Source: Pseudanabaenaceae cyanobacterium SKYG29
GTDB taxonomy: Bacteria; Cyanobacteriota; Cyanobacteriia; Pseudanabaenales; Pseudanabaenaceae
DNA length: 64,000 bases
Direction: 5' to 3'
Assembly (NCBI GenBank): GCA_025055675.1
Contig: JANWWT010000003.1
Coordinates: 124,001-188,000 of the forward strand
In this document: one piece after another, positions 1-64,000 of the stretch
How positions within the stretch are numbered: position 1 is the stretch's first letter
How the letters are laid out: the number at the start of each line of letters is the position of its first letter
Made by a program: the position numbers and the translations under genes
The notes under the pieces: model-generated
The model's input: only the letters and a program-made list of their open reading frames with translations
Told to the model about the DNA's origin: nothing
Databases searched by the model: none

Positions 1-920
1 CCCGTACCACCAGGGGATGCCCCCACAAACATCCACGCAATGGTGATAAACAGCCCTGCTACGGAAAGTTTACTGATGTCAACTGTGTTAAACCCAGCGG
101 TTCGTGTAGTTACTGATTGAAACCAAGCTGCCAACCATTTCTCCCAGAAATTTAAGTCCTGAAAGGCGGGGGAATTTGCCTCTGACATACGAAAGAGAAT
201 TGTACCAACTACCAATAAAACTAAGGTAGTGCTGACTGCTACCCGAAAATTCAAGCTAAAAATAATCCGCTCCTGGGAGCGCCATAACTTGCTCCGTAAC
301 CATAGGAAAAATTCCAGTAACACTTGGTAGCCAATCCCGCCGGCAATAATTAACCCTGAGATAGTTAAATTGACCAAAACCGATCGCTTATATCCCATCA
401 AGCTATCAGAAAACAGACTAAAACCTGCATTATTAAAAGCACTCATACTATGGAAAATTGCCAGCCACAAACCCCGATCGATGCCATGGGCGGGGGCAAA
501 TCCCAGCAGTAGAATAAAGATACCTGTGATTTCGATAATCAGAGTAGTGGCGATAATGGATTGCACCAAATTTATGCCCCCCCTGATGCCAGGAATATCG
601 AGGGCTTGCTGCAGAGTTAATTTATCCCGCAAACTAAACTTCCGTCCGATCAAAAGGAGGAGAAAAGTAGTTGTCGTCATGTAGCCCAGTCCCCCAATTT
701 GTAGGAGTAAAAGGAGGACAACTTGACCGAAATGGCTGTAGTATTGCCCCACATCCACCACTGATAAACCCGTCACACACACAGCGGAAGTAGCAGTAAA
801 TAAAGCAGTAGTGAAACTACTCCAAGTACCATCCCTAGTGGCAAGGGGCAAACTTAAAAGAAAAGTACCTAGGGCAATCAGTCCTAAAAAACCTAAGCAG
901 ATTGTCTTAGCAGGAGTCAT
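1..920 (-). CDS. ktrB: KtrB/TrkH-family potassium transporter subunit (3' end cut by window edge)
   Basis: This is the membrane pore subunit of a K+ uptake system of the Ktr/Trk/HKT superfamily. About 306 codons are visible from ATG at 920, and the C-terminus lies beyond position 1. The pore-loop signatures of the family appear in order: SAVCVTGLSV with Gly51, SAFNNAGFS, TTRTAGFNT, and SPGGTG at the window edge. The segments between them are strongly hydrophobic. The regulatory partner KtrA is not in the window; it may lie downstream, beyond the edge. The family assignment is firm; KtrB rather than NtpJ naming is inference. Confidence 0.88.
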   Translation of the reverse strand, partial: MTPAKTICLGFLGLIALGTFLLSLPLATRDGTWSSFTTALFTATSAVCVTGLSVVDVGQYYSHFGQVVLLLLLQIGGLGYMTTTTFLLLLIGRKFSLRDKLTLQQALDIPGIRGGINLVQSIIATTLIIEITGIFILLLGFAPAHGIDRGLWLAIFHSMSAFNNAGFSLFSDSLMGYKRSVLVNLTISGLIIAGGIGYQVLLEFFLWLRSKLWRSQERIIFSLNFRVAVSTTLVLLVVGTILFRMSEANSPAFQDLNFWEKWLAAWFQSVTTRTAGFNTVDISKLSVAGLFITIAWMFVGASPGGT

Positions 921-1012
921 AGCGACTTAGCCATAATTACAGACAATACTACTCTGAGGGACTACAGGCAAGAGTATAAGATAGTAATACCTAGCGTAAC
1001 GATGAGAAATCT

Positions 1013-1915
1013 ATGGCAAGACTGCGTTCTGTAATCCGTCGCCTAGCGGGGATATTTTCCCTGTGCCTTTTAGTGATGGTGATTATTTTTGGGGCAGGGC
1101 AACCTGCATGGGCAAAGCGTGCCAGTGGCAGAGTGGGAGGCAGTACCTTTCGGGCGCAGCCCCGTCGTCAGACAAACAACTTCTCCAGCCGTTCCCATCC
1201 CAGTTACAACTACTACTACAGTTCTCCCTTTCCCAGTAGTTGGTTTTGGTTCCCCTTCCTCCTGGGGGGAGGTGGCGGTAGTCTGTTGTCCCTGCTGGTG
1301 CTAGTTGCCATTGGTGGTATTCTGGTGCAGGGCTTCCGCAACTCTGGTATCTTCAATAGCCAAAGCAAAGTCACAGTTGCCAAGGTACAAGTGGGGTTAC
1401 TCGCTAGCGCACGGGGGTTACAGGCAGACCTCAACCGCCTAGCCCTGGAGTCTGACACCAATTCCCCTAGTGGTTTAGGGCAGCTCCTCCAGGAAACCAC
1501 CTTGGCTCTGTTGCGCCATCCTGAGTACTGGGTCTACGGCAGTGTCAAGCAAGAGACCGTAGCCCTCGATCGGGCGGAACAAACTTTCAATGCCCTGGCA
1601 ATTGGCGAGCGGAGCAAGCAAGCAGTAGAAGTTCTATCTAATGTCCACAATCGTCGGCAGGAACAACAGGCACTGACGGGCACAGGCGATCCCAGCGAGT
1701 ACATTGTCGTAACTATCATGGTAGCGGCTACGGGGTTACCCCAATTGCCCACTATTCGCTCGGCGCAGGACCTACGGCAAGCTATTACCACAGTTGGCTC
1801 CGTAGGAGCAGACAATTTGTTAGCGGTAGAAGTAATTTGGGAACCCCAATCCCCTGCCTATACTCTCACTGCCGATGACATGATTGCAGTCTATCCCGAA
1901 CTAGTGCGCATTTAG
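1013..1915 (+). CDS. DUF1517-family membrane-associated protein
   Basis: This 300-residue protein has an N-terminal signal sequence (hydrophobic residues 15-28, likely cleavage after AWA). A Gly/Ser/Tyr-rich linker follows, then a second hydrophobic segment around residues 85-107 and a soluble C-terminal domain. The pattern matches the DUF1517 family, which is shared by cyanobacteria and chloroplasts; a plastid member has been linked to acclimation to fluctuating light. The biochemical role is unknown. It is divergent from the upstream K+ transporter. ATG at 1013 is chosen because it opens directly into the signal sequence. Confidence 0.75.
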   Translation: MARLRSVIRRLAGIFSLCLLVMVIIFGAGQPAWAKRASGRVGGSTFRAQPRRQTNNFSSRSHPSYNYYYSSPFPSSWFWFPFLLGGGGGSLLSLLVLVAIGGILVQGFRNSGIFNSQSKVTVAKVQVGLLASARGLQADLNRLALESDTNSPSGLGQLLQETTLALLRHPEYWVYGSVKQETVALDRAEQTFNALAIGERSKQAVEVLSNVHNRRQEQQALTGTGDPSEYIVVTIMVAATGLPQLPTIRSAQDLRQAITTVGSVGADNLLAVEVIWEPQSPAYTLTADDMIAVYPELVRI

Positions 1916-1947
1916 TTACAATGGGGGCATTGGTTGGATGAAACTCT

Positions 1948-2829
1948 GTGTCAGCCTTTGCCTCTATTGTCATTGCCACCAAAGACCGGGGGGAAGAAAT
2001 TACAGCCACGATCGATTCTGTTTTAGCCCTCAATTATGATAACTTTGAAGTCATTTTAGTAGACAATTGTTCCAGTCCCCCCAATCAAAAACTGCTGCAA
2101 GCAATACAACAACAACATCCCGATCGTTTAGTCTATGTACGGGAAAACAAATTAGGTTTATCCAATGCCCGTAATTCTGGCATCAGGCACAGCAAAGGGG
2201 AGTTTATTTTGTTCCTGGATGACGATGCGATCGTGCCTCCCCACTGGTTGCAAGTTATGGTGCAAACCTTCCAGAACTATCCTAACGCCTACGCCTTAGG
2301 TGGCAAAGTGATAGCCCGCTTTACTACTCCCCCCCCCGATTGGCTAGACCAGCGTTTAGGTGTTTATATCAGCAATTTTGACCACGGCAATCAAATTATG
2401 CCCCTTTACTACAACGAATATCCCAGGGGAGTGAACATGGCGTTTCGTCGGGAAGTTTTTTCTAAAGTTGGCTACTTTTTAGATTGTTTTGGACGCAAGG
2501 GCAAATCCCTGATGGGCTATGAAGAAATTGAATTGTGTTACCGCCTTGAAAAAGCAGGGTTTCAGATTTTATATGTCCCCTACGCCGAAGTCTATCACTG
2601 TATCAGAGGCGATCGGTTAAATTACGAATGGTTTAAGCGTAGATTCTACTGGCAAGGACGATCGGAAGGATTATTTGAGTTAATGCACTTTGGCAGAAAA
2701 CACATACTAAGAAATCTCAAATCTCATGTGAAACAAGCCTGGCAAGGAGACAAATTAGACCAACAATTTCACCGTGGATTTCTCACCGCTATTGTACAGG
2801 ACTGGTGGCGACTACTATTAAAAGCCTAG
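1948..2829 (+). CDS. Family 2 glycosyltransferase
   Basis: This 293-residue GT-A fold enzyme probably transfers sugar from a nucleotide sugar to a surface glycan. It opens with the nucleotide-binding strand FASIVIATKDRG. The metal-binding motif is FLDDDAIVPP near residues 91-100, and an acceptor-side motif GYEEIELCYRLEKAG lies near residue 200. An in-frame stop sits just upstream at 1939-1941, so GTG at 1948 is the only reasonable start. The acceptor and linkage cannot be read from the sequence. The following MATE gene may share its transcript. Confidence 0.85.
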   Translation: MSAFASIVIATKDRGEEITATIDSVLALNYDNFEVILVDNCSSPPNQKLLQAIQQQHPDRLVYVRENKLGLSNARNSGIRHSKGEFILFLDDDAIVPPHWLQVMVQTFQNYPNAYALGGKVIARFTTPPPDWLDQRLGVYISNFDHGNQIMPLYYNEYPRGVNMAFRREVFSKVGYFLDCFGRKGKSLMGYEEIELCYRLEKAGFQILYVPYAEVYHCIRGDRLNYEWFKRRFYWQGRSEGLFELMHFGRKHILRNLKSHVKQAWQGDKLDQQFHRGFLTAIVQDWWRLLLKA

Positions 2830-2904
2830 GTACATATTTAGCAGGAATTCCCCTGCAGCGGTTGTGTTTCGTCTACAATTTAGAGGAAAGATAGGCATAG
2901 CGAC

Positions 2905-4224
2905 GTGAACTTACTGGAGCAGTACCCCTTTTTGCCACGATTTAGTCAGATAGCAATAGTTAGTGTCCTTTCTAACATGATGGTACCCCTGGCGGGGTTA
3001 GTGGATACGGCTTTTCTGGGTCATTTAGCAGACATCAATCAGCTAGGGGGGACAATTTTAGGGGGAATTTTATTTGATTATCTCTATCGCATCCTCAAGT
3101 TTTTACGCTCCAGTACCAACGCCCTTACTGCCAGTGCCCCGGATCGAGAAACCGAATTAAAAGTATTGTTGCGCAGCTTATTTGTGGCCCTGACGATCGG
3201 TTTTACTGTCCTATTAGTGCAGTATCCTATCAAAGTTTTGGGCTTTTGGTTACTCAGCAGCACCCCTGAGATTGAACTAGCAGGCATGAATTACTTTGAT
3301 GGCAGAATTTGGGGAGCACCGGCTGTTCTGTCCAACTTTGTGCTGATCGGTTGGTTTTTAGGGAGAGAAAAAACTGGCACTGTTTTGTTAATGTCGATGG
3401 TGGGCAATGGAGCCAATGTCATTTTAGATTATTATTTCATCAATAGATGGGGCAGTTGGGGCGCAGGTTTAGCCACGGCTATTAGTCAATACGCAGCCTT
3501 TTTCATCGGCAGTGGGGTAGCGCTTAAAACGATCGAGTGGTCAACTAAGTCTTTGAGTTGGCGGGCAATTTTTGCCAGGGAAGCTTTTACTGCCACGGTT
3601 ACTCTGAAGGCTAACATCTTAATCCGTTTTGTGTTGCTAATTTCTGTCTATGCTATTTTTACCAATGTCAGCGCCCAACTGGGAACAGAAACTCTGACAC
3701 AAAATGGCTTGCTCATCCAGATTGCACTCTTCAGTCAGTTTACTATTCAAGGCATAGGTATGACGACACAGTCCCTAGTGGGCAACTTACAAAAAGAGGG
3801 CAAAGTCAATCAGATTCTGCCCCTGCTGCAAGTGTCAATTTTAACGAGTACAACGATTGCAATTTCGATCGCTGTCCTGACAATTATTTTCCCCCACCAG
3901 GTGTTTAGATTACTGACCAACCACAGGGAAATTGAAACAGCTATTCTCAACTATGACATCTGGCTTTTACCTCTGTTAGTGATTACGGCGCTGGCTTTTA
4001 TGCTGGAAGGATACTTTATTGGACTGAAGGAGGGAGAGGTCTTGCGCAACTCAGCTGTATCCAGTTTTTTTGGAGGATTCTTACCCCTTGCTCTTCTATC
4101 CCTCTACTACCAAAACAGTCATATTCTCTGGGGGGCATTAACCTTTTATATGGTGAGCTTGACTATTGCCCTAGGAATAAACTTCCCTAGAACTTATCAA
4201 CAAATGTTGGGATACAGGAGTTAA
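2905..4224 (+). CDS. MATE-family efflux transporter (DinF-like)
   Basis: This 439-residue integral membrane protein has about twelve hydrophobic segments and the MATE features: an N-terminal PLAGLVDTAFLGHL helix and two homologous halves. MATE proteins are Na+- or H+-coupled exporters of organic cations or metabolites. The gene starts at GTG 2905, 75 bp after the glycosyltransferase, and ends tail-to-tail with the CIA30 gene. The substrate is unknown. DinF-subgroup placement is by overall resemblance. Confidence 0.87.
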   Translation: MNLLEQYPFLPRFSQIAIVSVLSNMMVPLAGLVDTAFLGHLADINQLGGTILGGILFDYLYRILKFLRSSTNALTASAPDRETELKVLLRSLFVALTIGFTVLLVQYPIKVLGFWLLSSTPEIELAGMNYFDGRIWGAPAVLSNFVLIGWFLGREKTGTVLLMSMVGNGANVILDYYFINRWGSWGAGLATAISQYAAFFIGSGVALKTIEWSTKSLSWRAIFAREAFTATVTLKANILIRFVLLISVYAIFTNVSAQLGTETLTQNGLLIQIALFSQFTIQGIGMTTQSLVGNLQKEGKVNQILPLLQVSILTSTTIAISIAVLTIIFPHQVFRLLTNHREIETAILNYDIWLLPLLVITALAFMLEGYFIGLKEGEVLRNSAVSSFFGGFLPLALLSLYYQNSHILWGALTFYMVSLTIALGINFPRTYQQMLGYRS

Positions 4225-4281
4225 GAAATGGATATTAACGCTGTTTCTCACTCACAGTTACCAACAGATTTCCTCATGGTG

Positions 4282-4923
4282 TTAAGGCACTACAGTAATA
4301 CTAGCAATCTCCAGGGCAAAAGCTCCCGGTCGAAAGGTAGGATTTAGTTTCCCATCCAGCTCAAATTTGCTCAACATCAGTTGCATCGATCGGATATACC
4401 CAAGATTAAGGGGAGGGGCATCAGGAACACTCCTAGCGCGAAAGACAGGGACAAATTCCTTAAAGGGCAACCTTACATTCATCCACTCCCCAGCGATCGT
4501 ATCAAAGCCACAGCAATAGGCAATACTATCCCACCCCGTACTATCTCGCAAAAAGAACTTGTAGCGTTTGCCATCCCCCTTAACCTGAAGGGCAATACCA
4601 CTAGATTGTGACAAATCGAGAGGCGGGTTAAAATTACGAGTCCGCACAGAGACAAAGCCCCCAGAATTAGCAGTAGAAACCATGCCCGTAAAAAGAGCAC
4701 TGTTTTCCCTAATTACAAAGCTACTTTGACTGACACCCCCCATGACCACATCATCTAAAGAACCCCATAGTGAAGCATAATCGGGATTGGCTTTAGTGAA
4801 ATCAAAAATCACATTGTCTGACATTGTGATTGACAAATTGGGAACTGGCTGGAACAAATTGACGATCGGGAGTGCACCAAAAAAGTTGAGAGTATCAGCA
4901 AATCGCTTGAGATCCCAGCCCAT
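4282..4923 (-). CDS. CIA30-family protein
   Basis: This 213-residue protein carries a CIA30 domain (complex I intermediate-associated protein 30 fold, a galactose-binding-like beta-sandwich) from about residue 38 to the end. Visible signatures include WGSLDDVVMGGVS, NSGGFVSVRT and a late FRPGAFALEI strand. The mitochondrial relative acts in NADH dehydrogenase assembly. Cyanobacterial members are uncharacterised and may act in NDH-1 or photosystem assembly. It follows psbB-psbT on the same strand, 65 bp after psbT, so it may be read from that operon. Confidence 0.75.
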   Translation of the reverse strand: MGWDLKRFADTLNFFGALPIVNLFQPVPNLSITMSDNVIFDFTKANPDYASLWGSLDDVVMGGVSQSSFVIRENSALFTGMVSTANSGGFVSVRTRNFNPPLDLSQSSGIALQVKGDGKRYKFFLRDSTGWDSIAYCCGFDTIAGEWMNVRLPFKEFVPVFRARSVPDAPPLNLGYIRSMQLMLSKFELDGKLNPTFRPGAFALEIASITVVP

Positions 4924-4988
4924 AAATCAATCAACCGTCCAACTAAATCGGATAAAAAAGTGTTCCCGAAGGAACACCCTGTTAAAAA

Positions 4989-5102
4989 CTACTTCTTGCT
5001 TGAACGATCGGATTCAATTTTAGGAGCTTCGCGGAAGAAGATGGCAAAGAAGAATAAACCGATAATACAAGCAAAGATGAAAACGTAGGTGATAGTTTCC
5101 AT
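4989..5102 (-). CDS. psbT: Photosystem II reaction centre protein T
   Basis: This 37-residue single-helix protein begins METITYVFIFACIIGLFFFA and ends in a charged tail, which is the classic PsbT layout. PsbT sits at the photosystem II dimer interface and helps stabilise the acceptor side around QA. The start codon at 5102 lies three bases after the psbB stop, so the two genes form the usual psbB-psbT operon. Confidence 0.95.
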   Translation of the reverse strand: METITYVFIFACIIGLFFFAIFFREAPKIESDRSSKK

Positions 5103-5105
5103 AGA

Positions 5106-6632
5106 TTAAGCCTCCACCTTTGTCGTTCTGTCACCAACCTTTTGGAATGCGCCCCATTCTACCAGCTCCTCGGAGAAATCAGGGTCGATACCAGCGAACA
5201 CATCGCGGAAGAGCGTACGTGCCCCGTGCCAAATATGCCCCAAGAAGAAGAGCAAAGCAAATACCGCATGGGCAAAAGTAAACCAACCGCGAGGGCTAGT
5301 GCGGAACACACCGTCAGAGTTGAGGGTTTCCGTATCGAACTCAAAGGCTTCCCCTAGCTGGGCCTTGCGGGCAAGCTTCTTCACCGTCGCAGGGTCAGTA
5401 AACTTCTTCCCATCGAGGGCACCACCGTAGATCTCAGCCGTTACACCAGCTTGTTCGAAGCTGTAGCGGGATTCCGCCCGCCGGAAGGGAATATCTGCTC
5501 TGACAATGCCATCGGCATCCTGCAGTACAACAGGGAAAGTCTCAAAGAAGTTAGGCAGACGGCGGACAAATAGCTCCCGTCCTTCCTTATCTTTGAAGAC
5601 AATGTGCCCCAGCCAGCTCTTGGCAATACCATCCCCCTTGTTCATGGGACCTGTCCGGAACAGACCACCCTTAGCAGGGCTATTGCCCACATAGTCATAG
5701 AAAGCCAACTTATCAGGGATAGAAGACCATGCCTCAGATAGCGTAGCGCCATTGTTGAGTTCCGCTTGGACACGGCGTTGAATCTCCTGCTGGAAGTAGC
5801 CACTGTCCCACTGATAGCGGGTAGGACCAAATAGCTCGATCGGGGTTGTCGCTGAGCCATACCACATTGTCCCTGCCACTACGAAAGCAGCAAAGAAAAC
5901 AGCAGCAATACTGCTAGAGAGTACGGTTTCAATATTGCCCATCCGCAGCGCCTTGTACAGTCTTTCCGGCGGACGCACAATCAAGTGGAATAGACCCGCC
6001 AAAATCCCCACAATCCCTGCCGCAATATGGTGAGCTACTACACCACCAGGATTAAAGGGATTAAAACCATTCGGTCCCCAATCGGGCGCTACCGGTTCCA
6101 CATGTCCTGTCAGACCAAAGGGGTCAGATACCCACATCCCGGGACCAAATAGACCAGTGAGATGGAATGCGCCAAAGCCAAAGCACAAAATGCCCGACAG
6201 GAATAAATGGATACCGAACATCTTAGGCAAATCCAAAGCCGGTTCGCCAGTACGAGGGTCACGGAACAGCTCTAAGTCCCAGTTCACCCAGTGCCAGCAC
6301 GCTGCCAAGAACAACAGCCCAGAAAGAACAATGTGAGCGATCGCCACACCCTCAAACGTCCAGAAACCATTGTTGAGAGCAGTTTCCCCGGTTACAGTCC
6401 AACCGCCCCAGGAACTAGTTACACCCAAGCGCGCCATAAAGGGCATGACAAACATCCCCTGCCGCCACATAGGATTAAATACGGGGTCACTGGGGTCAAA
6501 GGTAGTTACTTCGTAGAGCGCCATGGAGCCTGCCCAACCTGCCACCAATGCAGTGTGCATCAAGTGGGAAGCGATTAGGCGTCCAGGGTCATTAATGAGT
6601 ACAGTATGCACTCGGTACCAAGGTAGTCCCAT
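5106..6632 (-). CDS. psbB: Photosystem II CP47 chlorophyll apoprotein
   Basis: CP47 is the inner antenna of photosystem II. It binds chlorophylls and carotenoids and passes excitation to the D1/D2 core. The protein is 508 residues, the usual length, and begins [18 protein letters not shown]. It has six membrane helices with histidine ligands for chlorophyll (for example [12 protein letters not shown]) and the large lumenal loop between helices five and six. A purine-rich site (AGAGGA) lies about 10 bases before ATG at 6632. The roughly 105 bp upstream probably holds the operon promoter. Confidence 0.98.
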
Positions 6633-6739
6633 CTTTTACTATTCCTCTAGGGGTAACAAGTTATCTTATAAGAATACAATTCTTTACGTTTATCATAGTC
6701 CATGTTACCGCTCTAGGGGCATATACCTCGCAATTTTCT

Positions 6740-7126
6740 TTACTGGTTGATCTCGGAAGATTTGACCCCAATTGCTGTCAACGCCTCTTCCAGAGAAGGT
6801 TGGAGGGGAAGTAGTTTTTCCAGGCGTACTAACTTTACAGTCTGCTTAACTCTGGGGTTGCTCACTATTTGCAGAGTACCACCACTGGCTTGGGACTTCT
6901 TCGCCATTTGCACCAAAATACCCAGTCCCGAGCTGTCGATAAAATCAATAGCGGAAAAATCGAGGATGACGTGCTTGGGACCCTCTTCAATACACTTACT
7001 CACTGCCTTACGAAAGGCTGGCTCCGAGAAGGCATCCAGAAGACCCGTAAAACGTAGTACCTGATAATTGTCATGGATGTCCCGCCGCCCGCGTAAACTA
7101 ACGGTTAGGTCAAGTTGCTCAGAAAT
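6740..7126 (-). CDS. STAS-domain anti-sigma factor antagonist-like protein, apparent ATT start
   Basis: STAS proteins of the SpoIIAA/RsbV type regulate partners through a phosphorylatable serine. Here the motif is DFIDSSGLGILVQMAKK, with the candidate Ser in DSSG. The first ATG/GTG/TTG codon in frame is GTG at 7003, but starting there would delete the first beta strands. The reading frame upstream continues with typical STAS sequence (LDLTVSLRGRRDI, then DNYQVLRFTGLLDAFSEP). It reaches ATT at 7126, preceded at five bases by a strong GGGGGAGG ribosome site (7139-7132). I therefore extend the gene to that ATT, giving 128 residues. Function is certain at the domain level only. Confidence 0.72.
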   Translation of the reverse strand: MSEQLDLTVSLRGRRDIHDNYQVLRFTGLLDAFSEPAFRKAVSKCIEEGPKHVILDFSAIDFIDSSGLGILVQMAKKSQASGGTLQIVSNPRVKQTVKLVRLEKLLPLQPSLEEALTAIGVKSSEINQ

Positions 7127-7196
7127 AACAACCTCCCCCTCAGTCCTAAAGTGCGGATATATTCTAGGAGGAATTCCGCCAGTTGTCTAGTAGTTT

Positions 7197-7685
7197 TTAA
7201 CCTTGGATACCCTTGGCAAAATCGCTGGGATTGAGATTTTCCAAGAACTCCCGAAAAGCACGGCGTTCCGCTTCGTCCGCGTCCTGGTTGACAGGTACAG
7301 AGGCCTGTAGGATTACTTCTTCCATTACCCAGATGGGGCAACCTGCTCGCAAAGCTATGGCAATGGCATCACTGGGACGAGAATCAATGTCTTTTTTGGT
7401 CTCCCCCTGGGACACGGTGAGGACAGCGTAAAAAGTACTGTTTTTGAGGGAGTGAATGACTACCCGTTCTAGTTTCATCCCCCACGCCTGCAGCATATGC
7501 ACGAATAGCTCGTGGGTCATGGGGCGAATAGAAGGCTTAGGGTCAAGGGCAGCCACGATCGCTTTTGCCTCTGCTTCACCAATCCAGATGGGGAGTGCGC
7601 GGCGATCGGCAGTATCTTGGAGGAAAACAATGGGATGATGACTGAGAGCGTCTATGGCAATACCTGCCACCTTCATTTCAATCAT
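7197..7685 (-). CDS. DUF151 bifunctional nuclease-family protein
   Basis: This 162-residue protein belongs to the DUF151 family, some plant and bacterial members of which have DNase/RNase activity. Seen features are the conserved core PIWIGEAEAKAI and the RPSDAIAIALR motif, followed by an acidic tail. It is probably co-transcribed with the STAS gene, which begins about 70 bp downstream. ATG at 7685 gives the canonical MIEMKVAGI beginning. The cyanobacterial function is not established. Confidence 0.85.
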   Translation of the reverse strand: MIEMKVAGIAIDALSHHPIVFLQDTADRRALPIWIGEAEAKAIVAALDPKPSIRPMTHELFVHMLQAWGMKLERVVIHSLKNSTFYAVLTVSQGETKKDIDSRPSDAIAIALRAGCPIWVMEEVILQASVPVNQDADEAERRAFREFLENLNPSDFAKGIQG

Positions 7686-7797
7686 GGTGCCACCTTTTAG
7701 TCTTTCCAGGGGTATATTACCAGTTGTACTCTACTCTGGCATAGAATGGGGTACATGGATAATATACTTTGCTTTTCTTATATTTTAGAATATCAGT

Positions 7798-9315
7798 ATG
7801 CCAGCGGTTGCCCTAACTACACCCCTCTATTACGTTAACGATTTGCCCCACATGGGGAGTGCTTACCCCACGATCGCTGCTGATACCTTGGCCCGCTTCT
7901 ATCGCATGACGGGTACGCCGACCCTGTTTGTAACAGGCTGTGATGAACACGGGCAAAAAATTCAGCAGGCAGCCGCTAAACTTAACCGCACGCCCCAGGA
8001 ACACTGCGATCTGATGGTGGAGGGCTTTAAGTCCCTCTGGCAGTTGTTGGATATTCACTACGATCGGTTTGTGCGCACCACTGCCCCTGAGCACCATGCC
8101 ATTGTCAGGGAGTTTTTCCAGCGAGTGTACGAACGGGGGGATATTTACCCAGGACAACAGCAGGGATGGTATTGCGTCGCCTGCGAGGAGTTCAAAGAGG
8201 AGCGGGAACTCTTAGAAAATCATAAGTGCCCCATTCATCCTACGGTGACCTGCGAGTGGCGGGATGAAACTAACTACTTTTTCCGTCTGTCCCGCTATCA
8301 GGAAGCCCTAGAAGAGCTCTATCGCACCCAACCCGATTTTATCCAACCCCAGAGCCGCCGCAATGAGGTGATTGCCTTTGTGCAACAGGGATTGCGGGAT
8401 TTCTCTATCTCTCGCTATACGCCATGGGGCTTTCCTGTTCCCATTGACTCCAGTCAGACTCTCTATGTATGGTTTGACGCTCTGTTGGGGTATTTGACGG
8501 GTCTCCTAGAACCTGATGACCCACCCACCTTAGCAAATGCGCTCAAGACTTGGTATCCCTTTCATCTGCACATCATTGGTAAGGATATTTTGCGGTTCCA
8601 TGCTGTCTATTGGCCCGCCATGCTGATGTCGGCAGGCTTGCCCTTACCGCGTCAAGTGTTTGGGCACGGTTTTCTGACGAAGGATGGCTTGAAGATGGGC
8701 AAAACGCTGGGGAACACGATCGATCCCTTTGCCCTGGTCAAACAGTATGGGGCAGATGCGGTGCGGTATTTTTTCCTCAAGGAGATTGAATTTGGCAAAG
8801 ACGGCGACTTCAGTGAACAGCGTTTTGTGGAAATTCTCAATGCAGATTTGGCTAACAGCTTGGGGAATCTCTTAAATCGCAGTTTGGGGATGGTGTTTAA
8901 GTATTGTGATGGCAAAGTGCCTGCCCGTGGGTATGATCTATCTACTTCCTGTGTCCAAATGGTGCAACGAGTACGTCAGAGCTATGAAGTACTAGCCTTC
9001 CAGGAGGTGTGTCAGGCGGTGTTGGCGGTAGTGCGAGAGGGGAATAAGTTAATAGACGATCGTGCTCCCTGGAAACTCTACAAAGCTGGTGCCCAAGGAG
9101 AGGTAGAGCAAATTCTCTACAGTGTCTTGGAAGCTCTACGTCTGGTAGGTCTCTGTCTCTATCCCATCACGCCTACTCTGAGTACCAAAATCTGGCAGCA
9201 GTTGCACTTGGCACCGCGGTTTACCTGGACAGAAACGGTGTGGGGGGGATTAGAGCCAGGTAAAGAACTACCCAAACCTCAGCCTATTTTTGAGCGGATA
9301 GAGATAAAACAATAG
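7798..9315 (+). CDS. metG: Methionyl-tRNA synthetase
   Basis: This class I aminoacyl-tRNA synthetase charges tRNA-Met. The HIGH-type motif reads PHMGS near residue 18 and the KMSKS-type motif reads KMGKT near residue 300. A cysteine cluster (CVAC, then C..H and C near residue 145) forms the zinc knuckle. At 505 residues it lacks the C-terminal tRNA-binding domain present in longer versions, as is usual for this subgroup. The MPAVALTTPLYYVND start matches the family. Confidence 0.96.
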   Translation: MPAVALTTPLYYVNDLPHMGSAYPTIAADTLARFYRMTGTPTLFVTGCDEHGQKIQQAAAKLNRTPQEHCDLMVEGFKSLWQLLDIHYDRFVRTTAPEHHAIVREFFQRVYERGDIYPGQQQGWYCVACEEFKEERELLENHKCPIHPTVTCEWRDETNYFFRLSRYQEALEELYRTQPDFIQPQSRRNEVIAFVQQGLRDFSISRYTPWGFPVPIDSSQTLYVWFDALLGYLTGLLEPDDPPTLANALKTWYPFHLHIIGKDILRFHAVYWPAMLMSAGLPLPRQVFGHGFLTKDGLKMGKTLGNTIDPFALVKQYGADAVRYFFLKEIEFGKDGDFSEQRFVEILNADLANSLGNLLNRSLGMVFKYCDGKVPARGYDLSTSCVQMVQRVRQSYEVLAFQEVCQAVLAVVREGNKLIDDRAPWKLYKAGAQGEVEQILYSVLEALRLVGLCLYPITPTLSTKIWQQLHLAPRFTWTETVWGGLEPGKELPKPQPIFERIEIKQ

Positions 9316-9336
9316 GTTGCAGTCTATTACTAAAAT

Positions 9337-9365
9337 TTGCTAAAGTGAACTTGAGCATTTATACT
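9337..9365 (+). promoter_or_regulatory. Putative sigma-70 type promoter of the LabA-like gene
   Basis: TTGCTA at 9337-9342 and TATACT at 9360-9365 are separated by exactly 17 bp. The pair lies 60 bp upstream of the NYN-domain gene in a 110-bp gap. This is a motif match only. Confidence 0.45.
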
Positions 9366-9425
9366 TAAGATGGGTATGCCGTGTTTAAGGGAGCGTGTTC
9401 TGACTAACGAGTTTTAAGGTAAGCC

Positions 9426-10046
9426 ATGTTCAACAGTCCTGGTGATCACGATTTCGGCTATTCCCCAGACCATACGCTGGAGGATCGTGGTCGCATTGCT
9501 ATTTTTATCGATGGTTCCAATCTATTTTATGCAGCACTGCAGTTGGGCATTGAGATTGACTATACCAAATTACTGCGGCGCTTGACAGGTAATTCTCGGC
9601 TGTTACGGGCATTTTTCTATACGGGGGTCGATCGGACAAATGAAAAACAGCAGGGTTTTCTGCTATGGATGCGGCGCAATGGTTATCGAGTGATCTCTAA
9701 GGAGTTGGTACAGTTGCCCGATGGTTCCAAGAAAGCCAACTTAGATGTAGAAATTGCTGTGGATATGATGGCGTTGATTGGCTCCTATGATACGGCGGTG
9801 CTAGTAAGTGGAGATGGGGATTTAGCCTATGCTGTGGATGCTGCCAGTTACCGTGGTGTACGGGTGGAAGTGGTAAGCCTGCGCTCTATGACCAGTGACC
9901 ATCTCATTAACGTTGCCGATCGTTATATTGACCTGGAATCCATCCGCGATGACATTCAAAAGGTGCCCCGCTCCCACATGCGGCAAATTACCACTGTGAA
10001 CACGATTGATAACCTCGACCACAATCACAGTTCGGATAACAAATAG
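9426..10046 (+). CDS. LabA-like NYN-domain protein
   Basis: This 206-residue protein has a PIN-like NYN (DUF88/LabA) fold. Acidic residues expected at the metal site appear in AIFIDGSNLFYA (near residue 30), in NLDVEIAVDMMALIG and in LVSGDGDLAYAVD. Relatives include LabA of Synechococcus elongatus, which is needed for negative feedback in circadian output, and bacterial RNA-processing nucleases. ATG at 9426 follows a plausible promoter and a weak purine-rich leader. The gene ends two bases from the convergent HD-domain gene. Whether it is clock-related here is unknown. Confidence 0.85.
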   Translation: MFNSPGDHDFGYSPDHTLEDRGRIAIFIDGSNLFYAALQLGIEIDYTKLLRRLTGNSRLLRAFFYTGVDRTNEKQQGFLLWMRRNGYRVISKELVQLPDGSKKANLDVEIAVDMMALIGSYDTAVLVSGDGDLAYAVDAASYRGVRVEVVSLRSMTSDHLINVADRYIDLESIRDDIQKVPRSHMRQITTVNTIDNLDHNHSSDNK

Positions 10047-10048
10047 CT

Positions 10049-11281
10049 TTATTGCCAGGGGTATTTGGGCAAGCGGGGATGAATCAGCCAGCTGCGGTGA
10101 TTGGGTTGGGTAAGGGCATTAATCAGGGGGGAGATTTGGGATATTTCTACTAGCTGGTCTTCTAGTAAGACGGGGATGCCGCCTTGATAGAGGGTGTAAC
10201 CTTTGGTGAGGGTGGTGCGGATGCCGCAGTAGAACTCAGGATTGTAGCCCAGGCTATCAAGGAGTTCCTGGGTCTGGTGGAGCAAAAGTTGTTGCTCTAA
10301 GTCTGGCAAGGCGCTGATGTCTTTTGCCTTAAAAATGTCCCGATCGAGATAGCGGCGGCATAAATCGGCGAGAATGGGGTCAGGGTGATGGCGCCATTGC
10401 TTGATAGCGTATAAAAAGTTGGTATCGTCCGCATCCAGGTAGGTGGGCACATCCATTTGATTGGGGTCTTCTAGGAGCCAGCGGGTCACGACCGGGTCAG
10501 CTGTCAGTTTGCTTGCCCGTAGCAGTTCCTGAGCGCGCTGGAAAATTTTACCCAGGGTAAAGCGAGCCGCCAGGTTTTTGGGGTGATTGTAAACTTGGTT
10601 GTACATGAAATAGCGGACGGTCAAATAGTGCTCGATTGCCACTAAACCTTTGCGGGTGATTACTAGCTCCTGGGTGTGGGGATCATAGGTAATGGCAAGG
10701 AGAATCCGATCGAGGTCAAGATGACCATACTGTGCTCCCGTGAAATAGCCATCCCGCTGCAGGTAGTCCAACCGATCGCAGTCAATTTGACTAGAGACTA
10801 ACTGATAGACAAAGGGGAGGGGATACTGATGCCGCATTACCTGAATTAGTTGGTGAGGAAGGTCGGGGTCATAGCTCTGTAAAATGTCTGTGACTGAGGA
10901 GTTAGTGATGAGGCGACAAGTCCACTGCTCATGGTGGTTATGGAAAATTTCTTCTCCCGCGTGGCTAAAAGGACCATGTCCCAGGTCATGTAACAAAGCA
11001 CTAGCTAGCACTACAGCGCGGTGAGATTGCAACTGGGGATAGCGGTCAGCAATGGTATCAAAAGCACGGCGTGTCAAAGCCATCACCCCCAAAGAATGGG
11101 TAAAACGTGAACCCTCAGCGCCATGAAAAGTCAAAAAAGCCGTATCTAGCTGCCGAATCCGTCGTAACCGCTGAAATTCTGGCGTATCAATCAAACGGAT
11201 TAACATCTCCTCGATCGGGTCAGCTCCCTCTAACGTAATCGCGCCGTGGATAGGGTCATGGTAAGTGCGGGATTTGGGCAC
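10049..11281 (-). CDS. HD-domain phosphohydrolase, dNTPase-like
   Basis: This 410-residue protein belongs to the dGTPase/SAMHD1-like HD superfamily. Metal-binding motifs are visible: RFTHSLGVMAL supplies an upstream histidine, HDLGHGPFSHAGE is the HD motif near residue 95, and DRLDYLQRDG follows. Proteins of this type hydrolyse dNTPs or related phosphates. The usual catalytic layout is intact. It stands alone on the minus strand between two plus-strand genes. Exact substrate is not predictable. Confidence 0.87.
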   Translation of the reverse strand: MPKSRTYHDPIHGAITLEGADPIEEMLIRLIDTPEFQRLRRIRQLDTAFLTFHGAEGSRFTHSLGVMALTRRAFDTIADRYPQLQSHRAVVLASALLHDLGHGPFSHAGEEIFHNHHEQWTCRLITNSSVTDILQSYDPDLPHQLIQVMRHQYPLPFVYQLVSSQIDCDRLDYLQRDGYFTGAQYGHLDLDRILLAITYDPHTQELVITRKGLVAIEHYLTVRYFMYNQVYNHPKNLAARFTLGKIFQRAQELLRASKLTADPVVTRWLLEDPNQMDVPTYLDADDTNFLYAIKQWRHHPDPILADLCRRYLDRDIFKAKDISALPDLEQQLLLHQTQELLDSLGYNPEFYCGIRTTLTKGYTLYQGGIPVLLEDQLVEISQISPLINALTQPNHRSWLIHPRLPKYPWQ

Positions 11282-11361
11282 AGTGATCTAGATCATGGAA
11301 GAGGGAATACGCTTAGGTTACCATATTTATCAACTATATCTACTGGCTGCCAAGCCTTCCT

Positions 11362-12117
11362 ATGTCCCTGCAAATAGTGCAACTGACAGACATCCATCTG
11401 TGCGACGACCCTAACCAAGTCCTACTAGGGGTGAACACCGATAAAAGTTTCGATCGTGTCCTCTCCTGTATCCGCCAAAGCTTACCCCATTTACTGCTAT
11501 TGACAGGAGATTTAGCCCAGGACGGGGGTAAGCCTTCCTATCGCCGCCTTGTCCAGAAAGTGACCCAATTGAACGTGCCTGCTTACTACTTACCTGGGAA
11601 TCATGATGACCTGGAGGCAATGATGGAAACTATCCCCCCGGAGAACCTCGCCATTAATCGATCGGTGGTAGCAGGGGGGTGGCATCTGGTGTTATTGAAT
11701 TCGGCTGTACCCGGTTTAGTGGAAGGGAAACTCGGTAGTAGTACCTTACTATGGCTGGAACGGGCTTTGCAACAATACCCTGACCTACCTACTTTGATTG
11801 CCCTCCACCATCCTGTGTTACCGGTTGGGTCGGTGTGGCTCGATCGGATTGGTCTACAGGACAGTGAAGAGTTTTGGCGAATCTGTGGTAATTATCCCCA
11901 GGTCAAGGTAGTGATTGCAGGACACGCCCACCAAGAGCATGAGGTATGGCGATTTACTGCCAAGGGTATGGTGCGCTCCCTAGTTACTCCTTCTACCTGT
12001 GCTCAATTCCAACCCAACAGTCCCGAATTTGCCACTGACAACCTTCCCCCTGGCTGTCGCCGCCTCACCCTTGAATCCAACGGCAAATTCACAACCATTG
12101 TTGAAAGAGTTAAATGA
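11362..12117 (+). CDS. cpdA: Calcineurin-like metallophosphoesterase, CpdA type
   Basis: This 251-residue enzyme carries the full dimetal phosphoesterase motif set: QLTDIHLC, LLTGDLAQDG, LPGNHDD, ALHHP and AGHAHQE. The closest family is class III 3',5'-cAMP phosphodiesterase (CpdA/Icc), which would limit cAMP in the cytoplasm. The next gene starts inside its stop codon (ATGA overlap at 12114-12117), implying translational coupling. Other phosphodiester substrates remain possible. Confidence 0.82.
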   Translation: MSLQIVQLTDIHLCDDPNQVLLGVNTDKSFDRVLSCIRQSLPHLLLLTGDLAQDGGKPSYRRLVQKVTQLNVPAYYLPGNHDDLEAMMETIPPENLAINRSVVAGGWHLVLLNSAVPGLVEGKLGSSTLLWLERALQQYPDLPTLIALHHPVLPVGSVWLDRIGLQDSEEFWRICGNYPQVKVVIAGHAHQEHEVWRFTAKGMVRSLVTPSTCAQFQPNSPEFATDNLPPGCRRLTLESNGKFTTIVERVK

Positions 12118-12842
12118 AATTTGTCTGGGTGTATTCGGGGCTGACATTCCCTACTGATAAAGCAGCAATTACAAAACGCCTAAACGATCGTTTTTCTCCT
12201 CTTTCTGGTATTGCCCACCAGTATCGCCTGGAGGCAAAATATATGCTGACAGGTGTGCCCCGTCCTCCCATTGCCCTTTATCATCCCCAGTGGACAGATA
12301 GAGAAGCTCTGCGAGCAGTAAGCCACAAACTCGCTCGGGAATATGACTGTCCTGTCTTTTTAATTGGTGCGGCGGGTAAGGGAGTGACGACTCCCGAACG
12401 GTCTCTGTTTCTACAGCAAGCTGCTGCTCTTTTGACAGAATGGGACAGAGATGGTCATTTCACAGTGAAAGCCGACAGAATTGCCCAGACTCTCCAGTTA
12501 TGGCGACGGCTAGCTAATCAATATCGCAGTAGTCATTCCCCCTTACACCTAATGATAGAAGCTACTCTCTGTCATTCTGCTCTCACAGCAAGGGACTGGT
12601 ACGATTTTTATCAGTTGGTCTATCCCTTCTTAACAGAAAGACCCATCTTTTGTCTTACCGCTGTTCCTCCTCCCTTTGGCAAGGATTTCCGTGTGAAGGG
12701 TACTACCTTTGTTTGGCGGAGCTACAAGGAAGAGGAAGAAAAACTGCAACCAGGACATCATCTCAACCTAGCCTTCTATGTCGCACAGAAAAACAAGTCG
12801 AAATGGGAAGGTGTAGTCCTAGATGTCACTCCCACCCTGTAG
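12114..12842 (+). CDS. Unrecognised protein coupled to cpdA
   Basis: I do not recognise a domain in this 242-residue protein. It is soluble, with no signal peptide or membrane segment, and aromatic-rich (for example FVWVYSGLTFP and LTARDWYDFYQLVYPFL). Its start codon overlaps the cpdA stop by four bases, so the two products are probably made together. The STAND ATPase gene begins 33 bp downstream. Base composition and codon use look like those of its neighbours, with no sign of recent transfer. Confidence 0.7.
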   Translation: MKFVWVYSGLTFPTDKAAITKRLNDRFSPLSGIAHQYRLEAKYMLTGVPRPPIALYHPQWTDREALRAVSHKLAREYDCPVFLIGAAGKGVTTPERSLFLQQAAALLTEWDRDGHFTVKADRIAQTLQLWRRLANQYRSSHSPLHLMIEATLCHSALTARDWYDFYQLVYPFLTERPIFCLTAVPPPFGKDFRVKGTTFVWRSYKEEEEKLQPGHHLNLAFYVAQKNKSKWEGVVLDVTPTL

Positions 12843-12875
12843 TGCTAGAATGCCTCTAGCGTCTCCTCAAGTTCC

Positions 12876-14474
12876 ATGCTGGCAACTTCTGACCCCATCG
12901 ACCAAGCTTTTGCAGAAGCCGCCCAGGAATGGGATTTAGAGCGTCTCTATAGTGATTTAGAAAAAATTAGTGCTAAGGAACTGAAACCAATTGAGAAAGC
13001 CTGTCTGCGGGGACTCCTCTGCCGCTACCGCCCTGGGCAAATTGCCCACAAACTAGCCTGGACATCAGGGGCACTGCGGGTGGAACTAAACAAGGGGCTT
13101 TATCGCCACATTGAAGCACTGACAGGACAACCACCCAACACCCTGCGCTGGGAAAAAATCAGTGAATGGTTAGCCCAGTACAGGTATAGCGATCGGCAAG
13201 CCGCACCACCAGCTCACCACATCGATTGGGGAGAAGCCCCCGAAGTACGGCAATTTTTCGGCAGGAGGGACGAATTACAAACCTTACAGCAGTGGATCGT
13301 GCATGACCGGTGTCGTGTCGTGGGGATTTGGGGGATGGGGGGCATTGGCAAAACTGCCCTGGCGGTCAAATTAGTGGAACAGATCAATCACCATTTTACT
13401 TTTGTGTTATGGCGGTCTTTACGGTATGTTTTACCTTTATCCCAAGTGATAGAAGGATGGAGTAAAAAACTGGGGAATGACACAGGAGATTTACTAGGTG
13501 CCCTCAAACAACAACGCTGCCTGTTAGTTATCGATGACTTTGAAGCAGTATTGCAAGATGGAGAACTAGCAGGGGCTTATCGCTTAGGCTGCGAAAGTTA
13601 CGGCACTTTAATAAGAAGATTGGGCGCGGAAAGACATCAGAGTTGTGTGGTCATCCTCAGTCGGGAACATCCCAAAGAACTATTGTTATTACAGGGGGAA
13701 GAATTACCCGTGCGGTCATTGAAACTAAGGGGAATGCAGCCAGAAGGAGCCAAGGAATTACTACGCGCCAAAGGATTTGACCCTAACTTGCCAGGCGTAA
13801 ATGAGCTAATTCAACAATATCGGGGGAATCCCTCCGCTCTTAAACTAGTTGCTCTGACCATCAAAGAATTATTTAATGGCAATGTCACAGAATTTCTGCG
13901 GCAAACCGCTCTGGGTTTAGGGGATGTCCTCCGTAGTTTATTATATGAACAGTTTAACCGCCTATCAGAGTCAGAAAAAGAAATTTTATACTGGCTAGCA
14001 TTGAAGCGCCGCCCGATCGATTTACAGGAATTACGGTCAGCCATGGCAATCACTGCTACAGGTTCGGAGTTAATTGATGCATTAGAATCTTTGCGGTGGC
14101 GGTCGTTAATTGAGAAAACAAATGATGAGCCTGTTAAATTTACCCTAGAGCCAGTAGTGATGAAATATGTCAATCAAAAACTGAGTGAAGAAATTATCCT
14201 AGAGCTGACATCCATAATTGAGCACAAGCAGATAAATACCATGTACTTTCTGCAACGGTTCCCTCTTGTAGAAGACACTGCGCCTGACAATATCCGTGCT
14301 GTACAGATTCGCTTAATCCTAAAACCGATTAAAGATAAAACCTATGCTCTATTAAGTAAAACTAATACTAATCCCCATGACCTACAAACCATCCTTGGGC
14401 AACTAACGCCCAGTGAATGCCTGGAAAATAATTTGGTTTTGTTAGGTCTCTGGCTCGATCGTGAAGCTTCCTAG
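12876..14474 (+). CDS. STAND-class ATPase: N-terminal HTH-like domain plus NB-ARC, no C-terminal repeats
   Basis: This 532-residue protein has an N-terminal helical domain (about residues 15-105) like the HTH found in vWA-MoxR-associated and cyanobacterial NB-ARC proteins. An NB-ARC NTPase core follows: P-loop GMGGIGKT at 153-160, Walker B LLVIDD at 216-221, and an ARC winged-helix portion to about residue 460. Homologues usually continue into WD40 or TPR repeats that sense ligands. Here the chain stops about 80 residues after the winged helix. Such ATPases act as signalling switches or in conflict systems; the partner here is unknown. A J-domain gene follows within 41 bp. Confidence 0.78.
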   Translation: MLATSDPIDQAFAEAAQEWDLERLYSDLEKISAKELKPIEKACLRGLLCRYRPGQIAHKLAWTSGALRVELNKGLYRHIEALTGQPPNTLRWEKISEWLAQYRYSDRQAAPPAHHIDWGEAPEVRQFFGRRDELQTLQQWIVHDRCRVVGIWGMGGIGKTALAVKLVEQINHHFTFVLWRSLRYVLPLSQVIEGWSKKLGNDTGDLLGALKQQRCLLVIDDFEAVLQDGELAGAYRLGCESYGTLIRRLGAERHQSCVVILSREHPKELLLLQGEELPVRSLKLRGMQPEGAKELLRAKGFDPNLPGVNELIQQYRGNPSALKLVALTIKELFNGNVTEFLRQTALGLGDVLRSLLYEQFNRLSESEKEILYWLALKRRPIDLQELRSAMAITATGSELIDALESLRWRSLIEKTNDEPVKFTLEPVVMKYVNQKLSEEIILELTSIIEHKQINTMYFLQRFPLVEDTAPDNIRAVQIRLILKPIKDKTYALLSKTNTNPHDLQTILGQLTPSECLENNLVLLGLWLDREAS

Positions 14475-14514
14475 GGGGTATAATTATACTGTAGTTTATC
14501 GTGTGCTGTCAGAC

Positions 14515-15177
14515 ATGAAAACTCCCAACTACTACACCATACTACAGGTACATCATACTGCTCCCCAAAATGAAATTAAAAGAGCCTATCGACAGCTAGT
14601 CAAACAATATCATCCTGACCTGAACCACGGTTTAGATAATCATGAAAAAATAGCTCAAATTAATGTTGCCTATGAAACTCTGAGTAACCCGAAGAGTCGT
14701 GCTTCCTATGATATTAGTATTGGTGTATCTTCCCAAAATAATACAAATGTATCCCAGCGAGGTCTGAAAACTAGGGGCAAGACGGAAGATGAAAGAGTAC
14801 AGGAGTGGATAACCAAAGTCTATGAGCCAATCTGCCAGTTTTTAGGTAAAACCCTCCCGCAATTGCAGGACCAGATTGATGCCCTAGCGGACGACCCCTT
14901 TGATGATCAACTGATGTCCGTTTTTTTGGATTATTTAGCGACATGCCGCTCTGGCTACAGTCAGGCGCAACGTCTATTCCGGCAATTTCCCAATCCCAGC
15001 TGCAAAGCCGCTGTAGCGGAATATCTCTTTCACTGTTTGAATCAACTGGGAGACGGCATAGAGGAGTTGTACTATTTCACCAACAACTTGGACGATCGGC
15101 ATCTGCACACAGGGATCGAACTCTGGCGCATTGCAGAAGAAATGTATCAATCCGCAAAAGAAGAAATGAGCTTGTAG
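14515..15177 (+). CDS. J-domain protein with a helical C-terminal domain
   Basis: The N-terminal 65 residues form a J domain with HPD at residues 33-35, the motif that stimulates DnaK/Hsp70 ATPase. There is no Gly/Phe region, zinc centre or DnaJ substrate domain, so this is a class C J protein. It has a roughly 120-residue helical C-terminal domain of unknown fold. ATG at 14515 is preferred because it opens the J domain directly (MKTPNYYTILQV). In-frame GTG codons at 14503 and 14461 would extend it, the latter overlapping the ATPase gene. Likely role: recruiting DnaK to a specific client. Confidence 0.83.
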   Translation: MKTPNYYTILQVHHTAPQNEIKRAYRQLVKQYHPDLNHGLDNHEKIAQINVAYETLSNPKSRASYDISIGVSSQNNTNVSQRGLKTRGKTEDERVQEWITKVYEPICQFLGKTLPQLQDQIDALADDPFDDQLMSVFLDYLATCRSGYSQAQRLFRQFPNPSCKAAVAEYLFHCLNQLGDGIEELYYFTNNLDDRHLHTGIELWRIAEEMYQSAKEEMSL

Positions 15178-15189
15178 TTTGTCAAAGAA

Positions 15190-15990
15190 CTAGCCGATCG
15201 TTGTTTCCCATCTAATAGCTTTCTTTAAGGCGGCACACAATTCTGCCATACTTTGCACCCCTCCTTCTGATAGCCGTTTGACCATGGCACTGCCCACAAT
15301 CGCCGCATCAGCATGCCAAGCAATTACCTGTCTCGCATGTTCTGGTTGGGAAATACCAAAACCCACACCAATTGGTTTGTCTGTTACTGTTCGCAAGTCT
15401 GCTAACATCTTTTGCACCCTTTTACCCACCTGGGCGCGCATGCCTGTCACTCCCGTTGTACTGACCAAATAAACAAAGCCCTGGGAATAGTGAGCGATTC
15501 GTGCCATCCGCTCTGTGGGTGTAGTAGGAGCAACTAAGAGAGTAACCTCAATACCAATATCTTGCGCTGGTGCCAGGACAATTTGGGCTTCTTCCAAGGG
15601 CAAATCAGGGACAACTAAACCCCGTGCCCCCCGATCGTATATCTTCTGCAAAAAATGAGAGACCCCTAGCTGCAAGATAGGATTAATGTAGGAAAAAATG
15701 ATCAGGGGCGCATTGATTTTATCTTTTACCTCTTCTAAAACTTCTAAAATTCTGGCAAAATTCGTTCCCCGCTGTAGTGCCCGCGTAGCTGCCGCTTGAA
15801 TTACAGGACCGTCCGCTAAGGGATCAGCATAGGGAATCCCTAATTCAATAAAATCAGCTCCCTGGCGATCGAGTGCCTGTAGTGCCACAATCGTAGTCTC
15901 TAGGTCAGGGTCACCAGCTGTAATAAAGGGAATGAGAGCGGCTTCCCCCTTCTCCCGTAGCAGCTTAAATTTTTCCGATACCGTCATCAT
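15190..15990 (-). CDS. trpA: Tryptophan synthase alpha subunit
   Basis: TrpA cleaves indole-3-glycerol phosphate to indole and glyceraldehyde 3-phosphate, with indole channelled to TrpB. The 266-residue TIM barrel shows the diagnostic [19 protein letters not shown] segment with catalytic Glu and Asp, plus the phosphate-binding GVGFGIS segment near the end. trpB is not adjacent, which is common in cyanobacteria. The start is ATG 15990 (or the next codon, also ATG). Confidence 0.96.
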
Positions 15991-16094
15991 TTATAACAGT
16001 GAGTTAAAACTTTGAGTTATGATATAACTTTTACTTCCAGTTAACAAGATAATGTCTAGGCTAAAATAACAGATGCACCACCTAACTACTTGCA

Positions 16095-19000
16095 ATGGAC
16101 ATTAAGGAATTGCTTGATATTGAACTGTGGGAAAAAATACCACTTGGTGTTTTTGTTATCAACGTTCTGGGCACAGTTTTGTGGGTTAATGAGTGGGGTT
16201 GTCAATTATTGGGAGTGTCCGCCGAGAAGATAGTTGGTCATCCTGCCTTTCATAACAGCGTGGTGGGGATAGATGGCATACCATTATTGCCCGAACAATT
16301 GCCTTTCTATCAAGCTATCAATACTGCTCAACCTGTACGCCAAGCTATTTTGGGGATCAATCAACCCCATAAAAAGTGGTTTTTGATGGATGCTATTCCC
16401 AAGTGTAATGACAACGGGGAAGTAGTAGTTGTTGTAATTACTTGCCAGGACATTACTGCCCAAAGGGAAGCGGAACAGCAAAAGCAAAATCTCTCTAAAC
16501 GCATTCAAGCTATTCTCAATAGTTCTCTCAATGGTGTAGCTATTTTGCATAACGATCGGGTGATTGAAGCCAACCTTAAGTTGGCCCAGATGCTCGGTTA
16601 CACTATGACGGAGTTACTACAACTAACACCGAAAGACTGGGAGCCAGCAATTAGAGACCGTATCCGATCCAGTAATATTGGTGCCAATGTCTACGAGGCA
16701 GTCCATCATCGCAAGGATGGTTCTACCTATGATGCGGAAGTGATAGTAACTGCCCTAGAAATAGAAGGTCAGGAATACTATATCTATATTGCCAAAGACA
16801 TTAGCTATCAAAAAGCTGTGGAAATAGCTCTGAAAAAAAGCAGAGAACAATTTACTAACATCTTTCAGTCCATTTCTGATGCTGTTGTTTATCTCGATCG
16901 GGATTACATCATTCAGTTTGCTAACAATCTCTTTTTAGCCAAGTTTGACAAGTCAGCAGAAGAAGTAATCCATGCTTATTTCCCTGACATAATTGGTGCA
17001 GAACAGTTTAACAAAGTAAAGCCCAAGTTAGAGCGCTGCTTACAGGGAGAATTTGTCACATTTGCTGATTGGTTTAATTATCCCCGTGTAGGTCGTCGTT
17101 ACATCAGTGTTACCTATTCCCCCTATCGCAATCACAGGAAAGAGGTTTTGGGTGTAGTCATAACCTGCCGTGATATTACCACTGAAAAACTTGCCCAGGA
17201 GGAATTGGAACAGCAGAGAAAGCAGGATAATTTAATTGCTACGATCGCTAATATATTACTGCGTAATCGGGATTACCAGGAATTTTTAACTGAGGTTTTA
17301 CCACTGCTGCATGGCTATTGGCAGTGCGATCGGGTGTTGGCATATGAATTTCAAAGTCATGGCATTGCCACACTAGTTAGTGCCACAGTAGGGGAGGGCA
17401 TAGAAGCAGTAGCGCAACATATTTGTCTGCAGTGTATAGAGGAGCATGTTTGGCAGCCGAATGCAGTAATGACAAGCAGCGATATTACTAATTCTGGCTA
17501 CAGTAGTAGCTACAGACAATTTTTACTAGACCAAGGGATTAGAGCGCAGATGGTAGTGGGGATATGGTGCGGTCAACAACTATGGGGGGGCATTTTTATC
17601 CAGCAGCAACAACCACGGCAGTGGACAGAGGGAGACAGGCAATGCTTAGCTACTGTCAGTACACAATTAGGGATAGCTATTTATCAAGCCAACCTATACC
17701 ATAATTTACAGAAGCAACTCGCCCAGTCTCAGCTCCTTTATCGGATTGCTAGCTGTATTAAAGACTTCGTAGAGATAGAGAGAGTTTTTGACTATGTCAC
17801 TACAGAAATTGGCAGGTTTTATCAGGGGAATATCGTCACTATTCAAAAGTATGATAGCCAAACCTCTACCTGGTCTAAACAGTCCCTTTATCCTCCTAGC
17901 TGTACAAACTACATTAATCCCACTACTGCAGTCGAGGCTTCATTGCTAGAAGGAGAAATCACCACACTTACTGAGGCTGATCAACAGGGATTGCTGGTAC
18001 CAATTAAGATAGATGATAAATTATGGGGGTGTTTGACCCTGCAAACTAGTGCATCTGTAATCCTAACAGAAGAAGTGCAACAGTTTATGCAAACGATCGT
18101 TGATCAACTGACGGTAGGGATTAAAAACTATCAGGCAACCATGAGTCGTATATCCATGCAGCAGGAATTAATACGCTTAAATGATGAGCTAGAGGAAATA
18201 GTGTTCAATCGTACTAATGCCCTCCTAGAATCCCAACTGCTGCTGAGAACACAGTATGAACAAGATAAATTAATTAATAAAATTATCGATCGGATTCGCA
18301 ACACCATTGAGCTAACAACAATGTTACAAACGACGGTGCAGGAGGTGCGAGACTTAGTGCAAACAAATAGGGTATTGATTTATCAACTTATGCCTGATGG
18401 TACGGGACAAGTTCTGGCAGAAGCAGTAGATAAACATACCCCCAGTTTGTTGGGTATGCGGTTTAATCCAGAAGTATTTCCCCCTGACTGTTACAGCGCC
18501 TTTGTCCAAGGGAGAATTTCTATTATTAATAATCCGACTGAGGTGCGGACTCCCTGTCTAGGAGAATTTATGAACTCCTTGGGGGTAAAAGCGGTAGTGG
18601 TGATTGGTCTAATTTTGGCTGAACAACTGTGGGGTTTATTAATTTTACATCAGTGCGACCAGGAGCGGGTTTGGCAGCCCACGGAAATCAAACTGTTAGA
18701 GCGCATTAGTCGCTCTCTAGCCCTGGGGATTAAACAGGCTGATCTCTATCAGCGTCTGGAAAGACAAGTTAATCAGTTAATTGAATTAAATCAAGTCCTA
18801 GAACTGAGACTAAAACAGGAGCAGCTCATCAATTTAATTTCAGAGCAGGTGCGCTGGTCGGGTAGCATTCACGAAATTTTAATCCTAGCAGCAACGGAAA
18901 TTAGGCACTTCTTAGAAGCAGATCGGGTCTCCATTGTACAGGTCAGAGATGGTAAAGTTATTCGCTCTTTTCAGTCCCCCAGCGATAGTCCCATTACTGC

Positions 19001-19856
19001 AATTGACTGTGATACACTCCTAGTGGGATTTAACCAGGGTAACTACTATCAAGATAGTCATAAGCTTATCCTGCCTATCCTTATCCAAAATAACAAGAAT
19101 TGGGGGTTTGTTATTGTATTTAATTGTTTGCCCACTAAATGGAATATTACCACGATTAGACTACTGACCCAGATTACCAGCCAGTTAGGCTTAGCCATCG
19201 ATCGCTTAACTTTTTACTACAAAATGGAATCGGAACTGCGCCAGAAAAATGCCTTGCTTAAAGAGGTACACCACCGTGTGAAAAACAATTTGCAAATTAT
19301 GTCCAGTATTCTGCGGATGCAGTCCCGCAAAGTGGATAAGGCGCTTTTGCCTGTTCTTGATGATGCGCAAAACCGAATTTATGCCATGTCACTTGTCCAT
19401 GAACAACTCTACAGAACTGATAATTTCGCTGCCATCAATATGCGAGATTATGTCCACAGGTTGGTACAGACAATTTTTGGTACCTACCAAGAGCGATCGA
19501 AACATATAGAAACGGTGTTAGAGATTCCTGACATTAGTATCCCCCTGGAAAAGACGATTCCTCTGGGCTTAATTCTGAATGAACTCATCACTAATGCAAT
19601 CAAGTATGCTTTTCCTGAGGGTAGGGGTAAATTTACAATTCAAGTCACCCAGACTGACACAGGGATCGAGATTGTCATAGCAGATAATGGGGTGGGGCTA
19701 CCTGCTGATTTGGATATCCACAGAGCCAAGACTCTGGGCATGATTTTAGTCGCTGACCTAACGGAGCAACTAGAGGGAAAAATTAGTTACCGCAATGACA
19801 ATGGCGCGGTATTTACCCTGGTCTTGCCCAACTTTACTTCAACCGCCGATACCTAA
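16095..19856 (+). CDS. PAS/GAF multi-sensor histidine kinase, HisKA_2 type, with a CBCR-like GAF domain
   Basis: This 1253-residue sensor kinase has three PAS domains (about 8-120, 135-240, 250-365) and four GAF domains (about 380-535, 545-680, 725-885, 905-1040). A HisKA_2 dimerisation domain follows with EVHHRVKNNLQ (candidate phospho-His1060), then an HATPase_c domain (Asn1162, Asn1167, DNGVGLP at 1197). The third GAF domain resembles phytochrome/cyanobacteriochrome GAFs. It has Cys821 in TPCL, 24 residues before LWGLL, the spacing of the bilin-attachment Cys, and a further Cys799. The first GAF has Ser472 at the equivalent place. No membrane segment is visible, so the kinase is cytosolic. 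The output partner is not encoded nearby. Confidence 0.88.
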   Translation: MDIKELLDIELWEKIPLGVFVINVLGTVLWVNEWGCQLLGVSAEKIVGHPAFHNSVVGIDGIPLLPEQLPFYQAINTAQPVRQAILGINQPHKKWFLMDAIPKCNDNGEVVVVVITCQDITAQREAEQQKQNLSKRIQAILNSSLNGVAILHNDRVIEANLKLAQMLGYTMTELLQLTPKDWEPAIRDRIRSSNIGANVYEAVHHRKDGSTYDAEVIVTALEIEGQEYYIYIAKDISYQKAVEIALKKSREQFTNIFQSISDAVVYLDRDYIIQFANNLFLAKFDKSAEEVIHAYFPDIIGAEQFNKVKPKLERCLQGEFVTFADWFNYPRVGRRYISVTYSPYRNHRKEVLGVVITCRDITTEKLAQEELEQQRKQDNLIATIANILLRNRDYQEFLTEVLPLLHGYWQCDRVLAYEFQSHGIATLVSATVGEGIEAVAQHICLQCIEEHVWQPNAVMTSSDITNSGYSSSYRQFLLDQGIRAQMVVGIWCGQQLWGGIFIQQQQPRQWTEGDRQCLATVSTQLGIAIYQANLYHNLQKQLAQSQLLYRIASCIKDFVEIERVFDYVTTEIGRFYQGNIVTIQKYDSQTSTWSKQSLYPPSCTNYINPTTAVEASLLEGEITTLTEADQQGLLVPIKIDDKLWGCLTLQTSASVILTEEVQQFMQTIVDQLTVGIKNYQATMSRISMQQELIRLNDELEEIVFNRTNALLESQLLLRTQYEQDKLINKIIDRIRNTIELTTMLQTTVQEVRDLVQTNRVLIYQLMPDGTGQVLAEAVDKHTPSLLGMRFNPEVFPPDCYSAFVQGRISIINNPTEVRTPCLGEFMNSLGVKAVVVIGLILAEQLWGLLILHQCDQERVWQPTEIKLLERISRSLALGIKQADLYQRLERQVNQLIELNQVLELRLKQEQLINLISEQVRWSGSIHEILILAATEIRHFLEADRVSIVQVRDGKVIRSFQSPSDSPITAIDCDTLLVGFNQGNYYQDSHKLILPILIQNNKNWGFVIVFNCLPTKWNITTIRLLTQITSQLGLAIDRLTFYYKMESELRQKNALLKEVHHRVKNNLQIMSSILRMQSRKVDKALLPVLDDAQNRIYAMSLVHEQLYRTDNFAAINMRDYVHRLVQTIFGTYQERSKHIETVLEIPDISIPLEKTIPLGLILNELITNAIKYAFPEGRGKFTIQVTQTDTGIEIVIADNGVGLPADLDIHRAKTLGMILVADLTEQLEGKISYRNDNGAVFTLVLPNFTSTADT

Positions 19857-21221
19857 ATAATCTGCCACTTCTCCACTCATTGGTAACAGAGTAACCGCTG
19901 TCCAAAACAGGAGAAATAAGCCCAGGGCATCCCGATCGTTATCTAATTCTGTCAATTCATCGTGCATAGGGCGTTCTTGGTCTCTAAGTAGGAGGAAAAT
20001 TAGACCTGCCCAGTATAAAGCGAGGGAATTAATAATGGAGGCAGCTGCTAGAAATAACAGCGTCACTAATGTTGCCCATCCCGCCACCTGGCGACCAAAC
20101 ATCGCTTGCATAATCCGTCCCCCTTCTAGTTGCCCTGCGGGTAATAAATTAAGGGCAGTGATTACCATCCCTAACCAACCAAAAAGCACCAGGGGATGGA
20201 CAACAATGAAAGTTGTAGCTAGGGATTTACCTAAGAGTAACTTAGCGATCGTGCCCACCAAAATTGAAGTTTGAAATATCTGACTAGGAACCTCAATCCC
20301 CTGGTCTAAATTAGGAGTCAGCCCTAATCCCCACATCAACAAAACTGTCGATATAACTATACCAGTTATGGCAGGGGCAGCCGCAAAATCAAATAGCACT
20401 TTGCGATTGGGGAAAGGAGATAAAACCCGACTGAATAAACCAAATGCGCCTAGCTGTAACGAGGGTAGGAGAAAAGGGGGAGTAATGCTGAGATTGGCTT
20501 GACGACCAATATAGCGCTGAGTAATTTCCCGCGCTCCTAAGAACAAAATTATTCCTAAACTGTAGGCCAAAATTGGCAGGGGATGCTCTCTCCAATCTAA
20601 ATGTAAAAACTCCCCCGCTACCACACCAGAACTGAAAATTCCCAGCACCAACAGGACAACTGCTGCTACATTTTGCCACCAGGGCTGCTCAGGAATAGTT
20701 TGGGGGGGTAAAATAATCACGATCGGTTTGCCATCCTGACCGTTTACCAGGAATAGCTCATATTTATTGCCAAACTTCTCCTCTAAATTGGTTGATAACT
20801 GTTTGTAGGCAAGCTCTGGCTCCGTGCGTAAATTTCCCTTGAACAGATAACCATCCCGAAAGGGCTGGGAAGAGGTAGGATAAAAGGACTCTATGCCAAA
20901 AATTCCCTGCAGTTGTTTGAGGTCGTCTTTGTTCTCGATCGGGTTGGTTGTCACCATCGGTTTGACCTCCTTTGCTTCCCTAGGGGGAGGATAGTTTCCT
21001 AACAAAATGTAAATACCAATGGCAATTAAACAAAGGGGTAGAAACAGCTCTGGGTTGATATGAATGCCCCCTAAACTCAGGACAAAATAACCAATACCAG
21101 GCAGAAGAATTACCAGTATCTGCTGCCAATTGCCTATGCCCTTCCCCCTTAGGTAGTGCCATCCTAGGAGCGTGAGGGTAGACAACAGTAGGAAAATTGG
21201 TACTAGGTATTCTGTTAACAT
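19839..21221 (-). CDS. Site-2 protease homologue lacking the zinc-binding HExxH
   Basis: This 460-residue membrane protein has the cyanobacterial/chloroplast EGY-type layout: two N-terminal helices, a soluble domain at about 95-175, then the S2P core. The catalytic HExxH is replaced by REITQ (residues 231-235), leaving only Glu. The second motif reads NLLPAGQLEGGR near 358-369, with Glu for the zinc-ligand Asp. The flanking sequence (ITPPFLLPSLQLGAFG) is otherwise typical. It should therefore be proteolytically inactive, like plant EGY3. A role as chaperone or substrate-binding pseudoprotease is inference. It overlaps the 3' end of the kinase gene by 18 bp. Confidence 0.82.
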   Translation of the reverse strand: MLTEYLVPIFLLLSTLTLLGWHYLRGKGIGNWQQILVILLPGIGYFVLSLGGIHINPELFLPLCLIAIGIYILLGNYPPPREAKEVKPMVTTNPIENKDDLKQLQGIFGIESFYPTSSQPFRDGYLFKGNLRTEPELAYKQLSTNLEEKFGNKYELFLVNGQDGKPIVIILPPQTIPEQPWWQNVAAVVLLVLGIFSSGVVAGEFLHLDWREHPLPILAYSLGIILFLGAREITQRYIGRQANLSITPPFLLPSLQLGAFGLFSRVLSPFPNRKVLFDFAAAPAITGIVISTVLLMWGLGLTPNLDQGIEVPSQIFQTSILVGTIAKLLLGKSLATTFIVVHPLVLFGWLGMVITALNLLPAGQLEGGRIMQAMFGRQVAGWATLVTLLFLAAASIINSLALYWAGLIFLLLRDQERPMHDELTELDNDRDALGLFLLFWTAVTLLPMSGEVADYLGIGG

Positions 21222-21305
21222 CTGCTACCCTTGATTTAACCAATTTATCGTAACTTAAAATTTAGTAGCTGTTGGGCAAAATTAACTAATCCTTAAGGAG
21301 TACCT

Positions 21306-22118
21306 ATGGATGATTTTGTGGCTGCGCTTCACCTTGCCAGTGATGAAGAACTGTGCCAGATTGCCCATATTCTCTTCCAACGGGGTTTCAATCCCTTCGA
21401 TCACTGGACCTTACCCCCTGTGCTTGAGGTGCAAAGCCTGGAGCGGGGGGAGTTGATCGCTAAAATTGTGCAGCGGTTCCAGTTTCTGGCTGCTGATGGT
21501 ATGACGGTGCTGCGGGGCAAAACCAACCAACTCCAGTACCGCGATGTCCTACACCGGGTGTTCTTTTATTTGCAAATGCGCCCCCAACCCACAGCTTCTA
21601 CGTCCCAACTGGAATCCGAGTTGTACCTACATTTGTGGCACCGCAGTATAGAAAAGTTACCAGCCTCAGAGCGCCAGGAGGTGCAAGCTGATCTAGTGCG
21701 GGTGATCAAGACAGGGGGCAATCCACAACTAGCCGCTCTAGCCGCCAAGGGGACAGGGGTACTGGCATTCACAACGATCGTGCAGCCGATGGTTTTGCAT
21801 TTGTTGGCAAAGAAGGTGGCTTGGTATTTTGCTAGGTATCAGGTCAGTCGGGAAGCTCTTAAGGCAGGGGGAATGGCAATCGCCCAACGGCTCCAAGCTT
21901 ATGTGACAGCCGCTTTGGCAAAACGGGGGATGGCTATTGCTACCGCTCACTATGGCTTGGTGAGGGGCATTTTTGCCTTTATGGGACCAGCTCTATGGCT
22001 ACTGTTCCTAGCGGATTTAGGTTGGCGGGGCATTGCTACCAACTACAGTCGCATCATTCCTGTGATTTTTCTAGTGGCACAAATTCGCCTACTCAAGGGC
22101 ACGGAGAACATCTCCTAG
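21306..22118 (+). CDS. YaaW-like (UPF0174) protein
   Basis: This 270-residue protein resembles the YaaW/UPF0174 family. It has an N-terminal acidic helical region beginning MDDFVAALHLASDEEL and a central helical domain. The hydrophobic C-terminal part includes GIFAFMGPALWLLFLADLGWRGIATN, where family members carry a related GP..W...L.D...Y segment. Function is unknown, with stress-linked annotations only. AAGGAG precedes ATG 21306 by five bases. The 3' end overlaps convergent larC by 30 bp. Confidence 0.65.
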   Translation: MDDFVAALHLASDEELCQIAHILFQRGFNPFDHWTLPPVLEVQSLERGELIAKIVQRFQFLAADGMTVLRGKTNQLQYRDVLHRVFFYLQMRPQPTASTSQLESELYLHLWHRSIEKLPASERQEVQADLVRVIKTGGNPQLAALAAKGTGVLAFTTIVQPMVLHLLAKKVAWYFARYQVSREALKAGGMAIAQRLQAYVTAALAKRGMAIATAHYGLVRGIFAFMGPALWLLFLADLGWRGIATNYSRIIPVIFLVAQIRLLKGTENIS

Positions 22119-23246
22119 GGGCACATTGTGGCTGCGGGCAAGGCGAGCACAGTCTTCATATTCGGGTTGACGGGTGACACGACCAGGGCGGTGAGCAATC
22201 TTTACGCCTACCTTACCCCAGGGGGTCTCAGCTTGACTGTGTTCCCGTTCTAGGATGGTGCGCTCTTGCTGACGGCGACGAATGCCGAGGGTGGAAGTTT
22301 CCCGAAAAAGAATTGCTTCCAGCACAGCGGCACGATCGGGATAACATAGGACGGTAATCAAAGTGCCCAGTCTCCCCTTTTTCATCACTACGGCTTGGGT
22401 AAAGACATCTAATGCCCCATGGTGTAATAGCTCTTCCGCCGTATAGGCAATCACTTGGGGGGAGAGGTCATCTACCTGGGTTTCCAATACTGTAATTGTC
22501 TCCCGTGCCAGTGTTGGTAAAGCCTCACCTACCAAAAGGCGCAAAATATTGGGGATGGGCAATTCCTGGGTGCCTGCACCGAGACCTAAACGATCGATTT
22601 GCATCGGGGGAAACTCACCAAACTGGGCCCCCAAACCGGTCAAGATCGCACAGCCAGTAGGAGTAACTAGCTCCCTGGGGATGCCGTTATCCACGAGCGG
22701 GACTCGGTGTGTTTGCCACATCTGCAAAACGGCGGGCGTGGGGACAGGTAAGCGCCCATGTTCACACTGGACAGTGCCTCCTCCCTTGGGCAGGGGGGAG
22801 CTGTAGATTTTTTCTACCCCTAACCAGTGCAACCCTGCACAGGTACCCACAATATCCAAGATAGCGTCTAGCGCCCCTACCTCGTGGAAATGGACTTGTT
22901 CTAGAGGAACGTTGTGGACTTTGCCTTCTGCTGCTGCCAGTTCCTGAAAAACCTGGAGACTGTTGGTTTTGACGGGGTCAGGTAAGTCCGATCGGTTAAT
23001 AATTTCTTGAATTTCTGCTAGATGACGGTGGTGGTGATACTCCTGGTGGGGAAAATCCACCTGCACATAGGTAGCTGCTTGTCCCTGGCGCCGAACTGTT
23101 TGGGGAGTAATTTTAATTGCCTCAGCCATACCTAGACTGGTCAGCACACTCTGGAGATAATCGAAGGGTACCCCACAGTGCAACAGCGCCCCTAGGCACA
23201 TATCCCCCGCAATGCCCGTCGGACAATCAAAGTAAGCTATTTTCAT
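22089..23246 (-). CDS. larC: Nickel-pincer cofactor biosynthesis protein LarC
   Basis: LarC inserts nickel into the pyridinium-dithiocarboxylic-acid mononucleotide cofactor using CTP. The 385-residue protein starts with the signature [18 protein letters not shown] and contains [18 protein letters not shown] and [12 protein letters not shown], which are typical of LarC (old name DUF111). larB and larE, which make the precursor, are not nearby, and no lactate racemase gene is seen here. In cyanobacteria larC is often a stand-alone gene, so the pathway may be completed elsewhere. Confidence 0.93.
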
Positions 23247-23269
23247 GTATCAGGTCCGTCAGTCTTCCT

Positions 23270-23875
23270 ATGATACAACGTTACCGCTATTTAGTCTTGC
23301 ACAAGCCGTACGGGGTAATTTGTCAGTTCACTCCTACTCCGACTAACGATCGCACTTTGCAGGACTACATTCGGGTTCCCGCTGTTTATCCCGTAGGTAG
23401 ACTAGACCAAGATAGCGAAGGTCTTCTCCTGCTGACCAATGACGGCAAGTTACAACACCGCCTCACTGACCCCAAATTCCAGCATCCCAAAACCTACTGG
23501 GTACAAGTGGAAGGTATCCCCCAACCCCACCAAATAGAACAACTACGCCAGGGTGTCACCCTCAACTTTAAGGGCAAACTCTATCACACCCTCCCTGCCC
23601 ATGTGGAACCAATAGAAGTAAACATACCCGATCGTGTTCCCCCCATCCGCTACCGTGCCCATATTCCCACCAGTTGGTTGCAAATTACGATCGTGGAGGG
23701 GAAAAATCGCCAGATTCGCCGTATGACTGCCCAGGTGGGGTTGCCGACTTTGCGATTAGTGCGGGTAAAAATCGGTGACTTGGAGTTGGGTGACCTGCCC
23801 CCAGGACAATGGCGGGATTTGTCTTCTGTGGAACTTGCCTGTCTCCGTTCTGCCTCAGGAAGTATGGCAAAATAA
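23270..23875 (+). CDS. rluE: RsuA/RluE-family rRNA pseudouridine synthase
   Basis: This 201-residue enzyme isomerises uridine to pseudouridine in rRNA. The catalytic motif is [17 protein letters not shown] with the active-site Asp in RLD, and the C-terminal motif is [10 protein letters not shown]. It lacks the S4 RNA-binding domain, which fits the RluE subgroup (23S rRNA modification). I start at ATG 23270 because this opens with [10 protein letters not shown], whereas the longer frame runs back into divergent larC. RluE naming is by architecture. Confidence 0.9.
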
Positions 23876-23898
23876 ACGAACAGAGATGCTACCATGCT

Positions 23899-25014
23899 AT
23901 GCCCCTTACCCAGACAAAACCGATCGGTGAACTTGAAGTTATCCTGGCACGATTAGAACAAGGAGGTGCTCTTCTACCCGACTCACCCCAGAATGTGATG
24001 GAAGTAGTGGGTATTCTCAAAAGTTATGGGGTAGTCCTAGATGCCTATTGGCGTAATCTCTGCTACATTGCCCAACACCAATTTCTAGAGATATTTCCCT
24101 TCTTCAAATATTTCAATGGCGAATTTTCCTGGGCAAAGCTTTGGCGACATTGGTGCCACGATCGCATTAATTACGAATTTGCTGAATACTGTATGCGGGC
24201 AATGCTAGTCCATGGGGGGGGCAAGGTCGATCGGTTTTTAGATACAGAAGAATTCCAACAGCTAGCCCAGAGGGCAATTACCGCTAAGTTTGGGCAATTA
24301 GTGGGCAGAGGTTTGAGTCCTTTGTGGTTAGAGCAGGTGCGGATGCTGGTTTACTACAGTGTCCTGGGTCAGTTTTGGTCAGTGATGTCCCCTATTTTTC
24401 TCACTTTGAGCAACCGTTACGATCGGGGGGAAATAACCACAATTCCCCAAGTAGTGCAACATATTTTGCAAGGTTTGGTGGAGGCAGCCGATAAGCCCAT
24501 CTTCTACCAGGTGGAGATCAAGGGTAAACAATACGAGATTTTGCCCCAGGCGGTGGGAGCTACTTTCCTTATGGATGCCGCCGTGCCCTATGTGGAAGCA
24601 GTATTTTTCCGATCGTTTCCCTTCCGCGGTACCGTGAGCTACAATGCCCAAGTCCATGCCATTTCCCCCAACCTAGGGGACTTTAACTACGGCGCTCTCT
24701 ATGCCGACCCCTTACCGATCGGGGGTGCTGGTATTCCCCCCACCCTCTTAATGCAGGACATGCGTCATTTCTTACCTGAGTATCTGCGCAACTACTATCG
24801 GCAAAACAACCGCCAGGGCAAGGATGAACGGATTCAAATCTGCATTTCCTTTCAAAAGTCCATGTTTTGCGTGACGACAGCAGCAATTGTGGGATTAGCT
24901 CCCCATCCCATTCATACTACTGACCCCCAAGCCAGAGCAGAGAATCGCGCTTATCTCCACAGTTGGTTACAACGCTTGTATGCTTCCCGTCTGTTAAGTG
25001 TCCAAACCAGTTAG
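23899..25014 (+). CDS. cupB: CO2 hydration protein of the NDH-1 complex (CupB/ChpX-type)
   Basis: Cup proteins attach to specialised NDH-1 complexes and hydrate CO2 to bicarbonate on the cytoplasmic face, as part of the carbon-concentrating mechanism. The 371-residue protein has the family's characteristic sequence (YCMRAMLVHGGGKVDRF, MLMQDMRHFLPEYL-like segment LLMQDMRHFLPEYL). I choose ATG 23899, which begins MPLTQTKPIGELE; the longer frame overlaps rluE. No ndhD/ndhF partner lies next to it. CupA is normally in an ndhF3-ndhD3 operon, so the solitary position favours the constitutive CupB type. It shares its stop tetranucleotide with the convergent EamA gene. Confidence 0.85.
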   Translation: MPLTQTKPIGELEVILARLEQGGALLPDSPQNVMEVVGILKSYGVVLDAYWRNLCYIAQHQFLEIFPFFKYFNGEFSWAKLWRHWCHDRINYEFAEYCMRAMLVHGGGKVDRFLDTEEFQQLAQRAITAKFGQLVGRGLSPLWLEQVRMLVYYSVLGQFWSVMSPIFLTLSNRYDRGEITTIPQVVQHILQGLVEAADKPIFYQVEIKGKQYEILPQAVGATFLMDAAVPYVEAVFFRSFPFRGTVSYNAQVHAISPNLGDFNYGALYADPLPIGGAGIPPTLLMQDMRHFLPEYLRNYYRQNNRQGKDERIQICISFQKSMFCVTTAAIVGLAPHPIHTTDPQARAENRAYLHSWLQRLYASRLLSVQTS

Positions 25015-25895
25015 GATTGCAGGAGGAGGACTACCCCTGCCACGGCACAGGCGACTCCGACCCAAGAACGGTAATTGACGGTTTCTCCCAGACACCAACC
25101 GATGAGCAAAATAAATACAGGTCCCATGCTGCTGAGGGATTGAGCAATAGGAGCGGGGGCAAATTTCAACGCAGTCTGTTGTAGCCAAATGCCCAGATAA
25201 GTGCTGAAGAAAGCAGCAACTACCACACCCCCCACCGTTTCGCGGTCCCATTTTGGTTTTGCTGATTGTTGCACCACTGTCCACACTAGTAACACTGCTA
25301 CCCCTGCTGTCAGTCTGGTTGTCGTACTCCACAGCGGGGAAATTGCCGAACCCGCCAAAGCTGCCCGTGACAGGATCACCCCGATCGCCTGTGCTAGGAC
25401 GAACAGCAAGCCATATCCCAGTCCCCTGAGCTGGTCTGTCTGATCCACCTTGCCCGCACTGCGGTCGCCCACCACGATCGCCACGCCACTGATTGCCAGA
25501 GCAATTCCTAACAAATGCTTTGTTCCCAGCTGTTCTTGCAAAAATAACCAGGACAACACTGTCGTCATACCAGGGGAGAGGGAATCCATCAGTAAAGTGC
25601 GCCTGGCACCCCAGGCATTCAAAGAAGCAAAAAAAGCCGTATCACCAATGCCAATCCCCGCTATACCACTCAAAGCCAAAAATAGCCAAGTCTCCCAAGG
25701 CACCACAGGTGGGGATTCCTGCCGCCCAACGATCGTGACAGCAAACAAAAAGAGAGCAACAATACCCTTTGCCAAGTTTAATACTAGGGGAGAAAGTTGC
25801 TTACCTAAGCGGGTGTAATAAATGGAGACTGCCGCCCAAAGAAATGCCGCTGATAATGCCGCCAGTTGCCCCCGCAAATCCCCAAGAAATGTCAT
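25011..25895 (-). CDS. EamA-family (DMT superfamily) transporter
   Basis: This 294-residue protein has ten predicted membrane helices in two EamA repeats. The first repeat begins AALSAAFLWAAVSIYYTRLG and the second begins GLGYGLLFVLAQAIGVILSRAAL. Members move small metabolites, often amino acids or nucleotides, outward. The substrate is not predictable. ATG 25895 gives the full first helix. The gene converges with cupB, sharing four bases at the stop codons. Confidence 0.87.
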   Translation of the reverse strand: MTFLGDLRGQLAALSAAFLWAAVSIYYTRLGKQLSPLVLNLAKGIVALFLFAVTIVGRQESPPVVPWETWLFLALSGIAGIGIGDTAFFASLNAWGARRTLLMDSLSPGMTTVLSWLFLQEQLGTKHLLGIALAISGVAIVVGDRSAGKVDQTDQLRGLGYGLLFVLAQAIGVILSRAALAGSAISPLWSTTTRLTAGVAVLLVWTVVQQSAKPKWDRETVGGVVVAAFFSTYLGIWLQQTALKFAPAPIAQSLSSMGPVFILLIGWCLGETVNYRSWVGVACAVAGVVLLLQS

Positions 25896-25987
25896 AAAAT
25901 GTTACAGAATTCAGGGGCTATGGTAACAAAATATACGCAAATTTTACTTCACTCCCAGATAGAAATTCCTCTCCCACCCCAGAAAGA

Positions 25988-26872
25988 TCAAGCTCGGCGC
26001 AGCCAACCGTTGATAGTAAACCGACTGTCAGCAAATAGGCGACTAGGACAGCGGACAGGTAAAACTTCATGCATCACGCTACTGAGGAAAAAGACAACAC
26101 TATTATTCAATGGTTGAATATCAGTATAGGAGTCAGCTGCGACCAAATAACCATTTTCTTCCTTCATATTGTACAGACGCAGTTCCCCCCCCGTGAATCC
26201 CTTAGGCTCTCGATAAAAATAGTACACATAAGTTAGTACCCGTGTAGCACAGTCAGGGCTGCCATTGTCATTGTGAATGCGATAATAATTGCCGTCATTG
26301 TGCATAGTCAACTGACACTCGATCGTGCTCACCTCAAAGTAGGGATGCTGCAAATAGGTGAGGACATGGGGATAAATTTGTTTGACCCGTTGGAGCATGA
26401 GGTCACTAAATCGAGGGAAGTGGTAGAGAATCATAGAGCGGCGGTAATCCGACTCCCCTGTAGTGGTAGAGGTGGGGACAAAATTACTTTCTTGGGTATA
26501 GACAAACTCCAGCAATTCCTGCCACTGGGCATGGGTAAGAAAATTCTCAATCTGGGCATAGACAGAGGGGAATATCTTGTTTTCCTGTTTAGGAGTTGTT
26601 TTGGGCACAAGAGCGCCTATGGGGGAAATCTGCCAAAATTCCCCTTGCACTAAATGGCAGACAAAATTGCGCCAGGCAAACTGTCTTTGTCCCTGCAATT
26701 GTTGGGGGTCAATTTCCAATAAATTACTTAGCTCAACTGTGGTCAACCAAAACCCTTCTTTGGCAAACTTTTGTACCAACTCCAATTGCTGGAGCAGTCG
26801 CTGGAGGTCAACGGGGGCAGCGGTAGCCCTAGTAGGATGGGCAAAAGATTTGGCATGAGCAGCACTCTTCAT
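25988..26872 (-). CDS. 2OG-Fe(II) dioxygenase, prolyl-hydroxylase-like
   Basis: This 294-residue protein carries the double-stranded beta-helix of 2-oxoglutarate/Fe(II) oxygenases in its C-terminal two thirds. The iron ligands are visible as IHNDNG (HxD) and, later, MHEVLPV. The 2OG-binding basic residue lies in SRFTINGW. The N-terminal 90 residues form a separate domain with an HTH-like helical pattern (WLTTVELSNLLEIDPQQL). The relationship is to P4H-type hydroxylases; the substrate, protein or small molecule, is unknown. Confidence 0.82.
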   Translation of the reverse strand: MKSAAHAKSFAHPTRATAAPVDLQRLLQQLELVQKFAKEGFWLTTVELSNLLEIDPQQLQGQRQFAWRNFVCHLVQGEFWQISPIGALVPKTTPKQENKIFPSVYAQIENFLTHAQWQELLEFVYTQESNFVPTSTTTGESDYRRSMILYHFPRFSDLMLQRVKQIYPHVLTYLQHPYFEVSTIECQLTMHNDGNYYRIHNDNGSPDCATRVLTYVYYFYREPKGFTGGELRLYNMKEENGYLVAADSYTDIQPLNNSVVFFLSSVMHEVLPVRCPSRLFADSRFTINGWLRRA

Positions 26873-26979
26873 AGCAGCAACGGGTACCGAAACAGTTTGA
26901 TCTTACCAACTAGGCAGACATTTGCTATAGCGTTCACCTTTTTTGCTAAGATACTGAGGCTAAGATCAGTATGAGCACC

Positions 26980-27546
26980 ATGATTTCTAGTAACGACTTG
27001 CGCCCTGGGACAACCGTAGAAATAGATGGCAGCGTCTGGAAAGTAGTGGAGTTTCTCCACGTCAAGCCTGGCAAGGGAGCAGCTTTCGTGCGCACCAAGT
27101 TAAAAAACGCCCAGACGGGGAGTGTGTTAGAAAAGACCTTCCGCGCTGGGGAAATGGTGCCCCAAGCCATCCTGGAAAAAAGTGTGATGCAACACACCTA
27201 CAAGGACGGAGAAAACTATGTATTTATGGACATGAACACCTACGAAGAAGCTACCCTCACCGCCGAACAAATTGGTCCCAAGGTCAAGTACATCAAAGAG
27301 GGCATGGAAGTCAGTGTGGTGCGCTGGAACAAAAATAACCAAGTGATCGATGTGGAACTGCCCAACACGGTTGTCTTGGAGGTAATTGAGACTGACCCTG
27401 GCGTTCGGGGGGATACGGCTACGGGTGGCAGCAAACCTGCCAAGGTAGAAACGGGAGCTATAATCTCTGTACCCTTGTTTGTCAATGTGGGGGATCGGAT
27501 CAAGATTGACACACGGGATGATTCTTATCTAGGACGGGAAAATTAG
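26980..27546 (+). CDS. efp: Translation elongation factor P
   Basis: EF-P binds ribosomes stalled at polyproline stretches and promotes peptide bond formation. The protein shows three beta-barrel domains, with the tip loop [14 protein letters not shown] carrying Lys32 (counted from MISSND). That residue is modified in some bacteria. ATG 26980 gives the family's [10 protein letters not shown] start. An in-frame ATG at 26971 is also possible and has a GAGG about eleven bases before it. accB follows with no intervening base, forming the efp-accB operon seen in other cyanobacteria. Confidence 0.96.
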
Positions 27547-27990
27547 GTGGATTGGAACTTAGACCAGCTACGGGAATTACTGAAAATTCTCAACGAGACG
27601 GACATCACGGAACTGACTTTAGAGTCGGGGGACCTAAAACTACAGGTGCGCAAAAGTGAGACGGTTGCCGTTGCTGTCCCAAGCAGGGCTGCGCCTGCCC
27701 CCACCCCTGTAGCGGAAACCGCTCCTTCTCCCCCTACACCTGATAGCCGCAAGTTAGTGGATGTGGTCTCCCCTATGGTGGGGACTTTTTACCGCTCCCC
27801 TGCTCCTGGTGAGCCTCCCTTCGTAGAGGTGGGTGAAGTGGTGAAAAAGGGGCAAACAGTCTGTATCATAGAAGCTATGAAACTGATGAACGAAATTGAA
27901 GCAGAGGTATCGGGGCGCATAGCCGAGATTCTGGTGGAAAATGCCCAGCCGATCGAGTTTGGTCAGGTATTGATGCGCATTGAGGTCTAG
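27547..27990 (+). CDS. accB: Biotin carboxyl carrier protein of acetyl-CoA carboxylase
   Basis: AccB carries biotin between the carboxylase and transferase parts of acetyl-CoA carboxylase in fatty acid synthesis. The 147-residue protein has an N-terminal helical region, a Pro/Ala-rich linker (about 45-65) and a biotinyl domain with [11 protein letters not shown], where Lys112 is biotinylated. The start is GTG 27547, immediately after the efp stop codon, implying coupling. Confidence 0.96.
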
Positions 27991-27993
27991 CCT

Positions 27994-28236
27994 ATGGCAG
28001 GTAAGGGGGACAACTTCTGGGGGGGATTCTTCCTGGGGACGGCTATAGGAGCAACGATCGGGGCTATTGTCGCCCTTAACTGGCGTGCAGCGGGGGTAGA
28101 AGAGGAGGGAGAAAATCAGGAAACCGAACCAAAGGACGTGGCACGTACCCTAGAGGAAAAAATTGCCCAATTGAACGCCGCTATTGATGCGGTAACGGAA
28201 GAATTAGCCCATTCTAATCGTCAACCTCTGGAGTAG
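27994..28236 (+). CDS. Small single-pass membrane protein
   Basis: This 80-residue protein has one glycine-rich membrane helix (residues 9-28, GGFFLGTAIGATIGAIVALN) followed by an acidic, probably coiled-coil tail (LEEKIAQLNAAIDAVTEEL). The layout resembles YtxH-like small proteins, but I assign no function. It lies four bases after accB and its TAG overlaps the next GTG start by one base. It is therefore a member of the efp-accB operon. Confidence 0.78.
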   Translation: MAGKGDNFWGGFFLGTAIGATIGAIVALNWRAAGVEEEGENQETEPKDVARTLEEKIAQLNAAIDAVTEELAHSNRQPLE

Positions 28237-29201
28237 TGCGGCAAGAACGTTCCTATGTGCAGCCCTCCTGTGTCCTCCAGGTTTGGTGGGAAGAGGAATT
28301 AGTGCTAAACGATCGGTTAGTGCCGCAAAAACTGGGCTTTAGGTTGAGTTTTAGTGACAACCAAGTCTTGGCAGGAGACTTAGCCCGCTTGGCAGACCTG
28401 ATACAGGTCATCGACATCTATTTGCAGAATTTTCTTAAGGGGACAGATTTACCTGAGTACCATCACCTGTTAGGCTTGAAACTCAGCAGTGCCCAGTTGG
28501 TAGATGTCAGTGACGCGATCGAGGCTCTCAGGGCAGAAGTCTTGTTACTACCTGCTGTAGTCCAGGGCAGACAACCGTGGGAAACTCTAAAAACTGCGGC
28601 AGTGGCAATTGCCTCCCTCACGATCGGAGCAGTAGCAGGAATGTGGTTAGCCTCTCGCTCACCGCGCCTAGCTCCTAGTTCCCCTGTGGTTGTTGCCCCA
28701 GCTCCTACGGCTGAAGTTGCTCCCTCTCCTCCCATAGTGGTAAGGGAAGTTCCCTCCCCCAGTCCCCAGCCCCAAACTCAACCATCAACCAAGAAGTTGC
28801 CCCCCATCCGTGTCTACCCCCGTCCCCCTGCTCCCCCGCCCGCAGAAAAAGTAGAATCTCCCCTAGAACCCAGCTCTGTTAATCGTGGTCTCAGTGAGCC
28901 AGCCCCCGAAACTACAGCCATGCCACCGATCGCTAGTATGCATGACATAGCCAGCCCACCCCCGCCTTCTCTCACGGTAGAAATTGCTACCTCGGAAATT
29001 CTCTCTGACAGCCTGCTGACCTATCTGCGGTCCCAGTCTCCACCCCCAGGACAGGTAACGATCGATGTCACGATCGAGGCAGGCAAAGTTGCGGCGGTAA
29101 CAGTAGAGGGGGGTGACAGTACCCCTTGGACAGAGCTGCTCAAGAATTGGACTCCCCCAGAAGAAATGGGTAGAGTACGCCTAAAAATATCAGTTCCCTA
29201 G
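28236..29201 (+). CDS. DUF4335 domain-containing membrane protein
   Basis: The N-terminal 110 residues (QPSCVLQVWWEEELVLNDR and following) match the cyanobacteria-specific DUF4335 pattern. One membrane helix lies at about 124-142, followed by a long Pro-rich linker and a C-terminal domain of about 75 residues. The latter part (QVTIDVTIEAGKVAAVTVEGG) resembles a TonB-like alpha/beta fold. GTG 28236 overlaps the previous stop by one base. It is the last gene of the efp-accB operon. Function is unknown, and the linker suggests a tether from a membrane to a distal domain. Confidence 0.75.
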   Translation: MRQERSYVQPSCVLQVWWEEELVLNDRLVPQKLGFRLSFSDNQVLAGDLARLADLIQVIDIYLQNFLKGTDLPEYHHLLGLKLSSAQLVDVSDAIEALRAEVLLLPAVVQGRQPWETLKTAAVAIASLTIGAVAGMWLASRSPRLAPSSPVVVAPAPTAEVAPSPPIVVREVPSPSPQPQTQPSTKKLPPIRVYPRPPAPPPAEKVESPLEPSSVNRGLSEPAPETTAMPPIASMHDIASPPPPSLTVEIATSEILSDSLLTYLRSQSPPPGQVTIDVTIEAGKVAAVTVEGGDSTPWTELLKNWTPPEEMGRVRLKISVP

Positions 29202-29225
29202 TACAAACTGATTATGGGAGAGATT

Positions 29226-30728
29226 TTAGCTAGTTGGGATTAGTTCTGCGACTCGATTGCCTGAGGCACAAGCTCCTTCCATGTAGCCCTGGTAGTCAGG
29301 GGAGCAATGTTCACCAGCAAAAAATAGATTCTGGAAGGGTTCGCCCTCAATACCACCAAATAGAGTGGTTTGCCCCACTAAATACCCTGAATAGGAAGCA
29401 CGAGCGAGGGGTAACTTATACCAATTAATGAGGAGAGATTGATGGTAAACCTGGTCAATGCCGGGGAAAACTGTGGCGAAACTCTGCAAAAAGGCTTGGG
29501 CTTCTTGGGACGGATTAGTAGATAGTTGGAGGCAGCGATTACCGCCCATGTAGTTAGTGATTAATCCTGTGGTGGTGGGGGCATACTTTCCTGTTTCCCA
29601 AGTGTGTTGCCAGCGCAAATCTGTATAGACCTTGCCGTTAGATTGATACTTTGTCCGCCATAGGCGTTCCCGATAACTAGTAATCAACTTGGCGTTATAG
29701 CCATAGCCCAATTCTCGGATCGCTCGCAGTTTGAGGGGTGGTAAATTCACTCGCAAGTCTATTGTTCTTAGGACTGTAAACGGTATAGCTAAAACTACAC
29801 GGGAAAAACTACTTTGCTTACTAGCATTATCCCTGCGCCAACTTACTTGATAACGACCATCTGGTGATCGTCGAATGGACTCCACGTAGGAATTCAGCTC
29901 TATAAAGTTACTCAGCTTTTCCGCTAACCGTTGTGGTAGTTGTTGATTGCCGCCTCTAATTGTGTACCGTTCATCACTCTCACCTAAAATTGCTGACTCT
30001 TCATCATCCCCTAGGAGCACAATTAAATTAAAACTACTCTGCTCTTCCACTTCTCTGCCGTATTCGATCGTGTAGGCAACAGACAATAGCTCTTCTAGAA
30101 CAGGATTACGGGTGTATTGTTTGAGATAGTCAGCGATCGATAAACGATCGAGTTTTTGGGCTATGGGGTTAGAATGTTGGTAGGAATAACCCCCGATAGC
30201 AGCACGGTCTTTCACTACTTGTTGAGCGAGGGGCATAAAAGCTTGTGCCACATCAGCAAAAGTGATCTTTTTGCCATTGAAAAACCAAATTTCATCTTCT
30301 ACTTTTTCATCTGCTTTGTACAAGTCCACTAACTCCAATTCCATCTCTTCCACCAGAGTACGGATATTCTGGTGGTCACTGTTGATAAATTCCCCCCCCA
30401 ACTCTGCAGTCTGGGTTGTACTGAGGGCATTGTTTAAGGAAAAAATCCGTCCCCCTACTCGATCGCTGGCTTCTAGGATTTTGATGGGCACTTGCTTTTG
30501 CCAAAGACGGTAGGCAGCTGTTAGCCCTGCTATTCCTGCCCCTACAATCAAAATGGGGTCATCTCGGCGCACCCAAGGGGGTTGGCTGCAACTGTGTAAA
30601 GCACTCGTAGCGAGAAATCCTCCCGCAAATAATCCTAACTGCAAAGTGCGTCGTCGGGAAATTCCTGCTTCTCGTCGAGCTAGACGGTAGGCACGGCGTA
30701 AGAATCGCCACAGCGGTGTACGTCCCAT
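29226..30728 (-). CDS. FAD-dependent amine oxidase with Tat-type signal
   Basis: This 500-residue flavoprotein belongs to the monoamine/polyamine oxidase family. It has an FAD-binding dinucleotide fold (ILIVGAGIAGLTAAYRL), the GGRIF motif, and the C-terminal FAGEHCSPDYQGYMEGA flavin site. The N-terminus carries SRRRTLQLG followed by a hydrophobic stretch, a twin-arginine signal, and then LHSC, which could serve as a lipobox. It is probably exported folded to periplasm or lumen. The substrate is unknown; relatives oxidise amino acids or amines and yield hydrogen peroxide. Confidence 0.87.
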   Translation of the reverse strand: MGRTPLWRFLRRAYRLARREAGISRRRTLQLGLFAGGFLATSALHSCSQPPWVRRDDPILIVGAGIAGLTAAYRLWQKQVPIKILEASDRVGGRIFSLNNALSTTQTAELGGEFINSDHQNIRTLVEEMELELVDLYKADEKVEDEIWFFNGKKITFADVAQAFMPLAQQVVKDRAAIGGYSYQHSNPIAQKLDRLSIADYLKQYTRNPVLEELLSVAYTIEYGREVEEQSSFNLIVLLGDDEESAILGESDERYTIRGGNQQLPQRLAEKLSNFIELNSYVESIRRSPDGRYQVSWRRDNASKQSSFSRVVLAIPFTVLRTIDLRVNLPPLKLRAIRELGYGYNAKLITSYRERLWRTKYQSNGKVYTDLRWQHTWETGKYAPTTTGLITNYMGGNRCLQLSTNPSQEAQAFLQSFATVFPGIDQVYHQSLLINWYKLPLARASYSGYLVGQTTLFGGIEGEPFQNLFFAGEHCSPDYQGYMEGACASGNRVAELIPTS

Positions 30729-30790
30729 AACAATTCTCGACCCTCTCCATAAGCTAGGATAGGGGCACTAGTACCCCCAGGGAAATAGGC

Positions 30791-30796
30791 TATAAT
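30791..30796 (+). promoter_or_regulatory. Putative -10 element for leuC
   Basis: A perfect TATAAT lies 34 bp upstream of the leuC ATG in the divergent gap after the amine oxidase. No good -35 hexamer is seen at the matching distance, so this may be an activator-dependent promoter. Confidence 0.35.
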
Positions 30797-30830
30797 AACT
30801 GCAGCAGTTTGTAGGAGAAAAGTTGGCTAT

Positions 30831-32150
30831 ATGGGAATGACATTGACGGAAAAAATTCTAGCGCGGGCTTCTGGTCGTAGTCATGTCGTTCCTGGGGAAA
30901 ATATTTGGGTGAATGCCGACCTATTAATGACCCATGATGTGTGCGGTCCAGGCACGATCGGTGTTTTCAAACGGGAATTTGGTGCCGATGCCAAAGTCTG
31001 GGACCCAGAAAAAGTAGTATTAATTCCCGACCACTACATTTTTACTAGTGATGCCAGAGCCAATCGCAACCTGGAAATTCTGCGGGAATTTGCTAAAGAG
31101 CAGGGTATCAAGTATTTCTATGACATCACGGACCTGAGTAACTTCAAGGCTAATCCAGATTACAAGGGGGTTTGTCATATTGCTCTTGCCCAAGAGGGAC
31201 ATACTAGACCAGGGGAAGTGCTCTTTGGTACTGATTCTCACACCTGTAATGCGGGAGCATTTGGCGAATTTGCCACAGGGATTGGGAATACGGACGCTGC
31301 CTTTGTTATGGGAACAGGCAAGTTACTCCTAAAAGTACCAGCGACGATGCGCTTTACCTTTGTGGGGGAAATGCCCCCCTATCTGTTAGCCAAGGATTTG
31401 ATTTTGCAAGTGATTGGGGATATTGGCGTAGCGGGAGCCACCTACCGGGCCCTGGAAATTGATGGCGAAACGATTACAGCCATGAACATGGAGGAGCGCA
31501 TGACCCTGTGCAATATGGCGATCGAGGCGGGTGGCAAGAATGGCATAATTCCCCCCGATGAAACTACCTTTGCCTATGTGCGGGCGCGGACAGACAAGTC
31601 GTTTGAGCCTCTCTATCCTGACAGGGATGCCAATTACTACTGCCACAGGATTTATGACGTGAGTAAGCTAGAACCAGTAGTAGCTAAACCCCATTCCCCT
31701 GATAATCGGGCGACAGTCAGGGAAGTGCAGGGCACACCCATCGATCGGGTCTATATTGGTTCTTGCACGGGTGGTAAAACAGAAGACTTTATCAACGCTG
31801 CGAAGTTACTCAAGGGACAGAAGGTGAAAGTGCCCACCTATCTCGTACCAGCTACCCAAAAGGTCTATGATGACCTATTCACAGAGAAAATAGACGACAT
31901 GACTTTGGCGGAAATCTTTATAGCGGCGGGTTGTATTGAGCCAGCAGCCCCCTCTTGTGCCGCTTGTCTAGGAGGTCCCAAAGATACCTTTGGTAGAATG
32001 AACCAAGCAGAAGTCTGTGTTTCCACCACCAACCGCAACTTTCCTGGGCGCATGGGGAGCAAAGAGGCACAAATTTATCTGGCTTCCCCCTTTACGGCGG
32101 CTGCTTCAGCTATCACCGGCAAGATCACTGACCCCAGGGAGTTCTTCTAA
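30831..32150 (+). CDS. leuC: 3-isopropylmalate dehydratase large subunit
   Basis: LeuC, with LeuD, isomerises 2-isopropylmalate to 3-isopropylmalate in leucine synthesis using a [4Fe-4S] cluster. The 439-residue aconitase-type protein has the HDVCGPGTIGVFKREFG and GTDSHTC motifs. Cluster cysteines lie in GSCTGGKT and SCAACLGG. It has the shorter length of the LeuC/HacA subgroup. leuD is not adjacent. Homoaconitase activity cannot be excluded by sequence. The 3' end overlaps convergent purS by 45 bp. Confidence 0.88.
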   Translation: MGMTLTEKILARASGRSHVVPGENIWVNADLLMTHDVCGPGTIGVFKREFGADAKVWDPEKVVLIPDHYIFTSDARANRNLEILREFAKEQGIKYFYDITDLSNFKANPDYKGVCHIALAQEGHTRPGEVLFGTDSHTCNAGAFGEFATGIGNTDAAFVMGTGKLLLKVPATMRFTFVGEMPPYLLAKDLILQVIGDIGVAGATYRALEIDGETITAMNMEERMTLCNMAIEAGGKNGIIPPDETTFAYVRARTDKSFEPLYPDRDANYYCHRIYDVSKLEPVVAKPHSPDNRATVREVQGTPIDRVYIGSCTGGKTEDFINAAKLLKGQKVKVPTYLVPATQKVYDDLFTEKIDDMTLAEIFIAAGCIEPAAPSCAACLGGPKDTFGRMNQAEVCVSTTNRNFPGRMGSKEAQIYLASPFTAAASAITGKITDPREFF

Positions 32151-32387
32151 CTCAAAGTAGTAATCTTCAATCACGGGGTTAGCGAGAAATTCTTGACACA
32201 TCTTGTGGACAGTCTGTTCGGCAGTAGGACGATCGTCACTTTCCAGAGTAACCACAATGAATTTGCCAATGCGCACTACAGGGACTTTGATACCCATCTG
32301 TTCTTGCAGAGCTTTTTGCACAGCAGTACCAGCGGGATCGAGGACAGCTTCTTGGAGAGTGACGTAGATACGGGCTTTATAGAGCAT
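32106..32387 (-). CDS. purS: Phosphoribosylformylglycinamidine synthase subunit PurS
   Basis: PurS is the small bridging subunit of the PurSQL FGAM synthase in purine synthesis. The 93-residue protein shows the typical pattern: YKARIYVTLQEAVLDPAGTAV, then VRIGKFIVVTLE, and a C-terminal acidic tail. Its start codon lies 11 bp inside the 3' end of menA, so it is probably expressed with menA. purQ and purL are not in the window. Confidence 0.93.
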   Translation of the reverse strand: MLYKARIYVTLQEAVLDPAGTAVQKALQEQMGIKVPVVRIGKFIVVTLESDDRPTAEQTVHKMCQEFLANPVIEDYYFELEELPGVSDLAGDS

Positions 32388-33288
32388 GGAAAAGTAAACC
32401 CAAAATTAGACCTAAATTACTCCAGAAGTGTAACGCAACGGCGATAAACTTACAGCCCTGAATCTGGGGCGGACAATCATGGTACTTAGCAGTCACCTGA
32501 ATTAGTCGCCAGGCAAAGGGCAGGCTCAGCAACATCCCGATCGTTGTCCAGGGCAACATCTTTCCGCCAATACCTACTAGTGCCAAGCCGTAGATAAGCC
32601 CACAGAACCAGGGGATTAACTGCGCCGATCGTTTTGTGCCCAAACGCACAATGGGGGAGAGTTTGCCAGCTTTGCGATCGTCTTCCACCTGATGAAAGTG
32701 GGAACAAAAGAGAATCAAACTAGTAGTCAAACCATTGATAACAGAGGGGAGAAACAAAGATGGGCTAAAAGACTGCCCCTGACTGTAATAAGCCGCGCCT
32801 ACAGCAATGGCAAAGGCCAAAAAACACAGGATTTCCCCTACTCCCTGATAACCCAGACGAAAGGGCGGTCCCTGATACACATACCCCAACAAACAACAGA
32901 GCAAACCCAAGGTCAGGACAGTTATATCCCCTTGTTGCCAGACCAACCCACCTAAACATAAAAGACCCAAGACTAAAAACAGATTGGCGATAGTAAAAAC
33001 GATTGTTTTGTTATTTGTCAACTTCACCACGGAATGGAATTTATGTTCATCTACCCCTGTCTCAGCATCAAAGACATCATTACAGAGATTCTCCCAGGCT
33101 AACAGAAAAACAGCTGCTAGCAAAAACAAAACTAGCCTCTGCCAATGGAAAACCCCTTTATCATACCAAGCCAGTGCACTACCCAAACCAATAGGCATCA
33201 CTGCCACACTGTACATGGGGAGCTTGATTGCTGCTTGCCACAATTTACGCCGATCGGTTGTTAACATTAGAACTTGGTAATCTCTCAT
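32377..33288 (-). CDS. menA: 1,4-dihydroxy-2-naphthoate phytyltransferase (UbiA family)
   Basis: MenA attaches the phytyl chain to dihydroxynaphthoate in phylloquinone (vitamin K1) synthesis; phylloquinone is the photosystem I A1 cofactor. The 303-residue membrane protein has about nine helices. The two Asp-rich prenyl-diphosphate/Mg sites are NLCNDVFDAETGVDEHK and EDDRKAGKLSP. Another possible start is the in-frame ATG at 33267 (MLTTDRRKLW). The 285 bp upstream must hold the promoter. Confidence 0.92.
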   Translation of the reverse strand: MRDYQVLMLTTDRRKLWQAAIKLPMYSVAVMPIGLGSALAWYDKGVFHWQRLVLFLLAAVFLLAWENLCNDVFDAETGVDEHKFHSVVKLTNNKTIVFTIANLFLVLGLLCLGGLVWQQGDITVLTLGLLCCLLGYVYQGPPFRLGYQGVGEILCFLAFAIAVGAAYYSQGQSFSPSLFLPSVINGLTTSLILFCSHFHQVEDDRKAGKLSPIVRLGTKRSAQLIPWFCGLIYGLALVGIGGKMLPWTTIGMLLSLPFAWRLIQVTAKYHDCPPQIQGCKFIAVALHFWSNLGLILGLLFHAL

Positions 33289-33573
33289 GATTGAATCATA
33301 TCCGAAAGATTAGGTGGGCATGGTTACTGAGATATATCTCTATGGACAGTGGAAAGATAGCAAAACTCATGTGTACTTGCCCAAGTGAGTGTGGTTAGCG
33401 GAAATACACAAGCAGAGAGAAATTGAACAGAAGTCCTGCTAAAGCTACTTGGTAACACTTAAAAGTGTCTGCATTAGCAAAGTCCTGTGGCAGAAGACAA
33501 TAAAGCAGTCTGGCAAGTTAACAACTGGTCATGCACCTGAGCACTTCCCGCCTGTACTACCTTTCGATATAGG
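33289..33573. other. Largest protein-free gap (285 bp)
   Basis: This gap lies upstream of menA and downstream of the trpG-type gene, both on the minus strand. It presumably contains the menA promoter. I see no tRNA, riboswitch, strong hairpin or convincing small gene in it. A 76-codon plus-strand frame spans part of it and runs into trpG antisense, but it has no protein-like character. Confidence 0.6.
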
Positions 33574-34173
33574 TTATCCCTCTGGCTTGGTGGCTCGTAG
33601 GAAGTTGCGTAAAATTTGTTTGCCCGCCGTCGTTAAAATACTTTCTGGGTGGAATTGTACTCCTTCCAAATGGCGGTAGTAGCGATGACGGACTGCCATA
33701 ATTGTCCCATCTTCCGTCCAGGCAGTGAGTTCTAACTCGACGGGTAAGGTGCTACGGTCAATCACTAAACTGTGATACCTGGTGGCAATAAAGGGATTGG
33801 GTAACCCCTGCAATACACCCCGATCGTTGTGGAAAATCTGGGAAGTCTTCCCGTGCATGAGGGTGGGGGCAGAGGTAATTTGTCCACCGTGCATAAGACC
33901 AATGGCTTGATGACCCAAACATACTCCCAGGATTGGTACTTGTCCCCGCAATTGCTGAATCACATCGAGAGAAATACCCGACTCGGTGGGATGTCCGGGA
34001 CCAGGGGAAATGATGATGCCCAGGGGTTGTAGCTCTTTTATCTGCTCGATCGTGACAGCATCGTTGCGATAGACCAGAATGTTTTGGAGGTGGGGAAATT
34101 CAGGCAGCAATTCCCCCAAATATTGCACCAGGTTGTAGGTGAAGCTGTCGTAATTGTCAATGACGATGAGCAT
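33574..34173 (-). CDS. trpG: Anthranilate/aminodeoxychorismate synthase glutamine amidotransferase subunit
   Basis: This class I glutamine amidotransferase (199 residues) supplies ammonia for anthranilate or aminodeoxychorismate. The catalytic Cys85 is in GVCLGHQAIGL, and the His/Glu pair is in HPESI near the C-terminus. The MLIVIDNYDSFTYNLVQYLG start is canonical. The synthase component I gene is not adjacent. In cyanobacteria one TrpG/PabA may serve both pathways. It overlaps the upstream phosphatase stop/start by one base. Confidence 0.93.
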   Translation of the reverse strand: MLIVIDNYDSFTYNLVQYLGELLPEFPHLQNILVYRNDAVTIEQIKELQPLGIIISPGPGHPTESGISLDVIQQLRGQVPILGVCLGHQAIGLMHGGQITSAPTLMHGKTSQIFHNDRGVLQGLPNPFIATRYHSLVIDRSTLPVELELTAWTEDGTIMAVRHRYYRHLEGVQFHPESILTTAGKQILRNFLRATKPEG

Positions 34174-34814
34174 TAGTGTCCTTCCCTTTGGCGTAAATGG
34201 GGGGGTAGATGGGAACGATCGCCCATCACCTGCACTAGAGGTCCACGCTTTGCCATCTCCACAATACTGACGGAAGCAACGGGAATAGCAATGCGGTCGC
34301 GAAAGCGTCCCACATCAATTCCCAGCAAACTGCACAGCATAATGCGAATTGTGGCTTTATGGGAAACAATTAACACATTGCCGCTAGTAAATGTCTCTTG
34401 AATTTCCGCGATCACTGCTCCACTCCGCCGCGCAATATCCACCGCCCGTTCTCCCCCCACAGGAGCATTCCAGCCAGGGTCAGCTAACCAGAGCAAATAG
34501 GCATCGTGGTACTTTTCTTTCACTTCCTCTGGCATCATCCCCTCCCACTCCCCGTAGGCAATCTCTTTTAGTCCCTGCCGTAAAATCATCTCCTTGCCGA
34601 TCCTGTCACAGAGGGGTTGGGCAGTCTCGATCGTGCGGGTCATAGGACTGACATAGATAGCTGTCCAAGGGAAATCAGCATAGAAGTCAGCAAATGCCTG
34701 TGCCATCTCGGTGCCTGCCTCAGTAAGATGGGGATCGAGATTGCCGCAGTAGCCCCCCACCTGGGAGTAGGTGGTTTCGCCGTGCCGTAAAAAGTAGAGA
34801 GTGAGGTTAGACAT
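34173..34814 (-). CDS. Histidine phosphatase family protein (phosphoglycerate mutase-like)
   Basis: This 213-residue protein has the RHG motif (YFLRHGETTYS) at its start and the second catalytic region SHKATIRIMLCSLLGI, so the phospho-histidine mechanism is intact. Family members dephosphorylate sugar phosphates, including glucosylglycerate and 2-phosphoglycolate precursors; the substrate cannot be decided. The gene precedes trpG with a one-base overlap and is divergent, by three bases, from the downstream pseudouridine synthase. Confidence 0.86.
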   Translation of the reverse strand: MSNLTLYFLRHGETTYSQVGGYCGNLDPHLTEAGTEMAQAFADFYADFPWTAIYVSPMTRTIETAQPLCDRIGKEMILRQGLKEIAYGEWEGMMPEEVKEKYHDAYLLWLADPGWNAPVGGERAVDIARRSGAVIAEIQETFTSGNVLIVSHKATIRIMLCSLLGIDVGRFRDRIAIPVASVSIVEMAKRGPLVQVMGDRSHLPPHLRQREGH

Positions 34815-34817
34815 AGT

Positions 34818-35522
34818 ATGCCCGAGCGGTTACAGAAAATTTTAGCCCGCTATGGGGTAAATTCCCGCCGCCGCGCTGAACAAATGATTCTGGCAGGAAG
34901 AGTGCGGGTCAATGGGGAAATCGTAACCAAGTTAGGGACAACCGCTGACCCCGATCGGGATTCGATCGAAATTGATGGCGCACCTCTACAACCGCTACCC
35001 CAACTCTGCTACGTCCTGCTCCACAAACCTGTGGGCGTAATCTGTAGCCGCCATGACCCCCAGAGGCGCAAAACTATCTATGACCTCCTCCCTACTAGGT
35101 TGCACCATTTGTTTTACGTGGGCAGGCTAGACAGGGACAGTAGTGGGGCTGTGTTACTGACCAACGACGGCGACCTCACCTACCGCTGGACTCACCCCCG
35201 CCACCACATCCCCAAGCATTACCAAGTCTGGGTGAGAGGCAAGGTATCTACTGCTACAGTGGCACAATGGCGGGCAGGAGTGATGTTAGACGATCGTTTA
35301 ACCCTACCCGCTGACGTAGAAATTCTGGATTACCAGGGGGGGCAAACCCTTCTATACATAGTATTACGGGAAGGGCGCAATCGGCAAATCCGCCGTGTAG
35401 CAGCACTACTACAGCATCCTGTGGTCAGGTTACACCGTACCCAAATCGGACATCTCTCCATCGCGGGTATACCTAGTGGGCACTATAGGGTGCTCTCCCC
35501 TAGTCAAATCTTGGCAATTTAA
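34818..35522 (+). CDS. RluB/RsuA-type pseudouridine synthase with S4 domain
   Basis: This 234-residue rRNA-modifying enzyme has an N-terminal S4 RNA-binding domain (ERLQKILARYGVNSRRRAEQMI), the catalytic GRLDRDSSGAVLLTNDG with the essential Asp, and the C-terminal EGRNRQIRRVAALL motif. It is the second such enzyme in the window. The other, at 23.3 kb, has no S4 domain. Target uridine (23S RluB-type or 16S RsuA-type) cannot be fixed. It is probably co-transcribed with the RodZ-like gene 33 bp downstream. Confidence 0.91.
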   Translation: MPERLQKILARYGVNSRRRAEQMILAGRVRVNGEIVTKLGTTADPDRDSIEIDGAPLQPLPQLCYVLLHKPVGVICSRHDPQRRKTIYDLLPTRLHHLFYVGRLDRDSSGAVLLTNDGDLTYRWTHPRHHIPKHYQVWVRGKVSTATVAQWRAGVMLDDRLTLPADVEILDYQGGQTLLYIVLREGRNRQIRRVAALLQHPVVRLHRTQIGHLSIAGIPSGHYRVLSPSQILAI

Positions 35523-35555
35523 CCGCTATCTCCTAAGCTAGAAATAGGCGCGATC

Positions 35556-36290
35556 GTGGAATGGGCAGTGACAAACCAAGTGGAACTAGCGGCAAAATTA
35601 GCGGAGATCGGCGCACAACTAAGGCAGGTGCGGGAAGCCAAAGACCTCACCCTGGAGCAACTCCAAGCGGAAACCCTGATCTCTAAACGCCATTTGCAGG
35701 CGATCGAGGAGGGCAACCTCGACCACCTACCCGAACTGGTGTATGTCCAGGGGTTTATCCGCAAGTACGGTCAGGCTGTAGGCATAGTCGATATTGCCGA
35801 TGAGTTTCCGCCTGCTGTAACCCCTGTAGAAGATTTGCCCCAGGGCAGACCTGAACTGCGCCCCTGGCATCTCTACGCCCTCTATGTAGCCCTCGTGGTT
35901 ACTTCGATCAGCCTGCTGGCTGTGTTTTTTCAGGAACCCCTTCCCCGCCGTGCTAGGACTAGCCCCCCCGTCACCGAAACGAAATCCCAACCCCAGACTC
36001 TGTCACCCCCTGTTTCCCCTGCGAATGCCCTAGCTCCTGTAAATGTCAAGGTGGAAATGCAAGGGGAATCCTGGCTGCGAGTGACCGCCGATGGCAATGT
36101 TTTGTTTGAAGGCATTTTAACAGAGGGAACTAGCCAGACCTGGACAGCAGCACAACAGTTGAATTTAAGGGTGGGCAATGCCGCAGCAGTCCGGTTGCAG
36201 TTCAATCAGGCTCCTCCCCAGGTACTGGGTGCGGAAGGGGAAGTGGTCGAAGTTGTCTTCGATCGCAAGGGTATTAGACCCCAGCCCTAG
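35556..36290 (+). CDS. RodZ-like protein (HTH, single membrane helix, DUF4115)
   Basis: This 244-residue protein has a cytoplasmic Xre-type HTH (about residues 15-75, with LRQVREAKDLTLEQLQAETLIS) and one membrane helix at about 106-126. A Pro-rich linker follows, then a C-terminal DUF4115 beta domain. This is the RodZ layout; RodZ links MreB to the cell-wall machinery. Whether this one acts in cell shape is inference. Its TAG shares the CTAG tetranucleotide with the convergent gene. Confidence 0.82.
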   Translation: MEWAVTNQVELAAKLAEIGAQLRQVREAKDLTLEQLQAETLISKRHLQAIEEGNLDHLPELVYVQGFIRKYGQAVGIVDIADEFPPAVTPVEDLPQGRPELRPWHLYALYVALVVTSISLLAVFFQEPLPRRARTSPPVTETKSQPQTLSPPVSPANALAPVNVKVEMQGESWLRVTADGNVLFEGILTEGTSQTWTAAQQLNLRVGNAAAVRLQFNQAPPQVLGAEGEVVEVVFDRKGIRPQP

Positions 36291-37633
36291 GGTAACCATT
36301 GGGGTTGTTTTCCCCACCAGTCCAGCTGGGTGATGGTATAGGGGGCATCTGCCTGCACCATCTGAAGGGGAGAGGTATCGGTGGCCACTAAAAGGGCCTG
36401 GTTATCGGGGGCAAGGTGAAATCTGACGTTTTTATGCCCCTTGAGATCGAGAATCTGTGTTACTCTTTGCTTGCTCAAGTCCATCACTGCCAGGTAGGGG
36501 TGTTCTTGATAAATAGGCTGGGTTTGTGCCACATTTGTCAGTAATAGATAGAGCAGGTTACCTGTGAAATCAAATTGTCCGCCTAGGAATGAGCCGTGAA
36601 TGCGCATTAGTTCCTGCTCTTGTCCCTGATTGGTGACGAGAAATAACGATCGGGTATAGTCCTTATTAAATTTAACCATAGCTGCTTGGGAACCATTGCG
36701 ATTAAAACACAAAATATTGCCAAATTTGGGGAGGAAATCTAGGGGTTCTGCTCCCTCTGTCAATGCTAAAATGGCAACTCCTTCCCCTTGGGTAATGGCA
36801 AGGGAATTGTGGTCAGGGGCAATGATAAATTCTCCCCCTGGTGGTTGGCGTAGGGGTGTTAATTTTTGCTCAGCAATCTGCCAAAGACCATAACTGCCAG
36901 GCACCGATCGATTTAATCTCTGCAGCACAATTTTGCTCCCATCCCCTGCTAAGTCAAAGCGAAAAATTTGGTATTCCCTGTTGTCTAAAATCTTATCTAC
37001 CTGCCCTGGAACATTGCCGATGCCTGTAGTAACTGTAAACAATTCCTGGTCGAGTAGATTGTATGTTTCCCCCCTAGGTATCGCTGTATATAAAATGTGA
37101 GCACGATCGGGATAAATTCTAAAATCAGTGACTACCTGTGCCGCTGGCGTTAGAATTGTGTGTTTATTTTGTGTCAAATTGTGGAGCACAAGTCTACCCG
37201 CTTCTTCCCCCTGGGTGCCAATATAGGCAAAAGCCCGATCGGGAGAGGTAAAACTGCTGCTAAAATTTAATTGACGACGATTTGTCAACCTAGTTGAGCC
37301 ATAGCGATCGGTGGCATTTGTTATGCTTAATTCAAATTTTTGTCCATAGGGAATTGGTCTAGTAAGGGTATAAGCCATGCGCCGCCCTGCCCAACTAAAT
37401 TTCCCTGGTAATGGTGGTGTAATTTGCAGGTTTGTTTCCACACTTTTAGTGTCCATGGGGCGACTGAAAGTAATCACAAACATTTCCGCCTGCCCCGTAA
37501 CTTGGCGATTGTGCCACGTAAATTCCCGCACCTGGGGTACAGTTTGATCTCCCTGCCACCCCAATACCCCGATCGCTATTGTTAGTAGTAAACTCACCAG
37601 CAGCACTGCCCGATCGAGGGGTAAAAGCTTCAT
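36287..37633 (-). CDS. Membrane-anchored SbsA Ig-like domain plus beta-propeller-like protein
   Basis: This 448-residue protein has an N-terminal membrane anchor (residues 8-25) and an Ig-like SbsA/Big_5 domain (about 32-125, MFVITFSRPMDTKSVETNLQ). The remaining 320 residues show repeated beta-strand patterns like a TolB/WD40-type propeller (for example ILYTAIPRGETYNLL, DHNSLAITQGEGVAIL). It is probably extracytoplasmic and structural or binding in function. I recognise no catalytic motif. Confidence 0.72.
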   Translation of the reverse strand: MKLLPLDRAVLLVSLLLTIAIGVLGWQGDQTVPQVREFTWHNRQVTGQAEMFVITFSRPMDTKSVETNLQITPPLPGKFSWAGRRMAYTLTRPIPYGQKFELSITNATDRYGSTRLTNRRQLNFSSSFTSPDRAFAYIGTQGEEAGRLVLHNLTQNKHTILTPAAQVVTDFRIYPDRAHILYTAIPRGETYNLLDQELFTVTTGIGNVPGQVDKILDNREYQIFRFDLAGDGSKIVLQRLNRSVPGSYGLWQIAEQKLTPLRQPPGGEFIIAPDHNSLAITQGEGVAILALTEGAEPLDFLPKFGNILCFNRNGSQAAMVKFNKDYTRSLFLVTNQGQEQELMRIHGSFLGGQFDFTGNLLYLLLTNVAQTQPIYQEHPYLAVMDLSKQRVTQILDLKGHKNVRFHLAPDNQALLVATDTSPLQMVQADAPYTITQLDWWGKQPQWLP

Positions 37634-37699
37634 AATTTCTTAATTTGGTCAGCCTAATTCTCCAGGGGCTATGATAGATGAAATTGCGGGAAAACAGCT

Positions 37700-38041
37700 A
37701 TGTCCTACTATCAACTTGATGGCATCCGTTTCTGGCTCGGATTGCTCCTCTTTGTAACCCTCATGGGTACCCTGGGGCTAGGTTGGCTGGTGCAATCATT
37801 GCTATTTATTTTCCTGCTGTTAGTCCTGGCACCAATCCTGCTGCTCCTGGGGCTACAAATCTGGTTGCGCACACGAGTTGTCACCGCTAGCTGCCCTGTG
37901 TGCGGTCATATCTCCACGGCTATGAAAGACCACTCCTTTATCTGTCCCGCCTGCGGTGAACCCCTAGAAGTCCGCCAGGGGAAATTTACCAGAATTGCTC
38001 CTCCTGGCACGATCGATGTAGAAGTACAAACAGTCGACTAG
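37700..38041 (+). CDS. Two-helix membrane protein with zinc ribbon
   Basis: This 113-residue protein has two hydrophobic helices (about 12-32 and 33-54) followed by a cytoplasmic-type zinc ribbon, CPVCG and CPACG spaced by about 18 residues. No enzyme family is recognised. It may sense or scaffold at the membrane. Its stop codon forms the palindromic tetranucleotide CTAG shared with the convergent small gene. Confidence 0.75.
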   Translation: MSYYQLDGIRFWLGLLLFVTLMGTLGLGWLVQSLLFIFLLLVLAPILLLLGLQIWLRTRVVTASCPVCGHISTAMKDHSFICPACGEPLEVRQGKFTRIAPPGTIDVEVQTVD

Positions 38042-38319
38042 GGCTGCTTTTGTAATCTCTCCCTTTGTTGTTGGCGGAAAGCTTTCACTGCTTCCTGAAA
38101 GGACTCCTCCTGGTCAGCCTGAAACTGCTGTAACGATCGGCGATTGGCAAGGTTAGCGCGGTGAATTAACTCATTGAGGCTTCTGCTCCCTGACAAGTCA
38201 ATCACCTGTTCCTGTAGGGCTTTTTGTGCTTCCGTTTTTGTGTCCTGAATCGTGACGCTCTGTGCCCAGGCTAGTCCCCCTATACTCCAGAGCAACAATC
38301 CTATCCATCGTTTGATCAT
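38038..38319 (-). CDS. Small secreted hypothetical protein
   Basis: This 93-residue protein has a signal peptide (hydrophobic residues 6-18, likely cleavage after LAWA). The mature region is helical, rich in Gln/Glu/Arg, and ends in a basic coiled-coil-like tail (QAVKAFRQQQRERL-type). I recognise no family. It lies 14 bp downstream of pipX on the same strand, so co-transcription is likely. Confidence 0.68.
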   Translation of the reverse strand: MIKRWIGLLLWSIGGLAWAQSVTIQDTKTEAQKALQEQVIDLSGSRSLNELIHRANLANRRSLQQFQADQEESFQEAVKAFRQQQRERLQKQP

Positions 38320-38333
38320 TCCCCTACTTCCTC

Positions 38334-38600
38334 CTAGGCAAAAGTGCGCTTAAAAATATGTTGGAGTTCTTCCAAGTCAGTGTGATTACCCTCTCGACGT
38401 AAATTGCGCAGCTTTGTTTCCACCAGCATCTTAGCATCCCCCCGTGTCAAGGGTTCAAACTGGGTAGTACCATTGGCAGTGGTGATAATGAAAAAGAGGC
38501 GGTGGGCATATAAAGTGGTAAATAAACTGCGCTGCTCATCCAAAACGCAGATGCGCGACAGCAGACCAAAGGTAGGATGATTGAGATAGGTTTCCGTCAC
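38334..38600 (-). CDS. pipX: PipX, NtcA coactivator and PII-interacting protein
   Basis: PipX is a cyanobacterial protein that binds PII (GlnB) when nitrogen is ample. Under nitrogen limitation it binds 2-oxoglutarate-loaded NtcA, boosting transcription of nitrogen genes. The 88-residue sequence has the family's TETYLNHPTFGLL opening, TLYAHRLFFIIT core and helical C-terminus (LEELQHIFKRTF). PII and NtcA genes are not in the window. Confidence 0.92.
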   Translation of the reverse strand: MTETYLNHPTFGLLSRICVLDEQRSLFTTLYAHRLFFIITTANGTTQFEPLTRGDAKMLVETKLRNLRREGNHTDLEELQHIFKRTFA

Positions 38601-38661
38601 GGGTTAAACTAAACTCTATTCGCAGTAGTATATGAGGTAATTAGTATTGCATTTTACAACA

Positions 38662-39015
38662 ATGGGACGCTGGATTTGTCAAGTCCTTACAATTCTGTTG
38701 CTCTGTCTAGTAGGGGGCAATGTGGCGGCAGCTAAACCTGTTATACCCAGTGGGCAAATTACAGGCTGGGAGTGGCAAAAACTGAGTGGGGACACTCAAC
38801 TCCGCTATTGTCGACAAGCTTTTGCTGCCTTTCGGGGATCGCCTGCCCAGAGCTACATTATCAGTCATGGTGTCCAGACTCTTACCCCCGCAGGACTTTG
38901 TGACCGTCTTGACCAGTTCTATAGCCTAGAGGAAAACCGCGATACTACTCTGGCTACAGCAGCTGCTCTTGCTCCCCTTTTGTTCGCTGACACACCCCTA
39001 GGAACCCGTTACTAG
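38662..39015 (+). CDS. Secreted hypothetical protein
   Basis: This 117-residue protein has a clear signal peptide (residues 6-23, cleavage probably after VAAA) and a mature domain of about 90 residues with two cysteines. I do not recognise the family. ATG 38662 gives the best signal peptide; an in-frame TTG at 38647 adds five residues. The gene starts 61 bp from the divergent pipX and ends five bases before the glycosyltransferase fusion, suggesting shared transcription. Confidence 0.7.
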   Translation: MGRWICQVLTILLLCLVGGNVAAAKPVIPSGQITGWEWQKLSGDTQLRYCRQAFAAFRGSPAQSYIISHGVQTLTPAGLCDRLDQFYSLEENRDTTLATAAALAPLLFADTPLGTRY

Positions 39016-39020
39016 TTTGG

Positions 39021-41048
39021 ATGACTAATTACTGGTACAAACTCCAGACAGTCTGGCAAACAGAGGGTGTCAAGGGTGTGATTTCCCGCGCTTGGCGCAA
39101 GTTTTTATCCCTTACTCACTCTGCCCAACGCCCAGCGCCAGTTGCTACTTTTGTCTCTCCTCTAGCTACGCCTCAGCCCCTCCAACTGCAAATTACCTGG
39201 GATGCTACTGTTTCTGTCCTCATTTACAGCAGGGCGGACAAACTGTTTAACTGTCTCTACTATGTGCAGGCGTGTTTGGCAGCCCACCACAGTATAGAGG
39301 TCATGGTTTTGCTAGATGGTACTCCACCCCCCTCTGAGCTTTTGACTGTTGGCGGTGTGCAGTGGCTCTATTCTCCCTACCCCCTGGGGGCAGTGCAGGC
39401 ATGGAATTATTTGGCAAAGAAGGCAAGGGGGCAATACCTGCTCTTCTTAGATGACCGCTGTCAAGTCACACCCAATTATCTCGATCGTTTGCTCCCCTTC
39501 CTGGAGCGGGGTTACGGTGTGGGGGCAAAAGTCATCTCGGAGCATACCCATCTTCTTAGTGCGGGGGTGATCATGGCTGAAACGCCTGTGTATTTTGGCG
39601 ATCGGGACTATCCAGGGGAACCCTGCTACAACTATGTCCGCCCTGCAGAAGCCCTTGTCCCGTGGGGGTTTGCCATTCGTGCTAGTCTATTTTGGCAGGT
39701 GGGGGGACTGGGGGAGAAGTTCTGCTGCCCTGTCTATGCTTTTGCCGATTTGTGTTATCGCTTGGCAGCTGCCAATATCCCCGCCATCTATCAACCCAAG
39801 AGTCAGCTTGTCTATCGCTCTGCCCAACTGCCAGGGGTTGACAACGCCGATCGTTTGCTGTGGCAGTCCCTTTGGGGTACACCTAGCCCACCTTTCCATT
39901 CCCGTAAAGCAATTAAGCAACCAACAATTTTGGTGATTGATACGTTAGTTCCCCCCTACGACAAGGAATCAGGGGCCTTTCGCCTGCATCAAATTTTACT
40001 GCTTCTCCTCCAACAGGGTTACAGTGTCATTTTTCTGCCTGACTATGGGCATGAACAAGAACCCTACACCTCGGAATTGGAAAGTTTGGGTATCGAAGTG
40101 CTTTATTTTACCTATCAGCAATATGACTGGGCAAAACGATTACAACAGCGCCTTAACTATATTGATGTTGCTTGGGTCTGTCGCCCTGAATTGGCAGCTA
40201 AATATTTTCCCCTCCTGCAACAAAATCGTCATATTAAATTAATTTATGACACGATCGATTTACATTTTCTCCGCCTCCAACGGGAAGCAGAATTACAGGG
40301 CAAAGACGACAGGGAATGGCAGCAGATGCAACAGCTAGAAGTCAAATGTGCCCAGCAAGCAGATGTAACGATCGTGGTCACTGCCAAGGAACGACAGATT
40401 CTGCAGCAATTAGTATCAGATGGAGCAATAAACATTAAGGTCATTCCCAATATCCATCCGATTTACAGCGGGGAAATTCCCGATATTGTCCAGCGCAAGG
40501 GCTTATTATTTATCGGTGGCTATTACCATGCTCCTAATGTTGATGGGGTAATCTGGTTGGCAACCGAGATCATGCCCATCATTTGGGCAAAACGCCCTGA
40601 CATCACTGTCACTTTGCTGGGTAGTAATCCCCCTGCCTCTGTGCAAGCCCTAGCCCAAGACCCCCGCCTTACTGTGCCCGGCTATGTGCCTGATGTGTCC
40701 AGTTATTTCCTTAGTCATCGTCTGTTTGTCGCTCCTCTGCGCTACGGTGCGGGCATGAAGGGGAAAATTGGTCATAGCCTGTCCTTTGGGTTGCCTGTGG
40801 TGACAACTACAATCGGGGCGGAAGGCATGGGCTTAGAGGCGGGGAAGAACGTTTTGATTGCCGATACTCCTCCAGAATTTGCCGCTACTGTCTTAGATTT
40901 GTATGATGACCCCGATCGTTGGCGTTCTCTTTCCAGGGCTGGCTATGACTTTATTAGACAGTATACCCCTGAAGCCATTGCTCCCCTAATTGGCGAAACT
41001 CTGCGGGAGTTGTTGTCTAGTCGGTCAATTTGCCTAGATACTCCTTGA
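39021..41048 (+). CDS. Two-domain glycosyltransferase (GT2-like plus GT4-like)
   Basis: This 675-residue protein fuses two glycosyltransferases. Residues about 60-290 form a GT-A fold of family 2 type (VSVLIYSRADKL, then LFLDDRCQVTP). Residues about 305-665 form a GT-B fold of family 4 type, with the donor-site region GLLFIGGYYHAPNVDGV and the late GAGMKGKIGHSLSFGLPVV segment. The fusion suggests two consecutive sugar additions to a surface glycan. The 3' end overlaps convergent sir by 32 bp. Confidence 0.86.
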   Translation: MTNYWYKLQTVWQTEGVKGVISRAWRKFLSLTHSAQRPAPVATFVSPLATPQPLQLQITWDATVSVLIYSRADKLFNCLYYVQACLAAHHSIEVMVLLDGTPPPSELLTVGGVQWLYSPYPLGAVQAWNYLAKKARGQYLLFLDDRCQVTPNYLDRLLPFLERGYGVGAKVISEHTHLLSAGVIMAETPVYFGDRDYPGEPCYNYVRPAEALVPWGFAIRASLFWQVGGLGEKFCCPVYAFADLCYRLAAANIPAIYQPKSQLVYRSAQLPGVDNADRLLWQSLWGTPSPPFHSRKAIKQPTILVIDTLVPPYDKESGAFRLHQILLLLLQQGYSVIFLPDYGHEQEPYTSELESLGIEVLYFTYQQYDWAKRLQQRLNYIDVAWVCRPELAAKYFPLLQQNRHIKLIYDTIDLHFLRLQREAELQGKDDREWQQMQQLEVKCAQQADVTIVVTAKERQILQQLVSDGAINIKVIPNIHPIYSGEIPDIVQRKGLLFIGGYYHAPNVDGVIWLATEIMPIIWAKRPDITVTLLGSNPPASVQALAQDPRLTVPGYVPDVSSYFLSHRLFVAPLRYGAGMKGKIGHSLSFGLPVVTTTIGAEGMGLEAGKNVLIADTPPEFAATVLDLYDDPDRWRSLSRAGYDFIRQYTPEAIAPLIGETLRELLSSRSICLDTP

Positions 41049-42900
41049 GAGCAGCTTCTACTAATTCCTTCATCGATCGGTTAGTAGTGCGAGCTGCCTC
41101 CTTAAGACGTTCATACACAGGGGGAGACAGGGTGACGCGGTGGCGCATATCCTTTGGTTTGGGGGGAACGTAGTTTTGGGCAAACTCCTGCAGGTAGGCA
41201 ATGCCCTTGCGGGCGCAGAAATCGCCAAATAGCTCCCCTGGTTGCCGTTCTTCGCGGAAACAGACAAATAAGGGCTCTAAAGTCGCTTCTAGCTTGTCCA
41301 GGGGCATCCGATCGATAAACGGCTCTGCCAGTCTTGTGCTATTGAGTGTACCTCCCAACCACACTTGGTATTCACCAATCCCACTGCCGACAAAACCCAA
41401 CTCCGCCATATAGGGGCGGGCACAGCCATTGGGACACCCTGTCATCCGCACCACAAAGCTTTCCTTGCCCAAGTTGAGCTTCTCCAGCAGAGCGCGAATC
41501 CGCCTCAGCACACTTGGTAACACCCGCTCTGATTCTGTCACCGCTAACCCACAGGTCGGGAGGGCGGGACAAGCCATGCTCTGGCGCACAATGGGATCAA
41601 CTGCCTCCGCCATCAACACCCCCCGATCGGTCAAAATACGCTGCACTTCCTTTTCAATCTCAGGGCTAATATCACACAACAGCACATTTTGTTGGGGAGT
41701 CAAGTGCATAGGCAAGTGGAAGCGCTCCGTAATCTCCCGCAGGGCTGTTTTCAGTTGCCAGCCGTTCCGATCGGCAATTCTGCCATTTTCGATAGAAATA
41801 CCCAGAAACTTGTTGCCATCCCCCTGCTCATGCCAGCCCAAGTAATCCTGATAGGTAAAGGGGGGCAACTCCACCAAGGGTTCTAGGTCATCGGGATAGT
41901 AGTCCTTGAGTACCTGCTTGAATTTCTCCACCCCCCAGTCGTGTAACAGGTACTTCAGGCGGGCATGTTTGCGATTGAGACGATCGCCATGGTCTCGCTG
42001 CAACGCCACTACTGCCTTGACTACTTCATAAATCCGATCAGCGGGGACAAAGCCAATCCCATCCGCTAAGCGCACGATCGTTTGTTCGTCGCGGTGCGTC
42101 CGTCCCAATCCTCCCCCCACATACACATTGAAGCCCCTGAGTTGTTCCTGTTCATCCACAATCACCACCAAACCCAGGTCATTGGTAAATAAATCCACAG
42201 AATTATCCCCTGGCACCGTGAGGGCAGTTTTGAATTTACGGGGCATGTAGTGGACACCATAGATTGGCTCTGGGCAGTCAGGGATGTTAGTATTGACCCT
42301 CCCCCTCCCCATCTGTTGACGCGCAGCAGTAACCTCTGGGGCTTCCGCTGTGGCAAACTTTTCCCCATCCAGCCAGATTTCGTAATAGCTAGAGGTCTGG
42401 GGGCGGAGCAGGTCAGCAATATTGCGGGCATAGGTACGGGCGTAGTTGTAGGCAGGGGCATTTTTGAATGGTGGCGGCGGGCACATGACATTGCGGTTGA
42501 CATCGCCACAGGCACCTAAAGTTGACCCCATATGATGAACGATTTCCTGAATCACAGTTTTGAGGTCTGCTTTCAACACCCCATGTAACTGGAAGCCCTG
42601 TCTGTCCGTAACTCGGATAGTACCATTGGCAAACCGATCGGCAAGGGTATCCAGGGTAAGATACAACTCCGGGGCAACCACACCCGCAGGGGTACGTGTG
42701 CGCAGCATCATCATGTAGGGCGCATCTCCCTTGTGGTCCCTGTCCCGTTGTTGATAAGTGCCGTGGAATTTGAGAATCTGCATGGCATCGCGGCTAAAGG
42801 CAGGCGTAGGCTCGTTTAGCTCCGTCGGCAGCGTTCCCCTGAGGAACTGACTCCGTTCTTTGATCCCTTCTTCCCGTGAGCGTCTTACCGTGTCCGTCAT
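41017..42900 (-). CDS. sir: Ferredoxin-sulfite reductase with C-terminal RHH-like tail
   Basis: Sir reduces sulfite to sulfide with six electrons from ferredoxin, using siroheme and a [4Fe-4S] cluster. Cluster/siroheme cysteines are seen in PTCGLAVTESE (near residue 449) and TGCPNGCARPY (near 487). ATG 42900 gives 627 residues; a TTG at 42912 is also in frame. After the catalytic part, residues about 585-627 read as a ribbon-helix-helix module (RHRVTLSPPVYERLKEAA, then MKELVEAALKEYL). This is interesting because chloroplast Sir binds nucleoid DNA. Confidence 0.92.
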   Translation of the reverse strand: MTDTVRRSREEGIKERSQFLRGTLPTELNEPTPAFSRDAMQILKFHGTYQQRDRDHKGDAPYMMMLRTRTPAGVVAPELYLTLDTLADRFANGTIRVTDRQGFQLHGVLKADLKTVIQEIVHHMGSTLGACGDVNRNVMCPPPPFKNAPAYNYARTYARNIADLLRPQTSSYYEIWLDGEKFATAEAPEVTAARQQMGRGRVNTNIPDCPEPIYGVHYMPRKFKTALTVPGDNSVDLFTNDLGLVVIVDEQEQLRGFNVYVGGGLGRTHRDEQTIVRLADGIGFVPADRIYEVVKAVVALQRDHGDRLNRKHARLKYLLHDWGVEKFKQVLKDYYPDDLEPLVELPPFTYQDYLGWHEQGDGNKFLGISIENGRIADRNGWQLKTALREITERFHLPMHLTPQQNVLLCDISPEIEKEVQRILTDRGVLMAEAVDPIVRQSMACPALPTCGLAVTESERVLPSVLRRIRALLEKLNLGKESFVVRMTGCPNGCARPYMAELGFVGSGIGEYQVWLGGTLNSTRLAEPFIDRMPLDKLEATLEPLFVCFREERQPGELFGDFCARKGIAYLQEFAQNYVPPKPKDMRHRVTLSPPVYERLKEAARTTNRSMKELVEAALKEYLGKLTD

Positions 42901-43000
42901 ATCCTTTGCCAAAATGCCAAAATTTTTAGGAAATTATAGGATAACCTGAATGCCCCACTTGTGACTTAGAAATGTTACTTAACATAGCAGAAATACTCAG

Positions 43001-43669
43001 CTACTTAGATTGATGGTTGAAAGCATAACCAACATTGCGCACTGTCAGAATTAAGCTAGGGTCTAGTTTCTTGCGTAGGGATTGGATATGGCTATCAACG
43101 GTGCGGTGATTTTTCACAGTCCCATCCCAAGCTCGCTGCAATAATTCTTGGCGGGATAAGGGTGTACCGCCCCCTTGGGCTAAAACATATAATAAGCTGA
43201 ATTCTTGGGGGGTCAGCTCGATCGTTTTGCCGCGGAACTTCACCACCCTTTGGATGAGGTCAATTCTGAGATTAGGTAATTCTAAAATAGCAGGGGGAGC
43301 AAGGCGGCGGGCACGGCGGGCTAAAACAGCAACCCGGGCGAGAAATTCTCCTAGACCGAAGGGTTTTTTTAGGTAGTCATCTGCTCCTGCCTCTAAGCCT
43401 TTGATAATGTCACTTTCTTTAGTTTGATTAGAAATGAGCATGACTACAGCACGATTTTGGGGAAATATCCACTTACACAAATCAATACCACTGCCGTCTG
43501 CTAAATCTGTATCAATGACAATTACGGCAGGAAATTTGCTGCTAAATACTTCCTTTGCCTGCTGTATATTACTGGTAAGATAGACCCTATAATTTGCCTC
43601 TTGCAGATGCCAGCGCAGGAGAGAGCCTAAATTAAGATTACTTTCTACAATCTGCACAGTCACAGCCAT
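43001..43669 (-). CDS. OmpR/PhoB-family response regulator with atypical acidic pocket
   Basis: The 222-residue protein has a receiver domain (1-115) and a winged-helix output domain (about 125-220; LTPQEFSLLYVLAQGGG, RTVDSHIQSLRKKL). The phospho-acceptor position is Asp53 in IDTDLADGSG, and Ser80 and Lys102 are present. The usual Asp-Asp pair of the Mg site is replaced by Glu9-Ser10. Reduced phosphorylation dependence, as in some cyanobacterial regulators such as NblR, is possible but not shown. No kinase gene is adjacent. Confidence 0.88.
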   Translation of the reverse strand: MAVTVQIVESNLNLGSLLRWHLQEANYRVYLTSNIQQAKEVFSSKFPAVIVIDTDLADGSGIDLCKWIFPQNRAVVMLISNQTKESDIIKGLEAGADDYLKKPFGLGEFLARVAVLARRARRLAPPAILELPNLRIDLIQRVVKFRGKTIELTPQEFSLLYVLAQGGGTPLSRQELLQRAWDGTVKNHRTVDSHIQSLRKKLDPSLILTVRNVGYAFNHQSK

Positions 43670-43731
43670 GATAGAGGGGCATAATTATCGGCTATCCTGG
43701 CATTGTCCCATACTTATGTCTTCTGTATTCT

Positions 43732-44274
43732 ATGGAAGTAATCCCGACCTCACTCCCTGATGTGCTCCTGTTCCAACCGATCGTTTTTAGCGACCTGCGG
43801 GGCTTCTTTTTAGAAAGTTTTAATCAACAGAAATTTGCCGCCCTGACAGGACTCAATTGCAGCTTTGTGCAGGACAATCACTCCCGATCGGTCTACAAAG
43901 TATTGCGAGGGATTCACTATCAAATTCAGCAGCCCCAGGGGAAACTAGTGCGAGTGGTGACAGGAGAAGTTTTAGATGTAGCAGTTGATTTACGGCGGTC
44001 TTCCCCTACCTGTGGGCAATGGGTAAGCGTCATCCTCTCGGCGGAAAATAAACGCATGCTATGGATTCCCCCTGGCTTTGGCCATGGCTTTCTAGTCCTC
44101 TCACCATTTGCCGACTTTCTCTACAAAACTACCGATTACTACGCCCCCCAATACGATCGGTGTATTCTGTGGTCCGACCCTACCCTAAACATTAACTGGG
44201 GCTGTAGCGATCCCATTCTCTCGGCCAAAGACCAGGCAGGCAAGCTGTTTACAGAGGCTGACCTCTACCCTTAA
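43732..44274 (+). CDS. rfbC: dTDP-4-dehydrorhamnose 3,5-epimerase
   Basis: RfbC/RmlC converts dTDP-4-keto-6-deoxyglucose to dTDP-4-keto-rhamnose for surface polysaccharides. The 180-residue cupin-like protein has the active-site HSRSVYKVLRGIHYQ with the catalytic His, and later IPPGFGHGFLVLS. It has the usual length. rfbA, rfbB and rfbD are not adjacent; the gene sits alone in a regulatory cluster. Confidence 0.94.
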   Translation: MEVIPTSLPDVLLFQPIVFSDLRGFFLESFNQQKFAALTGLNCSFVQDNHSRSVYKVLRGIHYQIQQPQGKLVRVVTGEVLDVAVDLRRSSPTCGQWVSVILSAENKRMLWIPPGFGHGFLVLSPFADFLYKTTDYYAPQYDRCILWSDPTLNINWGCSDPILSAKDQAGKLFTEADLYP

Positions 44275-44326
44275 CCTCACCTTAATCTAACCCCGATAAG
44301 ATGACACTAGGATTATTTTTACGCCT

Positions 44327-44971
44327 ATGGACTACTATACTGTATTGCGGGAGAGCTGGGCAAGCCAGGCGGAGCCAGAGCGCTGGTCCCTAGAGGAAGT
44401 CTATCAAGGGCGGAGCTTACAACCCTTTGCCGCGGGGGCGGGGATTGAGTTGTTACCGGGTCAGGTTTGGGTAGTCTATCGGGGTATCGTGCAGTTGAGT
44501 ACACTCCACTGGCAGGGAGAGGAGGTAATTGTGGGCTTTGCTGTACCTGCCATGCCCTTTGGCTTACCCCTGACTACGCTGTCTCCCTATCGCGCTTTGG
44601 CAATTACGGAAGTAAACTTAATGAGTCTGACGGTGACAGAGATTGCCCACTCCCCTAAACTCAGTCAGAGCTTATTTTGGTATCTCCTCCATCGCCAGCG
44701 CCAGACAGAAGCTTTTCTCGCCATTGCCAACTGCCAGCGGGTGGAGGAACGCCTACGCCATTTTCTATGGTTGTTGCACAGGGAACTAGGGCAAAAAGTA
44801 GAACGGGGTGTTCGTCTGCCCTGCCGTCTGACCCATCAAACTATTGCCAATGCCATCAGCAGCACTAGGGTGACCGTTACCCGTCTATTGGGACAACTGC
44901 AGAGGGAAGGCAGCCTCATCATCGATAAAGACCGTCATTTTATCCTCACACCTAAGTTTGTTCTTCCGTAG
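44327..44971 (+). CDS. Crp/Fnr-family transcription regulator
   Basis: This 214-residue protein has a degenerate cyclic-nucleotide-binding-like beta domain (about 30-120) and a C-terminal winged helix (about 150-205). The recognition helix region reads LTHQTIANAISSTRVTVTRLLGQL, typical of Crp/Fnr. Conserved cAMP-contacting residues are not obvious, so the effector is unlikely to be cAMP. It resembles NtcA-like cyanobacterial regulators in its helix, but I do not identify it as NtcA. The 3' end overlaps the convergent gene by 20 bp. Confidence 0.84.
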   Translation: MDYYTVLRESWASQAEPERWSLEEVYQGRSLQPFAAGAGIELLPGQVWVVYRGIVQLSTLHWQGEEVIVGFAVPAMPFGLPLTTLSPYRALAITEVNLMSLTVTEIAHSPKLSQSLFWYLLHRQRQTEAFLAIANCQRVEERLRHFLWLLHRELGQKVERGVRLPCRLTHQTIANAISSTRVTVTRLLGQLQREGSLIIDKDRHFILTPKFVLP

Positions 44972-45521
44972 AGGTTTCTGCTGGGATGTCCTCAGGGGGA
45001 GTAGCGATAGGAAACTCCGGCATTTTTACATCGACAAAGGGTAAACCCGCTCCTACAAGACCCCGCCTGATCCGTTCAGGGGTGTAGGTCATAGTCACAA
45101 ACAAGGGAAAATGTAACCTGCCCTTCTCGCTGATAATATGGCGATGTTTCCAAGGCATTACCCAGGAATATTCTTGCCCCACTAAAATTTCAATCTGCCG
45201 CCACCTGGTCAACAAACCCGAAAAATCCTCTTCGGGGCGATGAATAAAGATAAAAATTTCATGGTCAGTTTTGACCTTCCATTCTGGGTCACAGAGCAAC
45301 AGAGCAATGTCACAACTTAATTGTTGATGCACACTCGATCGATCGCTGACCTGCACCACCCGCACAACTGGCAAGGGCAGACTGATTACACTCTCCGCTG
45401 GACGGCGCAGGCTAGGTATGAGTTCAAAATAGGGGCGGTAACGGCGCAACAGATCGATGGCATCCTGGTGATTGGAGTAATCAGCCAGCAGAGTTTCGTA
45501 CAAGACTTGGGGTGCAAGCAT
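44952..45521 (-). CDS. Unrecognised protein overlapping the hybrid kinase gene
   Basis: This 189-residue soluble protein has an N-terminal helical segment (QVLYETLLADYSNHQDAIDLL) and a mixed alpha/beta body with many aromatics (QEYSWVMPWKHRHI). The tail is acidic and Pro/Thr-rich. I recognise no family. ATG 45521 lies 41 bp inside the 3' end of the kinase gene, so it is probably co-expressed with that kinase and could be its partner. A longer frame exists back to 45599 but would overlap the kinase by 119 bp. Confidence 0.65.
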   Translation of the reverse strand: MLAPQVLYETLLADYSNHQDAIDLLRRYRPYFELIPSLRRPAESVISLPLPVVRVVQVSDRSSVHQQLSCDIALLLCDPEWKVKTDHEIFIFIHRPEEDFSGLLTRWRQIEILVGQEYSWVMPWKHRHIISEKGRLHFPLFVTMTYTPERIRRGLVGAGLPFVDVKMPEFPIATPPEDIPAETSTEEQT

Positions 45522-46584
45522 GGGGCAAATGAATAGAGAAACAGGAACCGCTGCCGGGCGTAGACTGCACTGTGATTCTACCACCGTGGGCAGTGACAAT
45601 GTAATGGGAAAGATATAGACCTAACCCACTGCCCTGTTTGTGGTGCTTGCCCTGCTGGAAGCGCTGGAACAATGATTTCTGCTCCGCCAGGGGAATGCCA
45701 GGACCAGTATCAATGACGGACACCACGGTTTCCCGCTCTGTTGCCGCTACAGTCACCTGCACACTGCCCCTATCTGTAAATTTGAGAGCATTGCCAATAA
45801 TATTGTTGAAGACCCGCATTAACTCTAACCGATCCCCCTGCAGCATGGGTAACCGATCGGGCAAGTGCATAGACAGATCAATGTGTTTAGAAAAAGCGAT
45901 GGGATGAAGGGAGCTGACCACCTGTTCTAGGAGTTCCCGTAGGTCAATAGGTTGCATATTGAGGGTTTTACTGCCCGACTCGTAGCGATAGATGTCTAGG
46001 AGCTTATTGACCATTTCCAACAAATCGCGGTTACTGCGGGACATCACCGCCAGCGCTTCCTTCGCTTCCGGGGGAATTTCCCCTAATACTCCCTCTTGCA
46101 GTAGTTCTAACATCTTGTCTGCCGCCACCAAAGGAGTACGCAGGTCATGGGTCAAGCGATAGACAAAATCCTGCCGTTGTTTCTCAATCCGATCCCGCTC
46201 AGCAATACTGTGTTTAAGGCGCAACAGAGAGCGTACCCGTGCCACCAACTCATCTGCCTCCACTGGTTTACGGATAAACTCATCTGCCCCCAAATCTAAC
46301 CCCCGCACGGCACTGGGTTGGTCATAGGCAGTAATCAGCAAAATGGGAATAAAGGGGATGTTTTCCATCGCCCGCACCCGCCGCGTTACCTCATAGCCGT
46401 CCATACCCGGCATCATGACATCCAATAAAATCAAGTCAGGTAATTCCCTGGGGATAATTTCCAGCGCCTGCTGCCCATTGCGGGCCTCAAGGATCAGGTA
46501 ATTCTCCTCCGCTAAAATGGCACGGACAAGGTGAATGTTGTCACTGACATCATCAACTACCAGTAAGCGATCGGGGCGTTCCAT
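45481..46584 (-). CDS. Receiver-histidine kinase hybrid
   Basis: This 367-residue cytosolic protein has a receiver domain (about 6-122; Asp11-Asp12, phospho-acceptor Asp55 in LILLDVMMPGMDGYE). A HisKA domain with His146 (YRLTHDLRTPL) and an HATPase_c domain (NIIGNALKF, DTGPGIPL, GSGLGLYLS) follow. Such receiver-first kinases relay between response regulators and usually take input by phosphotransfer. The downstream unrecognised gene overlaps its end. Confidence 0.92.
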   Translation of the reverse strand: MERPDRLLVVDDVSDNIHLVRAILAEENYLILEARNGQQALEIIPRELPDLILLDVMMPGMDGYEVTRRVRAMENIPFIPILLITAYDQPSAVRGLDLGADEFIRKPVEADELVARVRSLLRLKHSIAERDRIEKQRQDFVYRLTHDLRTPLVAADKMLELLQEGVLGEIPPEAKEALAVMSRSNRDLLEMVNKLLDIYRYESGSKTLNMQPIDLRELLEQVVSSLHPIAFSKHIDLSMHLPDRLPMLQGDRLELMRVFNNIIGNALKFTDRGSVQVTVAATERETVVSVIDTGPGIPLAEQKSLFQRFQQGKHHKQGSGLGLYLSHYIVTAHGGRITVQSTPGSGSCFSIHLPHACTPSLVRNSAG

Positions 46585-46715
46585 TGGGCTATAATTAATA
46601 TTCTGCTGTATTGTGCCACAGCCATTCCCCCTTGGCTTCAGTCTAGCGTATTATTTGGCAAATGGAGGGGAGGGGAGTAAACTAGGAGGGGTAGTGTTTT
46701 TAATCGTTATATTAT

Positions 46716-47201
46716 ATGAGCGTTATTACTCAAGTTATACTGCAGGCGGATGATGAACTGCGTTACCCCACCTTGGACGAACTACAAACGATCAAGGACT
46801 ACCTACAAACGGGTGCACAACGGGTGCGGATTGTCAGTGTGTTAACAGAAAACGAAGAGAAAATTGTCAAGAAAGCCACGGAAGAACTGTGGAAAATTCA
46901 TCCCGAATACATTGCCCCAGGGGGAAATGCCGCCGGTGCTAGGCAGCGCGCCCAGTGTATCCGCGATTTTGGCTGGTATCTCCGGTTAATCACCTACGGT
47001 ATCCTGGCAGGGGATAAAAAACCGATCGAGGACATTGGGATCATCGGTGTGCGAGAAATGTATAACAACCTCAATGTGCCCTTGGTGGGTATGGCAGATG
47101 CTATACGCTGTCTAAAAGCCGCTGCCCTCGTGCTCTTACCGGCTGAGGATGCTATGGTAGCAGAACCCTACTTCGATTACGTTATCCAGGCAATGCTGTA
47201 A
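46716..47201 (+). CDS. apcD: Allophycocyanin alpha-B subunit
   Basis: ApcD is a terminal emitter of the phycobilisome core that passes energy, mainly toward photosystem I or in state transitions. The 161-residue protein aligns with ApcD ([19 protein letters not shown]). Phycocyanobilin would attach at Cys81 in [17 protein letters not shown]. It is a single gene away from the main apc operon, as usual for apcD. The upstream 131 bp holds a purine-rich tract (GGAGGGGAGGGG) and a likely ribosome site. Confidence 0.94.
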
Positions 47202-47211
47202 ACCCGAAAAA

Positions 47212-47227
47212 GGACCCGATCGGGTCC
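47212..47227. terminator. Perfect 16-bp palindrome between convergent apcD and fbaA
   Basis: The palindrome GGACCCGATCGGGTCC lies 11 bp after the apcD stop and 22 bp before the fbaA stop. It can form a GC-rich stem on both strands. A run of A before it and C/T after it make it a plausible bidirectional terminator, though there is no long U tract. Its centre is CGATCG, the HIP1 core. Confidence 0.5.
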
Positions 47228-47248
47228 CCTCCCCCTACTTGGGAAAAT

Positions 47249-48331
47249 TTATGCCATAACTACTACCTTAGGCTTGGGAGCAGGATAGACACCCTTAGCG
47301 TAACGAGTAGCAAACTCATCCAAACCAATTTGCTTAATCTTGCTGGCATTGCCGGCAGCCCCGAAGGCAACATAGCGATCGGCACAGACCTTCTGCATAT
47401 ACTTGATAGAAGGCTTGAGGAAGTGGCGGGGGTCAAATTCTTCTGGGGCTTTGGCCAGAGCTTCACGGACAGCAGCAGTGATAGCTAAACGGTTGTCAGT
47501 ATCGATGTTGACCTTGCGTACACCGTGTTGAATACCGCGCTGAATTTCCTCAATCGGCACACCATAGGTTTCAGGAATCTTACCACCGTACTGATTAATT
47601 AGAGCAATCAAATCTTCCGGCACCGAGGAAGAACCATGCATCACCAAGTGAGTGTTGGGCAGACGGCGGTGAATTTCCGCAATTCGATCCATCGCTAGAA
47701 TTTCCCCTGTGGGCTTGCGGGAGAACTTGTAGGCACCGTGACTAGTGCCAATTGCTACTGCCAGAGCATCTACCCCCGTTTGTTCCACGAAGTCCACCGC
47801 TTGGTCGGGGTCAGTTAAGAGCTGATCGTGGGAGAGCTTACCTTCGGCACCGTGACCATCTTCTTTGTCCCCCATACCGGTTTCCAGAGAACCTAAGCAA
47901 CCCAGCTCCCCTTCTACACTTACACCCACAGCATGGGCAACTTCCACTACAGTGCGGGTAACGTTGACATTGTATTCATAACTAGCGGGAGTCTTAGCGT
48001 CGGCTTCTAGGGAGCCATCCATCATCACACTGGTAAAACCATGTCTAATGGCAGAATAGCAAGTAGCAGGCTCATTACCATGGTCCTGGTGCATAGCAAT
48101 AGGAATGTGGGGGTAGGTTTCCACCGCTGCCAAGATCAAATGTCTGAGGAAGTTTTCCCCTGCGTACTTACGGGCACCACGGGAAGCTTGCAAAATCACA
48201 GGGCTGTCGGTCTCGTGGGCTGCCTGCATAATGGACTGAATCTGCTCCATGTTGTTGACATTAAAGGCAGGAAGACCGTAGTTGTTCTCCGCCGCGTGGT
48301 CTAACAGGAGACGTAAAGGGACGAGAGCCAT
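47249..48331 (-). CDS. fbaA: Class II fructose-bisphosphate aldolase
   Basis: This zinc aldolase acts in glycolysis and the Calvin cycle, cleaving or making fructose 1,6-bisphosphate (and sedoheptulose bisphosphate). The 360-residue barrel shows zinc-binding HQDHGNE, the conserved loop [20 protein letters not shown], and phosphate-binding HGSSSVP. It is the class II enzyme that dominates in cyanobacteria. The start at 48331 begins [19 protein letters not shown]. Confidence 0.96.
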
Positions 48332-48403
48332 AAAGTTTCTCCTAACTGAAAATGGACGTAGGCTAGGTTAATTTTAGAATAATTTAACACTTTCCACTAT
48401 AGA

Positions 48404-49872
<1,469 letters not shown>

Positions 49873-49881
49873 ATATAGAGC

Positions 49882-50262
49882 GATTAGGAGTGGGGGAGGC
49901 GATTGCGGAAGGTAACTTCTGAGGAAAGTCCGGGCTTCCACCAGACCAGTCTGCTGGGTAACACCCAGTGCGCGTGAGCGTGAGGATAGTGCCACAGAAA
50001 CATACCGCCCTGAGGAAGGGTAAGGGTGCAAAGGTGCGGTAAGAGCGCACCAGCAGTATCGTGAGGTACTGGCTCGGTAAACCCCAGACGGAAGCAAGGC
50101 GAGAGGTGATTGACTGTGGTCTGCTGCGGGTCAATTGCCGTTACCACTAAAATAGTGGTGTGTGCCGCACGAGGGGGTTGGTAACAGCCCTCCCAGATAG
50201 ATAATCGCCGCATCATACCAGTTATGATGTAACAGAACCCGGCTTACGACCCACTCCTAATC
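49882..50262 (+). ncRNA. rnpB: RNase P RNA
   Basis: This is the catalytic RNA of RNase P, which matures tRNA 5' ends. All five conserved regions are readable: GAGGAAAGTCCGGGCT at 49921-49936, ACAGAAACATACCGCC at 49994-50009, the GGGTGCAAAGGTGCGGTAAG region near 50020, GGCTCGGTAAACCCC near 50072, and ACAGAACCCGGCTTAC at 50232-50247. The ends are set by the P1 helix: GATTAGGAGTGGG from 49882 pairs with CCCACTCCTAATC at 50250-50262. About 381 nt, type A. The next ATG is only three bases after this helix. Confidence 0.97.
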
Positions 50263-50265
50263 TTT

Positions 50266-52536
50266 ATGGGCAAATTCTATCAACACCTGCAAAGTTGGTT
50301 CTGTGCTAATTCCTGTGTGTGGTTCCGCCAAGGCTTAGTGGGTGTCACCTTTTTGGGGCTGAGTTTGACGCTGAGTTCCCGCTTCTTTTGGGAGCCGACG
50401 TTAAAAGTGGGGATGGTGGTGCAGGAAGATATCCGCGTACCCAGGGACATAACAATTGAAGACCCCGAAGCAACTTATACTGCTCGTCAGAAAGCCCAAC
50501 AGGAAGTCTTACCGATCTACAAAATCGATGAAGATGCCAATGTGCAGGCACGGCAAAGGCTAGAACAGTTAATCCTACAGGGAGACTTACTGCGGGACAA
50601 GGCGGGCAGGTTACCCTACTTACCTCTGGAAGACTTATCTTTGGAACAACAAAGGCTGCTACGGCAGATGAGTGACCAAACCTGGCAAGCCTTGCTGTCT
50701 GGGGCTAGTTCCCAGCCTGCCCTTAGCCGTAAGCTGCAGGAAATACAACAGCACTCCCCCCAAAAATGGCGCATGATTCTACAAGCTAGGCAGTCCTATC
50801 GGCAGGTACTGATGCAGCTAGGGGGCAAATTTTACACCCGCCAGTGGTTGCAGTTGTCTGACATGGAATGGGAACTGGACAAATACATTCTGCGGGAATC
50901 CCTGGAACAGTTACTTAGTGAAGGGATTGTACCCGGTATTCCACTGGAGCTGATGCAGCGGCGGTTGCAGTCCCTCCGTCTCCTACCCAAGGAAGAGGAG
51001 CGCCGCGGGGTGGTGCTGGCATTGTTGCAGGAGGTGAGTAAACCAAACCTGGTGCCTGATTATGGAGCAATGGCAAGGGAAGCCGCTAAAGCAGCAGAAG
51101 CTGTGCCACCCCAGTTAATTACGCTCAAACAAGGACAGATTTTAATCCTGGCGGGACAGACGATCACTAATCGGGATTTCATTTTTCTGGATCAATTGGG
51201 GTTAACTCGTCGCCGTCCTAACTGGGTACGAATTATAACCGTGGCTGGTTTGGTCGGGCTAGGTTTGTTGGTGTTCAGTTCTTTGTTTTATAAGCCCCGC
51301 AGTACCAAAAATCGGGATTTAGCAGTAATTGCCCTGACTACTCTGGGTATTACAGTCACAACGGTGTTAATCCCCAATACCTACTTGATGTTTGTGCCCT
51401 TGGCAGGGCTGGGCTTTATTTTGGGCAGCTTCTACGGAGCACGCTTGGCAACCAGTACAACCCTGCTAGTGTGTTTACCAGTACTAGCTAGCTTGGCGGG
51501 TAACTGGCTCAGTTATATACCCTTGGTGGTAGGGGCAGTAGTAGCTGGCATGATCACCGATCGTCCCCAAACTCGTTCCCACTTGGCGTTGATGGGTTTG
51601 GTGGTGGGGGCAGTGCAGGGGGGAGTTTACCTGCTGTTGACAATGGCGGGAGGGGCACCCATTGGTTTGGTGGTCACGGCGCTACAGTTTGCCGCAGGGG
51701 GAGTAGTGAGTTCCATTATTGCCCTGGGGGCAATTCCTTATCTGGAGCAGATTGCCTATACCCTCACTCCTATTCGCTTGGCAGAACTGGCTAACCTCGA
51801 TCGTCCTCTATTACGCCGCCTAGTCAACGAAGCCCCAGGGACATTTCAACATACTTTATTTGTGGCAAACCTGGCAGAGGCGGGGGCAAGGGCACTGGGG
51901 GCAGATACCAACTTAGTGCGGACGGGTACCCTCTACCACGACATTGGCAAGACCCTCCATCCCGAATTCTTTATTGAGAACCAGATGGGGGGAACAAACC
52001 CCCACGATCGGCTCGATGACCCCTGGCGCAGTGCTGCCATCATCAAGGAACACGTCACAGGTGGATTAAAGCTAGCGCAGCGGTATCGCCTGCCAGAAAT
52101 TCTCCAGGCATTTATTCCTGAACACCAGGGCACAATTGTCATTTCTTACTTTTACCACAGGGCGAAGGCGATCGACCCCCAGGCTAGGGAAGCAGATTTT
52201 CGCTACGATGGACCCACGCCCCAGAGTCGGGAAACGGGGATAGTCATGTTAGCTGATGCTTGTGAAGCAGCTTTACGCTCCCTGGGAACAGACACAACCC
52301 TAGAAAAAGCCCAGGAGATGGTGATGCGCATATTTCAAGCCCGTTGGGACGATGGACAGTTAAGGCAATCTGGCTTGACTTGGCAGGACTTAGAAACCCT
52401 TGCCCCTGTGTTTATCACGGTTTGGCAACAGCGCAACCACGGCAGGATCAAGTATCCCGAACTAGCGAAGAAAATTGACCCCACTGGTTCAGCCATCCCT
52501 GACTCCCAGTATCCCCTTGCCACCAGGGAAAAGTGA
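50266..52536 (+). CDS. 7TM-HD (PgpH-type) cyclic-di-AMP phosphodiesterase
   Basis: This 756-residue protein has one N-terminal helix (about 20-40) and an extracytoplasmic 7TMR-HDED domain (to about 315). Seven membrane helices (about 320-500) and a cytoplasmic HD domain follow, with LYHDIGK (His558, Asp559), HPEFFIENQMGG, HV and IPEHQGT metal ligands. PgpH-type enzymes degrade c-di-AMP, linked in cyanobacteria to osmotic and day-night control. ATG 50266 sits three bases after the rnpB P1 helix with no recognisable ribosome site. GTG 50317 is an alternative start. Confidence 0.9.
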   Translation: MGKFYQHLQSWFCANSCVWFRQGLVGVTFLGLSLTLSSRFFWEPTLKVGMVVQEDIRVPRDITIEDPEATYTARQKAQQEVLPIYKIDEDANVQARQRLEQLILQGDLLRDKAGRLPYLPLEDLSLEQQRLLRQMSDQTWQALLSGASSQPALSRKLQEIQQHSPQKWRMILQARQSYRQVLMQLGGKFYTRQWLQLSDMEWELDKYILRESLEQLLSEGIVPGIPLELMQRRLQSLRLLPKEEERRGVVLALLQEVSKPNLVPDYGAMAREAAKAAEAVPPQLITLKQGQILILAGQTITNRDFIFLDQLGLTRRRPNWVRIITVAGLVGLGLLVFSSLFYKPRSTKNRDLAVIALTTLGITVTTVLIPNTYLMFVPLAGLGFILGSFYGARLATSTTLLVCLPVLASLAGNWLSYIPLVVGAVVAGMITDRPQTRSHLALMGLVVGAVQGGVYLLLTMAGGAPIGLVVTALQFAAGGVVSSIIALGAIPYLEQIAYTLTPIRLAELANLDRPLLRRLVNEAPGTFQHTLFVANLAEAGARALGADTNLVRTGTLYHDIGKTLHPEFFIENQMGGTNPHDRLDDPWRSAAIIKEHVTGGLKLAQRYRLPEILQAFIPEHQGTIVISYFYHRAKAIDPQAREADFRYDGPTPQSRETGIVMLADACEAALRSLGTDTTLEKAQEMVMRIFQARWDDGQLRQSGLTWQDLETLAPVFITVWQQRNHGRIKYPELAKKIDPTGSAIPDSQYPLATREK

Positions 52537-52606
52537 TGCCGTATTAGTACCTTTTTTCTGTATCATAAGCTTAAGATCAATTTAACAATTTTAGATAGGG
52601 CAATAA

Positions 52607-53626
<1,020 letters not shown>

Positions 53627-53643
53627 TCTAGGAGGGAGTTGGT

Positions 53644-54366
53644 ATGTTGCTCAGATGGCGTAACCTATTGCTTAGTGTTGCCCTAGCGGGGGCAGGCTGG
53701 CTGAGTAATTTTGCTTCTATGCTTGCCCAATACAGCAACTACCTCTCCCCCAGTATGGAATACAGCACCATGTGGCTGGCAAATGCCAGTTTTATTCTCT
53801 CCCAGGCGCAACAAAACTACTTCTTGAGTATGAATGTGCCCCTGGAGGGCCGGCAGACTAAAAACCGATCGGGTTCCCCTCGCCAGGCTGCTAGAACTAG
53901 TAAGGCTACCGTTGCTCCCTTCTCCCAGACTGATTTTCGCCCTGTACGCAGCACTCCTTTGCCTCAACAATTTGCCCAACTAGGTCAAACCCCTGCTGAG
54001 CGAACTGCTCTGCAAAGATATGGACAAGAGGTACTCCAAGAAATCTACAAGGACAAAAACTTCCGATCGAACAATCTCACCTATGCTCTGTCCCTCCTGA
54101 TTGCAGCAGCAGTGACCAGCGTCAGCGGAACGGAGTTATCAGAAGCACAAAGTAACCAGCTTCTCGGTGATGTGCACAGGTTTATTTTGGATAGCCAGAT
54201 GTTGAAGAGACTTTCCCCTGCCGAAGTCACTACTTTGCATGACCAGGCCCTGATCTTTGCTAGTATCATAGCCTCCCTCTATGGACAGGGGCAGGCTGGT
54301 GACCCCGCTTCCGCTAAAGCGGCGGAGGAGCTAGGACGGGTAGTATTACAGTCCTTTGGTGTGTGA
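53644..54366 (+). CDS. Secreted hypothetical protein
   Basis: This 240-residue protein has a signal peptide (residues 8-27, likely cleavage after MLA) and a polar Ser/Thr/Arg linker. The helical C-terminal domain (about 125-240) resembles the uncharacterised DUF6683 type. GGAGG precedes ATG 53644 by six bases. It starts 17 bp after gap2, so it may be read through with it. Function is unknown. Confidence 0.7.
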   Translation: MLLRWRNLLLSVALAGAGWLSNFASMLAQYSNYLSPSMEYSTMWLANASFILSQAQQNYFLSMNVPLEGRQTKNRSGSPRQAARTSKATVAPFSQTDFRPVRSTPLPQQFAQLGQTPAERTALQRYGQEVLQEIYKDKNFRSNNLTYALSLLIAAAVTSVSGTELSEAQSNQLLGDVHRFILDSQMLKRLSPAEVTTLHDQALIFASIIASLYGQGQAGDPASAKAAEELGRVVLQSFGV

Positions 54367-54401
54367 GCTAGAATACCTACAGTAGTTGTGAGTGTTGATT
54401 T

Positions 54402-54638
54402 ATGGCTCTAGCATTAACTCGGGAGAACGTTGAACAAGTTCTTGATACAATGCGCCCCTACCTGCTAGCAGATGGTGGGAATGTGGAATTGGTAGAAATT
54501 GATGGACCAGTTGTACGGTTGCGGTTGCAGGGTGCCTGTGGTGCTTGCCCTAGTTCTACGATGACTCTGCGCATGGGTATTGAACGGAAATTACGGGAGG
54601 AAATCCCTGACATTGGGGAGGTAGAACAGGTTTTTTAA
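54402..54638 (+). CDS. nfu: NifU-like iron-sulfur scaffold (Nfu)
   Basis: This 78-residue protein is a stand-alone Nfu domain that holds and delivers Fe-S clusters, in cyanobacteria notably to photosystem I and ferredoxin. The cluster cysteines are Cys46 and Cys49 in GACGACPSS. The rest ([17 protein letters not shown]) is canonical. Its stop codon overlaps the convergent kinase gene's stop by four bases. Confidence 0.95.
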
Positions 54639-57502
54639 GTTTGCTGGGGCAAAAGGTTGTGAATTTCTGCTAGGAGTTCTGCCACACTGCACGCCCCCTT
54701 TTGCAAAATTTTCTCCACAGAGCCATTTAGGCGTTGCCGATCGCTGGGGGATAGTGTCATCGCTGTAATGGCGAGAATTGGTACCTGCCAGTCGGGATAC
54801 TGCTGCCGGAGGGTTTCCACAAACTCAAATCCGTCCATCTCTGGCATCATTAGATCGAGCAAAATTAAATCGGGAGTGGATTGGGCTATTCTCTGCAGGG
54901 CATCTCTGCCGTTGTTCGCTTCCCATACCACACATTTTTCCTTTTCCAACATCCAGCGCAGGACTTGACGGGCGTTGACTTCGTCTTCGACTACTAAAAT
55001 TCGCTGATTAACCAAAGTATCACGTCGGCAGCTCTTCTGCAGGGCAGCCAGTAGGCGATTGCGGTTGATAGGTTTGGTGAGAAAGTCACTTACCCCTAGG
55101 GCATAGCCCTTCTCCTTGGCACCATCGATCGTCAGCATAATCACAGGAATGTGACAGGTTTTGGGGTCTGCCTTAAGAATACCTAACACACTCCAGCCGT
55201 CCATTCCCGGCATGACGACATCGAGGGTAATAGCAGAGGGCACTATTTCCCGTGCTAAGCGAATGCCATCCAGCCCATTGAATGCCATTTTTATGGCAAA
55301 GCCATGCTTGTTGAGAAAACGCTTTAGCAGGTCGTGGACATAGGGGTCATCGTCAATCACGAGCACTACTGGTTGTTGGGGCTGGGGCTGGTCATCCTCT
55401 AATTTTACAGGCGGGGGGGGTTCTGTCTGTTTCTCCTTTTTCTCTAGGGCAGCGGGCAAGTAGAGACGAAAGGTAGAGCCGACGTTGAGTTCACTTTCTA
55501 CTGTAATGTCCCCTCCCATCATCTGGGCAAAGCGCTTGGTAATGGCTAGTCCTAGCCCTGTCCCACCGTACTTGCGGGTTGTAGAGTTGTCCGCCTGGCT
55601 AAAGGGACGAAATAGTTTACTCATCGTCTCCTGGGACATGCCAATCCCCGTATCCTGGACAATGAAGCTAACCCAAGACCCATTAGTGGCTTCGCGGCGA
55701 TCGACCGCTAGGGAAATGATGCCATTTTGGGTGAACTTAGCAGCATTACTCAGGAGGTTAACCAGGCACTGACGCACCTTCGCCATATCTGAGTACATGG
55801 TGCCAATATTTTCGTCGCAGGCAACCCGCAACTCGTTGTTGTTCTTCTCCACCAATGGGAGCACCACATCCACTATCTCCCTGAGCAAATCAGGGATAGA
55901 AAATTCTTCTGCAAAAACTTCCATTTTGCCCGCTTCGATCTTGGAAATGTCCAAAATGTCATTGATCAACTCCAGGAGTTGTTTGCCAGCGCTATGAATT
56001 TTCTGTAAGTCCGCCACCATGTCTTCCCTGCCGTCATCGCGGGCATCTTCCTGCAACATTTCACTGTAGCCAATGATGGCATTGAGGGGGGTGCGCAGTT
56101 CATGGCTCATCGTTGCCATAAAGGCACTCTTGGCACGGCTGGCTTCTAGGGCTTGGTCACGGGCAAGGGCAAGTTCCTGGTTCATGCGTAAAATCTCCGC
56201 TTCATCCCGCTTGCGTTGGAAAATTGTCCCCAATTGGGTAGCAATCGTGTTAATCAAACCCACTAGGCAACTGTCCTGCTCAATTGTTTGGGGCATAAAG
56301 AAGACTAGGACAGCCACGACATTTTGTTTCGATCGGATAGGCAGGGCTAGACAGCCACTAATACCGTGTTGGAGGGCAGCATCACGGCGGGGGATAACTT
56401 GGGGGGACACTTGGTCGAGTCGCCAAATCCACTGGGGGGCACTTTTCCGCCACACCTGGGCAATGAGATTGTCGCTCCCCGCAAAAATCAGGTCATAACT
56501 GAGTTGGCGAAATTCCTCTAGGTTTTGGTGGGGGGTGTACCAAGCGGTGGAAAATTGTAAGGTTTGCCGATCGAGACTGGGTAACCAGGCTTCGCCAATC
56601 CACCAGCCTGTGTATTCACAGATATGCTGCAGCACTAGATGGAGAGCAGTATGGAGGTCGGGGGCACTGCCTGCTTCTATCACCACTGTTTGTAACATCT
56701 GAATGCCCGCTTCCGCCCGCTTGCGCTGAGTAATATCCTGCACAAAACCTTCAATCCGCTCGATTTGCCCTTGGTCGTTTAAAACCGATCGCGCTGTGAG
56801 GGATACCCAAAATTTTTGTCCATCACCACGACGGAACTGAGTTTCAAAGTCGGATACCCCTTGCTTCTGCTTCAGGTAGGTCAGGAATTCACTGTATGTC
56901 TCTGGCAAGAGAAAAAACTGAGACAAACTAGTCCTGTTTTCTACTAGAGCAGTAGGGTTAGGATAGCCTAGTATCTGGGCCATGACAGGATTGACTAACT
57001 GGAACACCCCATCTTGGTCAGCAAAGAAAATACCCTCTAGGGCATTCTCAAACAAACTTTGATAACGAGCCTCCACTTGATCCAGGGTATTTCGTAGACT
57101 GAGAGTGCGGGAGCGCAGGAGCTGGTAGGTTTCCACTGCCTGTTCCACAATGCTGAGGAGATGTTCTCGCTTGAAAGGCTTGGGAATAAATTTGAAGATT
57201 TTACTGGTGTTAATGGCTTCAATTAGGTCTTTGGTATCCGTGCGTGCCGTCATTAAAATCCTGATTGTGTCAGGCATGGACTCAGCCACCTGCGACAAAA
57301 ACACTGTCCCTGTCACCTGGGGCATATTTTGGTCGGAAATAATGACTGCAATTTCCTGCTCTTGGTCTAGAATTGACGAGGCGCTGACAGCATCGGTAGC
57401 GGTAAAAACTTGGTAGCGAGGGTAAAGAATACGCTCGATGAGCTGGAGGTTGAGAGCCTCATCGTCAACTACCAAAATCTTGGGTCTGCCCTGTGCGTCC
57501 AT
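54635..57502 (-). CDS. Hybrid histidine kinase: receiver-PAS-GAF-kinase-receiver-receiver
   Basis: This 955-residue cytosolic sensor kinase has a receiver (8-125, phospho-acceptor Asp57, SDQNMP), a PAS domain (about 145-260), and a GAF domain (about 280-435). HisKA (His467 in [11 protein letters not shown]), HATPase_c, and two C-terminal receivers (Asp761 in [11 protein letters not shown] and Asp883 in [11 protein letters not shown]) follow. The three receivers suggest internal phosphorelay or gating. AGGTGG lies six bases before ATG 57502; GTG 57511 would add three residues. No response regulator is nearby. Confidence 0.92.
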
Positions 57503-57629
57503 TATGACCACCTGGTAACTTCAGCAATAATACCCCATTCATCTCTACAAAATAGCAAAGAAATCGCCAGTTCGGTTTCACAAAGAGGGCTATGGCACTA
57601 TACTTGAGATTGTCTAGCATGGAGTGGTT

Positions 57630-58145
57630 ATGGACTTAAAGCTAATTCCGCCCCAACCTAAGCCTGGGGTGGTCAATCTGGTGATTGAAATTCCCGCTGG
57701 CAGTAAAAATAAATACGAATTCGACAAGGAACTAAATGCCTTCACCCTCGATCGGGTTTTGTACTCCTCCGTTAGCTATCCCTACGACTATGGTTTTATT
57801 CCCAATACCCTGGGCGATGACGGCGATCCCATCGATGGATTGGTGATGATGGACCAACCCACTTTCCCCGGTTGCATTGTCCCAGCGCGTCCCCTGGGCA
57901 TGCTGATTATGATAGACAGCGGCGATCGGGATGAGAAGCTCCTGTGTGTGCCAGTAAAAGACCCCCGCTATAACCACTACAAGAGCCTCAATGACGTTGC
58001 TCCCCACCGCCTGGAAGAAATTGCCGAGTTTTTCCGCACCTACAAGAATCTAGAAAAGAAGGTAACTGAAATCCACGGCTGGGAAGGGCTTGATGCCGTC
58101 AATAGTTTGATTGCTAACGCGATCGAGAAAGCCAAAGCCCAATAA
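57630..58145 (+). CDS. ppa: Inorganic pyrophosphatase
   Basis: Ppa hydrolyses pyrophosphate and pulls biosynthetic reactions forward. The 171-residue soluble family I enzyme has the [21 protein letters not shown] region and the [14 protein letters not shown] region with metal-binding Asp residues. GGAG at 57621-57624 precedes ATG 57630 by five bases; the overlapping GTG at 57624 is also in frame. It ends 29 bp before the convergent YiaAB-like gene. Confidence 0.96.
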
Positions 58146-58174
58146 GTAGTGACCCCCGATCGGTTAGGGTTTTA

Positions 58175-58462
58175 CTAGTTCCGTAGGGGGTGATTTTCTG
58201 CCAGGATTTTTTCCACCATCGCTTCATCAATACGGGCAGTGAGACGGCTAGCTTCCAGATTATCGCGGATAGTTTTTGCCAGAGTAAAGGCAGAGCTGAG
58301 GGAGTAGAGGTAGCCGATGGCAAAACATCCCTTCATCCAATTGTTCTCTGCGGGAATAGCAATGACTGTGAAAGTAGTAGCGCCCACAGAGATAAGGAAA
58401 GAAACCCAGACTTGGAAGATCCAAGCAGCTGTATCCTTTTGGTAGATAATAGGTTTCATCAT
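58175..58462 (-). CDS. YiaAB-like two-helix membrane protein (copy 1)
   Basis: This 95-residue protein has two membrane helices (about 13-34 and 43-62, with YLYSLSSAFTLAKTIRDN), matching the YiaA/YiaB inner-membrane family. It is a tandem paralogue of the next gene: both share the ends KPI.YQKDT.AWI.QVWV and EASRLTAR.DEAMVEKIL. GGAGG about ten bases before ATG 58462 supports this start. Role unknown. Confidence 0.8.
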   Translation of the reverse strand: MMKPIIYQKDTAAWIFQVWVSFLISVGATTFTVIAIPAENNWMKGCFAIGYLYSLSSAFTLAKTIRDNLEASRLTARIDEAMVEKILAENHPLRN

Positions 58463-58555
58463 AGTTGTTCGCCTCCAATCCAACACTTACATTCTTGATT
58501 TTAGGTAACCGATCGGCAATAGCCATTTGGCAATGTGACAGTTTGGCAGCCGTCC

Positions 58556-58834
58556 CTAGCGGAGCATATGATTTTCCCTGAGGATTTTTTCTACCATTGC
58601 CTCATCGACACGGGCAGTGAGACGGCTAGCTTCTTGGTTGTCGCGGACGGTTTTGGACAAATTGAAAGCTGCACTCAGGGAAAACAGATACCCGATACCT
58701 ATGTAGCTCTTTACCCAAGGTTCCACAGGCAGATGAACCATCCCGATCGCGGTGGCACTAGTAGCTGCGAAAAAGGCAACCCAAACTTGCAGAATCCAAG
58801 CATTGGTGTCTTTTTGGTAAACAATAGGTTTCAT
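58556..58834 (-). CDS. YiaAB-like two-helix membrane protein (copy 2)
   Basis: This 92-residue protein is closely related to the gene just downstream, through the whole length. It has two helices (about 11-32 and 38-60) and the same cytoplasmic ends. I start at ATG 58834 (MKPIVYQKDTNAW); an in-frame TTG at 58846 would add four residues. The pair probably arose by duplication and is transcribed away from ndhF. Confidence 0.78.
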   Translation of the reverse strand: MKPIVYQKDTNAWILQVWVAFFAATSATAIGMVHLPVEPWVKSYIGIGYLFSLSAAFNLSKTVRDNQEASRLTARVDEAMVEKILRENHMLR

Positions 58835-58936
58835 AGTGGTAGTCAATTAAGTTGACATCCCTACTCTAGGCAGTACCAAGGGGGAGTGGGTTAACCCCTG
58901 TGCCAGTTTAGCGACCGGCACTCTCCAAGCAAAATT

Positions 58937-58950
58937 TCAACAATTGTTGA
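58937..58950. promoter_or_regulatory. 14-bp perfect palindrome upstream of ndhF
   Basis: TCAACAATTGTTGA lies 81 bp before the ndhF start, in the 196-bp divergent gap shared with the YiaAB-like gene. Its dyad symmetry fits a dimeric regulator operator. A GTA-N8-TAC match (NtcA-type consensus) lies at 58976-58989, but no TAN3T box follows at the usual distance. Confidence 0.4.
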
Positions 58951-59030
58951 GTTCCTAAGGGAAACGTGAAAAAAAGTAACCATACCTACCTGGTGATGTA
59001 CACTGGAGAGCGGTGGGTTAAATAACTGAT

Positions 59031-61088
59031 ATGGAATTGGCTTACACCTACGCCTGGCTTATCCCTGTATTACCTCTGGCAGCAGCTCTGATTCTGGGAT
59101 TGGGGCTGATTACCTTCAGTGAGTTTACTAGCAAACTCAGAAAATTTGCTGCCCTCTTGACTTTGACTGCTACGGGTGCAGGGATTGTTCTATCAGTGGC
59201 ACTTTTGGTAAGTCAACTCCAAGGGCATGAACCCTACCTCTGGACGTTTGAGTGGGCGCGGGCAGGGGATTTTCACCTCAGCATGGGCATTGTGATTGAC
59301 CATTTGACTGCCATGATGCTGGTGGTAGTGACTACTGTTGCCTTCCTCGTCCAGATTTACAGTGACGGCTACATGGCCCACGACCCTGGCTATGTCCGCT
59401 TTTTTGCCTACCTCAGTCTGTTTAGCTCTTCTATGCTGGGGTTGGTAATCAGTCCCAATATTGTCCAGATTTACATCTTCTGGGAGTTGGTGGGGATGTG
59501 CTCCTACCTATTGATAGGCTTCTGGTACGATCGACCCGCTGCTGCCCATGCCTGTCAAAAAGCCTTTGTCACTAACCGGGTGGGGGACTTTGGCTTACTC
59601 CTAGGGATGCTGGGACTCTACTGGCTCACAGGTAGTTTTGAGTTTGAAGCGATCGGGGCGGGTCTTAAGCAAGCTCTGGAGAACGGTACTATCAGTGCGG
59701 GATTGGCTACCCTGTTTGGCATCCTGGTCTTTATGGGACCGGCAGCAAAGTCTGCTCAATTTCCTCTCCATGTGTGGCTGCCCGATGCTATGGAAGGCCC
59801 TACCCCGATTTCGGCGCTAATCCATGCCGCAACGATGGTGGCAGCAGGTGTTTTCCTAGTAGCGCGGATGTTCCCTGTGTTTGAGCATCTGCCTGGGGCA
59901 ATGAACACGATCGCTTGGACGGGTGCCTTTACTGCCTTTCTAGGGGCAAGTATTGCTATTACCCAAAATGACATCAAAAAGGGTCTAGCTTACTCAACGG
60001 TCTCTCAACTGGGCTACATGATGATGGGCATGGGGGTCGGTGCTTATGGTGCAGGGCTATTCCACCTGATGACCCACGCTTACTTCAAAGCCATGCTCTT
60101 CTTGGATTCGGGTTCTGTAATTCACGGTATGGAAGAGGTGGTGGGGCACGATCCCGCTGCTGCCCAAGACATGCGCCTAATGGGGGGCTTGCGTAAATAC
60201 ATGCCTGTCACTGCTATTACTTTTCTGATTGGCACTCTAGCAATTTGTGGAATTCCACCTTTTGCAGGCTTCTGGTCGAAGGATGAAATTTTAGATGCGG
60301 CTTTCCATGCTAACCCTGCTCTATGGTTGGTAGGCTGGCTCACGGCGGGTATCACTGCCTTCTACATGTTCCGCATGTATTTCATGACTTTTGAGGGTGA
60401 GTTCAAGGGCAATGACCAACACCTGGTGGCAATTGTTAAGCAGGAAAATGGTGGCTCGACAAGCTCGCCACACGAAAGCAATGAAGGACAGCTCCATGAA
60501 AGTAAGGAAGAACACGGGCATCACAGTGATAAGCCCCACGAGTCTCCCTGGACAATGACTTTGCCTTTGGTGAGTTTGGCTATCCCCTCGATCGGGATTG
60601 GTTTGGTTGGCACGCCCTTTGGCAATTACTTTGAGTCGTTCATCCATGCCCCAGGGGAAGTAGTAGAAGCGGTGGAAGGAATTAAGATGCTACCCCAGGA
60701 GGAGCTAAGGGAGTTTTTGGTAATGGCGGGCAGTTCCGTAGGGATTGCCGTGGTGGGGATTGCGATCGCTGTCCTGACGTTTGCCTGGAAGAAAATTGAC
60801 TCCGACAAGGTGGCAAAAGCGATCGAGCCTTTATATAAACTATCCAAGAACAAGTGGTATTTTGATGAGATTTATGAATTTCTGTTTGTCCAGGGGTCAC
60901 GGCGGTTGTCTCGTCAGGTATTAGAAGTAGATGCCCGTATTGTAGATGGGGTGGTTAACTTGACGGGTCTAGTTACGCTATTGACGGGTGAAGGTCTCAA
61001 ATATTTCGAGAGTGGTCGTGCTCAGTTCTATGCTTTGGTTGTTTTTATTGGAGTTCTTGGTTTAGTTGTGTTTACTGCCACTAGCTAG
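59031..61088 (+). CDS. ndhF: NAD(P)H-quinone oxidoreductase subunit 5 (NdhF)
   Basis: NdhF is the distal antiporter-like proton-pumping subunit of NDH-1, used in respiration and cyclic electron flow. The 685-residue protein has about 16 membrane helices, with core motifs YIFWELVGMCSYLLIGFWY and GPTPISALIHAATMVAAGVFL. A soluble insert has six His in residues 481-503 (H481, 489, 495, 497, 498, 503). It looks like the NdhF1 type of the respiratory complex rather than CO2-uptake forms, but this is inference. No other ndh gene adjoins it. Confidence 0.93.
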   Translation: MELAYTYAWLIPVLPLAAALILGLGLITFSEFTSKLRKFAALLTLTATGAGIVLSVALLVSQLQGHEPYLWTFEWARAGDFHLSMGIVIDHLTAMMLVVVTTVAFLVQIYSDGYMAHDPGYVRFFAYLSLFSSSMLGLVISPNIVQIYIFWELVGMCSYLLIGFWYDRPAAAHACQKAFVTNRVGDFGLLLGMLGLYWLTGSFEFEAIGAGLKQALENGTISAGLATLFGILVFMGPAAKSAQFPLHVWLPDAMEGPTPISALIHAATMVAAGVFLVARMFPVFEHLPGAMNTIAWTGAFTAFLGASIAITQNDIKKGLAYSTVSQLGYMMMGMGVGAYGAGLFHLMTHAYFKAMLFLDSGSVIHGMEEVVGHDPAAAQDMRLMGGLRKYMPVTAITFLIGTLAICGIPPFAGFWSKDEILDAAFHANPALWLVGWLTAGITAFYMFRMYFMTFEGEFKGNDQHLVAIVKQENGGSTSSPHESNEGQLHESKEEHGHHSDKPHESPWTMTLPLVSLAIPSIGIGLVGTPFGNYFESFIHAPGEVVEAVEGIKMLPQEELREFLVMAGSSVGIAVVGIAIAVLTFAWKKIDSDKVAKAIEPLYKLSKNKWYFDEIYEFLFVQGSRRLSRQVLEVDARIVDGVVNLTGLVTLLTGEGLKYFESGRAQFYALVVFIGVLGLVVFTATS

Positions 61089-61123
61089 CGTAAAAAGGTA
61101 ATTTGGGGGTTAGGAGTGGGAAA

Positions 61124-61576
61124 GTGGCAACACAGATGGAGATAGGCAAAGTCGAGTTAATCAACTCCCATCTGATTAGCTCCTCTTCCCGATCTCTATC
61201 TACTATTATTAAACGTAGTGTGGTTGGTTTGTTACTCACTCTTGGTCTTGTTTCGCTGCCAGTCGTACCAGTAGCCATATTTGCCTATCGGGGCTACTAC
61301 GAGGAGCTTGTATGTCAAAGGCTTAAACCAGACCTTGTCAACCGTTAGCTAGCAATAACTGATATAAATAACCGAACCCAGATCATATTCTCCAATCCCA
61401 TCAAAATAGAAATAAACTACAGAGCTGCAGATGCTCAAAAAGCTAACAAGGGTAGAGAGACTGAGAAATGGTACAGAATTGTCTTTGAGAAACAAACCGA
61501 TCGGGATCAAGTTCTAAAGTTCTTAGAGAACAGTACTGAGTTGATTGCTGAAGTGAAAGTTTTCGAGGCTGACTAA
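61124..61576 (+). pseudogene. Small membrane protein gene interrupted by an in-frame TAG
   Basis: From GTG 61124 (preceded by AGGAG at seven bases) the frame encodes one membrane helix (SVVGLLLTLGLVSLPVVPVAIFA) and reaches TAG at 61346-61348. The same frame continues without a stop for 75 further codons to TAA at 61574-61576. That second part is protein-like. Both halves match the next gene: KVEL near the start, and TDRDQVLKFLENSTE against ADRDKLLNFLASVIE near the end. This indicates one gene with a nonsense codon rather than two genes. Readthrough is possible but unproven. Confidence 0.7.
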
Positions 61577-61776
61577 TTGAACATATTGCCATTCTTAATA
61601 AAAGGGATTATTTTTCCCTTAAGTCCAGAAGTTGGTCAGCTCTGCTGAGCCGCTGTAAGACATTTTGAATATTCCACACAACTGCTACTGTAACTCTACT
61701 TCAGGCTATCTTGGGTAATTAGAGCGTTTTATATAAAATTACTATAACTGCTGAATAATGCTATAGGAATGGGGGC

Positions 61777-62340
61777 ATGTTACTCCCTGAAAAAGTCAAG
61801 ATTACTAAAGTTGAGCTGCTAGAAGGGGAGAATGACCTTTTACTATCTACTCCTAGCCTATTAGTCCTGATAGCTTGGCGAATATTTCCAGATTCGTTGT
61901 TTATGATCGCAGTAACCAGTCTATTTTTTACTTTCCAGTACTTGTACTTGAATAGCTCTTCAGTCAGACAGTCCATATCAGATTATCTTGTTGCTTCATT
62001 ATTTGCTATCTGGTTTGCGGTTGTCTTTTACTCTATCCTATTCATTTTTGCTAATGACACACGAGAGACTAAGATTATCTTCAACCGTCTGTCATATACA
62101 GCTTCATTGCAATCAAAGGAAATTTTCTATACACTTAGCCTGGAATTTGATTTACGACGAATTAACAACCTAGTACTAATTGAGAAACCGATCGGGGTTG
62201 TTATTGAGTTCGCAGATGGTGACGAGATATTAGAGTATGAGCTATATTTTAGGACTACTGCCGATCGGGACAAGCTCCTAAACTTTCTGGCAAGTGTTAT
62301 AGAAAGAACTGTGGATGACAGGGAATATAACCAAGGGTAG
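61777..62340 (+). CDS. Two-helix membrane protein, intact paralogue of the interrupted upstream gene
   Basis: This 187-residue protein has two hydrophobic regions (about 27-54 and 66-90) and a C-terminal soluble domain (LVLIEKPIGVVIEFADGDEILEYELYF, then ADRDKLLNFLASVIE). The family is a small cyanobacterial membrane type without known function. The 200-bp gap before it contains a weak hairpin (AAGGGA/TCCCTT at 61602-61620) but no evident gene. It is followed after 43 bp by a DsbD-family gene. Confidence 0.72.
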   Translation: MLLPEKVKITKVELLEGENDLLLSTPSLLVLIAWRIFPDSLFMIAVTSLFFTFQYLYLNSSSVRQSISDYLVASLFAIWFAVVFYSILFIFANDTRETKIIFNRLSYTASLQSKEIFYTLSLEFDLRRINNLVLIEKPIGVVIEFADGDEILEYELYFRTTADRDKLLNFLASVIERTVDDREYNQG

Positions 62341-62383
62341 AACGTCTAACTGTTAGTATAGTAAAAGGACTACAGTAAAGATT

Positions 62384-64000
62384 ATGGTCAGGTTATTCTG
62401 TATATGCCTGCTATTACTATCTTTGTTTGGCGCACCCGTGCATGCTAACCCGATCGAGACGGAACTATCCAAAGTTTCCCTTGTTAGTGAAGTAGATGCA
62501 ATCAAGGGAGGGGAAAACTTCTGGGTAGCTTTGCGTTGGCAAATGCGTCCTGGGTGGCATATATACTGGCAAAATCCAGGGGATTCCGGTATGAGACCGA
62601 ATCTAACTTGGCAATTACCCTCTGGTTTTACTGCTAGTGATATTATCTTTCCCACACCTCAAAGGTTTGTCATTCCGCCCCTACCCCTAGCGAACTTTGG
62701 CTATGAAAGGGATGTCTACTTACCTGTACAGTTGGAAGCACCCGTTGCGATAGAGAGTAATACAGTGACTTTGCAAGTGCAGGCAGAGTGGTTGATTTGT
62801 GAACAGGAATGTATACCGGAATCAGGTGTATTGTCCCTTACTTTACCTGTGGCAGATGCCAAGATTGATCCAGAAAAGCAGGCTCTGTTTAACCAGATTC
62901 GTCAATCTTTACCGCGAAAGACAAACAAGACGGCAAAATTTACCGCAACCGATCGGGAAATCTTCCTTGATTTAAGCAGCATACCAGAACTTTCCTTAAA
63001 ACCTGAGAGTGAAGTTACTTTCTTTCCCCTACAGGACGGGGTAATTGTCAATGCTGCTGCCCAAAAATTGGATTTTAGTCAGAACCGACCGATTCTGCGC
63101 CTTGAACGGGGTTATCAAACTGATCTACCAACCATAGAGGGAGTAATCGCATTAGACAAAAAGCAGGGCTGGCATATCAAAGCCGACTTATCAACGGCGG
63201 TAATTGCCGATCGTTCCCCTGCTTCTCAGCTTCAAACTACTAACCTTGGGCAAGCGATCGGACTAGCATTTTTGGGAGGAATTATTCTTAACTTGATGCC
63301 CTGTGTATTGCCAGTGTTGTCTTTGCGAGCGTTATCGATCGTTTCCCTTGCGCAACAGCATCCTGTCACTGCCCGGCTGCAAGGATTAGCGTTCACTGGG
63401 GGAGTGTTGACCTGTTTTGGCATGATCGGGTTTGCCTTGGTTTTGTTACGATCGTTGGGACAATCGGTGGGCTGGGGTTTTCAGTTACAATCCCCTCTGG
63501 TGGTTTTGTGTTTAGCCTATCTACTGTTTGGGGTAGGGTTAAATCTCTCAGGGGTTTTTGTAATCGGCGGTGGTTGGATGGGCGTGGGGCAAAGTCTGGC
63601 AAGCAAAGCAGGGTTAGTAGGCGAATTTTTCACGGGGGTATTGGCAGTGTTGATGTCTACGCCCTGTAGCGCTCCCTTTATGGCAACGGCGGTGAGTGCC
63701 GCTTTGGTGTTGCCAGGCTGGCAATCTATGGCAATCTTACTGACCTTGGGACTAGGCTTTGCTTTCCCCTATTTGCTCCTTTGTTTTGCTCCTTTCTTGC
63801 ACAAATTCTTACCAAAACCAGGGGCATGGCTGGAGGTACTACCCCAAATCTTGGCATTCCCCATCTACGGGACAGCAGCGTGGCTGTTATGGGTGTTTAC
63901 GGTGCAGGTGGGGACAGAGGGACTGGCGAGTGCCCTGGTGGGTTTAATTCTGCTAGCTTTCGCCGCTTGGCTCTACGGTAAAGCCCAACTAGCTCGTTCT
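62384..64000 (+). CDS. DsbD-family thiol-disulfide interchange protein (3' end cut by window edge)
   Basis: From ATG 62384 the frame is open for 539 codons to the window edge. It encodes a signal peptide (cleavage likely after HA) and an N-terminal DsbD-alpha-like beta domain of about 265 residues with Cys in LICEQECIPE. Membrane helices follow with the CcdA/DsbD cysteine motifs LNLMPCVLPVLSL and MSTPCSAPFM. Such proteins carry electrons from cytoplasmic thioredoxin across the membrane to periplasmic partners, as in ScsB/DsbD. Whether a C-terminal thioredoxin domain follows lies beyond the window. Confidence 0.88.
   Translation, partial: MVRLFCICLLLLSLFGAPVHANPIETELSKVSLVSEVDAIKGGENFWVALRWQMRPGWHIYWQNPGDSGMRPNLTWQLPSGFTASDIIFPTPQRFVIPPLPLANFGYERDVYLPVQLEAPVAIESNTVTLQVQAEWLICEQECIPESGVLSLTLPVADAKIDPEKQALFNQIRQSLPRKTNKTAKFTATDREIFLDLSSIPELSLKPESEVTFFPLQDGVIVNAAAQKLDFSQNRPILRLERGYQTDLPTIEGVIALDKKQGWHIKADLSTAVIADRSPASQLQTTNLGQAIGLAFLGGIILNLMPCVLPVLSLRALSIVSLAQQHPVTARLQGLAFTGGVLTCFGMIGFALVLLRSLGQSVGWGFQLQSPLVVLCLAYLLFGVGLNLSGVFVIGGGWMGVGQSLASKAGLVGEFFTGVLAVLMSTPCSAPFMATAVSAALVLPGWQSMAILLTLGLGFAFPYLLLCFAPFLHKFLPKPGAWLEVLPQILAFPIYGTAAWLLWVFTVQVGTEGLASALVGLILLAFAAWLYGKAQLARS

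Follow-up and report, generated by a model that had tools for sequence, protein, structure and literature searches.

A histidine kinase with a putative cyanobacteriochrome GAF domain of the green/red lineage in which the lineage lysine is replaced

We analyzed a 64,000-nucleotide stretch of DNA (the window) from Pseudanabaenaceae cyanobacterium SKYG29, in which a single open reading frame (ORF) encodes a kinase whose third GAF domain, GAF3, is very probably a cyanobacteriochrome (CBCR) domain, placed by its sequence in the Cys-Leu lineage of the green/red sensors RcaE and CcaS. We consider it likely that GAF3 carries a phycobilin covalently bound to Cys821 and passes a light signal to the HisKA_2 kinase, as a descendant of green/red sensors with changed photochemistry. 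The features discussed below are, in window coordinates:

16095..19856, + strand: ORF of a PAS-PAS-PAS-GAF-GAF-GAF-GAF-HisKA_2-HATPase kinase, 1253 aa (Pfam; near-full-length orthologues L003/L068 and L004/L067)
16128..16469, + strand: PAS1, aa 12-125 (PAS_4, 40 bits)
16500..16805, + strand: PAS2, aa 136-237 (PAS_9, 37 bits; PAS_8, 33 bits)
16863..17189, + strand: PAS3, aa 257-365 (PAS_4, 56 bits)
17271..17681, + strand: GAF1, aa 393-529, degenerate and CBCR-like, with Ser472 at the attachment-Cys column (GAF, 44.5 bits)
17778..18116, + strand: GAF2, aa 562-674, without CBCR features (GAF, 25 bits; Cys-Leu and His/Tyr CBCR models, 16 and 23 bits)
18216..18761, + strand: GAF3, aa 708-889, probable CBCR GAF of the Cys-Leu (green/red) lineage (RcaE match, HMMs, trees)
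18471..18473, + strand: Glu793 codon, RcaE Glu217 column (alignment)
18489..18491, + strand: Cys799 codon, second Cys, in predicted helix α-3 (in all three orthologues and 17 of 101 other Cys-Leu-type GAFs)
18555..18560, + strand: Cys821-Leu822, putative bilin attachment site (aligned to the RcaE Cys-Leu)
18594..18596, + strand: Val834 codon, RcaE Lys261 column (alignment)
18867..19199, + strand: GAF4, aa 925-1035, no attachment Cys seen (GAF, 31.5 bits)
19263..19487, + strand: HisKA_2, aa 1057-1131, HHRVKNN at 1059 (92 bits)
19557..19829, + strand: HATPase_c, aa 1155-1245, NELITNA at 1162 and ADNGVG at 1196 (50.8 bits)

A first-pass annotation of this DNA had proposed three PAS and four GAF domains feeding a HisKA_2 kinase, and Pfam scans of the individual segments recovered all of them, each with at least one expected family above its gathering score. 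HisKA_2 and HATPase domains with H, N and G boxes mark the protein as a histidine kinase. No PHY domain was found among the Pfam matches of the ORF, and GAF4 comes next after GAF3. Pfam scans of 10 neighboring ORFs, two of which matched no family, revealed no recognizable response regulator next to the kinase gene. Two orthologues, 75% and 50% identical to the window kinase, span nearly its full length; together with the window protein they are referred to here as the window trio. Among the four GAF domains, GAF3 has the highest identity to the 50% orthologue (53%, versus 42, 30 and 41%).

Judged from their sequences, GAF1, GAF2 and GAF4 are without a convincing bilin site. GAF1 is a CBCR-like copy that lacks the cysteine: the attachment column holds Ser, Ala or Asn in the window trio, the window residue being Ser472 as originally annotated, and the domain scored 89 bits with a His/Tyr-type (HY) model versus 71 bits with a Cys-Leu-type (CL) model.

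By contrast, GAF3 combines a phytochrome-superfamily GAF fold, a canonical attachment cysteine and the single-GAF, PHY-less arrangement of a CBCR. Its best sequence match in the PDB was RcaE (chains of 8k9o, E = 5e-34, and 7ckv, E = 2e-29), with Cys821 aligned to the cysteine of RcaE 'AECLVEF', and a profile of the three GAF3 sequences matched 8k9o with E = 2.5e-41; these values indicate that the resemblance to CBCRs is not due to chance. As described previously, Cys821 lies 24 residues before LWGLL (845 − 821). An AlphaFold2 model built from three sequences had a mean pLDDT of 61, lowest between helix α-3 and the helix of the attachment cysteine; it was too weak for pocket geometry and was used only to delimit helices and to confirm the fold. 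In a Foldseek search with this model, all but the seventeenth of the first 18 matches were cyanobacterial CBCR or phytochrome entries.

We compared GAF3 with GAF domains picked by their similarity to it and to RcaE; the frequencies given below therefore describe this sample and not the population. A first alignment held 129 distinct GAFs (including RcaE and PPHK), each covering no fewer than 140 of 182 model columns, and a larger one held 208 GAFs covering at least 130 of 176 columns. The latter comprised 117 CL-type domains, defined by letter as Cys followed by Leu, Met or Ile, 64 HY-type domains, and 27 set aside because the column lacked Cys or the Cys was followed by a different residue; thinning at 90% identity left 104 CL-type and 60 HY-type. 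One domain of the window's own genome (L135) is CL-type by letter, yet both the models and the tree place it on the HY side. Genomes of the same family also contain Cys-Leu-lineage GAFs that lack the cysteine (L006, L009, L011 and L012).

The comparison with CBCR models that the first-pass annotation had suggested as a check favored the Cys-Leu lineage: GAF3 scored 207 bits with the CL model versus 181 with the HY model. With the window trio kept out of training, its margin of about +25 bits was among the smaller ones for CL-type domains: the training members, scored by models that contain them, spanned +21 to +65 bits (CL) and −21 to −65 bits (HY). The trio formed its own clade in a 130-sequence tree (support 1.00) and in a second tree (0.996), and in the second tree a node with support of 0.959 held RcaE, the trio, 103 of the 104 CL-type GAFs and 10 HY-type GAFs. 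The nearest neighbors differed between trees, being Cys-Leu GAFs from many same-family genomes in the 130-sequence tree (support only 0.54) and a 13-member group with two-cysteine GAFs in the second (0.858). With RcaE as a single sequence, a DXCF GAF of the window's own genome (L131) scored higher than GAF3 (130 versus 117 bits); GAF3 is therefore assigned to its lineage by profiles, trees and signature residues and not by pairwise similarity.

RcaE residues 217, 249 and 261, reported as the protochromic triad by Hirose et al. 2013, agree with the spacing in the RcaE sequence around the cysteine, Glu(−31)/Leu(+1)/Lys(+13); the triad lysine reportedly helps to deprotonate the 15Z bilin. GAF3 has the green/red Glu and Leu: Glu793, Cys799, Cys821, Leu822, Trp846, His852 and Arg858 are identical in all three members of the window trio. 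The triad lysine column, however, holds Val, Thr and Thr in the trio, against Lys in 97 of the 101 other non-redundant CL-type GAFs sampled. Position 838 is Gly throughout the trio and Pro in 112 of 114 other CL-type GAFs, and at position 803 Phe replaces Tyr in two of the three sequences, including the window's. On this alignment, the loss of Lys and Pro is what is odd about GAF3 within its lineage, and with the Tyr803 departure it suggests that the pocket could be impaired. A leucine after the attachment cysteine, which had been flagged as a departure from the usual His, is present but is no oddity, since PMC9415938 describes it as normal, indeed a hallmark, in the RcaE/CcaS lineage. The label "unusual" for this sensor is thus only partly right. 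The odd features, the lost Lys and Pro, were not named in the first-pass annotation; Leu822 is standard for the lineage, and a HisKA_2 motif shares an ORF with a Cys-Leu-type GAF at 7 of 54 loci examined (the two orthologues and five others).

Compared through the RcaE sequence (7ckv, 8k9o), GAF3 resembles RcaE and CcaS in GAF fold, Cys-Leu pair, Glu217 column and HMM and tree placement, and differs at the Lys261 and Pro838 columns, in the additional Cys799 and in a loop before the attachment cysteine that is three residues shorter than that of RcaE. The kinase differs from RcaE and CcaS in its HisKA_2 output, three PAS domains and three further GAF domains.

Cys799 had been described as lying near a DXCF-like place; the cysteine is there, but five residues beyond the DXCF-Cys column, which in the window is Val794 (Pro792-Glu793-Val794-Phe795), so the alignment rules it out as a DXCF cysteine. 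DXCF CBCRs such as TePixJ (PDB 3vv4) likewise have a second cysteine in this region, and an alignment through L131 pairs Cys799 with the Trp in TePixJ 'DPCFREHW'. An insert-Cys arrangement, with the second cysteine in a large loop insertion, does not fit either, given the position of Cys799 in predicted α-3 (helix H90-97 of the weak model) and the short stretch before Cys821. By AnPixJ numbering, the column of AM1_1186g2 Cys2510 is that of AnPixJ Tyr302 and corresponds to window Phe803. According to PMC6628166, AM1_1186g2, a dual-Cys red/blue sensor of the XRG lineage, also has its second cysteine in α-3, which places Cys799 four residues, or one helical turn, before it. A cysteine occupies the Cys799 column in 20 of the 117 CL-type GAFs, including the trio, and a single clade of 37 members that includes GAF3 contains 16 of these 20 (support 0.86). 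Six Cys-Leu or Cys-Ile GAFs with a cysteine at this column (L048, L054, L058, L065, L089 and L093) differ from GAF3 in also having a DXCF-column cysteine and the triad lysine; one of the two trees groups them with GAF3 in the 13-member clade. The motif E-V-[FY]-P-x-x-C was rejected as a mark of the genus, given that 17 of the 101 other CL-type GAFs also have a cysteine at this column; as a degenerate DNA pattern it matched in 5 of 386 genomes, the four matches beyond the window's own lying in short or unrelated frames. In a limited look at parts of the CBCR literature, we met no description of this position as a second-cysteine site.

Within our preferred reading, two forms of photochemistry can be weighed. 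GAF3 may work just as RcaE does, by green/red protochromism, with the missing lysine compensated or unimportant; Glu793, Leu822 and the lineage placement are consistent with this, but replacement, throughout the trio, of a lysine kept by nearly all sampled relatives makes it doubtful. Alternatively, Cys799 could bind reversibly to bilin C10 in one photostate and give a form absorbing blue or violet light, much as the second cysteine does in DXCF CBCRs or in AM1_1186g2, though from another position. Its invariance in the trio, its recurrence and clustering in the clade shared with the window, and its predicted location on α-3 between the two known second-Cys columns point this way; however, the six GAFs with cysteines at both columns argue against a simply relocated second cysteine, and invariance in three sequences, the most distant 53–55% identical in GAF3, is a weak argument, so that we regard this form as unlikely. 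We likewise consider it unlikely that a branch without the protochromic lysine makes a blue/violet thioether state through Cys799 and reads a new color pair through HisKA_2.

Two further readings dispense with light sensing by GAF3. The domain could be a structural or dimerization GAF decaying like GAF1, in keeping with the cysteine-less GAF1 of this protein and the cysteine-less GAFs of same-family genomes; retention of the attachment Cys, Glu and Leu at this divergence, and the higher conservation of GAF3 than of its sister GAFs towards the 50% orthologue, make this improbable. The joint conservation of two cysteines 22 residues apart would also suit a redox-sensitive Cys799-Cys821 disulphide, making GAF3 a redox sensor; all other features fit a CBCR, and we consider a disulphide very improbable.

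Chromophore should be available to the kinase, because the genome encodes a heme oxygenase (278 bits), three Fe_bilin_red (bilin-reductase family) matches above cut-off, and phycoerythrin CpeA and CpeB above NCBIfam cut-offs. Sequence, lineage and the genes for bilin synthesis thus support the bilin-binding GAF3 originally put forward as a candidate input to HisKA_2. As a light-sensing CBCR, GAF3 would carry a phycobilin, probably phycocyanobilin, on Cys821, and light-driven isomerization of the bilin would act by way of linker helices and GAF4 on the HisKA_2 kinase. This kinase has intact motifs and would phosphorylate a response regulator whose gene lies elsewhere; additional inputs presumably come from the PAS domains and the remaining GAFs. 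Lacking the lysine reported to aid deprotonation, GAF3 is less likely to have a plain green-absorbing deprotonated dark state, and our guess is a protonated orange/red-absorbing one. Because one tuning residue is missing and the pigment site has an additional cysteine close by, the colors sensed are not readable from relatives.

Chromatic acclimation and the green/red switches used in optogenetics are built on GAFs of the RcaE/CcaS type. With Glu and Leu retained but Lys lost in three species, this natural branch offers a ready test of the role of the lysine, and the recurrent α-3 cysteine is a candidate second attachment site. RcaE matches with E < 1e-80 occurred in 17 of the 38 genomes listed from the window's family (probably Pseudanabaenaceae), whereas the best RcaE match in the three genomes of the window's genus reached only about 1e-38; this kinase may thus be the only green/red-lineage sensor of its genus. 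The window's genome, which bears phycoerythrin and has no close relative of RcaE, apparently contains no CBCR of the Cys-Leu lineage other than GAF3.

The kinase is encoded by a 1253-aa open reading frame (ORF) with three PAS domains, four GAF domains, HisKA_2 and HATPase_c (Pfam assignments), and the kinase motifs HHRVKNN (1059), NELITNA (1162) and ADNGVG (1196) are kept. The relevant features of the window are:

16095-19856, plus strand, kinase ORF
17271-17681, within the kinase ORF, first GAF domain (GAF1)
12876-14474, STAND-type NTPase (NB-ARC, 34.7 bits); the adjoining ORF downstream is DnaJ-like by eye
46716-47201 (G000:C3:170731-171195), phycobilisome-family subunit (PF00502, 203 bits), by eye resembling an allophycocyanin-type protein

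Judged by eye from translations, the kinase is flanked by minus-strand ORFs that are tryptophan-synthase-alpha-like (upstream) and site-2-protease-like (downstream), neither of which looks related to it. A Pfam scan of ten further nearby ORFs recognised no response regulator. Full-length orthologues with 75% and 50% identity are present in both other searched genomes of the genus, and these same two proteins are found in named records, one from an uncultured Pseudanabaenaceae MAG and the other from 'Cyanobacteria bacterium M5B4'. When flanks of ~1.5 kb were compared, the kinase shared flanking genes with the 75% orthologue, and its flanking genes were not matched at the 50% orthologue.

The best PDB match of the third GAF domain (GAF3) was RcaE (5e-34 with the single sequence, 2.5e-41 with a profile), with Cys821 aligned to the RcaE attachment Cys. 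As the first-pass annotation had proposed, we compared GAF3 with HMMs of cyanobacteriochrome (CBCR) GAFs, built from 53 sampled domains with Leu, Met or Ile after the Cys (CL-type; the three orthologues, including the window kinase, excluded) or from 54 with His or Tyr there. GAF3 scored 207 bits with the CL model versus 181 with the His/Tyr model; the two training sets showed no score overlap when scored by models containing them. Trees placed the well-supported orthologue trio within the Cys-Leu group containing RcaE, with its exact neighbours disagreeing between two trees. Together, the RcaE match, CL score and trees bear out the proposal that GAF3 is a candidate bilin-binding domain, and on sequence grounds it is a CBCR domain. 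Its Cys-Leu placement would escape pairwise RcaE similarity alone: RcaE gave 130 bits against L131, the genome's own DXCF GAF, and 117 against GAF3. An AF2 model of GAF3 from three sequences (pLDDT 61, pTM 0.62; lowest confidence from alpha-3 to the Cys helix) retrieved CBCR and phytochrome GAFs first in Foldseek (E 1e-12). We consider it very probable that Cys821 covalently holds a phycobilin and that a light signal would pass from GAF3 to the HisKA_2 kinase. The supposition that this is an unusual sensor is only partly right: a HisKA_2 motif shares an ORF with a CL-type GAF at 7 of 54 loci examined, two of which are the orthologues, many of the 54 stretches being too short to reveal a kinase. 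The CBCR GAF type, its Cys-Leu lineage and the HisKA_2 output are each of a known kind or found in other genomes too.

Leu822, correctly seen beside Cys821 and taken as an oddity, is no anomaly: Leu occupies this position in 49/111 GAFs with Cys at the attachment column (first sample) and, according to PMC9415938, replaces His in CcaS and RcaE. What is anomalous lies elsewhere. Position 838 is Gly in all three orthologues versus Pro in 112/114 other CL-type GAFs. The RcaE protochromic triad, which we take to be Glu217, Leu249 and Lys261 (the sequence spacing agrees), keeps its Glu and Leu in the window and both orthologues, with Val/Thr/Thr at the Lys column; of 101 other non-redundant CL-type GAFs, 94 have the Glu and 97 the Lys, while the four without Lys carry Leu, Arg, Glu and Ile. 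If GAF3 is a bilin sensor, a plain RcaE-like protochromic green/red cycle, with two triad residues present and the third replaced, is therefore possible and rather unlikely.

A two-Cys cycle via Cys799 would be less probable again. Cys799 is invariant in the three orthologues, and its column holds Cys in 17 and Tyr in 49 of the 101 other GAFs; 16 of all 20 carriers fall within one 37-member clade that includes the window (support 0.86). Cys799, pointed out as near a DXCF-like place, is not itself the DXCF Cys: alignment of TePixJ 'DPCFREHW' through L131 assigns that column to Val794 and places the TePixJ Trp at Cys799. To place the alpha-3 Cys of AM1_1186g2 we used AnPixJ numbering that is in part our assumption. 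By the residue numbers in PMC6628166, this Cys corresponds to AnPixJ Tyr302 and window Phe803, one helical turn after Cys799. Lying off both columns, Cys799 is thus a candidate second Cys at a different place. Six CL-type GAFs carry Cys at both the Cys799 and DXCF columns, which argues against a simple substitution role. These six sampled loci (L048, L054, L058, L065, L089 and L093) also have a Cys-Leu or Cys-Ile attachment site, giving a single presumed bilin pocket three nearby cysteines. No other sampled CL-type GAF combines a non-Lys residue, Gly838 and Cys799; two (L014 with Arg, L076 with Ile) have the Cys799-column Cys and lack the Lys, with Pro retained. Literature searches, judged by titles and abstract openings and not extending to key subscription papers, turned up no paper evidently describing this combination.

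The remaining GAFs of the kinase scored low with the CL model and each slightly higher with the His/Tyr model (GAF1, 71 and 89 bits; GAF2, 16 and 23; GAF4, 61 and 64), indicating that GAF3 is the only convincing candidate bilin site. GAF1 was rightly described as having Ser instead of Cys: the attachment column reads Ser/Ala/Asn in the three orthologues. It appears to derive from a His/Tyr-type CBCR GAF and to have lost the attachment Cys, and the kinase may therefore once have had two bilin sites. Cys-Leu-lineage GAFs without the attachment Cys also occur in genomes of the window's family (Ser in L006, L011 and L012, Trp in L009, Asn in L072).

The window genome (2.56 Mb, 18 contigs, 97% complete) encodes heme oxygenase, three Fe_bilin_red enzymes above cut-off (identified at family level) and phycoerythrin CpeA/CpeB above NCBIfam cut-offs. 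Among the matches listed, a close RcaE relative (E below 1e-80) was present in 17/38 genomes of the family, and the three genomes of the genus gave RcaE-query matches of only about 1e-38. The genome's other clear CBCR is L131 (G000:C1:440681-441196), which, judged by eye, lies in a 770-aa PAS/DXCF-GAF/histidine-kinase ORF (YDHCF...SCHRD) preceded by a chemotaxis-receptor-like ORF and followed by a CheY/GGDEF-like ORF. The GAF3 profile had 12 own-genome matches with E values of 1e-5 or below, and the kinase ORF accounts for two of these. The other own-genome GAFs scored preferred the His/Tyr model or tied; one of these, in a chemotaxis-receptor-like protein, is Cys-Leu by letter, but the tree does not place it within the Cys-Leu node. 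GAF3 therefore seems to be the sole CBCR of the Cys-Leu lineage in this genome.
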